Assembly: GCA_009930495.1 (NCBI GenBank)
Contig: RZYB01000005.1
Span: 1-41,424, forward strand
Length of the DNA: 41,424 nucleotides
DNA from: Deltaproteobacteria bacterium
GTDB lineage: Bacteria > Desulfobacterota > Desulfovibrionia > Desulfovibrionales > Desulfomicrobiaceae
Reading direction: 5' to 3'
Shown here: positions 1 through 41,424 of the stretch, one piece after another
How the letters are laid out: every line of letters begins with the position of its first letter
Position numbering within the stretch: position 1 is the stretch's first letter
Translations under genes and position numbers: made by a program
The notes under the pieces: model-generated
The model's input: only the letters and a program-made list of their open reading frames with translations
What the model was told of the DNA's origin: nothing
Database searches by the model: none

Positions 1-611
1 GCTGTCCAGACATCATCACGGCACAGATGCCCGCGCCTGACCACGTTCTCCACCCAGCCTGCATAATGCTTCGGGAAATCCGGATCATCCGGCATGCCCG
101 CCAGCCTGGACAGCTCGGACAGATTCACGGTCCTGTAGCGCTGCTTGGGCTTCACGATCTCCTGGAAACCACCATGCTTCCACTGTGAAGGATGCCTAGC
201 CACTCCGGCCCGGATCATGTTGGTGTCAATGTACAGCGAGCACCGCACCAGATGTTCGCCGCTCTCCACCGCCGTGGCATGATAGCGACGCTCCCAGAAG
301 CTCCCCTTGCGGTCGGTCTTCTTGTTGTAGGTAGCAGCCACCTTTGAACCCAAGTCCCGCATCATCCTAGGTATCGCGTTCCTGTCTGCTGGGCTAACCA
401 CAAGCAAATGAACATGGTTGCATGTGACCGTGAAGTTGAGCACCGGCACCCGGTAGCGGGCCTGGTTTTCAAAAAGCACATCCACGAACAGTTTGCGGTA
501 CAAGACCTGACCCAAAAGAAAGTCCCGATTGTGGCAGCGGGCAGTCAGATGCCACACATTGCCGGGCTCAAAAAATCGTTGCGGATATCCCATCTCAAAC
601 TCAGCATTCAT
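1..611 (-). CDS. REP-associated tyrosine transposase (RAYT), C-terminus cut by window edge
   Basis: This is an IS200-like Y1 (HUH) transposase of the REP-associated group, a domesticated single-copy relative of IS200/IS605 TnpA that acts on short palindromic REP repeats. I translated 203 residues from the ATG at 611 before the window ends. The HUH metal site is H66-V-H68 in CNHVHLLV. The presumed nucleophile is Y127 in LYIDTNMIRAG, and the family-typical FWERRYHAT motif lies near residue 105. The start overlaps the hicA stop as TGATG, which suggests translational coupling; a second in-frame ATG at 593 (MGYPQRFF) is also possible. No REP palindromes are visible next to it, but its downstream side is outside the window. 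The family call is strong; whether it is active is unknown. Confidence 0.88.
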   Translation of the reverse strand, partial: MNAEFEMGYPQRFFEPGNVWHLTARCHNRDFLLGQVLYRKLFVDVLFENQARYRVPVLNFTVTCNHVHLLVVSPADRNAIPRMMRDLGSKVAATYNKKTDRKGSFWERRYHATAVESGEHLVRCSLYIDTNMIRAGVARHPSQWKHGGFQEIVKPKQRYRTVNLSELSRLAGMPDDPDFPKHYAGWVENVVRRGHLCRDDVWT

Positions 612-835
612 CAAACTGAAAGAAACGCATCCGGATCAACTCCTGCCTGTTTCAGGATCGCTCGAAGTGTCCCCTCCGGCATTTCACCTGGATGATTGGG
701 GATCGTTGTAAATTTTTGCGTCTCTGCATTATACCAGATTTCATGGCTTCCGGCCGCTTGGCGGTCAAAACAAAAGCCCAACGCACGAAGTCGGCGAATA
801 ATCTCGCGATATCGAAATCCGGAAAGCCGCCCCAT
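611..835 (-). CDS. hicA: HicA-family mRNA interferase toxin
   Basis: This 74-residue protein is a HicA toxin, a small dsRBD-fold ribonuclease that cleaves mRNA and is neutralised by HicB. It has the family pattern: an N-terminal helix (FRYREIIRRLRALGF), the catalytic G-S-H motif with H31 in AAGSHEIW, and the C-terminal IPNHPGEMPEGTLRAI segment. I chose the ATG at 835 because it gives the usual length (70-80 aa) and lies one base after the hicB stop (TGAGATG). The reading frame is open further upstream, but that part only overlaps hicB. The order antitoxin then toxin is the reverse of the E. coli locus and is common elsewhere. The toxin stop overlaps the transposase start. Confidence 0.9.
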   Translation of the reverse strand: MGRLSGFRYREIIRRLRALGFCFDRQAAGSHEIWYNAETQKFTTIPNHPGEMPEGTLRAILKQAGVDPDAFLSV

Positions 836-836
836 C

Positions 837-1070
837 TCAACAACCAACGACAATCTGAAGATCGAACGCGCGTTGGATGCGTGGCTGCTCACAGCTTGAC
901 ACGCTGTATTCAGCCTGCGCTTCGAGCAGCCGTCTGGCCACGTCGCGAGCAATATCCAATGTCTCGGCGATTGTTCGGCCTTGAGCCACAAGCCCCTGTA
1001 CCTCATCCGACGTTGCCAGATACATTCCCCCTGGCAACTGCTCGATATGCAAACGGATCATTCGTTCCAT
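837..1070 (-). CDS. hicB: HicB-family antitoxin (short, no visible DNA-binding domain)
   Basis: This 77-residue protein is the probable HicB antitoxin that masks HicA. It shows the degenerate RNase H-like HicB core: a beta strand IRLHIEQLPGGMYLATSDE, then GLVAQGRTIAETLDIARDVARRLLEA, which matches the usual 'pGl...G.T.eEa...a.ea' pattern. The ATG at 1070 is preceded by AGGAG at a 6-7 base spacing, so it is preferred over the upstream in-frame codon at 1127. I see no clear ribbon-helix-helix or helix-turn-helix tail, so autoregulation, if present, may depend on the HicAB complex. A 13-base palindrome sits just upstream. Confidence 0.82.
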   Translation of the reverse strand: MERMIRLHIEQLPGGMYLATSDEVQGLVAQGRTIAETLDIARDVARRLLEAQAEYSVSSCEQPRIQRAFDLQIVVGC

Positions 1071-1091
1071 GACTGCTCCTGCCTGTGCTTG

Positions 1092-1104
1092 GGTCTCTGA
1101 GACC
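1092..1104. promoter_or_regulatory. Palindrome upstream of hicB, candidate operator
   Basis: GGTCTC-T-GAGACC is a perfect 6+6 palindrome ending 22 bases upstream of the hicB start codon. It is flanked by CTTG on one side and CAAG on the other, with a two-base offset, which lengthens the symmetry. Toxin-antitoxin complexes commonly repress their own promoter through such sites; the assignment here is inferred from position and symmetry only. Confidence 0.35.
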
Positions 1105-1123
1105 AACAAGATGCCAATTTCAT

Positions 1124-1392
1124 TCACTTTGCACTCAAAAAAGACCCTTGGTACGACCTTAAAAACGCATCAGTCGCCCAATGCCTGCGGTTGCCGCGTT
1201 TCATAGCGCCATCCATCCCCACAAACAACTGCCACACTTCCCTGGCGACGTCCCGGTAACATCCCCGGTACGCGGCCCGACTCCTGGCCAAAAGACTCGG
1301 GCTGTAAACTGCATCGCCCAGGAATCATCCACAAATTTAGTGTCGGGCCAGCTTGTAATGCGGTCGACCAAGGACCAAAACAACGCTTTCAT
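1124..1392 (-). pseudogene. Possible frameshifted remnant between the lipoprotein and hicB
   Basis: This 270-base gap holds no intact gene. Two minus-strand frames read somewhat like protein: one begins at the ATG at 1392 (MKALFWSLVDRITSW...), and a second, shifted frame runs from 1324 down to the TGA at 1124 (through YRGCYRDVAREVWQLFVGMD and ending GSFLSAK). Joined by a single frameshift near 1325 they would make about 90 residues. I do not recognise either part, and open frames this short occur by chance in GC-rich DNA, so this is only a candidate decayed gene. Confidence 0.2.
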
Positions 1393-1396
1393 CGGA

Positions 1397-1873
1397 TCAA
1401 TCACGGTCCGTGTCCCGCCTCTGCCGGCGCAGCTCGTCGAGGCGCATCTGTTCCATCCGCATCCAGTCCCGATGTTCGCGCTGTTCCTGCTCCAGGCGCT
1501 CTTCCTCGAATTCCGCCCGCTGCCGCATGCGCATGAGTTTTACGGCATGGGCCACATCAATGTCGCGGCCCGGTACGCTGGGCCGAAAAAACGTAAAATT
1601 CTGCTCACGGCCATGGGCCGGGTCCACAAGGATCCTGTCCACCCGCTCTTCGGCTCCGCTCGCCCACACGGCGCGATATCCGGTCAAAATCATGTGGCCG
1701 CGCGCTTTGTCCTGATCCGAAAACGTGTACTCCATGCAAAATGGCGCATGGCCCAAAAACTGGCGATCATGATAGACAGCGGCGCCCTGCGGCTCGGATG
1801 TGTACAGCGTGGTGACCGTGGCACAGCCGCCAAGATACAAAAGGATGAAAAAAATTCCAAAGCACCGCATCAT
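1397..1873 (-). CDS. PEGA-like lipoprotein with charged C-terminal tail
   Basis: This is a 158-residue predicted lipoprotein. The N-terminus is a short hydrophobic signal with a lipobox L-G-G-C (C16), predicting lipidation and export by the Sec/Lgt/LspA route. Residues about 20-90 resemble a PEGA-type surface domain: TSEPQGAAVYHDRQFLGHAP fits the 'S.P.gA.VyvdG..lG.tP' pattern. The last 45 residues (RMRQRAEFEEERLEQEQREH onward) are very rich in Arg and Glu and probably form a charged helix or coiled coil. I start it at the first of two tandem ATGs (1873); an upstream GTG at 1903 would spoil the signal peptide. Its role is unknown; a cell-wall or envelope-structural function is a guess. Confidence 0.75.
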   Translation of the reverse strand: MMRCFGIFFILLYLGGCATVTTLYTSEPQGAAVYHDRQFLGHAPFCMEYTFSDQDKARGHMILTGYRAVWASGAEERVDRILVDPAHGREQNFTFFRPSVPGRDIDVAHAVKLMRMRQRAEFEEERLEQEQREHRDWMRMEQMRLDELRRQRRDTDRD

Positions 1874-2227
1874 CGCATCGTCCCGCCTGAAAAACGGTTG
1901 CACTTGATTTTTCGATTTCTCGCGCGATCAGTGCATGCACGAGAATCAAAACCTCCGTCCAGAACAAAATGTACGCCAGCCGCCTTCACCAAGGAGGCAG
2001 CCACGTCATCCCTCGCGGACCGGCCCACGCACCGAGTCGTGGTCCCTATTCCTTGCGAAAAAAACATCGTCCAAAACGCCTTGAGCCGGGAACACAGGCG
2101 GCACGCTATTTCATCTTGAAAAATTGTCCAGCCCACGGGCAACACTCCGGCCGTGGGGCATCCAAAAGGCTTGACCCCATGCATGGGAGTTGGCGATGAA
2201 TGTCAAATAGGAACACAAGGAGCGTGT
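1874..2227. other. Divergent intergenic region, no gene seen
   Basis: These 354 bases separate the divergent lipoprotein and exosortase genes. The open frames here have no recognisable protein character and no ribosome binding sites. The region should hold both promoters, but I cannot pick convincing -35/-10 pairs. A CCCATGCATGGG palindrome lies near 2177-2188, about 40 bases before the exosortase start. Confidence 0.5.
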
Positions 2228-3742
2228 ATGCCGCGTATCAATTGGCTGGGCTGGGGGACTGGGTTTGTTGTTTTGGCGGGAGTATACCATTCCGCCCTAT
2301 GGCGGCTGGTGGCTCACGACTGGCAACGAACGGACTTCGATTACTGCTACCTCGTCCCTCTTGTCAGCCTTTATTTGATTTGGGAACGCTCAACGGATTT
2401 GGCCCGACTGCCATCCCGTCCTTCCTGGGGCGGCATCCTGGCCTTCCTGGGGGCCGTATTCTTCCTTCTGCTGGGCGAATTGGGTGGGGAATTTCTGTCC
2501 CTGTATCTGTCCTTCTGGCTGGCCTTGTTCGGACTCTGCTGGACGATCCTGGGCTGGCGCAAGCTCTCGGTCATCCTTTTTCCCGTCTGCTTCCTGCTGA
2601 CCGCCTTTCCGCCCCCAAACTACCTGTATGGCCGCCTGACTCTGGGCATGCAGCTCCTGTCCACCCGGCTGGGAGTGGATGTCTTGCACATCCTGGGCAT
2701 TCCGGCCTTTCGGGAGGGAAACGTCATTGACCTTGGATTCACGCAACTTGAAGTCGTGGCGGCATGCTCAGGCCTGCGTTTTCTCATCCCGCTCATTATC
2801 GTCGGCATGATCCTGACCTACTATTTCCGGGAAAAATGGTGGAAACGGGCTCTGCTCATGGCCTCGACCCTGCCCCTGGCCATCGCCATGAACGGATTGC
2901 GCATCGGCGTGACCGGGATTTTGACCCGCGCCCATGGGCCACGCTTCGCCGAGGGCTCGGCCCACGACCTGATGGGCTGGATCATGTTCGTCATCTCCAC
3001 CCTCGTTTTGTTGGGATTCATGCGCCTGCTGACCACGCGCGGTCTGCCCACGACCCCGCCACGCAGTTATCAGTGCGGCCCGGCCAGTCCGACATCTTCC
3101 CTGCTTCCGCGCCTGGGCGTTGGCCTGCTCCTGCTGCCGATGGTGTTTGGTTTTTTGCGCTACCGCGATATGTCGCCACGGATCATGCCCAAAGCGGGCA
3201 ACCTGGATGAATTTCCGACCGTTCTGGGCGAATGGACTGGTCGAAAAACAGCTCTCGAAGCCAAATTCATCACGGCCCTACATTTCACGGATTACGTCCA
3301 GATCGATTACCGCGACCCCAGTGGACGGACCGTGGATTTTTATGTCGCGTGGTACGAGTCGCAGAGCAAGGGAGAATCCATCCACTCGCCGGAAACCTGT
3401 CTGCGCGGCGGCGGCTGGTCTTTCGAGCGAACAGGTTCCGAGGAAGTCAATGTGCCGGGATATGGTCCCGTGCGCGTCAACCGCAGCCTGCTCGAACAGT
3501 CTGGACAACGCATGCTGGCCTATTTCTGGTTTCCGGTGCGCGGCCGATTCCTGACCAACGGGGTGGAGCTCAAAATTCACACCTTGCTTGGGGCTCTGAC
3601 GGAGCGCCGCACCGATGGAGCCCTGGTCCGCCTCATCACGCCATTGGGTCCGGACGAAGCCGAAACGGACGGCGCCAAGCGCCTGACCGCCTTCATGTCT
3701 CAGGCGCTGCCGCTCTTGGACAAAATTCTGCCAGGGGCCTGA
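2228..3742 (+). CDS. xrtD: Exosortase fused to EpsI domain (XrtD type)
   Basis: This 504-residue integral membrane protein is an exosortase, a transpeptidase-like protease that processes proteins with C-terminal PEP-CTERM-type sorting signals in exopolysaccharide-producing bacteria. Residues 10-270 hold about eight hydrophobic segments and the catalytic triad: C180 in VAACSGLRFL, R225 in MNGLRIGVTG and H246 in SAHDLMGW. Residues 328-500 form an EpsI domain with its signature HSPETCLRGGGW (386-397). This fusion is typical of XrtD, the VPLPA-CTERM-specific class. The ATG at 2228 is chosen because AAGGAG lies six bases upstream and the membrane protein begins cleanly there. No substrate protein with a sorting tail and no polysaccharide cluster is visible nearby, so it acts on targets elsewhere. 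Confidence 0.92.
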   Translation: MPRINWLGWGTGFVVLAGVYHSALWRLVAHDWQRTDFDYCYLVPLVSLYLIWERSTDLARLPSRPSWGGILAFLGAVFFLLLGELGGEFLSLYLSFWLALFGLCWTILGWRKLSVILFPVCFLLTAFPPPNYLYGRLTLGMQLLSTRLGVDVLHILGIPAFREGNVIDLGFTQLEVVAACSGLRFLIPLIIVGMILTYYFREKWWKRALLMASTLPLAIAMNGLRIGVTGILTRAHGPRFAEGSAHDLMGWIMFVISTLVLLGFMRLLTTRGLPTTPPRSYQCGPASPTSSLLPRLGVGLLLLPMVFGFLRYRDMSPRIMPKAGNLDEFPTVLGEWTGRKTALEAKFITALHFTDYVQIDYRDPSGRTVDFYVAWYESQSKGESIHSPETCLRGGGWSFERTGSEEVNVPGYGPVRVNRSLLEQSGQRMLAYFWFPVRGRFLTNGVELKIHTLLGALTERRTDGALVRLITPLGPDEAETDGAKRLTAFMSQALPLLDKILPGA

Positions 3743-3810
3743 CGGGGCATCGCGCAGGCCGCGAGGGACATCCGAAAATCCCGTCGCCACGTCCCCGGCC
3801 CCTGGAAATG

Positions 3811-3843
3811 AAAAAGCCTCCCCGGGGGATATCCCGGGGAGGC
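3811..3843 (-). terminator. Rho-independent terminator of greA
   Basis: A perfect 11-bp inverted repeat (3816-3826 GCCTCCCCGGG and 3833-3843) with a 6-base loop is followed, on the minus strand, by five T residues. It lies 25 bases beyond the greA stop. The XrtD gene ends 68 bases away on the other strand. Confidence 0.9.
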
Positions 3844-3867
3844 CATGACCGCGCGGACAAGGCAGGC

Positions 3868-4356
3868 CTATTTCAAGCCGGCCGTTCCATGAAAATTCAC
3901 AGCAACAATCTCGTAATCCACCCGGCCACGTGGCACCTGCACGGAGATTTCGTCCCCTTCGCTCTTCCCGAGCAGGGCCTTGCCCACTGGCGATGCGATG
4001 GAAATCGTCCCCTTGGTGTGGTCGGCCTCGTCCGGGCCCAACAACGTATACGTTTTGCGCTCTCCGGTTTCCATGTCCTCCATGGTCACCGTGGCGCCGA
4101 AAACGACCTTGTCGCTGTGCAAGGTATCGATGTCGATGATGTCGAATTGGATCATCCGGGACTCAATGTGGCTGATGCGGGCTTCCAAAAGACCTTGGCG
4201 CTCCCTGGCCGCGTCGTAGCCCGCATTCTCGCGCAGGTCGCCTTCCTCTCGGGCCTCCTTGATGGCCTGGATGATGGCCGGTCGCTCCTTCTTGAGTTCT
4301 TCCAATTCCTTTTCCAAACGCTTGAAGCCATCAACTGAAATGGGAATCCTGCTCAT
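3868..4356 (-). CDS. greA: Transcription elongation factor GreA
   Basis: This 162-residue protein is GreA, which enters the RNA polymerase secondary channel and stimulates cleavage of backtracked RNA. The N-terminal coiled coil (residues 10-75) carries the GreA tip motif EEGDLRENAGYDAARERQ, including the acidic tip residues and the ENAxYxAAxE pattern. The C-terminal FKBP-like domain follows (TYTLLGPDEADHTKGTISIA, then SPVGKALLGKSEGDEI). Length matches the family (about 158). A clear terminator follows the gene, and the mla terminator lies upstream, so greA is probably its own transcription unit. Confidence 0.97.
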   Translation of the reverse strand: MSRIPISVDGFKRLEKELEELKKERPAIIQAIKEAREEGDLRENAGYDAARERQGLLEARISHIESRMIQFDIIDIDTLHSDKVVFGATVTMEDMETGERKTYTLLGPDEADHTKGTISIASPVGKALLGKSEGDEISVQVPRGRVDYEIVAVNFHGTAGLK

Positions 4357-4390
4357 CGCTATCCTTTATTCATGAAAACGGTTGGCCAAT

Positions 4391-4431
4391 AAAAAAGAGG
4401 CTTTGCTTATCCTGGCCCAGACAAGCAAAGC
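4391..4431 (-). terminator. Rho-independent terminator after mlaA
   Basis: GCTTTGCTT (4400-4408) and AAGCAAAGC (4423-4431) form a perfect 9-bp stem. On the minus strand it is followed by CTC and a run of six T residues. It lies 88 bases past the mlaA stop and just upstream of greA. Confidence 0.85.
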
Positions 4432-4518
4432 TCTGACTACATCTCGAAATGACTTTTTGGGTACTAGTTCATCCGCTCCCAGGGGTCAAGCGTGGCGCCA
4501 ACGGACAAAATCCCGTCG

Positions 4519-5301
4519 TTATTCCGCCTCCAACCCTTGTCGATACTGAAAATACACGTCCTTCATGCTGGTATAGTGATCAAGGGACTCCGCCTTGATG
4601 TCCTGATAGGTCTTCATATTGGCCGAAATCGTGTTCGTCTTGTCGTGGGCCGTGAAGGCGTATTTGGTCGTGTCCGGCTGAACCCAGGTCAGGGGGTAGA
4701 GCAACGAGTCCGCGACCAGGCCAACGGTGTCGCGCACCGAGGACGGCCCGAGCAAGGGCAGGACGACATACGTTCCGGATCCCACGCCGTAAAAGGCCAG
4801 GGTCTGCCCGAAATCCTCGGGCGAGGACTGGAGGCTGGCCATGTTTTTGGTCACATTGAAGAAACCGGCCGAGCCGAAGGTTGTATTCAAGACGAACGAC
4901 GCGGTTTCCTTGAACATCTTGTCAAACTTAAACTGAAGCAGGGCGTTCACGAAACGTATGGGAAAGGCGATGTTGCGATAAAAATTCGAAAACCCATTGC
5001 GCATGTCCGGAGGAAAAAAACCGGCGTAAACCGTGTGCACCGGGGTAAAGACATACGAAATGAGGACGTCGTTGAAGGAAAATACCTTGCGATTGAGTTT
5101 TTCCAGGGAATCCGGATGGACGCGGGTATCACTTGGCGCGAAATCATCCGTGGATGATTCATCCGGGCCGCCATTCTCGGCACCATCCGAGGCCGGCGGG
5201 TTCATCCCTCCGGCCGAAGACGCCACCTTTTTCGCGCATCCCGCGCCACACAGGGCCAGACTCAGCACCAGAAAAACCACGCAAAACAATCGGTTACTCA
5301 T
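4519..5301 (-). CDS. mlaA: MlaA/VacJ outer-membrane lipoprotein
   Basis: This 260-residue protein is MlaA, the outer-membrane ring-shaped lipoprotein that removes mislocalised phospholipids from the outer leaflet and hands them to MlaC. It has a signal peptide with a lipobox ending at C22 (CGAGC), a low-complexity acidic linker (residues 25-60), then the VacJ core: LEKLNRKVFSFNDVL, FFPPDMRNGFSNFYRNI, TTFGSAGFFNV and LGPSSVRDTVGL. These are all hallmark blocks. It is the last gene of the mlaE-F-D-C-A operon and overlaps mlaC by 8 bases. In E. coli mlaA is unlinked from mlaFEDCB; linkage as here is common in other proteobacteria. Confidence 0.95.
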   Translation of the reverse strand: MSNRLFCVVFLVLSLALCGAGCAKKVASSAGGMNPPASDGAENGGPDESSTDDFAPSDTRVHPDSLEKLNRKVFSFNDVLISYVFTPVHTVYAGFFPPDMRNGFSNFYRNIAFPIRFVNALLQFKFDKMFKETASFVLNTTFGSAGFFNVTKNMASLQSSPEDFGQTLAFYGVGSGTYVVLPLLGPSSVRDTVGLVADSLLYPLTWVQPDTTKYAFTAHDKTNTISANMKTYQDIKAESLDHYTSMKDVYFQYRQGLEAE

Positions 5302-5872
5302 TGGTTTTCTCCCTCAATATGGAAATCAGGTGCGCGGGTGGGTTGTTCTGCAAAATTCCCTGGAATTGGGAGCGATAATTCTTAACAAAACTGACGTTTT
5401 CCACGGATACATCATACACCTTCCAGGCCGAGTCGCGCTTTTTGAGGTAATAAATCAACTTGGTGCGTACATTGGCCCCGACAATGGTCGAAAAAACCTC
5501 GGCCCATTCGTCGGACTTCATGATTTCCTGATCAACGGTGACCTGCTCGTTGTTATAGGCGATGGATTTCCGCAAATAAACCTGTTTGATCAATTTTAAA
5601 AACAAGCCTTCGAACTCCACCCGCTGTTCCGGCGAAAAAAGACGCCAATACTGTCCCAGTGCCCGTCGGGAGAGCTCTTCGGAGTCAAAAAAATCATCGA
5701 CCAGGGTTGACAGTCGCCGGGCCTGGGCCTCGCGCATGGCCGGAGAATCCCCCTGGGTTTCGGCGAGGATGGTGATGACGGCGTCAACATTGGCCTGAAT
5801 ATACGCCGTCGGAGTCGAGGGCGAGGCGAAAGCCAGGGTCGGCAACAAGAATATCAGGGCAAAAAACTTCAT
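5294..5872 (-). CDS. mlaC: MlaC periplasmic phospholipid carrier
   Basis: This 192-residue protein is the MlaC/Ttg2D phospholipid shuttle between MlaA and the inner-membrane MlaFED complex. It starts with a signal peptide (MKFFALIFLLPTLAFAS). The mature part shows the family features: a long helical first half (DDFFDSEELSRRALGQYWRL), FEGLFLKLIKQVYLRKS, and then YYLKKRDSAWKVYDVSVENV, matching the conserved WkvyDv.ieGvS block. It overlaps mlaD by 4 bases (ATGA) and mlaA by 8. Confidence 0.94.
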   Translation of the reverse strand: MKFFALIFLLPTLAFASPSTPTAYIQANVDAVITILAETQGDSPAMREAQARRLSTLVDDFFDSEELSRRALGQYWRLFSPEQRVEFEGLFLKLIKQVYLRKSIAYNNEQVTVDQEIMKSDEWAEVFSTIVGANVRTKLIYYLKKRDSAWKVYDVSVENVSFVKNYRSQFQGILQNNPPAHLISILREKTNE

Positions 5873-6321
5873 TTGTTCACACTTCCAAAGACATATTTTG
5901 AGATGAGGTCCTCGATATCAACCGCGGCCTGCGTATCCATGATCACACCGTTATGGGCGAGAATTTCGTCGCTCCCCCCGGGGGTAATGCTGATGTACTT
6001 GTCTCCGATCAGGCCGCTGGTCTTGACCGAGGCCGTCGAATCCGAAGGGACCGCGACCTCGTCTTGAATTTGCATGGTCACTTCGGCCTGATACAACTGC
6101 TGATCGAGGTCAATACGGGCCACCTTGCCCACGTATACACCCGAAATTTCGACGTTGCTTCCGACACGAAGGCCATTCACGGCTGAAAACTTGGCCGTCA
6201 GGTGATATTGCCCCCGTGAAAAAAGAGTCGTGCTGGCCAGGGTCAGGGTCAGGTACGCCACGCAGGCCAAGCCGATGATCACAAAAACGCCGACCGTGGT
6301 TTGAAGGGAACTATTCTTCAT
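5869..6321 (-). CDS. mlaD: MlaD MCE-domain protein
   Basis: This 150-residue protein is the MCE-domain subunit of the phospholipid transporter. One N-terminal transmembrane helix (residues 8-30) anchors it in the inner membrane. The single MCE domain in the periplasm shows the conserved TAKFSAVNGLRVGSNVEISGV and VKTSGLIGDKYISITPGGS blocks. MlaD forms a hexameric ring that channels lipid between MlaC and MlaE. The length is close to E. coli MlaD (183), with a short C-terminal tail. It starts two bases after the mlaF stop. Confidence 0.95.
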   Translation of the reverse strand: MKNSSLQTTVGVFVIIGLACVAYLTLTLASTTLFSRGQYHLTAKFSAVNGLRVGSNVEISGVYVGKVARIDLDQQLYQAEVTMQIQDEVAVPSDSTASVKTSGLIGDKYISITPGGSDEILAHNGVIMDTQAAVDIEDLISKYVFGSVNK

Positions 6322-6323
6322 GA

Positions 6324-7511
6324 TTACGCCAATTGTTTTGCCGTGTTCAGGGTTTTCCGCACAAGGGCGTGCATGTCATCGTCCTTGGCCATGGGCGAGC
6401 AACCGATTTCCAAGGCGAGATCGTTCTCGCGAAAAGTGGACTGAGCGACTCCTTGGCCAAAATACGCTTTGAGCTCATGAACCAAGGCCAATACCGCGGC
6501 CTTGTCCTCGATACGGGCAAAAATCAAAAAAACACCCCTGGAATAGGCCCCGGTAAAAATCGCCGCGTCATCCAAGGAACCCAAAAAACGCGCCACATCC
6601 TGGATGAGTCCGTGGGCGAAAAGATTTCCCCGAAAATCAATCATCTCGTGCAAGCCCCTGATACGCAGCGCGAAACAGTACCGGGGAGAGGCGGGATCCA
6701 GTGTTGACAGCAATTCCGTGAATTTTTCCGAAAGAGCCAGCCTGCTCCGAAGGCCGGTAATATCATCCACGAGCAAATCCTGCCCGTGGGTGTACAAATA
6801 CAAGGCCGGATGATTGGATTGCTCCAGTTCGATGGGCGTTCCGGAAAACACGATTTTTCCCTCGTCAAGGATATGCACCCGGTGGGCGATGTAAAAAATG
6901 TCCGGAACATCGTGCGTAATGATCACGGCTGTGAAATTCAAACGCTGATGATAATGATGGATCATGGAAAAAACGGAATTTTTCCGAATGGGATCCAGGC
7001 CCGTGGTCGGCTCGTCAAAAAAAATGATTTCCGGCTCGGTGATCAGGGCCCGGGCCAAGGCGACGCGCTTCTGCATTCCACCGGAAATCTGCTTTGGATA
7101 GATGCCGGCCACCTCGCCCAGATCCAGCTGGTCGATCCGGAAGGCGACCTTGTCCCGGATTTCCTGCTCCTTGAACGCGGATTTTTCCCGCAACGGCAGG
7201 GCGATATTCTCGAAAACCGTCAAGGAATCGAACAGGGCGTTATGCTGGAACATATAGCTGCATCTGTCCTTGATCTTCGAAAACTCCTTGCGCGTGATGG
7301 CGGAATACGAAACCCCGTCAAAAATGATTTCCCCCGCGTCCGGTTCGATCAGACCGATGATGTGCTTGACAAGAACACTCTTGCCGACACCACTTTTGCC
7401 GATAATGGCCGTGATGGCATTCTTCTCGATATCAAGAGAGACGCCATCCAGCACGACACGGGAGCCAAAGGCCTTGGAGATATGTTGCAGTTGAATAAGT
7501 GGCGTTGACAT
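6324..7511 (-). CDS. mlaF: MlaF ABC ATPase fused to a degenerate GGDEF domain
   Basis: This 395-residue protein is the cytoplasmic ATPase of the Mla transporter with an unusual extra domain. Residues 1-245 are a standard MlaF: Walker A GKSGVGKS (38-45), signature ISGGMQKR (142-149), Walker B with D166-E167, and switch H200. E. coli MlaF ends near residue 269. Here residues 249-395 follow the GGDEF-domain plan: DDITGLRSR in place of DxLTGLxNR, the FKxIND-like LHEMID (287-292), SRGVF (324-328) where GGDEF should be, LALEIGC (365-371) in place of the vTvSiG strand, and a final helix ending in AK. Catalytic and metal residues are lost, so it is presumably not a diguanylate cyclase and may be a regulatory or dimerisation module. 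No MlaB STAS gene is present. Confidence 0.9.
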   Translation of the reverse strand: MSTPLIQLQHISKAFGSRVVLDGVSLDIEKNAITAIIGKSGVGKSVLVKHIIGLIEPDAGEIIFDGVSYSAITRKEFSKIKDRCSYMFQHNALFDSLTVFENIALPLREKSAFKEQEIRDKVAFRIDQLDLGEVAGIYPKQISGGMQKRVALARALITEPEIIFFDEPTTGLDPIRKNSVFSMIHHYHQRLNFTAVIITHDVPDIFYIAHRVHILDEGKIVFSGTPIELEQSNHPALYLYTHGQDLLVDDITGLRSRLALSEKFTELLSTLDPASPRYCFALRIRGLHEMIDFRGNLFAHGLIQDVARFLGSLDDAAIFTGAYSRGVFLIFARIEDKAAVLALVHELKAYFGQGVAQSTFRENDLALEIGCSPMAKDDDMHALVRKTLNTAKQLA

Positions 7512-7514
7512 GGC

Positions 7515-8309
7515 TCACATCAAAAACGAGGTTATGACGTAGTCGGCGATCAATACATATACACACGACTGCACCACGGCCGATGTCGTGGAATTACTGA
7601 CGCCCTGGGCGCCAGCGCTGCCTTGATTCAAATGCGTGTAATAGCCGCAAAAACACGTGATGCTGATCACGATAAAGGAAAACACCACGGACTTGATAAA
7701 CCCGCCGGTGATGTCGGAAAGCAGCAGGCTTGATTGTATCTTGCTGAAAAAAATCCCGGAACGGGAACTGAGCAGCACGGAGGAAAAATAGCCGCCAAGA
7801 ATCCCCACGCAATCAAACACCGCTGTCAACAAGGGAAAACAGATAAACGCGGCGATCATCTTGGGCGTGACCAGATATCGGACCGGGTCGATGTTCATCG
7901 TGGCCAGGGCGTCGATCTGCTCGGAGATGCGCATGATGCCGATTTCCGCGGTAATGCTCGAACCGGCGCGACCAATGAGCATGATGGCCGTCAGAACCGG
8001 GCCGAGTTCCCGGACCAAGGACAAGGCCACGGCCACGCCGAGCATGCCCTCGGCGCTGAATTTGATCAGGGTGTAATAGCCCTGCAGGCCCAGAACCATC
8101 CCGGTGAAAAATGCCACCAGGACAATAATGTTGAGCGATTTGAATCCAATAAAGTGAATATTATACAGAATTTTCGGAAGCATGTTCCTGAGGGAAAAAA
8201 CATGCGCCAAGCTCGAACAGGAAAAGATGGCCCACAATCCGACAGTTCCAGCCAGTTGCGTAACCTTTTCCCCAAGGAGGGCGGGCAAGGCCGAAATTGA
8301 TTTCAACAT
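7515..8309 (-). CDS. mlaE: MlaE permease
   Basis: This 264-residue inner-membrane protein is the MlaE permease of the MCE phospholipid transporter. It has about five hydrophobic segments and the conserved blocks VAFFTGMVLGLQGYYTL, LVRELGPVLTAIMLIGRAGS, ITAEIGIMRISEQIDAL and PKMIAAFICFPLLT. I start it at the ATG at 8309 (MLKSISALPALLG) because a GGAG motif lies about 8 bases upstream; an upstream in-frame codon at 8339 is less likely. It is followed after 3 bases by mlaF. It is the first gene of the mla set, 91 bases after the kinase gene. Confidence 0.94.
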   Translation of the reverse strand: MLKSISALPALLGEKVTQLAGTVGLWAIFSCSSLAHVFSLRNMLPKILYNIHFIGFKSLNIIVLVAFFTGMVLGLQGYYTLIKFSAEGMLGVAVALSLVRELGPVLTAIMLIGRAGSSITAEIGIMRISEQIDALATMNIDPVRYLVTPKMIAAFICFPLLTAVFDCVGILGGYFSSVLLSSRSGIFFSKIQSSLLLSDITGGFIKSVVFSFIVISITCFCGYYTHLNQGSAGAQGVSNSTTSAVVQSCVYVLIADYVITSFLM

Positions 8310-8400
8310 GGCAAACTCCAGGTGACGGCGCCTTGCCACGGACCACGGAGAACGTGGCCCAAGGAATTACCGGAGGTGTTGAAAGCGGCGGACATGGATT

Positions 8401-9309
8401 TCATATGAGTTCGTAGCTGCTCAGGGAAACCGGGGCGTTCAGACTAGGGAGAACGCGTTCCAAAAAAACGCCATCCCGTTCCGGAAAATCGTATCCAAAA
8501 GTCGCCCGGATGGCCATGGACACGAATTGCACGGCCCGGTCCAGAGACAGGGGCAGGGAATCGCCCTGCAACAGGGACCCCGTGATCACGCTGGCGAAAA
8601 TATCGCCCGTGCCGGGGTAGTGGGCGGGAATATATGGGCAGGAGACCTTCCAGAAGCGTCCGGTCGATCGGTCAAGGGCGATGACCGAAGTGCCCCGGCC
8701 CTCGTCCTCGGGCACGCTGGTGATAATGACGCACCGTGGGCCCATATCCGCCAATCCGCGCACCCACTGCTTGAGCTCGGCCATGGCGATGGACGAAACA
8801 GGAGCCGCGCCGAGCAAAAAGGCCGCCTCGGTGATGTTGGGCGTGATCACGTCGGCGCAGGCCACCAGGCGCCGCATTTCCAGGACCATGTCCGAGGTCA
8901 TGGTCTCGTAGAGCATCCCGTCGTCACCCAGGACTGGATCGACAACAATCAAGGGACTGCCCTGGGAGAAATCCCGAATCAGCTCCTTCACGATGCCAAT
9001 CTGGGTGGGCGACCCGAGAAAACCAGAATAAATACCGGCAAACGACAGTTTCAAGCGTCGCCAATGCGCCACGATAAGCGGCATGTCCTCGGTCAAGTCG
9101 CGAAAATGGAAATCGGTGAAGCCCCCGGTGTGGGTCGACAAAATGGCGGTCGGCAAGGTGCAAACCTGGATGCCCATCACCGAAAGAATCGGGATGACCG
9201 CGGACAGGGACCCTCCTCCAAACCCGGACAGGTCGTGCACCGCAGCGACACGCTGAATTACTGTTTGCACTTTTGAAAACCCCATGTGACGGCCTTCGCG
9301 CCGGAACAT
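8401..9309 (-). CDS. Pyridoxal/pyridoxamine kinase (PdxK/PdxY family)
   Basis: This 302-residue protein belongs to the ribokinase-fold vitamin B6 kinases, which phosphorylate pyridoxal, pyridoxamine or pyridoxine. Visible signs are the N-terminal RVAAVHDLSGFGGGSL, the lid-region STHTGGFTDFHFRDLTEDM, the VDPVLGDDGMLY motif, and the C-terminal anion hole YPGTGDIFASVITG with the catalytic Asp. The in-frame ATG at 9309 has a strong GGGAGG about 5 bases upstream; a later ATG at 9285 would remove eight residues not seen in most homologues. It lies between the HU gene and mlaE, all on one strand. Which B6 vitamer it prefers cannot be read from sequence. Confidence 0.87.
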   Translation of the reverse strand: MFRREGRHMGFSKVQTVIQRVAAVHDLSGFGGGSLSAVIPILSVMGIQVCTLPTAILSTHTGGFTDFHFRDLTEDMPLIVAHWRRLKLSFAGIYSGFLGSPTQIGIVKELIRDFSQGSPLIVVDPVLGDDGMLYETMTSDMVLEMRRLVACADVITPNITEAAFLLGAAPVSSIAMAELKQWVRGLADMGPRCVIITSVPEDEGRGTSVIALDRSTGRFWKVSCPYIPAHYPGTGDIFASVITGSLLQGDSLPLSLDRAVQFVSMAIRATFGYDFPERDGVFLERVLPSLNAPVSLSSYELI

Positions 9310-9375
9310 CCAGCCCTCCCCGCCTCAAGCTTGCCGCGAGCAATGGCGCCGAACCCAGGCGCTGTCAACAGCGGG

Positions 9376-9651
9376 CTAGCTATTGAGATAGTCCAGAAGG
9401 CCCTTGCCCGCCTTGAAAAACGGCATTTTTTTCGGCTTGACCTGCACGGACTCACCCGTTTTTGGATTGCGGCCGACATATCCCTCGTATTGTTTGATCT
9501 TGAAGCTCCCAAAGCCCCTGATTTCAACCCGATCGCCACGGAGCAGGGCGTCCCGCATGGAGTCGAAAAAGGTATCGACAATTCCCGCCGCTTCATCGTT
9601 TGAAACCTTGATTTTGTCGGCAAGAGACTGAATAAGCTCACTTTTATTCAT
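9376..9651 (-). CDS. HU/IHF-family DNA-binding protein
   Basis: This 91-residue protein is a bacterial histone-like HU/IHF family member that bends and compacts DNA as a dimer. It has MNKSELIQSLADK at the N-terminus, the hinge RGFGSFKIKQYEGYVGRNP, and the DNA-inserting arm with R-N-P followed by KTGESVQVKPKKMPFFKAGK. Two ATGs stand in tandem (9654 and 9651); the second has the better spacing (6 bases) from the GGGGGAG ribosome binding site. Calling it HU or a specific IHF subunit is not possible from this sequence alone. Confidence 0.93.
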   Translation of the reverse strand: MNKSELIQSLADKIKVSNDEAAGIVDTFFDSMRDALLRGDRVEIRGFGSFKIKQYEGYVGRNPKTGESVQVKPKKMPFFKAGKGLLDYLNS

Positions 9652-9923
9652 CATTCACTCCCCCGGGCCCACCAACACGCCCGAGCTGGTTAAATTGCGA
9701 CGCCCACCATCCGGCGTCTTCGCGCATTGCCGCTTCGTTCCTGAACGACCCGTACCGCCACCGCCACGAACATACCAAACGCGGGGCGGTCAGGACATTG
9801 GCACGGTCCGGAACGTTGGTTCCGCTCGGCCCCATGCCTCTTTTATCCTGGCATTACGGCCTTATGCACAAAAAAACAATGCTTGTCCAAGGATGCGACA
9901 CCCACGTTTTGACCGGGCCACAT
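9652..9923. other. Leader/promoter region of the HU gene, no gene seen
   Basis: These 272 bases lie between the PAS gene and the HU gene on the minus strand. An open frame on the minus strand (9644-9835) has no recognisable protein features and overlaps the HU start. The HU promoter should be here; minus-strand TTGGAC near 9893 with CATAAG about 18 bases on is a weak candidate. Confidence 0.35.
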
Positions 9924-11351
9924 CTACCTGAACTTCAGATCGAAAAGAATGCCCCCGATTCCATCCGAAACGGGCTTGGGCGGTTCGGGCTTGTGATAAA
10001 TTTTACGGACCGCTCCTCCCAGCTGCTTCAATTCGGACACGATATTTTCGGAATCCGCGATAACCTCGAGGATCTTGTCCAAATATTTGACTTTTTGAGA
10101 GTCATCCGCACAGGTTTCAATGCTGCCCATGTAATCGTGAATCAGTCCGTAATGCATGACCTGGACCTGGATCAGATTATTGAGGCGATCCGAAATACCA
10201 CCCAGGGTCCGGCGGTATGTCTCCAATTCCGTGCGTTCGATAATATGCCGTGTGTCATGGATGATGGCCTGGTAGGTTTCAAAACGACCGGTGCGTGAAT
10301 TTTTCTTGCATCCGGCCGTTATCATGACTTCAATCACGCCGCCCGAAAACGTCCGGATTTTGACGGGATAGTCGGTGATGCTGCCGTCGGCCCAAATTTT
10401 TTCAATCATCACGTCCCGCTCACGAGGATCACAAAAATAGTCCGAGGCATTGGCGGACAACGCGTCGGCCTTGTCGGCGAAACCCAACAGGCGGATGGCC
10501 GCGTCGTTGATATCGATGAATTTTCCATCGGCCGTGGCCACGAAAATCGGATCGGTTGAGTGCTCGAAAATTCTTCGGTATTTGCGCTCGCTGATGCGCA
10601 ACATTTCAACGTCCTGCTTCCGCTCCGTGATGTCCTTGATAAAATGGTAGACCTGCTGAATCTTGCCGTGCCCATGTTCCTTGTAGATCACCTCGCCTTC
10701 GTCCCGAACCCACTTGGTTTCACCGGCGGCGGTCACGATGCGGTACTCGATCTTTTCGTACTCCAAATCAACCAAGCCATAGTAGAAGGCTTTGACCCGT
10801 TCTTGGTCCTCGGGCACGACGAGATCAATCGGATGAAAAAGGTTCTGCTCGAACTGCTCCGCCGGAATGCCATAAATTCCCTCGGTGGCGCTGTTGGCGG
10901 ACACAATTTTCCGGTGGTGGCGGTCAAAAGCAATGATCACTTCGGGGATCGAATCCATGACCCGACGAAGCTCCCTGGTTTTTTTCAGCTTTTCCGTGAT
11001 GTCATTCAAAGAGCACAGGATCGCGGGCTGACCGTCGTACTCTATTTTTTTCCCGCTCAACTCAAGGACATATTCCTTGTCATCACAATTGATAAAGTTG
11101 AACTCAAAAACATTGCTCACGCAAAACGTGCCGCTTTCCTTGATCGACGACAAATATTTACAGACCTTGTTACGGTCATTGTCCATGACAAATTCGAAAA
11201 AATGCATGCCACGCAAGCCGCGACCACAGTTACCAGCCAGCTGCGCAAAACAATTATTATGATATAAAATTTTGTAATTCGCGATAATAACAATGCTTTG
11301 ATTGATAAAATTGAGAATATCCGTACTTCTTTCGCTAAAAATATGCTTCAT
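9924..11351 (-). CDS. Triple-PAS protein with degenerate histidine-kinase DHp segment
   Basis: This 475-residue cytoplasmic protein has three PAS domains, at about 5-122, 125-245 and 255-372. The first two are followed by the PAC-type ends NDITEKLKK and KDITERKQD. After them, residues 376-445 form a helical segment whose LGGISDRLNNLI (383-394) aligns with the kinase H-box pattern GGIAHDFNNLL; the phospho-acceptor His position is D388. No ATP-binding domain follows, and the protein ends 80 residues later. It is therefore a sensor-like protein, not a working kinase; it might dimerise with or antagonise a kinase. Its ATG overlaps the end of the glycosyltransferase gene by 4 bases, so the two are co-translated. 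The signal sensed is unknown. Confidence 0.85.
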   Translation of the reverse strand: MKHIFSERSTDILNFINQSIVIIANYKILYHNNCFAQLAGNCGRGLRGMHFFEFVMDNDRNKVCKYLSSIKESGTFCVSNVFEFNFINCDDKEYVLELSGKKIEYDGQPAILCSLNDITEKLKKTRELRRVMDSIPEVIIAFDRHHRKIVSANSATEGIYGIPAEQFEQNLFHPIDLVVPEDQERVKAFYYGLVDLEYEKIEYRIVTAAGETKWVRDEGEVIYKEHGHGKIQQVYHFIKDITERKQDVEMLRISERKYRRIFEHSTDPIFVATADGKFIDINDAAIRLLGFADKADALSANASDYFCDPRERDVMIEKIWADGSITDYPVKIRTFSGGVIEVMITAGCKKNSRTGRFETYQAIIHDTRHIIERTELETYRRTLGGISDRLNNLIQVQVMHYGLIHDYMGSIETCADDSQKVKYLDKILEVIADSENIVSELKQLGGAVRKIYHKPEPPKPVSDGIGGILFDLKFR

Positions 11352-12454
11352 GACTGGCCCACGAATTTATTATTCTTCTTGCACCCGTAATCGCAAAACG
11401 CAACATAGGCATGAACATACAATTCATGCATGCGCGCTGGTGCGTACAATTCGACATCTTTACAGCCTTGGGCCACAAGGGTCTTCACCAAGGCTGGTTC
11501 CTTGCGCAAACGTTCAATCTGCGCGGCAAGATGTGCAACATCTCCATTTCGAAACACCAATCCATTAACTTCGTTCTGAACCAACTCTTCATTGGCGGGC
11601 AAATCCGAACAAACAACAGGGACCTGGGACACCCATCCTTCCTTGATCACCCCGCTGGAGCCCTCGCCATGAGCCGACGGGACAACGAGAATGTCCAAAA
11701 AGGGCAAAACCTGAAAACTCTCGACATGTCCTTTCCAGACGATGTGCCCGTCCAGGCCAAGTTGACTGGCCTGGGCGCGTAATCCGGATTCCAGCTCGCC
11801 GGCGCCGACCACCCACACTTCTGGAATTTTTTCCAGCCGCGCCAAGGCGGCAAAAAACTGGGCATGCCCCTTTTGGGGCGACAAGGCGCCAATGACCCCG
11901 ATTCGGCCGCCATTTTCGTGGCCACGCGGCGTGTAGCGTTCCAAGGGGATCGTGCTGGCAATGACCCTGGTCCGGGCAACTCCCGCCCCACGAACCACGT
12001 CCTCGACCTCGCGGCTGACACAGACCACGCAATGACCGCGCCGATATTTCCACCGACTCCAGCCCTGGCCCAGGGAATAGCTGACCCGGCGGGTGTGCAC
12101 TAGGCAAACCCGCCACCGCGCCAGCGAAACCAACGCGCCCAGGGATGCGCCACGCGCGTCATGGGTGTGAAGGATGGTATCGCTGCCACCGCACGCCCGC
12201 GCCAGACAGAAGATGTTGCGCGGGTCGAAATCGTACCGCGCGGGAAGAATCACGACCGGAATCCCCATTCGCCCGGCCATGTCCAGGATGGGAGCGCCCT
12301 TGGGGCTTGCCACGCGAACATCCATGCCCGCGCGCAGCTGCTCGCGTGCCAGATACAAAACCTGGCGTTGCCCGCCCCGGTATTCCATGCCCAAATCGAC
12401 ATGAAGGACTCGAAAAGGCGGAATTCGGAAAACCGTGTCGACCTGGGTCGCCAT
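11348..12454 (-). CDS. Glycosyltransferase family 4
   Basis: This 368-residue protein is a GT-B fold glycosyltransferase of family 4, which transfers sugars from nucleotide donors and usually acts in lipopolysaccharide or polysaccharide assembly. The N-terminal domain shows LHVDLGMEYRGGQRQVLYLA, the typical acceptor-side loop. The C-terminal domain shows IGALSPQKGH, VVGAGELE and the E-x7-E motif in HGEGSSGVIKEGW. The ATG at 12454 overlaps the stop of the upstream aminotransferase as TGATG; a TTG one codon upstream is less likely. Its last 4 bases overlap the PAS gene. No other polysaccharide genes adjoin, so the acceptor cannot be named. Confidence 0.88.
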   Translation of the reverse strand: MATQVDTVFRIPPFRVLHVDLGMEYRGGQRQVLYLAREQLRAGMDVRVASPKGAPILDMAGRMGIPVVILPARYDFDPRNIFCLARACGGSDTILHTHDARGASLGALVSLARWRVCLVHTRRVSYSLGQGWSRWKYRRGHCVVCVSREVEDVVRGAGVARTRVIASTIPLERYTPRGHENGGRIGVIGALSPQKGHAQFFAALARLEKIPEVWVVGAGELESGLRAQASQLGLDGHIVWKGHVESFQVLPFLDILVVPSAHGEGSSGVIKEGWVSQVPVVCSDLPANEELVQNEVNGLVFRNGDVAHLAAQIERLRKEPALVKTLVAQGCKDVELYAPARMHELYVHAYVAFCDYGCKKNNKFVGQS

Positions 12455-13395
12455 CAAAACCTCGTGGCCCGGGCCCCTCTGTCGGCCACCAGCAGTTCGC
12501 GCAACTGGCCTGCCACGGGGCCTGGTTGTCCATCGCCAACGACACGCCCGTTATACCGGACCACCCCCACGGCATCGATGCTTGTCCCAAGCAAGATAAT
12601 CTCCCGGCATCCATACAATTCTTCTTCCGGCACCGGTCGGGTCGCGACAACCATGCGCGCCCGCATGAGGTCCATGGCCCGGGCCAAGGTCGTGCCGGTC
12701 AGCGCGTTTCTCAGTTCGGGAACAACGAAAATCCCGGCCGCATCGACCAAGACCACATTCTCCGTGGACCCCTCGGCCAGACAATCATCGGCGTCAAAAC
12801 ACAGCGGATAATCCGCGTCGTGCTCGATGGCGTCCTTTTTCATGAGCACGTTGGGCAAATAGTTGACACTCTTGATCTGGGACATCCATCCCTGCTTGGC
12901 GGGAATGCTGGTCCGCATGGCACTGACACCTTGCGTCCAGAACGAATCCGGCTTGCGGGCAAATCGTTTGGCCACGATATACAGGCTGGACCGGGGGCAT
13001 TCCCGGTAATCCAGGGTGAACCCGCCTGGACCGCGCCCGCAAAAAATCAGCACATTTCCCTCGGCGGCCCGACTGGCCTGACACACCTCGAAAACCAGGG
13101 ACCGAAGGACATCCACGTCCACTGGCGGGATCAATCCAATGGCCCCGGCGGAACGCGTCAAGCGGCCCAGGTGTTCATCGAGTTGGTAAATTGCCCGGTT
13201 TTCAAAACGCAGGGCTTCAAAAACACCGTCCCCTCGATGGACCAGATGATCGTCCAAAGGAATGACCATGAGCCGTGGGTTGGTGAAGATGGCGTCCATG
13301 CCGTGGTCATAAAAGGCCAAAATGTTTTCCTCGCCAGGCCGGGGAGAGCCCAGCAAGCGATCCACGAAATACTGCTCTGTTTCCAGTTTAGCCAT
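12454..13395 (-). CDS. Class IV aminotransferase (IlvE/D-amino-acid transaminase/PabC type)
   Basis: This 313-residue protein is a fold-type IV PLP enzyme, the family of branched-chain aminotransferase, D-amino-acid transaminase and aminodeoxychorismate lyase. The PLP lysine is K175 in SQIKSVNYL. Other family blocks are HRGDGVFEALRFENRAIY, LDEHLGRLTRSA, AEGSTENVVLVD and the phosphate-binding LTGTTLARAMDL. I start it at the ATG at 13395, which has GGAG six bases upstream. It overlaps the glycosyltransferase start by one base. The substrate cannot be assigned with confidence; the extra 25-residue N-terminal segment before the family core (EQYFVDRLLGSPRPGEENIL) is notable. Confidence 0.86.
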   Translation of the reverse strand: MAKLETEQYFVDRLLGSPRPGEENILAFYDHGMDAIFTNPRLMVIPLDDHLVHRGDGVFEALRFENRAIYQLDEHLGRLTRSAGAIGLIPPVDVDVLRSLVFEVCQASRAAEGNVLIFCGRGPGGFTLDYRECPRSSLYIVAKRFARKPDSFWTQGVSAMRTSIPAKQGWMSQIKSVNYLPNVLMKKDAIEHDADYPLCFDADDCLAEGSTENVVLVDAAGIFVVPELRNALTGTTLARAMDLMRARMVVATRPVPEEELYGCREIILLGTSIDAVGVVRYNGRVVGDGQPGPVAGQLRELLVADRGARATRF

Positions 13396-13438
13396 GACGA
13401 GCTCCAGCAAATAACCATGATGCGAAATTCTGACGAAG

Positions 13439-13470
13439 CACGCCCCAGACCGTTTCCGGACCGGGGCGTG
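13439..13470. repeat. Imperfect hairpin between the aminotransferase and asd genes
   Basis: CACGCCCC (13439-13446) and GGGGCGTG (13463-13470) form a perfect 8-bp stem, and pairing extends inward with two mismatches. It lies 28 bases past the asd stop. There is no T-tract on either strand, so it may be a weak or Rho-assisted terminator or an mRNA-stabilising hairpin. Confidence 0.5.
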
Positions 13471-13497
13471 TAGGATACGCGAAACGCGAGGAGGATG

Positions 13498-14523
13498 CTA
13501 GGGGACGCGCAACAAATTCCGCTGCAGCAGGACCTCGGCAATCTGGACGGCGTTGAGGGCCGCGCCCTTGCGGATGTTGTCGGCCACGACGAACAGGTTC
13601 AGTCCGTTCTCGATGGTGTCATCCTCGCGGATACGTCCAACAAAGGTGTCATCCTCGCCCGCCGCCAGGATGGGCATGGGGTAAATTTTTTCGCTCGGGT
13701 TATCCAGGACGCGCACTCCTGGCGCCTGGGACAAAATGGCCCTGGCTTCCTTGGAGGTCAGCTTCTTCTCGGTCTCGATATTCACGCTTTCACTGTGCCC
13801 GTAAAAAACCGGCACGCGGACCGTGGTCGCCGTGACCCGGATGCTGTCGTCGCCCATGATCTTTTTGGTCTCGTGGACCATCTTCATTTCTTCCTTGGTG
13901 TATTCGTTGTCCAGGAAGACATCGATCTGCGGCAGGCAATTGAAGGCGATGCGGTGCGGATAAACAGCGCATGAGGCGTCCTGACCATTGAAAAGCTGAC
14001 GCACCTGGGTCTCCAGCTCGACGATGGCTTTTTGCCCCGTGCCAGACACCGCCTGATAGGTGGAAACCACGATGCGCTTGATCCGGGCCGCGTCGTGCAA
14101 GGGCTTCAAGGCCACGACCATTTGAATGGTGGAACAGTTGGGGTTGGCGATAATGCCCTTGTGCCAGGACAGGTCGTCGGGATTGACCTCGGGAACGACC
14201 AGGGGCACGCCCGGGTCCATGCGCCACGCGCTGGAATTGTCCACGACCACGCACCCGGCCTTGGCCGCGCACGGAGCGAATTTCTCGGAGGTCGAGCCGC
14301 CAGCGGAAAAGAGCGCCAAGTCGACGCCGGCGAAGGAATCCTCGGTGAGCTCCCGCACGGTCAAGGTACGGCCGCCAAACTCCACCGTGGTCCCGGCCGA
14401 CCTGGACGAGGCCAGGGCCCGAACCTCGGAATGGGGAAAATTTCTGCGGACCAGGGTATCAAGCATTTCCCGACCCACGGCGCCCGTTGCGCCCACTACT
14501 GCCACGACTGGTTGCTGTGTCAT
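13498..14523 (-). CDS. asd: Aspartate-semialdehyde dehydrogenase
   Basis: This 341-residue enzyme makes aspartate semialdehyde from aspartyl phosphate with NADPH, the branch point for lysine/diaminopimelate, threonine and methionine. It has the N-terminal nucleotide-binding VVGATGAVGREML, NSSAWRMDPGVPLVVPEVN, the catalytic C130 in IANPNCSTIQ, and FNCLPQIDVFLDNEYTKEE with TVRVPVFYGHSESVN. The ATG at 14523 has GGAG upstream and gives the normal family length; the frame is open 63 codons further but that part is not protein-like. It follows metF by 16 bases, fitting joint supply for methionine synthesis. Confidence 0.96.
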   Translation of the reverse strand: MTQQPVVAVVGATGAVGREMLDTLVRRNFPHSEVRALASSRSAGTTVEFGGRTLTVRELTEDSFAGVDLALFSAGGSTSEKFAPCAAKAGCVVVDNSSAWRMDPGVPLVVPEVNPDDLSWHKGIIANPNCSTIQMVVALKPLHDAARIKRIVVSTYQAVSGTGQKAIVELETQVRQLFNGQDASCAVYPHRIAFNCLPQIDVFLDNEYTKEEMKMVHETKKIMGDDSIRVTATTVRVPVFYGHSESVNIETEKKLTSKEARAILSQAPGVRVLDNPSEKIYPMPILAAGEDDTFVGRIREDDTIENGLNLFVVADNIRKGAALNAVQIAEVLLQRNLLRVP

Positions 14524-14539
14524 TATCGCCTCCAAAAAG

Positions 14540-15427
14540 TTACTCGCCCCCAACCCGGTCTCCGAATTCCTTCCAAATTTCCAGGCAGGTATCGGCTTTG
14601 TTGAGAGTGTACAGATGCACGCCAGGAGCTCCCCGGTCAAGCAGATTTCGGATCTGGTTCTTGGCATGGCCAAGGCCCAGACCGCGCACCCCGCTGTCCC
14701 CATACGCGGCATGAACGTGTTCCAAGTCCCGCATGTAGTCGTCGGGGACGCTGGCTCCGCAAAAGGACAACATGCGCTTCAACGCGCCCAAATTGGCCAC
14801 CGGAAGCACGCCGGGTATGATTGGAACCGTGATGCCCAGGGCCCTGGCCCTGTCCACGAAATCAAAATACAGATCGTTGTCGAAAAAAAGCTGGGTGATG
14901 ACAAAGTCCGCCCCGGCATCGACCTTGCGCTTCAGATTGCCCAGATCAACCTCGGCCGAGGGGGCTTCCGGATGCGTTTCGGGGTAGCCGGCAACACCGA
15001 TGCACAGCTGGGGATACGCGTCGTGGATGAACGAAACCAGATCATTGCCATGCCGGAACGCCTCGCTGTCCGGCACGAACGCGTCGGCTCCGCGCGGCGG
15101 GTCTCCCCGCAGGGCGAGGACATTTTCCACGCCGCCCTCCCGGGCATTGTCCAGAAAGGAACGAATCCGGCCGGCATCGGCCCCGACACAGGTTAGGTGG
15201 GTCAACGGCTCCAGACCATACTCCTGCTTCATGCGGGTCACGACTTCCAGGGTGTTGTGCTGGGTGCCGCCACCGGCGCCATAGGTCACGGAACAAAAAA
15301 GCGGCGCCAGGCCCTTGAGCTGGCGGACGACGTCAAAAAACGCGGGCCATTGGACCCGATCCTTGGGAGGAAAAAATTCCAGCGACAAAAATGGTTTCCG
15401 CCGCTGGATCAAATCGATGATACGCAC
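14540..15427 (-). CDS. metF: 5,10-methylenetetrahydrofolate reductase
   Basis: This 295-residue TIM-barrel flavoenzyme reduces methylenetetrahydrofolate to methyltetrahydrofolate for methionine synthesis or, in acetogen-like metabolism, the Wood-Ljungdahl methyl branch. The family blocks are LSLEFFPPKD, FCSVTYGAGGGTQHNTLEVV, THLTCVGA, NVLALRGDPPRGA and DFVITQLFFDND. The start codon is GTG at 15427, preceded by GAGGAG at good spacing. It sits between pilC (17 bases upstream) and asd (16 bases downstream). Confidence 0.95.
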   Translation of the reverse strand: MRIIDLIQRRKPFLSLEFFPPKDRVQWPAFFDVVRQLKGLAPLFCSVTYGAGGGTQHNTLEVVTRMKQEYGLEPLTHLTCVGADAGRIRSFLDNAREGGVENVLALRGDPPRGADAFVPDSEAFRHGNDLVSFIHDAYPQLCIGVAGYPETHPEAPSAEVDLGNLKRKVDAGADFVITQLFFDNDLYFDFVDRARALGITVPIIPGVLPVANLGALKRMLSFCGASVPDDYMRDLEHVHAAYGDSGVRGLGLGHAKNQIRNLLDRGAPGVHLYTLNKADTCLEIWKEFGDRVGGE

Positions 15428-15444
15428 GATATCTCCTCGAAATG

Positions 15445-16650
15445 TTACGCCACGGTATCCGCAATGGAGAATATGGGCAGATACATACTGACGACCAGTC
15501 CACCAACGACCACGCCCAGAAAAACGATCATGATCGGCTCGATGAGGGAGGTCAGGGCGTCCACGGCCACGTCCACCTCGTCGTCATAGAAATCGGCGAT
15601 CTTGGACAACATGGAATCCAGAGCGCCGGTGGTTTCTCCGATGGAAATCATGTGGATGACCATGGGCGGGAAAACCCCGGTTTCCTCCAAGGGATCGGCC
15701 AGACTTTGCCCCTCGGCGATGGACCTTTTGGCGTCCAAAACACCAAGCTCGACGGTTTTGTTACCGGATGTGCGCGAAACAATATCCAAGGCGTTCAGGA
15801 TGGGGACGCCGCTGGAAACCATGGTCGAAAGGGTTCGGCTGAACTTGGCCACGGCCGCCTTGCGCAGCAAGGGGCCAAACACGGGCAAAAAGAGCACCCA
15901 GCGGTCCACCAGGATCTTGCCCCGTTCCCATTTGTAGAAAAACTTAAAACCCACGAAAAAAGCTATGATCCCAGCAACAAGCAACAAAAAATTCTGGGTC
16001 ACGAAATTACTCAGGCCAATGACGAACTGGGTTGGGGCCGGCAGTGCCCCGCCGGATTCCCGGAACATCTGTTCGAAGGTCGGGATGACGAAGATCAGAA
16101 TGACCGCGATGACGCCCACGGCCACGGTCACGACCACGCCCGGATAGATCATGGCGCCCTTGATCTTGGCCTTGAGCTTGGCGGCCTTCTCGATGTACTC
16201 GGCCAACCGCAGCAAGACCGTGTCCAGGATACCACCAGTTTCGCCAGCGTTGACCATGTTGGTATACAGGGCATCGAAAATATCCGGATGCTTTTTCAGT
16301 CCATCGAAAAGCGAGCTGCCGCCCTCGATGTCGTTCCGGATGGAGTAAAGCTTGCGCCGCAATTTTTGGTTTTCCGTCTGCTCGCACATGATCTGCAATG
16401 CCTGCAAGATAGGAACGCCGGCATTGATCATGGTCGCGAATTGGCGGCTGAAAACAACCATGTCCCGCGACGAAACCCCTCCCTCCAAAAACGTTCCCTC
16501 CAGCAGATCCTTGGGCTTTGGCTTGACGCGGAGATCCGTGTAGCCCTTGCGGCGGAGAATGCTTTCGGCAAATTCCAACGTGGGGGCGTCCAGGTCGCCC
16601 TTGATCGTTCGGCCACTGCGGGCTTTGGCTTTGTACAAAAAAACAGACAT
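15445..16650 (-). CDS. pilC: Type IV pilus / type II secretion inner-membrane platform protein PilC
   Basis: This 401-residue protein is the GspF/PilC platform protein around which the assembly and retraction ATPases act. It has the N-terminal FLYKAKARSGRTIKGDLDA segment and two repeated GspF domains: SRQFATMINAGVPILQALQI ... NMVNAGETGGILDTVLLRLA in the first, and FSRTLSTMVSSGVPILNALD ... MISIGETTGALDSMLSKIAD in the second. Three hydrophobic helices are present. The ATG at 16650 has GGAGG upstream. The pilT genes lie 14 kb away, and pilin and pilB are not in the window, so the pilus genes are dispersed. It leads the unit pilC-metF-asd. Confidence 0.94.
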   Translation of the reverse strand: MSVFLYKAKARSGRTIKGDLDAPTLEFAESILRRKGYTDLRVKPKPKDLLEGTFLEGGVSSRDMVVFSRQFATMINAGVPILQALQIMCEQTENQKLRRKLYSIRNDIEGGSSLFDGLKKHPDIFDALYTNMVNAGETGGILDTVLLRLAEYIEKAAKLKAKIKGAMIYPGVVVTVAVGVIAVILIFVIPTFEQMFRESGGALPAPTQFVIGLSNFVTQNFLLLVAGIIAFFVGFKFFYKWERGKILVDRWVLFLPVFGPLLRKAAVAKFSRTLSTMVSSGVPILNALDIVSRTSGNKTVELGVLDAKRSIAEGQSLADPLEETGVFPPMVIHMISIGETTGALDSMLSKIADFYDDEVDVAVDALTSLIEPIMIVFLGVVVGGLVVSMYLPIFSIADTVA

Positions 16651-17030
16651 TGGGCTTCCTCCAAAAATAGAGATCACGGGTCGACCCGGGGCACGGCATG
16701 GTCTTATCCCAAAGCGTGGGCACCACCAAGTCCGCTTCGTCCAAGACGAACACACGAAAAAATCCCGACCAAAACCACCCAAACAGAGCCTCGCGCCTCG
16801 TCAGCCGCTGGCGATCCACCAAACCCAGGACATGACGTGGGCTCCGATCACGGAGCTCATAACTTTTGTTGCCCGTATTTTCCAGAGGGAAAACAGCCAA
16901 CCCGCGCTATTGGGCGCTAGGTCAAGGGCAGTTAGCCCCCCATCCTCGCCAAAATTTCGCGCCACCACATTATTTTCAAGGACACGGCGCCATGTCGCGG
17001 CAAGACACCAGCCAGTTTGCCACGCCCCGG
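16651..17030. other. Intergenic region upstream of pilC, no gene seen
   Basis: These 380 bases lie between the ABC-F gene end and pilC. The only open frame of note (minus, 16801-17037) overlaps the ABC-F stop and has no ribosome binding site or recognisable motif. The stretch should contain the pilC promoter. I see no tRNA, repeat or clear terminator. Confidence 0.45.
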
Positions 17031-18971
17031 TCAGCACCGCCCTTCCATGTCTTGGAGTTCCTTTTCCAGATAGGCCAGATCGGACATCAGCTCCTCGGCC
17101 CGGTTCTGAAGCTGGCTGAACCGCAGCCCCGCTTCACGCGACGCCGTGACGTCCTCATAGGTGGCCGGGTCGGCCAGGATCGCCTCCAGGGCGTCCTGTT
17201 CGAGCAAATTGGCTTCCAGCTCCGCCTCCAGCTTTTCGTACTTGGCGCGCAGGGGTTTGGCCTGGCGATGCATGCGATTGCGGGCCTCGGCCTCTTCCCG
17301 CTTCTTCTGTTTGAGGTCCTGGCGAACGCCCTTGGCCGTCTCGGGCTTCCTGGCCTCCCGTGCCGCCTCCTGGGCCTTTTTGTGGGCGTGATATTCATCG
17401 AATCCGTAGTGGTGCATCTCGATCCGGTCCGGATGCAGTTCCCAAATCTCGTCCACGACCTCGGACAGCAGATAGCGATCGTGCGCGATCACGAGCATGG
17501 TCCCGGTATATGCGCACAGGGCATCGACCAATGCCTCCCGGCTTTCCATGTCCAGGTGGTTGGTCGGCTCGTCCATGATCAAAAAATTGGCCCGACTCAA
17601 AAACAGGGAGCACAGCACCAACCTGTTTTTTTCGCCGCCACTTAAATCCTCGACCTTTTTTTCCCAGTAGGACTCGCCGAGCATGAACAACCCCAGCACG
17701 GACTTGAGCTGAAAATCCGAACTGGATGGCGAGGCCAGGCGCCTGATTTCGGACATGACCGTGAAGGCCGGCCGCAGGATGTCGGTCTGGTGTTGGCTGA
17801 AGTACCCGGTGGAGATGCTCGAACCCAAGGCGACCTTGCCCTGGGTCGGAGCCAGGCTGCCGGTGATGAGCTTGATGAGGGTTGATTTGCCCCGGCCATT
17901 GGGGCCGACCAAGCCAATCTTCTGACCACGGTAGATATGAAAATCAAGGCCTGAAAAAAGCGGGGCGTCGGCGAAGGAAAAGGACAGGTTCACGGCCGAG
18001 AGCACGGTCTGATTGCCGCGCTCGGGCTCGGGCCACGTGAAGGACAGGGTGCGGGAACGGCTTTCGGAAGTCAGGGTTTCCAGCTCGTTCTGCAGTTTGT
18101 CGATCTGCCCCAAGCGGCTCTGCGCCTGCCGCGCCTTGGTCGCTTTATAGCGAAACCGATCGACGAAAGCCTGCTTCTTGCCGATCTCGGTCCGCAGCTT
18201 CTCGGCCTGACGCCGCGCCTGCTCGCTCCGTTCGGCGTTCCACTGCACGAATTGGGAAAAATTTCCGTCGCGCAGGACGGGCTTTTCCCCACCCAAAAAC
18301 AAGATCTTGTTGGCGGCATGGTCCAGGAAATAGCGGTCATGGGCGACAAAGACGAGCACGCCAGTAAAGGCGCGAACATAGTCCTCGAGCCACTCCACGG
18401 CTTCCAAATCAAGATGGTTGGTGGGCTCGTCCAAAAACAAAATATCGGCGCCCGCGACCAGAACCCGGGCCAGCTTGGCCCGCTCCCGCCACCCGCCGCT
18501 CAATTCGCCCACGGGGCGCGGGAATGTGGATTCGGAAAAACCCAGGCCACCCAGAATAGCCTGGGCCCGGTGCTCGGGATTGTAGCCGTATTGATGCTCC
18601 AACTCCTCCTGTCGGCGGGCCAGACGAATCAGGGCACCGTCGTCTCCGGCATCCAAGGCCGCGCGCCATTCATGCCAGAATTCGGTCCAGGACGGCAAAA
18701 CCTCGAGGACGAAATCCTCCAACGTTTTTTCCAGATCGGCCCCGCCCAATTCCTGATGGACGAATCCAATCTGCGTGCCCTTGGGAATGGTCACCTTGCC
18801 ACTGTCCGGCGACACTTCCCCGGCCATGATTTTCAACAGGGTGGACTTGCCGCATCCATTGGGACCGACCAAGGCCAAACGGGTGCCGGCGTGCACTTCC
18901 ATGGACAGTCCGGAAAAAAGATCCACACCGGAATAGGATTTGGAAACAGCTTGAACTGTGATTTTACTCAT
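17031..18971 (-). CDS. ABC-F family ATPase (Uup/YheS-like)
   Basis: This 646-residue soluble protein has two ABC ATPase domains and no membrane segments, the ABC-F plan of ribosome-associated translation factors. Domain 1 has Walker A GPNGCGKST, LSGGWRERAKLARVL and FLDEPTNHLD. Domain 2 has GPNGRGKST, DLSGGEKNRLVLCS and IMDEPTNHLD. The charged linker between them (WNAERSEQARRQAEKLRTEI) is the P-site tRNA-interacting region. A C-terminal Arg/Glu-rich coiled coil of about 100 residues follows, as in Uup and YheS. The ATG at 18971 begins the recognisable protein (MSKITVQAVSKSYSG); it lacks a strong ribosome binding site and follows a stable hairpin. Whether it is Uup- or YheS-like is not settled. 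Confidence 0.92.
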   Translation of the reverse strand: MSKITVQAVSKSYSGVDLFSGLSMEVHAGTRLALVGPNGCGKSTLLKIMAGEVSPDSGKVTIPKGTQIGFVHQELGGADLEKTLEDFVLEVLPSWTEFWHEWRAALDAGDDGALIRLARRQEELEHQYGYNPEHRAQAILGGLGFSESTFPRPVGELSGGWRERAKLARVLVAGADILFLDEPTNHLDLEAVEWLEDYVRAFTGVLVFVAHDRYFLDHAANKILFLGGEKPVLRDGNFSQFVQWNAERSEQARRQAEKLRTEIGKKQAFVDRFRYKATKARQAQSRLGQIDKLQNELETLTSESRSRTLSFTWPEPERGNQTVLSAVNLSFSFADAPLFSGLDFHIYRGQKIGLVGPNGRGKSTLIKLITGSLAPTQGKVALGSSISTGYFSQHQTDILRPAFTVMSEIRRLASPSSSDFQLKSVLGLFMLGESYWEKKVEDLSGGEKNRLVLCSLFLSRANFLIMDEPTNHLDMESREALVDALCAYTGTMLVIAHDRYLLSEVVDEIWELHPDRIEMHHYGFDEYHAHKKAQEAAREARKPETAKGVRQDLKQKKREEAEARNRMHRQAKPLRAKYEKLEAELEANLLEQDALEAILADPATYEDVTASREAGLRFSQLQNRAEELMSDLAYLEKELQDMEGRC

Positions 18972-19010
18972 GCGTGATATGCGTGGGAAACGGCGCGGCG
19001 GGCACCCGGC

Positions 19011-19046
19011 CGCGCCCGTCGGGCACAAAATGCGCCGACGGGCGCG
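19011..19046. repeat. Strong hairpin 40 bases upstream of the ABC-F start
   Basis: CGCGCCCGTCGG (19011-19022) and CCGACGGGCGCG (19035-19046) are a perfect 12-bp inverted repeat with a 12-base loop (which can add a further GCA/TGC pairing). There is no T-tract after it on the minus strand, so it is not a standard terminator. It sits in the leader of the ABC-F gene. Confidence 0.6.
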
Positions 19047-19087
19047 AACACGGGGTGCTCGCGGCCATGGTCTATGAAAAACGAAAC

Positions 19088-19510
19088 TTACTCGGCTTCG
19101 AAAAAGATGGACATCTGGGTCATGAGCGAGGTGATGGACTTGGAGAACATGTCCTCGGAAAACTCCGAGGCCACGAACTTGGTCTGCAACATGAGGAATT
19201 CCTCCTGCTCCTCGCCCAGGGGCGGGGTGATGGTCAGGGAAGCGCCCAGCAAATCGCCGTTGATGATCAAAAGATCGACGAGGTCGTCCTTGCCAATGTC
19301 CTCGATGGCGCCCAAGGACAGGGAGATGGTCACCGTGGGCACGTCGAACGTACCCTGGTTGGATTCCAGGGACACAAAACCACTGGCATCGTCGTCCAAC
19401 TCGAATCCCCACAACGCACCGTCCTCGCTGGCCGGAGAAACAAGATCGATCTCCGAGGCGGCCTTGCGCAAAACTGTTTCGATTTCCTTTGAAAATTGTA
19501 TCAAATCCAT
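19088..19510 (-). CDS. Hypothetical small acidic protein, possibly CesT/YbjN-like
   Basis: This 140-residue acidic protein has no signal peptide or membrane segment. It is preceded by GGAGGTG about 6 bases before the ATG, so expression is likely. The pattern of a first helix (MDLIQFSKEIETVLRKAAS), several short strands, then LLIINGDLLGASLTITPPLG and a final helix (SEDMFSKSITSLMTQMSIFF) recalls the CesT/YbjN alpha-beta fold of secretion-chaperone-like proteins. That is a fold-level impression only, and no type III secretion genes are nearby. It lies 116 bases upstream of the ABC-F gene on the same strand. Confidence 0.75.
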   Translation of the reverse strand: MDLIQFSKEIETVLRKAASEIDLVSPASEDGALWGFELDDDASGFVSLESNQGTFDVPTVTISLSLGAIEDIGKDDLVDLLIINGDLLGASLTITPPLGEEQEEFLMLQTKFVASEFSEDMFSKSITSLMTQMSIFFEAE

Positions 19511-19555
19511 GGTTCACCTCCACGGGTGATGGTTGCTGTGTTCACGCCGACGCCC

Positions 19556-20554
19556 CTAGGCCGCCAGCAAAAAAGTTCGTCCCGGCACGTGGCCGCGCTG
19601 GACCAATTCCCGGGAAATACGCGCCCCGGCGCCTCGGCTGCCGACAAAGGACAGCACGAATTCCGTGTCCGGAAGATCCGCGCTCCAGGAGCAGACCGGC
19701 CGGCCATTGACGACATGCCCGATCTTGTCCGGATCGACATCCAGCCAGCGGGTGATGGCGATGCCGTGGTCCTCCAGCATCAGGGCTCGGCGACGGGTGA
19801 CGCGGCCGGCTCCGACCACGGCCACCCGATACACGCCGCGCCCCGTCAGCCAACGAGCCAGATACTCGGACTTGACACGGTAGAACGCATCCACGGCGTA
19901 GCGGGAATCCGTGCGGGACAGGCGGGTCGGGGGATCGTTCCAGATCAGCACCTCGCGCGCCACCTTGTCCATGCGCACGCCGGCGTCCAGCCAGCGCAGG
20001 ATCAATTCGTAATCCTCGGGAAACGGGCCGTCATAAAACGCCCCATGCCGGCTGACAAGCTCTTTGCGGAACATGATGCTGGGATTGGCGAAGGGCGATT
20101 CGACAAACCGGCCCAACCGGATGTCCTCTTCCGAAACCAGGGAATTGGTCCAGTCCACATAGGCTCCATAGCCCTTGCCGGCCAATGGGTCGCCGCCAAA
20201 ACGAACCAGCCCGCCGACCAATCCGATATACGAATGCCGGTCCAGATGGGATTTTTGCACGGCCAGGCGTTCCGGGAGGCAAATGTCGTCGCTGTCCATG
20301 CGGGCCACGTAGTCCCCCCGGCACGATTCCAGGCCAAAATTCATGGCCTGGACAACGCCGCCATGGGGTCGGGCAAAAACGCGCACTCGTGGGTCACGAA
20401 GGGCAAAGGCATGCAGGACCCGGAGACTTGCGTCCGTGGACCCATCGTCGACGGCCACGATTTCGAAATCCGTCCAGGTCTGGGCCAGAAGGCTGTCCAG
20501 GCAGGCCGGCAGGGAACCCGCGGCGTTGAAACAGGGCAGAACCACGGAAATCAT
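19556..20554 (-). CDS. Glycosyltransferase family 2 with C-terminal Rossmann-like domain
   Basis: This 332-residue protein starts with a GT-A glycosyltransferase 2 domain (residues 1-225): ISVVLPCFNAAGSLPACLDS, the nucleotide-binding VDDGSTD (35-41) and the metal-binding MDSDD (86-90), with FPEDYELILRW as the likely catalytic region. Residues 241-332 form a second, smaller domain beginning VYRVAVVGAGRVTRRRALML. This looks like a dinucleotide-binding Rossmann fold followed by conserved-looking FVGSRGAGARISREL. The fusion partner is unusual for GT2 enzymes. The ATG overlaps the stop of the upstream oxidoreductase gene by 4 bases. The sugar and acceptor are unknown. Confidence 0.87.
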   Translation of the reverse strand: MISVVLPCFNAAGSLPACLDSLLAQTWTDFEIVAVDDGSTDASLRVLHAFALRDPRVRVFARPHGGVVQAMNFGLESCRGDYVARMDSDDICLPERLAVQKSHLDRHSYIGLVGGLVRFGGDPLAGKGYGAYVDWTNSLVSEEDIRLGRFVESPFANPSIMFRKELVSRHGAFYDGPFPEDYELILRWLDAGVRMDKVAREVLIWNDPPTRLSRTDSRYAVDAFYRVKSEYLARWLTGRGVYRVAVVGAGRVTRRRALMLEDHGIAITRWLDVDPDKIGHVVNGRPVCSWSADLPDTEFVLSFVGSRGAGARISRELVQRGHVPGRTFLLAA

Positions 20555-22026
20555 GCGTCGTCCTCGTTTAGGCCGCAGACTGAGCCGTCGGCCCGTCCCT
20601 TGAGCTGAAAAATCAGGGCCAGCCCCTTGCGAACCCGCTCCGAGAAGAGCTTGCGGCCAACCAGGCTGCCCGCGACGCGTTTGCTGATCTCGCCCATGGT
20701 CGGATACGGAAACACGGCGCCGGCAAGGGCCGGCAATTTCATGTTACCCGCGAAAAAGGTGGCCCACACCCCAAGCAGCTCTCCGGCTCGCGGTCCGTAA
20801 ATCTGCACCCCCAAGGGCCGTTCCCGTTCATCCACCAACATCTTCAGCATCCCCCTCCCCTCGCCCTCGGCCAGGGCGCGGTCGTTGGCGGCGAAGTCCT
20901 CCGTCCAGACCGCATGGGCGATTCCCCGGGCCAGGGCCCGCTTCTCGTTCAGACCAATGGAGGCCAGCTCCGGCTCCGTGTAAACGCACCAGGGCATCCA
21001 GGTGTGATCGGCCTTGCGGGGCAGGCGAAAAACCGTATTGGCAATGACCACCCCGCCCTCATAGCCAGCGGCATGGGTAAATTGGTACTTCCCGGTCACG
21101 TCACCAGCCGCGAAAATATTCCCGTGAACCGTGCGCAATCGGGAATCGACGGCCAAACCTTGCGCGCTTTCCTCGATTCCCAGTCCACCCAGACCCAGGC
21201 CGGTGGTATTGGCCCGTCGCCCCCGCGCCACCAGCAGTCGTGCTCCTTGAAAAACGCAGGCTTGACCGTTTTGCTCGCCCCGCGCGACAACGAGACCGTG
21301 TTCCCGGGTCACTCCCGTGGCCCGAAATCCAAGCACGCAACGCACGCCCTCCTCTTCCAACCGACCCTGGATCAACGCGGCCATGTCCGGATCCTCGCGG
21401 CTCAGGAGCTGGGTTCCGCGCTGCAAAATCGTGACCGTGCCGCCGAGCCGGGCAAAGGCCTGGGCCATTTCCACGGCAATGGCGCCACCGCCCAGAATGA
21501 GCAGGGACGACGGCAGCTCGTCCAGGTCGAAAAGCTCCTTGTTGGTCAGAAAGGAGATGTCGGGCAGCCCCGGTACATCGGCCATGGCGGGCTCGGAACC
21601 CGTCGCCACCACCCAGAATCGGGCCGAAACCCGCTCCGATCCCAATTGCACCAGATGCTCGTCGACAAATTCCGGCTGTCCCTGGCGGACCATGGCCCCC
21701 AGACCACAAAAACGGGCCGGAGAATCATGGGGTTCGATGGCCGCGATGACCTCGCGGATGCGGGCCCGGACCCGCCGAAAATCCACGGGACCCGGAGTGA
21801 CGGCCGGCAATCCGAAGCGGTCCATGGTGCGAGCCTGATGATAGAGGCGGGCCGCGTGCAGCAGCGTCTTGCTGGGCACGCACCCGTGATGCAGACAGTC
21901 GCCGCCAAGCCGCCCCTCCTTTTCGATGAGCACGACCCTGGCCCCCAGCCGGGCAGCCCCGGCCACGACGGTCAGTCCCGCCGCCCCGCCACCAATGACG
22001 CCAATGTCATAATCAAAAGTGGCCAT
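20551..22026 (-). CDS. MerA/lipoamide-dehydrogenase-like flavin disulfide oxidoreductase
   Basis: This 491-residue protein is a class I pyridine nucleotide-disulfide oxidoreductase. It has FAD-binding IGGGAAGLTVVAGAARLG (11-28), the redox pair C44-x4-C49 in GGDCLHHGCVPSK, NAD(P)-binding LILGGGAIAVEMAQAFARLG, and the FAD motif GNIFAAGDVTG. In lipoamide dehydrogenase and glutathione reductase the C-terminal HPTxxE supplies the catalytic base; here it reads YPTMGE, with Tyr in place of His as in mercuric reductase. The MerA C-terminal Cys pair and N-terminal metal-binding domain are both missing. About 45 extra residues follow. The ATG has GGAGG upstream. It is unlikely to be the housekeeping lipoamide dehydrogenase; the substrate is unknown. 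Confidence 0.88.
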   Translation of the reverse strand: MATFDYDIGVIGGGAAGLTVVAGAARLGARVVLIEKEGRLGGDCLHHGCVPSKTLLHAARLYHQARTMDRFGLPAVTPGPVDFRRVRARIREVIAAIEPHDSPARFCGLGAMVRQGQPEFVDEHLVQLGSERVSARFWVVATGSEPAMADVPGLPDISFLTNKELFDLDELPSSLLILGGGAIAVEMAQAFARLGGTVTILQRGTQLLSREDPDMAALIQGRLEEEGVRCVLGFRATGVTREHGLVVARGEQNGQACVFQGARLLVARGRRANTTGLGLGGLGIEESAQGLAVDSRLRTVHGNIFAAGDVTGKYQFTHAAGYEGGVVIANTVFRLPRKADHTWMPWCVYTEPELASIGLNEKRALARGIAHAVWTEDFAANDRALAEGEGRGMLKMLVDERERPLGVQIYGPRAGELLGVWATFFAGNMKLPALAGAVFPYPTMGEISKRVAGSLVGRKLFSERVRKGLALIFQLKGRADGSVCGLNEDDA

Positions 22027-22169
22027 CTTTCCTCCACGGTCACCCGTTCACATTGGGTCCTGAATTTCATATTTCCCTGGGGCGGTAAATACGGTAGCGC
22101 CGGGGGCGGCCCACGTTCCCGAGCATGGCGCATGAGCCGGATTCCGACATGACCGCGACGGAGAACTTC

Positions 22170-23270
22170 ATGACCGCACCCAAGCCCCTGACCCAGATCC
22201 TCATGGACTGGTTCCAGGCCAACAACCGTCCCCTGCCCTGGCGCCGGACCTACGCCCCTTACCATGTCTGGATCTCGGAGGTCATGCTCCAGCAAACCCA
22301 GATGGAGCGTGGCGTGGCCTATTTCGAGCGCTGGATGGAACGCTTTCCGGATATCAGGACTCTCGCCGAGGCCAGCGAGGACAGTGTGCTCAAGGCCTGG
22401 GAAGGATTGGGTTATTACTCGCGGGCCCGCAACCTGCACCGCGCGGCGCGCCAGATACTGGCCGAGCACGGTGGTCGCGTCCCCGACGACATCCAGATCC
22501 TGCGCGGCCTGCCCGGTATTGGCCCCTACACCGCTGCGGCCATCGCCAGCATCGCGCACGGCCAGGACGTGCCCGTGGTCGATGCCAATGTGGAGCGGGT
22601 CATGAGCCGACTTTTCGATATCGCCGAACCCATCAAATCCCGGGCGGCCCAAAAACGTATCGCTCGGGAATGCTCCCGGCTCCTGCCTCGCGGCCAGGCC
22701 CGGATCTTCAATCAGGCCGTGATGGAATTTGGAAGTCTGGTCTGCACCCCGCGCGGGCCATCCTGCGACGCATGCCCGATCGCATCCTGGTGCCAGGCGG
22801 TCAGCCTGGGGCTACAGGAAGAACGTCCCGTGACGCCCAAGGCATCCACGCCCATCCACCTTTCCATGGCCACCGGCGTCTTGGTGCATGACGGGCATGT
22901 TTTCGTGCAACAGCGCAATGCCGACGATGTCTGGGGCAACCTGTGGGAATTTCCCGGAGGCGTGGTCGAGGAGGGAGAAAGCCCGGCCGCGACCGTCGTG
23001 CGCGAATACATGGAAGAAACACGGCTGCGGGTCGGTCGGCCCGAGCCCATCGATGCCTTCAAGCACAGCTACACCCGGTACCGCGTGACCATGCACGCCT
23101 TTTTCGTCGAACTGCAATCCGACCCAAAAACCGTGACCCTGCACGCCGCCCAGGAATACCGCTGGCTCGGGTGGTCGGAAGTAAAAAACCTCGCTTTTCC
23201 GGCCGGCCACCGCAAGCTCATCGAAAGCCTGGACGCCAACACCCATTTCCAAAAACGAGTCCGTCCATGA
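22170..23270 (+). CDS. mutY: Adenine DNA glycosylase MutY
   Basis: This 366-residue base-excision repair enzyme removes adenine mispaired with 8-oxoguanine. The HhH-GPD domain has catalytic E37 (WISEVMLQQTQ), the helix-hairpin-helix LPGIGPYTAAAIAS and catalytic D138 (VVDANVERV). The iron-sulfur cluster ligands are C192, C199, C202 and C208 in the C-x6-C-x2-C-x5-C pattern. The C-terminal NUDIX domain that recognises 8-oxoG is complete, with the box GGVVEEGESPAATVVREYME. I start it at the ATG at 22170, which has GGAG seven bases upstream; two earlier in-frame ATGs (22125 and 22149) lack good sites. The next gene overlaps it as ATGA. Confidence 0.95.
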   Translation: MTAPKPLTQILMDWFQANNRPLPWRRTYAPYHVWISEVMLQQTQMERGVAYFERWMERFPDIRTLAEASEDSVLKAWEGLGYYSRARNLHRAARQILAEHGGRVPDDIQILRGLPGIGPYTAAAIASIAHGQDVPVVDANVERVMSRLFDIAEPIKSRAAQKRIARECSRLLPRGQARIFNQAVMEFGSLVCTPRGPSCDACPIASWCQAVSLGLQEERPVTPKASTPIHLSMATGVLVHDGHVFVQQRNADDVWGNLWEFPGGVVEEGESPAATVVREYMEETRLRVGRPEPIDAFKHSYTRYRVTMHAFFVELQSDPKTVTLHAAQEYRWLGWSEVKNLAFPAGHRKLIESLDANTHFQKRVRP

Positions 23271-24106
23271 CCATCATCGTGCTCTTCGTCCTCGGAATTC
23301 CCGCCCTGGCAACTCTTTTGACGTACACCTTGTTTTGTTACGAAGAGGCCAACCGAACCGGCCAGGATCTCGGCTACTTCCTGAAATTGGGCAGCCTAGC
23401 GGCCATCCGGAGCGCCCTGAGCGAAGCCCTTGTCCTCGCCCTCCATCCCCTTGGACTCTGGCCAGGATTGTGGCGCGACGCCCAACCAGGGACCGCGCCC
23501 GTGGTCGTCATGGTTCACGGCCTCTTCCACAATCCAAGCGCTTGGATTCTGTTTCGCCGCTGGTTTCACGCACGGGGCTTCGCGACGGCATGCATCGGCT
23601 ACTCCAGCTGGGGGGCGGCCGACCTTGATCAAACCATCGCCAACGTCCGCCAACGCGTGGAACGCATCCGCCAGGAGCATCCAGGCCGCGAAATCCACTT
23701 GCTTGGCCACAGTCTGGGAGGCCTGCTTCTCCGCGCGGCCGTGGCCGAGCTGTCGTGCTGCCCGGAAATCAAAACCCTGACTACCCTGGGCGCGCCCTTT
23801 CAAGGCAGCAAGCTGGCCCCTTTTGCCATGCACTCACTGGGACGGTTTATTTGGCACGAGAGCCCGACAATCCGCCACTTGGCCGCCCTTCCCTTTCCCA
23901 AAAGCATTCAAGGGTTGGCTTTATGGTCCCGAGCCGACAACATGGTTCTGCCCACCTCGGCGCTCAGGTGCCCGATTCCCGGATGGAAAAATCAAAAAAC
24001 AGCGGACATCAGCCACATCGCCATGCTGCATTCCCGGGAGATCTTCGAGGAAACATTGCGGACCATACAGGCCGCGAGGCAAGAACCTCGCGGCAGCATG
24101 AATTGA
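23267..24106 (+). CDS. Membrane-anchored alpha/beta hydrolase (lipase/esterase-like)
   Basis: This 279-residue protein has an N-terminal hydrophobic helix (MTIIVLFVLGIPALATLLTY) that probably anchors it in the inner membrane, followed by an alpha/beta-hydrolase domain. The oxyanion-region motif is VVMVHGLFHNPSAW, and the nucleophile elbow is GHSLGG with S149. The likely acid lies in LWSRADNMVLP and the base in ISHIAML. The pattern resembles bacterial lipases and PGAP1-like esterases. Its start overlaps the mutY stop by 4 bases, so they are co-translated, though no functional link is obvious. It is convergent with bamD, with 5 bases between them. The substrate is unknown. Confidence 0.85.
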   Translation: MTIIVLFVLGIPALATLLTYTLFCYEEANRTGQDLGYFLKLGSLAAIRSALSEALVLALHPLGLWPGLWRDAQPGTAPVVVMVHGLFHNPSAWILFRRWFHARGFATACIGYSSWGAADLDQTIANVRQRVERIRQEHPGREIHLLGHSLGGLLLRAAVAELSCCPEIKTLTTLGAPFQGSKLAPFAMHSLGRFIWHESPTIRHLAALPFPKSIQGLALWSRADNMVLPTSALRCPIPGWKNQKTADISHIAMLHSREIFEETLRTIQAARQEPRGSMN

Positions 24107-24111
24107 AAAAT

Positions 24112-24825
24112 CTAAAGCCAGTCAAAAAACTTTTTGAACGTGCTCGGCTTGCGAGCCTTGTCGTTTTCTTCTTCCTGGTAATAATAAAAAGCCACTTTCT
24201 GCTTCGCCGCCGCCAGATCAACCAGTTCTTTTTGTTCAGGGTAGTTGTTGATCACTTGCGAATAGCGTAACCAAGCGGCCTTATATTCCTTGGACTTGAA
24301 ATAATAGTCCGCGACATACAATTCGTGCTCGGCCAAGAGTTTGCGACATTTCACGATGTAATCGCTGGCCTGATCACGGTAGGCGCTCTGGGGATGGCCC
24401 TCGACGATCCGCCGGAATGATTCGATGGCCAGGGCCAGTTCCGTCTGCGGCAGATCTATGGATTGATGCGCATTGTACTTGGCGACTCCAATCTGGAACA
24501 ACACATAGTCGATATTTTCGTGGCGGGGATGCATGCTGGAAAAATCTTCGTAAACATCCACCGCCTCAATGTACTGCTCATTCAAGAAAAAGGCATCACC
24601 AAGCATCAGCCTGGCCTGTACAGCAAAGGGGCTGAATGGATAGCGGTCATTCAGCTTGGTCAGCGCCTCTATGGCGGGAGGGTATTCCTTGTCCGCCATG
24701 TTCGTCTTGGCGTTTTCAAAAAGCTCCTGGGCCGTATCCTCTGGCGGCGCTAAAAAATAATAATCAATAACTCCGCACCCATTCACAAAAAAAAGGCAAA
24801 CACAACAAAGAAAGAGTTTACGCAT
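24112..24825 (-). CDS. bamD: Outer-membrane assembly lipoprotein BamD
   Basis: This 237-residue lipoprotein is BamD (YfiO), the essential TPR partner of BamA in outer-membrane beta-barrel insertion. It has a signal peptide with lipobox V-N-G-C (C17). TPR-type helices follow, with the BamD signatures AKTNMADKEYPPAIEALTKL, YPFSPFAVQARLMLGDAFF, YVLFQIGVAKYN and YRDQASDYIVKCRKLLAEHE. The length is close to E. coli BamD (245). I chose the ATG at 24825 because it puts the lipid Cys at position 17; an ATG at 24843 is also possible and neither has a strong ribosome binding site. A terminator separates it from trxA upstream. Confidence 0.94.
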   Translation of the reverse strand: MRKLFLCCVCLFFVNGCGVIDYYFLAPPEDTAQELFENAKTNMADKEYPPAIEALTKLNDRYPFSPFAVQARLMLGDAFFLNEQYIEAVDVYEDFSSMHPRHENIDYVLFQIGVAKYNAHQSIDLPQTELALAIESFRRIVEGHPQSAYRDQASDYIVKCRKLLAEHELYVADYYFKSKEYKAAWLRYSQVINNYPEQKELVDLAAAKQKVAFYYYQEEENDKARKPSTFKKFFDWL

Positions 24826-24921
24826 GAGACAAATCCGCTTCATGGATAAAAGATGATGAGCGCCCCTTGTCACCGGACAGGAGGGTCCGTGATCCACGGC
24901 ATGTCGAGACCTTCCAAGGAC

Positions 24922-24960
24922 AAAAAAAAGAGAGGGTGACCGACGAAGCGTGGCCACCCT
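24922..24960 (-). terminator. Rho-independent terminator after trxA
   Basis: AGGGTGACC (24933-24941) pairs with GGCCACCCT (24952-24960) with one mismatch. On the minus strand it is followed by CTCT and eight T residues. It lies 28 bases past the trxA stop and before bamD, so bamD probably has its own promoter or depends on readthrough. Confidence 0.8.
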
Positions 24961-24987
24961 TCAAAAATACATACGGACCGAACAGCC

Positions 24988-25305
24988 CTAGGCCTTGTCG
25001 CTCAGCATCTGCTTCAGACTGGCCTTGGACACGGCTCCGGTCACCTGCTCCGCGACTTCGCCGCCCTTGAAGAGAATCAGGGTCGGGATGGCGCGAATAC
25101 CATATTTGCTCGGAGTGCTCGGGTTTTCGTCCACATTCATCTTACAAATTTTTACCTTGCCCTCGAACTCCTGGGACAGTTCCTCGATCACGGGGGCAAT
25201 TGCCCGGCAGGGACCACACCATGGGGCCCAAAAATCGACCAGAACAGGAAGGTCGCTTTTCAAAACTTCAGCGTCAAATCCAGCATCACTTACTTGGGCT
25301 GCCAT
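24988..25305 (-). CDS. trxA: Thioredoxin
   Basis: This 105-residue protein is a classical thioredoxin with the active site [13 protein letters not shown], the cis-proline [12 protein letters not shown] and the K/D pair expected of the fold. It reduces cytosolic disulfides with NADPH via thioredoxin reductase. Its ribosome binding site AAGGAG lies inside the last codons of tsaD, 3 bases before the trxA start, so the two are tightly coupled. Confidence 0.96.
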
Positions 25306-25308
25306 TAT

Positions 25309-26376
25309 TCACTCCTTGAAGAAAGGGTTTACGATGTAGTCATTCGGGACCGGCTTTCCCCGGGGGATAGCCTCGAAGTCCAGGGCGCTGGCAAGGCCCC
25401 GCGCCGCGATTCGTTGTCCTGTGTACGCTATCATAGCCCCATTATCACCACAATAGTTTTGGCCAGGAACCAAAAATTTGAGGCCATGAGCCGTGGCAAA
25501 ATCAAAAAACTCACGCCGCACCATGGAATTCGCGGCAACCCCGCCAGCCACGCACAAGGTCCGGGCACCTGGATGGGCATCCAGGGCGCGACGTGTCTTT
25601 TCAAGCAACGTCTGGACGATGGTCAGATTCACCGAGGCGCACAGGTCTTTAATCACCGTGGGAATCGCGTCCACCTGGAATTGCGCGTAATCGATCCGGG
25701 GCAGGTCATGGCCGGCGACATAGTGCGCCACGGCTGTCTTGAGCCCGCTGAAACTGAAGTCGCAATTGGAATTGTTCAGGTATGGACGGGTGAATAACCG
25801 TGGATCCGCCGTTCCATGCCCGGCCAGAATATCGATATATTTCCCACCTGGATACGGAAGATTCAGCAGTTTGGCGATCTTGTCGAAAGCCTCTCCCGCA
25901 GCGTCATCCAGGGTTCTGCCCACAAGTTGGAAATCCAGTTCGTCCCGCATCCAATAAAGATGCGTGTGCCCGCCGGAAACGAGCAGGCCCAACGCGGGGT
26001 ACTCGATCGGCGCCTCGAATTCGCAGGCGAGCAGATGCGCCTGCAAGTGGTTCACGCCGACAATGGGCACATCCAAGGCCATGGCCAGGGATTTGGCGTA
26101 GGCAATGCCGACCAAAAGCGCCCCCAAAAGGCCAGGGCCCCTGGTCACGGCAATCACGTCCAAATCGCCCAAATCGATATTTTCATCCCGGACCAAGCCC
26201 TGCATCAGGCCGTCCAGCTGGCGCAAATGCTCGCGGGACGCAAGCTCCGGAACAACGCCTCCAAAAACCGCGTGCATCGGAACCTGGGAGTGCACGACAT
26301 CCCGGACGCCATGCTCCGGACGCCAGATGCCGACGGAGGTTTCGTCGCAGGATGTTTCAATTCCCAGACAAATCAT
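25309..26376 (-). CDS. tsaD: tRNA N6-adenosine threonylcarbamoyltransferase TsaD
   Basis: This 355-residue ASKHA-fold enzyme transfers threonylcarbamoyl to A37 of ANN-decoding tRNAs, working with TsaB, TsaC and TsaE. It has the start LGIETSCDETSVGI, the metal-binding H110 and H114 in VNHLQAHLL, LLVSGGHTHLY, DDAAGEAFDKIAKLL and the C-terminal YCGDNGAMIAYTG with the metal-binding Asp. The length matches the family (about 340). It starts 9 bases after the fbp stop and runs into trxA. Confidence 0.97.
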   Translation of the reverse strand: MICLGIETSCDETSVGIWRPEHGVRDVVHSQVPMHAVFGGVVPELASREHLRQLDGLMQGLVRDENIDLGDLDVIAVTRGPGLLGALLVGIAYAKSLAMALDVPIVGVNHLQAHLLACEFEAPIEYPALGLLVSGGHTHLYWMRDELDFQLVGRTLDDAAGEAFDKIAKLLNLPYPGGKYIDILAGHGTADPRLFTRPYLNNSNCDFSFSGLKTAVAHYVAGHDLPRIDYAQFQVDAIPTVIKDLCASVNLTIVQTLLEKTRRALDAHPGARTLCVAGGVAANSMVRREFFDFATAHGLKFLVPGQNYCGDNGAMIAYTGQRIAARGLASALDFEAIPRGKPVPNDYIVNPFFKE

Positions 26377-26385
26377 ATGATCACT

Positions 26386-27399
26386 CTACGCGGACGCCTG
26401 CGCGTAATACTGGCGCACGATCTCGACATCGGCCTTGGAACCAACGAACAAGGGCACCCGTTGATGCAATTCCTGGGGTTCGATGTCGAGAATGCGGCGC
26501 GTGCCATCGATCGCCATACCACCGGCCTGTTCCACGATCATGGCCATGGGCGAGGCCTCCAGCATCAGACGCAGTTTTCCGGCCGGCTTGCGCGGATCGC
26601 GGGTGTCGGCTGGGTACATAAAAATTCCGCCATAGATCAAATTTCTATGGAAATCGGAAACCAAGGAACCAATATACCGCAAACTGTACGGAGTCCCCAG
26701 CGCATTGTTGGAAGACTTGAAGTATTCGACGATCTTTCGGGTCGGCTCGTCCCAATATGAACAGTATCCCTCGTTCACGGAATAAATCCGGCCTTGCTCG
26801 GGAATTTTGATATCTGGATGTGAAAGCAAAAATTCGCCCACGCTGGGGTCCAGGGTAAAACCGTGCACGCCGCTGCCGGCGGTATAGACCAGCATGGTTG
26901 ACGAGCCGTAAATGATGTACCCCGCCGCGACCTGCATCGCGCCCTTTTGCAGAATTTCGCCAACGGTCACGGCTGACTGGCTAAACGATGTCCGCCGGTA
27001 GATGCCGAAAATAGTGCCAATACTGACGTTGGCGTCGATATTGGCCGATCCGTCCAGCGGATCAAAAACCAAGATATAGTCGCCAACGGGATAATGACGG
27101 GGAATCTCGATAAAATCCGCGTTTTCCTCGGAAACCATGGCGCAGAGGACACCGGCTCGTTCCATCCGTCGGATGATGACCCGATTGGCGAAATCATCGA
27201 GCTTCTGCACGGCCTCGCCTTGGACGTTGACCTCGCCCGTGGCGCCCAGAACATCCAACAGGCCCGCTTTTGAAACTTCGCGGCCGATAATCTTGGCGGA
27301 CAGGATGAGCTCGGTAAGCAACCGGGTGAACCGCCCGGAAGCCATCGGGCGTTCTTTCTGACTGAGCAGCAAGTGCTCGACCACTGTGACTTGTCTCAT
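26386..27399 (-). CDS. fbp: Class I fructose-1,6-bisphosphatase
   Basis: This 337-residue enzyme hydrolyses fructose-1,6-bisphosphate in gluconeogenesis. The metal-binding blocks are VSEEN and [19 protein letters not shown]. Other class I features are [36 protein letters not shown] and [20 protein letters not shown]. It lies 9 bases after the Cache-like lipoprotein gene and 9 bases before tsaD, so it is likely part of the long minus-strand operon. Confidence 0.97.
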
Positions 27400-27408
27400 G
27401 GCAAACTC

Positions 27409-28101
27409 TTATTTTGCATAAAAATATACAATGTTATCGGATGCATGGCTACGAATCCAACGATATTTCCCGGTCCCGGAGGACACGGAGCCAGAATAGT
27501 CCCGGTCCGTGGAAACCCGGTCAAAGGCCGTCGAATCCAAAAAACCACCGTCGCCCCCGACCACGACCCGGTCTCCCACGGCGACAATTAGACCATCCAA
27601 GGCAAGACCGTCGACAAGGGCCGAAAAATCCAAATCCAGCACCGCGAAGCGGTAGGTATCCAACTTGGTTTTCACGGTGTTGACCATGAAATAGCGATCA
27701 AGGTCATGACGCAAAACACTCCCAGGTTGCTTGTCCAGTCCCACGAGCATTTCACGAATGCCTGTATCGTAGGCAAGCGCCTCGCTTCCGGAAGTAAACA
27801 TGCCCTCGTTGTCGTAGAACCCGATGTCCCGTACCCACGGATAGGTGGCCCTCAGCGATTCGAACCATTGCGCGTCAACGCCGGCCTCGACCATGTCGAT
27901 CTGATTGCGCAACGACACCAGACGACTGTCCACGGCGTAATACCTGTCCAAAAATTCGGAGGGAATGTCGGCGTCCTCGACATTGTCATAATCAACGACA
28001 GCTTTTGGGTTCACGTATTCGTTGTAATAAAGCTTGGTTTTATGGAGAGCTTGGCAGCCCGAAAAAATGAGCATGGCAAGAAAAAGAACTAATAATTTCA
28101 T
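27409..28101 (-). CDS. Lipoprotein with a Cache/PDC-like sensor domain
   Basis: This 230-residue protein has a short signal peptide with lipobox F-S-G-C (C16), predicting an envelope lipoprotein. After a linker, about residues 50-230 resemble a PDC/Cache extracellular sensor: a long helix (DRYYAVDSRLVSLRNQIDMV), then YPWVRDIGFYDNEGMFTSGS, which fits the 'p.i.gi.v.d.dG.v' strand pattern, and TYRFAVLDLDFSALVDGL, typical of the second half of such domains. This is a fold-level reading by eye. No transmembrane helix or kinase part is attached, so any signal must pass through a partner. It lies 65 bases after the TPR gene and 9 before fbp. Confidence 0.75.
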   Translation of the reverse strand: MKLLVLFLAMLIFSGCQALHKTKLYYNEYVNPKAVVDYDNVEDADIPSEFLDRYYAVDSRLVSLRNQIDMVEAGVDAQWFESLRATYPWVRDIGFYDNEGMFTSGSEALAYDTGIREMLVGLDKQPGSVLRHDLDRYFMVNTVKTKLDTYRFAVLDLDFSALVDGLALDGLIVAVGDRVVVGGDGGFLDSTAFDRVSTDRDYSGSVSSGTGKYRWIRSHASDNIVYFYAK

Positions 28102-28166
28102 ATAAATTCCAGAGTATTTATGGTTAAACGGCTATAAAGTAATCGCGGCGCGGTCGCCCGGAACGG

Positions 28167-28904
28167 TCACGAAATGGTTTTTCGCTCCAGGCGGTCGGCC
28201 AGAGAATTCAAAAGTTGGTACAGTTTGGCATTTTGTCCTGATTCCGGGATATCCCGTGCCCCGATTTTCTTCCGAGCCCCTGTCCGCAAGCCCGTCAACT
28301 CCGCCCGCTCAACGGGATCGTCACAGGCGGCAATCAATTCATCATAGATGCGCACGGCTTGCTCATGCTCTCCTTGCGAGGAAAGTAGCTTGGCCATGGT
28401 TTTCGTCCTGATCCCGGAGTTGATGCACAGCTGTGCCACTTCCTCGGCATCGAGATCCTCCTCGGGTTCCCGCGTGACAGCGTCGGGTGGACTCATCGTA
28501 TCGAGGTAGTGGGAAATACCGGCTCGCATCACGGCAAACAAATCCACGGGCCGATTCGCGGCCGCTTGTTCAAAGACAAAGGCGGCGGTCAACAGATCGT
28601 CCTGCTCCGACTTGGCAAAAGCGGAACGCAGGGAGGTCCAGAAACGTCCGTACGTGGCGAGCTTTTCGTGAATGGCCCGCGCCACGTCCTCCGCTTCCAC
28701 ATTCGCGCCGGTTTCGTGGAGAAGTTCTATCAGGAACAGTTGGGCTTCAAGATAATCCGGATGAAATTCAAGACCTTTTTTCAAAATCTGGATGGCGCGG
28801 GGAGCATTGCCCTGTTTGTTGTACAGGCGAGCCAACGGGAAAAAAATCTTGGATCCAGAATCATGGGCAAGGAGTTCGTCCAAAAGCTGTAACGTGTCGT
28901 GCAT
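28167..28904 (-). CDS. TPR-repeat protein
   Basis: This 245-residue soluble protein is built of helical tetratricopeptide-like repeats. The clearest are at residues about 15-50 (KIFFPLARLYNKQGNAPRAI, then ILKKGLEFHPDYLEAQLFL) and near 170-200 (MAKLLSSQGEHEQAVRIYDE). It probably mediates protein contacts. The ATG at 28904 follows the ftsB-like stop by one base with no ribosome binding site of its own, so translation is likely coupled to that gene. There is no signal peptide. Position next to ftsB- and pilT-type genes hints at a role in division or pilus-related assembly, which is not shown by the sequence itself. Confidence 0.82.
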   Translation of the reverse strand: MHDTLQLLDELLAHDSGSKIFFPLARLYNKQGNAPRAIQILKKGLEFHPDYLEAQLFLIELLHETGANVEAEDVARAIHEKLATYGRFWTSLRSAFAKSEQDDLLTAAFVFEQAAANRPVDLFAVMRAGISHYLDTMSPPDAVTREPEEDLDAEEVAQLCINSGIRTKTMAKLLSSQGEHEQAVRIYDELIAACDDPVERAELTGLRTGARKKIGARDIPESGQNAKLYQLLNSLADRLERKTIS

Positions 28905-28905
28905 A

Positions 28906-29181
28906 TTATTTGAAAATGTACATTGTTTCGTTTTCGGCCACATAAAAAAGTTCACGTTTTACGAGGCGCTCAATATACTTGTCGTCCTTCTTCACGACAC
29001 GAATCTCGGAACTGAGTTGGCGGTTTTGCGCGTCGATATCCTCAATTCGTGTGTTTATCGTGGAAATCTTGTCCTTGAGATCATTGTAGGCGGGCAGTCC
29101 GGTTTGCCCGTCAAAAATTTGGATGGCGAGAAAAAAATTCACGAAAACCAAAAGAACCACGAAAAAACCCGTTTTGCTCAT
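28906..29181 (-). CDS. ftsB: FtsB/DivIC-family septum formation initiator
   Basis: This 91-residue protein has the FtsB layout: a short cytoplasmic start, one transmembrane helix (residues 6-21), a coiled coil (DLKDKISTINTRIEDIDAQN onward) and the family tail VKRELFYVAENETMYIF, which matches the conserved 'R.eL.mv..gE.vy.f' block. FtsB joins FtsL and FtsQ in the divisome, where it helps to activate septal wall synthesis. It lies 6 bases after the zinc-ribbon gene and is followed immediately by the TPR gene. Confidence 0.87.
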   Translation of the reverse strand: MSKTGFFVVLLVFVNFFLAIQIFDGQTGLPAYNDLKDKISTINTRIEDIDAQNRQLSSEIRVVKKDDKYIERLVKRELFYVAENETMYIFK

Positions 29182-29187
29182 AAGCGT

Positions 29188-29775
29188 CTACCCCTGGGCT
29201 CGCAAGCGCTGTGCCGCAAGGCTCCATGGCTCGATATATTTCTGGTAGTTCCCAAGGGAAAGCTCCATGAATTTCTCGATTTCGTCGTTGTCCGTCTTGG
29301 AAATCACGGAATTGACGCCACGCATGAAGGCTTCATGGCCGTGCAGGCTTTGGCAATTCCCGCCGACAACTATGATGTTCACATCCCGTCGGCGCAACCC
29401 GTTCCATTTTTTAAAAATTTCATGCAAGGGAAGTGAGTTGGTCGAATCTTCAAGAACTATTATATTGTAATAATTTATGCGAACCTTCTCGACTGCTTCC
29501 GTGATTTCCGTCGAGTCGGAAACATAAATACCATTTTTTTTGAAAAAGCTCTTGAGGCGCTGGCTTAAAATCGCGTCGGCCACGAAAAGAAAGGCCACTG
29601 TCGCGTCATGTGGAAAGGTCTCGATCATTGTCCCTGATTCCGAACTCGTTTCGGACATATCGACAATGATCGGCTCGCGGCACTTTGGACAATTCAACTT
29701 GAACTTTTTCGCTTCCGGAATCCGATCATCGGGCAAAATAAACGTCGTCTTGCAATGCGAACAGGAAATTTCCAT
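29188..29775 (-). CDS. Zinc-ribbon protein with degenerate receiver domain
   Basis: This 195-residue cytoplasmic protein begins with an MJ0042-type zinc ribbon, C5-x2-C8 and C29-x2-C32 (SCSHCKTTFILPDD ... LNCPKC). From about residue 58 it resembles a response-regulator receiver: AFLFVADAILSQRLKSFFKK, YNIIVLEDS, NIIVVGGN and GVNSVISK. At the phospho-acceptor position the alignment gives E109 (or D110 if shifted by one), and the conserved Thr/Ser after strand 4 is missing, so it is probably a non-phosphorylated pseudo-receiver. It sits 13 bases after the second PilT-like gene and 6 before the ftsB-like gene, which suggests a pilus- or division-linked adaptor role. Confidence 0.78.
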   Translation of the reverse strand: MEISCSHCKTTFILPDDRIPEAKKFKLNCPKCREPIIVDMSETSSESGTMIETFPHDATVAFLFVADAILSQRLKSFFKKNGIYVSDSTEITEAVEKVRINYYNIIVLEDSTNSLPLHEIFKKWNGLRRRDVNIIVVGGNCQSLHGHEAFMRGVNSVISKTDNDEIEKFMELSLGNYQKYIEPWSLAAQRLRAQG

Positions 29776-29788
29776 GCATCCACCTCAA

Positions 29789-30964
29789 TCACAACATAAC
29801 ATTCTTGCGATCATAATCTTGATCAAGCTCAAGACCTTCAATTTCCGTCACTTTTTCTCCCCGGGCAGATTTTATTTTGTCGATCATCTGCGCGAGTCGT
29901 GACTTATCCGAGGCATTGAGCATGGCCATCTCCTCGGAGACGATGTTTTCGTAAAAAAGATTCGCCAAATATTTATCGAAAGATATCATTCCGTAGGCAT
30001 CGCCACCGTCGACTATGGAGTAAAAAGTCTTCTCCTCGGTTTCGCCGTTGAGGATGACTTCCCTGATGCGCATATTGGATTTCAAAATCTCGAACGCGGG
30101 AATCCGGCCCCCGCCAATCTTGGTCAGCAATCGCTGGGAAACAATGTATTTCAAACTTTCCGCCAACCGGGATCGGATCAAGCGCTCTTCCTGCAATTCA
30201 AACATACCGATGATGCGGTTGATAGTCTGGCCGGTATCGCTGGTGTGCAGGGTACCGAGCACCAGATGGCCCGTTTCCGCGGCTTCGAGCGCGATGGAGA
30301 TCGTTTCCCGATCACGGATTTCACCAACAAGGATGACCTTCGGCGCCTGACGCAAGGCGGCGCGCAAACCGGAGGCAAAGGTGTCGAAATCCATGCCTAG
30401 CTCGCGTTGGTTGACCGTGCCCAGCTTGTGCTCGTGGACATATTCTATCGGATCCTCGAGGGTGACGATGTGTTTGCGGTTGAGCACATTGATATTGTCG
30501 ATCAGGGCGGCCAAGGACGTGGTCTTACCGGTTCCCGTGGCGCCCGTGACCAGGATCAAACCAAATTTTTCCTTGGTCATTTCATGAAAAACATCCGGCA
30601 GGCCCAAGTCCTTGATCGTGGGTACCTTGGAGGTCAACCGACGCAAAACAATGGCCATGGATCCTTTCTGCCCCAAAATATTGACACGGAACCGACAGCG
30701 ACCAGATAATTCATAGGATAAGTCACAAGAGCCCGTGCGAAGCTGATCCTCGTACAGGCGTAACTGGCGTCCCATCAGACACATGGCGATGGCCTCGACC
30801 TGAAACGGAAGCAAGGGGCCGGGATTCGGGGAAACACGGGCATCACGCAGCTCGCCATGGACCTCGACCTGAATCGGTTTGTTGACCGTGAAAATGATAT
30901 CCGAGGTTCCCGAAGCAAAATCCAGAACCTGGTTCAACATGTGGTCCAGCTGGGCGCGCTGCAT
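29789..30964 (-). CDS. PilT/PilU-like retraction ATPase
   Basis: This 391-residue protein is a GspE-superfamily hexameric ATPase of the twitching-motility type. It has Walker A GATGTGKTTS, the Asp box VTLEDPIEYVH, Walker B KVILVGEIRDRETI and the His box GHLVLGTLHTSD. It follows pilT by one base, as PilU follows PilT in many species, and its less typical N-terminus (TSDIIFTVNKPIQVEVHGEL) differs from PilT's ASDLHLSAGSQP. A ribosome binding site (GGAGG) lies within the pilT end. PilU-type proteins usually assist PilT in pilus retraction under load; the PilU label rests on order and divergence. Confidence 0.9.
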   Translation of the reverse strand: MQRAQLDHMLNQVLDFASGTSDIIFTVNKPIQVEVHGELRDARVSPNPGPLLPFQVEAIAMCLMGRQLRLYEDQLRTGSCDLSYELSGRCRFRVNILGQKGSMAIVLRRLTSKVPTIKDLGLPDVFHEMTKEKFGLILVTGATGTGKTTSLAALIDNINVLNRKHIVTLEDPIEYVHEHKLGTVNQRELGMDFDTFASGLRAALRQAPKVILVGEIRDRETISIALEAAETGHLVLGTLHTSDTGQTINRIIGMFELQEERLIRSRLAESLKYIVSQRLLTKIGGGRIPAFEILKSNMRIREVILNGETEEKTFYSIVDGGDAYGMISFDKYLANLFYENIVSEEMAMLNASDKSRLAQMIDKIKSARGEKVTEIEGLELDQDYDRKNVML

Positions 30965-30965
30965 C

Positions 30966-32048
30966 CTACACCTCCGTGAAATCCTGAGGAGGAGTTGTTA
31001 AAAATTCCCGGAATTTCGACTTTGTGGCCGCTTTGTTGTACGCTTGTTCAGGATCGATGATGCCCGCCGTGAGCAATTTCAAAATCGCCTCGTCCAGGCT
31101 CTGCATGCCGAATTTTTTCCCGGTCTCGATCACGGAATTGATTTGGAAAATTTTGTTCTCGCGAATCAGATTGCGGACAGCTGGAGTCGCGATGAGAATT
31201 TCGATGCCCGCGACCCGGCCCGGACGATCGACACGCTTGAACAGGTTTTGCGCGATGATCGCCCGCAGGGAATCGGCCAGGCCGGACCGGATTTGGCCCT
31301 GCAAGTCACCGGGGAACACTTCGATGATACGGTCAATGGTCTTGGAGGCGGAAATGGTGTGCAAGGTGCCAAAAACCAAATGACCCGTTTCCGCCGCTTC
31401 CAGGGCCAGCTGGATGGTTTCCAGATCGCGCATTTCACCAACCAGGATAATATCCGGGTCTTCACGCAAGGCACCACGCAAGGCCGCGCTGAAGGACATG
31501 GTGTCTCGTCCGACCTCGCGTTGGTTGATGAGGCAATTCTGCGGCTCGTGCACGAATTCGATGGGGTCTTCGATGGTCAGGATATGATCCTTGCGGATCT
31601 TGTTCACATAATCGATGATCGCGGCCAAGGTCGTGGATTTACCACTTCCCGTGGGGCCCGTGACCAAGACCAAGCCCTTGGGCAACAAGGCCAGATTCTT
31701 CAACACGCCTGGCAAGCCAAGATCATCCAATGAAAGAATCTTTTGTGGAATTTCACGAAACACGGCCCCGATGCCACGCTTTTGCATGAAAAAATTCGCG
31801 CGGTAACGAGCCAGATGAGCGACTTCATAGGAAAAATCAACATCGCCCGTTTCCTCGAAAATCTTCGCTTTGTTTTCTGGAGTTATTTCATACAAAAGCT
31901 TCTTCAGCTCTTCATGCTCAAGAACCTTATATTTGATGCGCTGCATTTCACCTTGAAGACGGATAATGGGCTGCGAACCCGCGGAAAGGTGTAAATCCGA
32001 TGCGCCAAGTTCGTGCATCATCTTGAAAAAAGCATCAATTTGGGCCAT
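30966..32048 (-). CDS. pilT: Twitching motility ATPase PilT
   Basis: This 360-residue protein is the type IV pilus retraction ATPase. It has the PilT N-terminal sensor ELGASDLHLSAGSQPIIRLQ, Walker A GPTGSGKSTT, Asp box LTIEDPIEFVH, Walker B DIILVGEMRDLETI and His box GHLVFGTLHT. The C-terminal region matches PilT (VAGIEILIATPAVRNLIREN, then GMQSLDEAILKLL). It powers pilus depolymerisation together with PilC at the inner membrane; pilC lies 14 kb away in this window. Confidence 0.95.
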   Translation of the reverse strand: MAQIDAFFKMMHELGASDLHLSAGSQPIIRLQGEMQRIKYKVLEHEELKKLLYEITPENKAKIFEETGDVDFSYEVAHLARYRANFFMQKRGIGAVFREIPQKILSLDDLGLPGVLKNLALLPKGLVLVTGPTGSGKSTTLAAIIDYVNKIRKDHILTIEDPIEFVHEPQNCLINQREVGRDTMSFSAALRGALREDPDIILVGEMRDLETIQLALEAAETGHLVFGTLHTISASKTIDRIIEVFPGDLQGQIRSGLADSLRAIIAQNLFKRVDRPGRVAGIEILIATPAVRNLIRENKIFQINSVIETGKKFGMQSLDEAILKLLTAGIIDPEQAYNKAATKSKFREFLTTPPQDFTEV

Positions 32049-32123
32049 AAAAGCATCCTTCTGCTAAAAATCCGCGTATCGTGGAATTGTCCCCAAAAAC
32101 ACCCAGGGCGGGAGCACAAAAAA

Positions 32124-32672
32124 CTAATCCGTCCAAACCTGATAAAACCCATGCAAATAATTCCATCCGGAATACACGGTCAAAAGCATGGCGATAAAGA
32201 GCAAAACCTGGCCTAACGAGGCGCAATCCAAGCCAAATACGGGGTAGTGGTATAAAAGTGGCACCAACGCCACGCTTTGCATGATTGTCTTCATCTTGCC
32301 ATATTTGTCGGCGGCAATGACATGTCCCTTGTCGGCGGCGATGGCCCGAAGCCCCGTGACCATGATTTCCCGCGCAATGACGATGATGGCGATCCAACCA
32401 GGAATCCAGTTGAGTTGGACCAGCATGATCATGACCGAGGCAATGAGTATTTTATCGGCGATGGGGTCGAGAAATTTTCCGAAATTGGTCACCAGGTTGT
32501 ACTTGCGCGCGATGAAGCCATCCGCGAGGTCGGTCAAAATCGCCACCAAAAAAAACACCGTGGCCAGGACGCAGGTGACCCGTCCAGGAAAATAAAGCAG
32601 GGCCACGATGAACGGGACGGCGCAAATCCGAAAAATAGTCAGGGCATTTGGTAGGTTAAGCATTTTTATCAT
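32124..32672 (-). CDS. pgsA: CDP-diacylglycerol-glycerol-3-phosphate 3-phosphatidyltransferase
   Basis: This 182-residue membrane protein makes phosphatidylglycerophosphate, the precursor of phosphatidylglycerol and cardiolipin. The CDP-alcohol phosphotransferase motif DG-x2-AR-x8-G-x3-D-x3-D is intact across DLADGFIARKYNLVTNFGKF and the following LDPIADK. Several hydrophobic helices are present, and NLPNALTIFRICAVPF is the usual PgsA start. The ATG at 32672 overlaps the lytic transglycosylase stop by 4 bases (ATGA); a second ATG at 32663 is possible. Confidence 0.95.
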   Translation of the reverse strand: MIKMLNLPNALTIFRICAVPFIVALLYFPGRVTCVLATVFFLVAILTDLADGFIARKYNLVTNFGKFLDPIADKILIASVMIMLVQLNWIPGWIAIIVIAREIMVTGLRAIAADKGHVIAADKYGKMKTIMQSVALVPLLYHYPVFGLDCASLGQVLLFIAMLLTVYSGWNYLHGFYQVWTD

Positions 32673-33268
32673 TCGTAATGTTGCAGTCGAGCACAGACCT
32701 TTTCCACATAGTTTTGGGTCTCGCTGTAGGGCGGAATACCGCCGTACTTTTCCACGGCGTTCGGGCCGGCGTTATACGCGGCAATGGCCAATCGCCTGTC
32801 GGGGAATTTATCCAGTAAAAAACGCAAATATCGGATGCCCGCGTCGATGTTTTCCGTCGGATTGAAGGGATCGACCAAATCCAGATCCTTTCCCGTGCTT
32901 GGCATGATCTGCATCAGGCCACGGGCTCCCGCCGAAGACACGGCTCCCGCATTAAATCCCGATTCAACATCGATCACGGCCATGACCAAACTCGTGTCGA
33001 TGCCATACTTCGCGCACAAACCAGAAACAATCCCCTCGATCTCTTTCACGCTGCGCCTATCCCGCTTGAAGGCGATCAGCGCGTTCCGGATATAATTGAT
33101 GGACCGTTTGAATCTGTACGGCTTGAACCGCGCGGACGAGGGGATATCCGTGATGCACAACGAGCCATCATCCTTGACTGTGTAATAAAAACCCTTGGCC
33201 AGCGCGGATTCCCACGCTGGCAAGGATAATATCAGGCCCAGCAAACCAAAGGTCACCAAACGTAACAT
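32669..33268 (-). CDS. Lytic transglycosylase (Slt/MltE-like)
   Basis: This 199-residue exported protein is a soluble lytic murein transglycosylase. A signal peptide (residues 1-24, ending ALAK) is followed by a short beta segment (YYTVKDDGSLCITDIPSSAR, a DUF4124-like stretch) and the SLT domain. The catalytic Glu is E102 in VIDVESGFNAGAVSSAGARG, followed by LMQIMPSTG and the AIAAYNAGPNAVEKYGGIPP motif. It cleaves peptidoglycan to anhydro-muropeptides, which fits a neighbourhood of envelope and pilus genes. It starts 18 bases after the mrp stop. Confidence 0.94.
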   Translation of the reverse strand: MLRLVTFGLLGLILSLPAWESALAKGFYYTVKDDGSLCITDIPSSARFKPYRFKRSINYIRNALIAFKRDRRSVKEIEGIVSGLCAKYGIDTSLVMAVIDVESGFNAGAVSSAGARGLMQIMPSTGKDLDLVDPFNPTENIDAGIRYLRFLLDKFPDRRLAIAAYNAGPNAVEKYGGIPPYSETQNYVEKVCARLQHYE

Positions 33269-33286
33269 GGATCTTGAGTTCCTGGT

Positions 33287-34192
33287 TCAGACGTGACTGC
33301 TCGAAGCGGCCTCCAGACTATTTTCGGCCGCCATGATGACCCGCTCGGCCAAATCGAGCAACGCTTTTTTTGCCGGGCAGTCAACATCGAGCATCACAAC
33401 CGGTTTGCCCAGATCGCCAGCGACCACTGTCGCGGGGTCAAGGGGTATGGCGCCCAAAAATTCCAAGCCGTATTTTCGCGCCAGTTCCTCTCCACCGCCC
33501 GTCTTGAACAGGTCGATTTTCTGGGAGCAATGGGGACAGATGAGTCCGCTCATATTTTCCACCACACCCAAGATGTTCGCCTTGACGTACTGCAAAAAAT
33601 TTATCGACTTTCTCACGTCGGCCAGGGAAATTTCCTGAGGCGTGGTGATGACGATGCTCAGGGCGTCCGGGACTGTTTTCAAGACCGCCATGGGCTCGTC
33701 ACCCGTGCCTGGAGGGGAATCGATGACCAGAAAATCCAACTCGCCCCAGTCCACGTCGGACACGAATTGGCGAATCGCCGAAGTTTTCATGGGGCCCTTC
33801 CACAACACGGCCTGATCCGGGTCCTTGAGCAAGGACTCCATGGACACCACCGACAGGTTCTCGCTGTATCGTTTCGGAAGAATACCGTGGTTTTGATCGA
33901 TCTCCAACAAGCCGGTCAGTCCAAGAAGATGGGGCACGCTCGGGCCGTGGATGTCCACGTCCAATAATCCGACCTTGTACCCCTTGAGAGCCAGGGCGGC
34001 GGCGAGATTGGTGGACACGGAGCTTTTTCCGACTCCGCCCTTGCCGCTCATGATAAAAAGCTTGTATTTAATCTTCGACAAGGTGGAAGCAATGACCTTG
34101 TCCTGGCGTTCCATTTTGGATTCAGGACTGTCCTGAATCTGGCCCAGTGAATTCTTGCCCGCGCAGGAGGCGCGGGACGACTTTTCAGACAT
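33287..34192 (-). CDS. mrp: Mrp/ApbC-type Fe-S cluster carrier ATPase
   Basis: This 301-residue protein is a Mrp/NBP35 P-loop ATPase that assembles or carries iron-sulfur clusters. The deviant Walker A is GKGGVGKS (50-57), followed by LLDVDIHGPSVPHLLGL, VIDSPPGTGDEPMAV and the cluster-binding C219-x2-C222 in GLICPHCSQK. The short N-terminal extension has one Cys (C10) but not the four-Cys ferredoxin-like motif of NBP35. The ATG at 34192 has AAGGAG upstream. It heads the run toward slt and pgsA. Confidence 0.94.
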   Translation of the reverse strand: MSEKSSRASCAGKNSLGQIQDSPESKMERQDKVIASTLSKIKYKLFIMSGKGGVGKSSVSTNLAAALALKGYKVGLLDVDIHGPSVPHLLGLTGLLEIDQNHGILPKRYSENLSVVSMESLLKDPDQAVLWKGPMKTSAIRQFVSDVDWGELDFLVIDSPPGTGDEPMAVLKTVPDALSIVITTPQEISLADVRKSINFLQYVKANILGVVENMSGLICPHCSQKIDLFKTGGGEELARKYGLEFLGAIPLDPATVVAGDLGKPVVMLDVDCPAKKALLDLAERVIMAAENSLEAASSSHV

Positions 34193-34260
34193 AGAATCTC
34201 CTTGCAAAAAAGAACCACGCCCGGCGAAGTGACTAGGTCTTTCCGACCGATCCGTGGATA

Positions 34261-34902
34261 TTACCAGCCATGGGCCCCGACAAGATCGACAAATGCCACG
34301 GAGCCATGGTTTTCGTGATGAATCCGCCCTTCCTTTTTAAAAATGCGAAGCAGCCGTTGCTCGCGTTTGGCCTCGCCCACCGGGATGACCAAAATCCCGG
34401 GATCCGTCAGCTGGTCCAAAAGGGGCTCGGGCACCTTGGGACCGCCGGCGGTGACGATGATCCGATCAAATGGCCCTTGTTCCGGCCAGCCCAGGGTACC
34501 GTCATCAAGCTTGAGCCACACATTGTGGAACTTCATCCGCGAAAGACGGCTTCGGGCCATGTCGTACAGCGGTTTGACGCGCTCGACGCTGTACACGTCC
34601 GCTTCCATGGCCGCGAGAATCGCGGCTTGATAGCCGGAGCCGGTACCTATTTCAAGGATGCGCATTCGGGGGCGGACAACCAAAAGAGAGGACATGAGGG
34701 CCACGATGTAGGGTTGGGACAGGGTCTGCCCCAAACCGATGGGCACGGCATGGTCGCCGTAGGCTTGAGCTTGAAGGGCTTCATCGACAAAGAGGTGTCT
34801 GGGTACCCGACGCATGGCCGCGAGCACGCGTTGGTCCGTGATCCCGCGAGCCTCGATCTGCTCCAGTACCATTCGTTCGCGAATCCGACGCAAATCCCTC
34901 AA
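34261..34902 (-). CDS. pcm: Protein-L-isoaspartate O-methyltransferase
   Basis: This about 213-residue SAM-dependent enzyme methylates isoaspartyl residues to start repair of damaged proteins. It has the family start [20 protein letters not shown], the substrate loop [16 protein letters not shown], the SAM-binding [14 protein letters not shown], then [20 protein letters not shown] and LVIPVG. I prefer the TTG at 34902 because GGGAG lies about six bases upstream and it gives the usual family N-terminus; an ATG at 34938 would add 12 residues but has no good ribosome binding site. It is divergent from the CBS gene and lies 68 bases upstream of mrp. Confidence 0.93.
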
Positions 34903-35074
34903 GGAAACTCCCAGCACGTGAAATTCATGAAAAAACATTGCCAACACGTGCAAACCAAATTTCACATCCCAAGTCAACACAGAGCGCCGAATCGACCCTG
35001 TAACGCCGCGAAAAAAAACCTTTTGCTTGCCCGAACGAACGGATTCATGAACAATATGGGAAAAGGAGACAGCC

Positions 35075-35509
35075 ATGTTCCAGGTAAAAGACATCATGAC
35101 CAAGGACGTTTTCACTCTGAATAGGCGGGACACTCTGAGCGCGGCCAAGGATCTGATGGACTTGGCCCGAATCCGACATATCCCCATTGTCGACGACCAG
35201 GGAAACTTCGCCGGATTGCTCACCCACCGCGACATCCTGGCCGCGACCGTCTCGGTGTTGGCCGGCCTCGACCGCGAAACCCAAAATGAGATCGAGGCCA
35301 GCATTCCCATCCGGGAAATCATGCAGACCGACGTGGTCACGGTCAGCGCCGATCTGTCCCTCAAAATCGCGGCGCGGATGCTTCTGGAGGAAAAATACGG
35401 GTGCCTGCCCGTGGTCTGCGACGGGCATCTGTGCGGCATCATCACCGAAGCGGATTTTCTCCGCCTGACCATGGACCTGATGGACGCAGTGGAGCCGGAT
35501 GAGGATTAA
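35075..35509 (+). CDS. CBS-domain pair protein
   Basis: This 144-residue cytoplasmic protein is a stand-alone Bateman module of two CBS domains, at about 6-60 and 78-135. Motifs include [60 protein letters not shown] and [20 protein letters not shown]. Such proteins bind adenosine nucleotides and regulate partners, but the ligand here is unknown. AAGGAG lies six bases before the ATG. It is convergent with mgtE, which itself carries CBS domains; this may be coincidence. Confidence 0.92.
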
Positions 35510-35552
35510 CTGTCAGCGCCGCGAACTCTTTTCGGACGACATGCAATCAAAG

Positions 35553-35585
35553 CGGGCCAAAGCCGATATACCCGGCTTTGGCCCG
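35553..35585. terminator. Probable bidirectional terminator between CBS and mgtE genes
   Basis: CGGGCCAAAGCCG (35553-35565) and CGGCTTTGGCCCG (35573-35585) make a perfect 13-bp stem with a 7-base loop. It lies between the two convergent genes, 43 bases past one stop and 32 past the other. T-tracts are poor on both strands, so the terminator call rests on position and stem strength. Confidence 0.65.
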
Positions 35586-35617
35586 TGAATGTCGAGCGCC
35601 CCAAAAACGCCCCGTGA

Positions 35618-36955
35618 TCAAAACAAAAATATCGCCGCCAGACCAAGAAAAGTAAAAAAACCAAGACTGTCGGTCAGCGTGGTCAAAAAAATACTGGAGG
35701 CCTGGGCCGGATCTCGGCCGATCTCCTTCAAAATAAGCGGAATGGAAGCTCCGGCCACGGCCCCGATGAGCATGTCCACGCCCAAGGCCACGGACATGAC
35801 CGCGGCCAGGGCCAAATTCCTGGTCCAGCCAAAAAGGCCGGCAAAAACCAAGATTCCGACAATAAGTCCGTTGGCCAGCCCGATCTTGGCCTCCCGGGCC
35901 ACGGCCACCCAACTTTTCTTGCGGTTGAAGCGTTCCATGGCCAACTGCCGGATCATGACCGCCAGGGACTGCTGGCCGGTGTTTCCGGCCTGATTGGCGA
36001 CAATGGGCATGAGCGCGGCCAGGATGGCCATCTGGGCGATGGTCCCCTCGAACATATGGACCACGAAAGCGGACATGGCCGAGTTGAGCACATTGAGCAC
36101 CAGCCATGGCAGACGCTTGCCCAGGGAATACGTCCAGGGCGAGTCCACGGTCTCGTCGGCGCCGGCGCCGACCATGGACTGCATGTCCTCGCTGGCCTCT
36201 TCCTGGATGATGTCGATGACGTCATCGACCGTGACCATGCCCAGAAGCCGTTGCTCGTGATCCACGACGGGCAGGGCGAAAAAATTATAGCGGCTGATCA
36301 GGCGGGCCACTTCTTCCTTGTCCACGTCAAAGGAAACATAAATCAGATTCTGCTCGTGCAGGAGATCCTTGAGGATGGTCCGACCCGGGCTCAGCAGCAG
36401 GTCGCGCAGGGAGAGCACGCCCTTCAAATGGCGGTATTCGTCCACGATATAGGCGTAATACGGGATTTCGCTTTCCTCGACCCGGTCCCGGACAAGGGTG
36501 ATGGCCTGTTGGGCGTTCATGTGCTGATCCAGGGCCAGAATCTCGGTGTTCATGACACCGCCGGCGCTGTCCGGATCGAAGCGCAGCAGGTCCGAGATTT
36601 CCTCGGCATCCTCGCGCTCCAACTTTTTGAAAATGCCGGCTCGCGCCTCCTGGGGCAAATCCTCCAGGATGTCCGCCGCGTCGTCCGGTGACATGACTTC
36701 CAGAATGGCGGCCGCGAAGGACGGAGACAATGTGCTCACGAGGGCAATACGATCGTGCCGTTCCATTTCGGTGATGGATTCGGCCGCGTCCTCCACGTCC
36801 ATCTCCTGGATATATTCGAGCTGTTCGGTCAGGGACAGATTTTCCAACTCGTCGGCCGTGTCGGCCGGATGCTGGCTGTCCAGGGACGTGGCAACCCAAT
36901 CCACGAGGGCGTGGCTCAAAGGCGCGTCTTCGGGCGTATTTTTCTCGGTATTCAT
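35618..36955 (-). CDS. mgtE: Magnesium transporter MgtE
   Basis: This 445-residue protein is a MgtE magnesium channel/transporter. It has the N-terminal superhelical Mg-sensing domain (PADTADELENLSLTEQLEYI, MSPDDAADILEDLPQEARAG), two CBS domains (about 135-255), a plug helix and five transmembrane helices. The pore signature LMPIVANQAGNTGQQSLAVM is intact, and the last helices carry ASSIFLTTLTDSLGFFTFLG. Mg binding to the N and CBS domains is expected to close the pore. Upstream lie 130 bases shared with the divergent bioB operon. Confidence 0.96.
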   Translation of the reverse strand: MNTEKNTPEDAPLSHALVDWVATSLDSQHPADTADELENLSLTEQLEYIQEMDVEDAAESITEMERHDRIALVSTLSPSFAAAILEVMSPDDAADILEDLPQEARAGIFKKLEREDAEEISDLLRFDPDSAGGVMNTEILALDQHMNAQQAITLVRDRVEESEIPYYAYIVDEYRHLKGVLSLRDLLLSPGRTILKDLLHEQNLIYVSFDVDKEEVARLISRYNFFALPVVDHEQRLLGMVTVDDVIDIIQEEASEDMQSMVGAGADETVDSPWTYSLGKRLPWLVLNVLNSAMSAFVVHMFEGTIAQMAILAALMPIVANQAGNTGQQSLAVMIRQLAMERFNRKKSWVAVAREAKIGLANGLIVGILVFAGLFGWTRNLALAAVMSVALGVDMLIGAVAGASIPLILKEIGRDPAQASSIFLTTLTDSLGFFTFLGLAAIFLF

Positions 36956-37037
36956 GACGGATATGGCCTAGTCCAAACGTCTTTACAGGTCAAAGCGCAT
37001 TTCGGATCATCGCTGAAATTTCACACACCGCCCTGGT

Positions 37038-37067
37038 TTGACATCGTCCAAGCCCCCCGCGTATTGC
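37038..37067 (+). promoter_or_regulatory. Candidate sigma-70 promoter of the biotin operon
   Basis: TTGACA (37038-37043) is a perfect -35 box, followed after 18 bases by TATTGC (37062-37067), a partial -10 match. The bioB start codon lies 19 bases further on, so the leader would be only about 12 bases, with GGGA as ribosome binding site. GGTTTGACA here resembles one half of a BirA operator, but I find no matching left half. Confidence 0.45.
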
Positions 37068-37085
37068 CCGGCCACGGGAAAAAAT

Positions 37086-38051
37086 ATGCATCATATCATC
37101 ACAACGCTCACCCAATCCATCCAGAACGGCCTGCGACCGACCGAAGCCCTGGGCCGCGAGCTGGCCCGACTCGGCGACGAGCACACCACCGCCCTGCTCT
37201 GCGCGGCCAACACCATCAAAAACGCCTTTGGCCTGGCGCATTTCACCTGCTCCATCACCAACGCCAAGTCCGGTCGTTGCTCCCAGGACTGCGCCTTCTG
37301 CGCCCAGAGCGCGCACCACGACACCGGCGCGCCAGAGCACCCGCTGTTGCCCCTGGAGCAGATGATTGAGCGCGGCCTGGCCATGCACCGGGCCGGGGCG
37401 CGCTGCTATTCCCTGGTCACCAGCGGCCTCATGCTCTCAAGCCAGGAAATCGACCAGATCTGCGCCTGCCTGCGCGCCTTGCGCGAACAGACGGACCTGG
37501 AACTGAGCGCCTCCCTGGGCCTGCTCACGGACGACTACGCCACCCGCCTCAAAGCCGCTGGTCTGACCCGCTACCACCACAATCTGGAAACGGCCCGCTC
37601 CCATTTCCCGCGCATCTGCACCACCCACGCCTATGACGATGACATCGCCACCATCCGCCGGGCACAGGCGCACGGACTCAAGGTGTGCAGCGGCGGCATT
37701 CTGGGCCTGGGGGAGAGCTTTGATCAACGCATCGAGCTGGCCGCGACCCTGGCCGAACTGGGCGTGGACACCGTGCCGCTCAATTTCCTGTCCCCCATTC
37801 CGGGCACGCCCCTGGGCCAAAGCCCCCTCCTGACGCCGCACGATGCGCTCAAATCCGTGGCCCTGTTCCGGTTCATGCTGCCCACGGCGCACATCACCAT
37901 CGCCGGCGGTCGGGAACGGGTCCTGGGCGATTACCAATCCTGGCTGCCCCTGGCCGGGGCCAACGGACTCATGATCGGCAATTACCTGACCACCAAGGGC
38001 CGCGGCCTGGACCAGGACCGGCGCATGCTGGAGCGGGGACAATGGATCTGA
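37086..38051 (+). CDS. bioB: Biotin synthase
   Basis: This 321-residue radical-SAM enzyme inserts sulfur into dethiobiotin, the last step of biotin synthesis. The SAM cluster ligands are C65, C69 and C72 in SGRCSQDCAFCAQS. Other family blocks are RCYSLVTSG, YHHNLETARSHFP, VCSGGILGLGESFDQRIELA, VPLNFLSPIPGTPLG and the C-terminal GANGLMIGNYLTTKG. I start it at the ATG at 37086 (MHHIITTLTQ), after GGGAAAAA; upstream in-frame codons are not protein-like. It is the first gene of an operon in which every gene overlaps the next; it overlaps the hotdog gene by 10 bases. Confidence 0.96.
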   Translation: MHHIITTLTQSIQNGLRPTEALGRELARLGDEHTTALLCAANTIKNAFGLAHFTCSITNAKSGRCSQDCAFCAQSAHHDTGAPEHPLLPLEQMIERGLAMHRAGARCYSLVTSGLMLSSQEIDQICACLRALREQTDLELSASLGLLTDDYATRLKAAGLTRYHHNLETARSHFPRICTTHAYDDDIATIRRAQAHGLKVCSGGILGLGESFDQRIELAATLAELGVDTVPLNFLSPIPGTPLGQSPLLTPHDALKSVALFRFMLPTAHITIAGGRERVLGDYQSWLPLAGANGLMIGNYLTTKGRGLDQDRRMLERGQWI

Positions 38052-38359
38052 ACCTCGTTTCCGCCAGTGCCGAAGAACGGATCTACGCCTGCCGGCTCGC
38101 ACCGGACGATGCCTGCTTCCACGAGCATTTTCCGGACAATCCGGTTCTGCCCGGATCGCTGGTGGCGGCCTTGAGTCTCCAGGTCGTGCGCGAGGATTTC
38201 GGCCGGACCGACGCCCTGCGCATCGAGCGCTTCACCTTTCGTCGCTTCGCCGCGCCCGGCGCCTACGAACTGCGGATCACGGCCGATGACGGCGCTTTCC
38301 GATGCCGGCTGCTCCAGGAAAACATCATCCATGCCGAGGGGCGGATCACATGCGTCTGA
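38042..38359 (+). CDS. FabZ-like hotdog protein with catalytic His but no Glu
   Basis: This 105-residue protein is a hotdog-fold relative of 3-hydroxyacyl-ACP dehydratases. The FabZ active-site loop is clear: H29 in HFPDNPVLPGSL, the equivalent of HFPGxPxMPGVL. In FabZ the catalytic Glu lies 14 residues after that His; here the position is A43 (SLVAALSLQ). Alone it should lack a complete FabZ-type site. A second hotdog gene in the same operon (40566-40976) has the Glu and lacks the His, so the two may form one heterodimeric enzyme. It probably dehydrates 3-hydroxyacyl intermediates of the pimelate chain. It overlaps bioB and the SDR gene by 10 bases each. Confidence 0.85.
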   Translation: MDLNLVSASAEERIYACRLAPDDACFHEHFPDNPVLPGSLVAALSLQVVREDFGRTDALRIERFTFRRFAAPGAYELRITADDGAFRCRLLQENIIHAEGRITCV

Positions 38360-39066
38360 CCTTCACGGGCGCGCGCGTGCTCATCCTGGGCGGAAGCTGC
38401 TCCCTGGGCCTGGCTCTGATCGATCTGACGCGCGAAACCGGCCTGGCCATCGTCCCCACCCACTCCTCGGATACCGGCCACGCGGCCCTGGCGGAACGTT
38501 TTCCGGACCTGGCCGCGCGCAGCCCGCGCCTTGATCTGGGAGATCCGGCCAGCGTGGACGCCCTGGAACGGGACGCGGATTATGTGATCGACTTCGCCCA
38601 CGCCCGCTTCGAAGCCCTCATGGCCGCCAGCACCGAAGCCGACGCCTATTTCGCGGCCCAGATCGCCGGCCGCCAGCGCCTGCTCCGCCACCTGGGACGG
38701 GCCATGCTGACCCGACGCTTCGGCCGCCTGATCCATGTCTCGTCCACGGCGGCCTGCCTCCCGGCCGAGGGCCAGGGGTTTTACAGCGCGGCCAAGCGGG
38801 CCGGCGAGGCCCTGTATCAGGCCCTGGGTCTGGAACTTGGCCCGCGCGGCGTGACCAGCGTCAGTCTGCGCCTGGGCCTGCTCGATGCCGGGCGCGGTGC
38901 GAATTTTCTGGACACGGCCGACCGCCGCGCCACCCTCAAAGCCCCGCTGGTGACCACGGACCAGGCCGCGTCCACGCTTCTTTTCCTGATGTCGGACCAA
39001 GCCCTGGCCTTCACCTGCACGACCCTGACCATGGACGCCGGACTGACGGCGCGCAAACACATATGA
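38350..39066 (+). CDS. FabG-like short-chain dehydrogenase/reductase
   Basis: This 238-residue protein is an SDR of the 3-oxoacyl-ACP reductase type. The Rossmann loop reads LILGGSCSLGLALIDL, slightly altered from TGxxxGIG. The catalytic Ser is S131 or S132 (HVSSTAA), with Y145 and K149 in FYSAAKRAG. The C-terminal LTMDAGLT resembles FabG's vDGG. It is expected to reduce the 3-ketoacyl group on the operon's carrier protein with NADPH. It overlaps the preceding hotdog gene by 10 bases and the ACP gene by 4 (ATGA). Confidence 0.9.
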   Translation: MRLTFTGARVLILGGSCSLGLALIDLTRETGLAIVPTHSSDTGHAALAERFPDLAARSPRLDLGDPASVDALERDADYVIDFAHARFEALMAASTEADAYFAAQIAGRQRLLRHLGRAMLTRRFGRLIHVSSTAACLPAEGQGFYSAAKRAGEALYQALGLELGPRGVTSVSLRLGLLDAGRGANFLDTADRRATLKAPLVTTDQAASTLLFLMSDQALAFTCTTLTMDAGLTARKHI

Positions 39067-39428
39067 ACACCTTGGAAACCATCCGCTCCATTCTAGCCGA
39101 AATTCTCGATCTGGACCCGACGGACATCACGGCCGACACCTATGTCATCCGCGACCTGGAAGCCGAATCCATCGACCTGCTGGAAATCGGCGTGGCCATC
39201 CAGCATCGTCTTGGGACCCAGGTCGACGACGACACCCTGTTCCTGAAAAACCTACGCATCCAGCTCGCGCGGGCCGAACAGAACCAGACCGCGCCCCTCG
39301 ATCTTCTGACCGAAACCTACCCCCACCTGGATGCCGCGCGGCTGCGCCAGATACTGGACGATGTCCAGGCCGGACCGGTGCTGCGCGTGCGCGATCTGGT
39401 CGCCTATGTCGATGCCGCCCACAGCTGA
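39063..39428 (+). CDS. Acyl carrier protein with an internal insertion
   Basis: This 121-residue protein is an acyl carrier protein. Helix I (MNTLETIRSILAEILDLDPT) and the phosphopantetheine site S36 in DLEAESIDLLEIGVAIQHRL are typical. Ordinary ACPs are about 78 residues with the last helix about 27 residues after the Ser. Here the matching helix (VLRVRDLVAYVDAAH) lies about 70 residues after it, so about 45 extra residues (roughly 53-104, including LLTETYPHLDAARLRQILDD) are inserted before helix IV. This suggests a carrier recognised only by partners of its own operon. It overlaps the SDR gene by 4 bases and the ketosynthase by about 23. Confidence 0.9.
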   Translation: MNTLETIRSILAEILDLDPTDITADTYVIRDLEAESIDLLEIGVAIQHRLGTQVDDDTLFLKNLRIQLARAEQNQTAPLDLLTETYPHLDAARLRQILDDVQAGPVLRVRDLVAYVDAAHS

Positions 39429-40572
39429 ATCACCGCGCCGGGTGGTTGTCACGGCCAGCGGATTCCTCCTCCCCCTGGGCCGGGACGAGGTCAGCCTCCT
39501 GGCCGGTCTGGACGCGCCCCACGGCCCCTTCGTGGCAGCCCTCCAGGACCCGGAAGTGGCGGTCTGTCCGGTTCCGGACTTCGACCTCAAAGCCTTCACC
39601 GGCCGCTTCAAGGACGCCCGCTACCTGACCCGTGGCCAACAACTTTGTCTGGCCGCGGCCATCCGCGCCGTGGAACGCTCCGGCCTGAACCCGACCGCCC
39701 TGAATCAAGCCGGGCTGTTCCTGGGCCTGGGGCCCAATCTCGAAGCCAGCCCCCGTACGGACAGAGCCCTGTGGCTCCTTGACTACCTGCCCAACACGGT
39801 CGCCGCCGCCATGGCCAAATTTTTGGGAGTGCACGGTGAAAACCTGACCATCCTGACGGCCTGCGCGGCCTCGACCCAGGCCTTGGGCCAGGCTTTCCGG
39901 GCCATCCGTCACGGTCTGGCCGACGTGGCCCTGGCCGGCGGCGGGGACTCGCGCCTGTCCGGCCCCGGCATCGCCGCCTACAAGCAGGCCGGTGTTCTGG
40001 CCTCGGGCTGGAGCCGGCCGGAATTGGCCTGCCGCCCCTTTGACCGCGCCCGCTCGGGCTTTGCCATCGGCGAGGGCGGGGCCATGTTCGTGCTTGAAAG
40101 TCTGGAGCACGCACGAAAGCGCGGGGCCGTCATCCTGGCCGAAATCACCGGCGCGGCCTCGTCCCTGGACGGTCACGCCCTGACCGGCCCGGACCCGGAC
40201 GGCCGCGCCGCTCGCCAGGCCGTGGCCCGTTGCCAAAACGAACCCGGCGCGGTCATCGTCGCCCACGGCACGGGCACGGTCCTGAACGACGCCATCGAGG
40301 CCGAAGTCCTGGCCGCCAGCGCGCCCCTGGCCGTTGTCGCCTTCAAATCGCGCATCGGGCACCTAGCCGCGGCCTGCGGCGCGGCGGAACTGGCCCTGGC
40401 CCTGGCCTGCGCCAAACGCGGCCTGTTCCCGGCCATCGCCAATCTGAACGATCCGCAACGGCCGGACCTGCCCTTTCTGCGCCTCCCCACGCGGCTTGCG
40501 CCCAAAACCCTGCTCATCCAGAGTTTTGGGTTCGGCGGCCAGAATGCCTGCCTGGAGATCCGGCCATGGTAG
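39406..40572 (+). CDS. Beta-ketoacyl-ACP synthase (FabF/KAS II-like)
   Basis: This 388-residue protein is a thiolase-fold condensing enzyme of the KAS I/II class, with a full Cys-His-His triad: C153 in TACAASTQAL, H287 in VAHGTGTVLND and H319 in FKSRIGHLAAACG (with K314). The gatekeeper region SFGFGGQNACLEI is also present. Unlike BioZ, which is a KAS III, this enzyme should extend an acyl chain on ACP with malonyl-ACP. Its residues 111-140 differ from housekeeping FabF (about 25 residues shorter overall), which may reflect a carboxylated substrate. The start is uncertain (39406 or 39412, both within the ACP gene). It overlaps the next gene by 7 bases. Confidence 0.92.
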   Translation: MSMPPTAESPRRVVVTASGFLLPLGRDEVSLLAGLDAPHGPFVAALQDPEVAVCPVPDFDLKAFTGRFKDARYLTRGQQLCLAAAIRAVERSGLNPTALNQAGLFLGLGPNLEASPRTDRALWLLDYLPNTVAAAMAKFLGVHGENLTILTACAASTQALGQAFRAIRHGLADVALAGGGDSRLSGPGIAAYKQAGVLASGWSRPELACRPFDRARSGFAIGEGGAMFVLESLEHARKRGAVILAEITGAASSLDGHALTGPDPDGRAARQAVARCQNEPGAVIVAHGTGTVLNDAIEAEVLAASAPLAVVAFKSRIGHLAAACGAAELALALACAKRGLFPAIANLNDPQRPDLPFLRLPTRLAPKTLLIQSFGFGGQNACLEIRPW

Positions 40573-40976
40573 GCGATTTCACGGCCCGCTTCGATCCGGC
40601 CCTGGCCCTGTGGCGCATCGAGGCCTGCTCGGCCACGGCCATCACGACCCGCACGAAGCCCAACCCGCCCGACTATCTGATCCTGGAAGCCCTGGCCCAG
40701 ACCTGCGGCATGCACGCCCGCTGGCTGCACGATTTCCGCGAACAGGTCTTTCTGGTGTCCCTGGCCGGCCTGGTTTATCCCGACGATCACGGCGCGGCCG
40801 GCTGCCTCGTCCAGGCCGAACTGACCGGTCAGACCGGCGCGGCCTTCAGCTACGCGGCGCGCCTGGACAATGGCCCGGCCTGCCGCGTGACCATGGGCCG
40901 TCTGCCCACCGCGCCCGACACGACTCTTTTTCGCGAGCGATTCCAATGCTTGATCACCCCATCGCCCAACGTCTGA
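40566..40976 (+). CDS. Second hotdog protein, with catalytic Glu but no His
   Basis: This 136-residue protein is a second hotdog-fold dehydratase- or ApeI-like protein. The central helix reads PPDYLILEALAQTCGMHARW, matching FabZ's GVLxxEAmAQ, so E41 occupies the catalytic acid position. There is no His anywhere in the first 49 residues; the FabZ His position, 14 residues earlier, is T27. It complements the first hotdog protein of the operon, which has the His and lacks the Glu. FabA/FabZ sites are built across a dimer interface, so a heterodimer would have one complete site. Its start overlaps the ketosynthase by 7 bases and its end overlaps bioF by 31. Confidence 0.82.
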   Translation: MVGDFTARFDPALALWRIEACSATAITTRTKPNPPDYLILEALAQTCGMHARWLHDFREQVFLVSLAGLVYPDDHGAAGCLVQAELTGQTGAAFSYAARLDNGPACRVTMGRLPTAPDTTLFRERFQCLITPSPNV

Positions 40977-41424
40977 AGGCCGAAATCGCGGCCAGAACCG
41001 CATCCGGCCTGGGACGACGATTTTTGCCGATCCAGGCCCGCGACGGCGCGCGCCTCGTCGTGGACGGCCGGGACATGCTCAATTTTTCCGCCAATGATTT
41101 CCTGGGCCTGGCCACGGACCGCGCGGCCGCGTCCGAATTGGCCCGCCTGTGCGCGGCCCAGGGCTGCGGAGCCGGGGCCTCGCGTCTGGTGACCGGCACC
41201 ACGGCCTCCATCCTGGCCGCCGAGGACGCCCTGGCCGCCTATTTCGGCTTCGAGTCCTGCCTGATCCTGGGCAGCGGATTTCTGGCCAACCTGACCCTCA
41301 TCGCCACCCTGTTCTCGGCCAAGGACACCCTTATTCTGGACAAACGCGCCCACACCAGCACCATGGCCGGCGTGCGTCACAGTGGAGCCGCCTTTCACAC
41401 CTTCCGGCACAACCGCATGTCGCA
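40946..41424 (+). CDS. bioF: 8-amino-7-oxononanoate synthase (BioF), C-terminus cut by window edge
   Basis: This is the N-terminal 159 residues of an alpha-oxoamine synthase, the PLP enzyme that joins pimeloyl thioester to alanine in the first committed step of biotin ring assembly. I translated it from the ATG at 40946. The family blocks are MLNFSANDFLGLA, GCGAGASRLVTGTTASILAA and CLILGSGFLANLTLIATLFS. The PLP lysine lies beyond the window. It overlaps the hotdog gene by 31 bases. BioF is supported over KBL or other family members mainly by the operon with bioB. Confidence 0.9.
   Translation, partial: MLDHPIAQRLKAEIAARTASGLGRRFLPIQARDGARLVVDGRDMLNFSANDFLGLATDRAAASELARLCAAQGCGAGASRLVTGTTASILAAEDALAAYFGFESCLILGSGFLANLTLIATLFSAKDTLILDKRAHTSTMAGVRHSGAAFHTFRHNRMS

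Follow-up and report, generated by a model that had tools for sequence, protein, structure and literature searches.

In the BioC-BioH route, methyl masking and the housekeeping fatty acid synthase lead, through fatty-acid-type elongation, to pimeloyl-ACP for BioF; BioI, a P450, requires oxygen. Another gene set was predicted for Desulfovibrio in 2004 (PMC545781), and a 2023 transposon fitness study of D. vulgaris found nine clustered genes, the five module genes among them, to be specifically needed without biotin (PMC10102598). The D. vulgaris operon DVU2558-DVU2565 includes bioB, a FabZ-like protein, a 3-oxoacyl reductase, an ACP, a ketosynthase, a second FabZ-like protein (DORF42491) and bioF, and D. 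vulgaris has bioA and bioD and lacks bioC (PMC545781, PMC10102598). The 2023 paper presumes elongation of malonyl-ACP, and calls the building of pimelate in BioC-less anaerobes unresolved (PMC10102598). In the accessible parts of both papers, no mention is made of complementary hotdog halves for this operon.

The window analysed here is a stretch of 41,424 nucleotides that makes up an entire contig (C5) of a MAG (3.2 Mb, 493 contigs, 97.55% complete) whose nearest named relatives are Desulfomicrobium, Desulfomicrobiaceae. Positions 37086-41424 are filled by seven plus-strand ORFs in the order bioB-HD1-SDR-ACP-KS-HD2-bioF:

37086-38051, + strand: bioB, biotin synthase (radical SAM and BATS), 321 aa; TIGR00433, Pfam BATS and Radical_SAM.
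38042-38359, + strand: HD1, small single-hotdog protein, 105 aa; FabA-like match, predicted hotdog, Foldseek match to ApeI.
38350-39066, + strand: SDR ketoreductase, FabG-like, 238 aa; adh_short_C2, E 1.4e-15.
39063-39428, + strand: dedicated ACP, 121 aa; PF00550.
39412-40572, + strand: FabF-like ketosynthase (KS), 386 aa from the ATG at 39412; PF00109/PF02801.
40566-40976, + strand: HD2, predicted second hotdog protein, 136 aa; predicted fold, Foldseek matches to FabZ and ApeP.
40946 to beyond 41424, + strand: bioF, 8-amino-7-oxononanoate synthase, first 159 codons; TIGR00858.

All six junctions are overlaps, of 10, 10, 4, 17, 7 and 31 bases in order, which bears out the run of seven successively overlapping genes described in an earlier, sequence-only reading of this DNA; the family matches and the predicted fold of HD2 agree with it. 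BioB scores 364.9 bits against the TIGR00433 equivalog cut-off of 225 bits (NCBIfam). TIGR00858 is the best NCBIfam match of BioF and covers the first 137 of 365 positions, the gene being cut by the contig end, and FabG is the best NCBIfam match of the SDR, below its cut-off. A search for a BirA-type operator upstream of bioB with the published consensus gave, near the operon, a best site of 12/18 matches, which does not exceed what other parts of the window yield. At 34261-35509 of the window, a plus-strand ORF that reads as CBS-domain-like (35075-35509) overlaps, in antisense, the 5' portion of a minus-strand ORF, whose C-terminal half resembles protein-L-isoaspartate methyltransferase and whose long 5' extension is probably spurious.

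The locus is a further member of the known module type, and the sequence-only reading was correct in recalling a similar Desulfovibrio locus, predicted in 2004 and supported by fitness data in 2023 (PMC545781, PMC10102598). The window differs from the D. vulgaris operon in having no birA beside the operon, and in that bioA, which that reading had proposed to look for and which is present once in the genome, lies on another contig (C13, 592 bits) and not between bioB and HD1. By homology with D. vulgaris, the module would be needed for biotin synthesis in this Desulfomicrobium relative.

The same gene order was found in all same-genus loci having enough contig, and the HD1-SDR-ACP-KS-HD2-bioF block is also present in Desulfovibrionaceae, in other Desulfovibrionales families and in at least three further families of the phylum. 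Across relatives the order reads bioB-(bioA)-HD1-SDR-ACP-KS-HD2-bioF, HD2 adjoins bioF in every complete locus, and the protein encoded after bioF in one relative (L026) reads as bioD. Because this gene order recurs in other genera and families, chance adjacency and pseudogenes are ruled out. A Desulfovibrionaceae MAG contig (JAUMVQ010000022.1; L046:3291-6106) carries HD1-SDR-ACP-KS with no adjacent bioB, HD2 or bioF found, for which loss, rearrangement or an assembly break are candidate causes.

In contrast to the BioC-BioH route, no BioC was found in the genome, and the operon holds no esterase gene up to the contig end. The best profile match to BioC reaches 51 bits against a cut-off of 184.95 and the matches are partial generic methyltransferases, of a kind that arises in every genome searched; BioW gave none. 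The genome-wide searches for bioC and bioW suggested earlier thus returned neither gene, and three single-contig genomes of the same genus (G002, G005, G012) agree in having neither route. Among 150 genomes sampled across the order, the module is carried by 38 (37 plus one, G427, whose ACP is cut), the same set being marked by the long ACP and by a broad HD2 profile (A5); a narrow HD2 profile picked up few relatives (7 of 395), and the broad one was used for the order-wide count. A full-length BioC-like protein, mostly under the strict cut-off, is present in 58 of the 150 genomes, and about 54 have neither. Module and BioC-like protein are found together in none (0/150; Fisher p 5e-10, computed with 37 module genomes and uncorrected for shared ancestry). 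Across this order, the module takes the place of BioC, and this mutual exclusion, along with the absence of BioC and BioW from the window's own genome, supports the BioC/BioH-independent route that had been proposed from the sequence. In a sister genus of the same family (g2; G016, G017), HD1 is absent and bioA-bioD-bioB faces bioC-hydrolase-bioF, and another genus (g6) includes module genomes and BioC-type genomes alike. One genome of a third genus of the family (G018, g3) is without module, BioC-like protein or bioA over the cut-off, and may therefore be a biotin auxotroph. The counted exclusion of BioC, like the complementary half-site pattern described below, is an addition of this analysis that was not found in the open-access literature consulted, of which coverage was incomplete.

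We propose, with a probability of about 0.72, that the locus is a Desulfovibrio-type pimelate module with a split-site HD1/HD2 dehydratase and carboxyl-tolerant elongation. On the private ACP, the ketosynthase would condense malonyl units with a dicarboxylic primer that bears a free omega-carboxyl. Reduction of the 3-keto group would fall to the SDR, HD1 and HD2 would jointly dehydrate the product as one heterodimer, with His from HD1 and Glu from HD2, and each cycle would be finished by an enoyl reductase from another part of the genome, either housekeeping FabI or a nitroreductase-like protein. Cycles would repeat until pimeloyl-ACP passes to BioF, the same end point as in the BioC-BioH route. 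Residue R52 of HD2 and an altered pocket of the ketosynthase are candidates for tolerance of the free carboxylate, and such tolerance would make BioC methylation and BioH release unnecessary.

The ACP has a PP-binding domain (PF00550, E 4.6e-9, residues 5-60) with the attachment Ser in AESIDLLEIGVA, S36 being invariant (alignment A1). It is about 120-126 aa long in the window and in relatives such as L026, L055 and L091, and the marked genomes have in common an insertion behind the PP-binding core with the conserved sequence YPxLxxxRIxxILxDLxxGPxLKVxDL, perhaps a docking element through which the ACP stays private to the module. A second ACP-like match in the same genome (C3:17342-17590) is far weaker, and the module ACP is distinct from the housekeeping ACP. 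In the ketosynthase, all 37 module sequences have C151, H285, H317 and K312. Moreover, Y71, R181, Y190, T129, P108 and Q377 (36/37) are kept in the module and differ from 11 same-family paralogues; Y190 aligns with a Phe that we take to line the FabF acyl pocket. A long branch separates all 37 module ketosynthases from FabF, in a tree whose rooting and deep support are weak and whose subclades mostly track genus and family. Further ketosynthases occur in the window's genome at C177 and C4, and a Desulfomicrobium genome (L038; G005:C1:1536000-1549000) encodes another HD1-like hotdog at a distance of 4 kb from a ketosynthase, perhaps in an aryl-polyene-like cluster.

The operon contains nothing that pins down the primer, and the ketosynthase might start from glutaryl, supplied by lysine or crotonate metabolism, and reach pimeloyl-ACP in a single round, instead of two rounds from malonyl. 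Such a route would follow the logic of BioZ, for which pimeloyl-ACP formation via a ketosynthase and lysine catabolism is described (PMC7645780). We regard it as unlikely, since the module ketosynthase is FabF-like rather than KASIII-like and the operon is without a glutaryl-forming gene, and the 2023 account presumes that malonyl-ACP is elongated (PMC10102598).

The split-site dehydratase of the preferred reading is suggested by complementary conservation in HD1 and HD2. FabZ acts as a dimer and uses a Glu-His dyad; in hotdog dimers, both subunits contribute to the active sites (PMC2698920). The hotdog fold is shared with FabZ, in which His and Glu are found in a single chain, whereas in the window the His loop is on HD1 and the Glu helix on HD2. 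In HD1 of the window, the catalytic His of FabZ is retained (H29, motif HFPDNPVLPG) and Ala occupies the position of the FabZ Glu; HFPxxPxxPG is invariant in 37 of 37 HD1 sequences, and the Glu position is taken by G, A, Q, H or S, with E or D in just six of the 37. HD2 keeps the catalytic Glu (E41, LEALAQ), the Glu of the E-x-x-A-Q motif being present in 36 of 36 sequences together with an invariant Arg eleven residues past it (R52, 36/36), and a His nine residues past it is kept in 35. The FabZ-type His loop is absent from these 36 HD2 sequences, one of which (L106) has the HF pair without the remaining motif.

HD1 has a weak FabA/FabZ family match (Pfam/NCBIfam). HD2 has no Pfam or NCBIfam match and no convincing PDB sequence match, and is predicted to be a hotdog from its modelled fold and its Foldseek matches; a profile match to CpcN was set aside as scattered repeats. 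The AlphaFold2 single chains are hotdogs, with pLDDT of 93 (HD1) and 87.5 (HD2), in which H29 is placed just ahead of the HD1 central helix and E41 near the start of the HD2 central helix. The top Foldseek match of HD1 is ApeI (chain 6qsr_A, TM 0.84, 21% identity), and those of HD2 include FabZ (E 1.1e-5, TM about 0.5-0.6), ApeP (chain 6qsr_B, E 6.7e-5, rank 17, 13% identity), 4-hydroxybenzoyl-CoA thioesterases and PA1618. ApeI and ApeP, whose complex has a solved structure, are described as forming a heterodimeric dehydratase having a single active site (PMC8041823). From the complementary conservation, together with the matches to ApeI:ApeP (PDB 6qsr) and FabZ, we infer that HD1 and HD2 form a heterodimer with a split dyad. 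The two systems are alike in having two small hotdog proteins, with a fold match for each subunit, and would share the logic of one active site per pair; however, ApeI:ApeP belongs to another pathway, sequence identity is low, no Pfam match links them, and where the window's HD1 has Ala in place of the acid, ApeI aligns with an Asp. The proposed split also differs from the mycobacterial HadAB heterodimer, in which both catalytic residues come from one subunit (PMC4491049). There is, in our judgement, an even chance that an obligate heterodimer with a split dyad and an Arg recognising the free carboxylate makes this a self-contained carboxyl-selective module instead of a FAS II copy.

Alternatively, dehydration in the same module may be left to HD1, either homodimeric or aided by the housekeeping FabZ, and HD2 may be a hotdog of thioesterase or proofreading type, serving to release or edit acyl-ACP. 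The lack of a His motif in HD2 fits this, as do its thioesterase and PA1618 matches, proteins in which a lone acidic helix residue is catalytic (PMC2698920). Moreover, in the six loci where HD1 keeps Glu or Asp, an HD1 homodimer could be active, and housekeeping FabZ could be the dehydrating enzyme instead. We consider this arrangement unlikely: 31 of the 37 HD1 sequences are without an acid at the FabZ position, so that a homodimer would be without the dyad, the constant neighbour of bioF is HD2, with a FabZ-like Glu motif (EAxAQ), and the top match of HD1 is the ApeI half of a heterodimer. That the module builds another acyl chain, for a lipid or pigment, and merely shares the operon is highly improbable: aryl polyenes are made by type II PKS-like sets with paired hotdogs, but the biotin-specific defect of the D. 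vulgaris homologue mutants (PMC10102598) largely refutes this, and the replacement of BioC by the module also stands against it.

Under the split-site reading, enoyl reduction would come from outside the operon. The sequence-only reading had noted the missing enoyl reductase and suggested a housekeeping source or genes beyond the edge. The operon, as far as the contig contains it, encodes none, and a FabI at C110 of the same genome, which shares 47% identity with an E. coli FabI query, is a possible enoyl reductase. In four relatives (L055, L059, L095, L097), a nitroreductase-like gene lies between ACP and KS, named by its likeness to the description in the 2023 paper, which noted a nitroreductase in Syntrophobacter and Desulfobacter clusters (PMC10102598). 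A query of this cluster-linked type gave just weak partial matches in Desulfomicrobiaceae and is an unlikely enoyl reductase in the window's genus, where FabI or a DVU1220-like protein would therefore be needed.

The complementary half-sites of HD1 and HD2 offer a concrete, testable mechanism for pimelate making in BioC-less anaerobes, and the clean swap with BioC within one order provides matched strains in which free-carboxyl and masked elongation may be compared.
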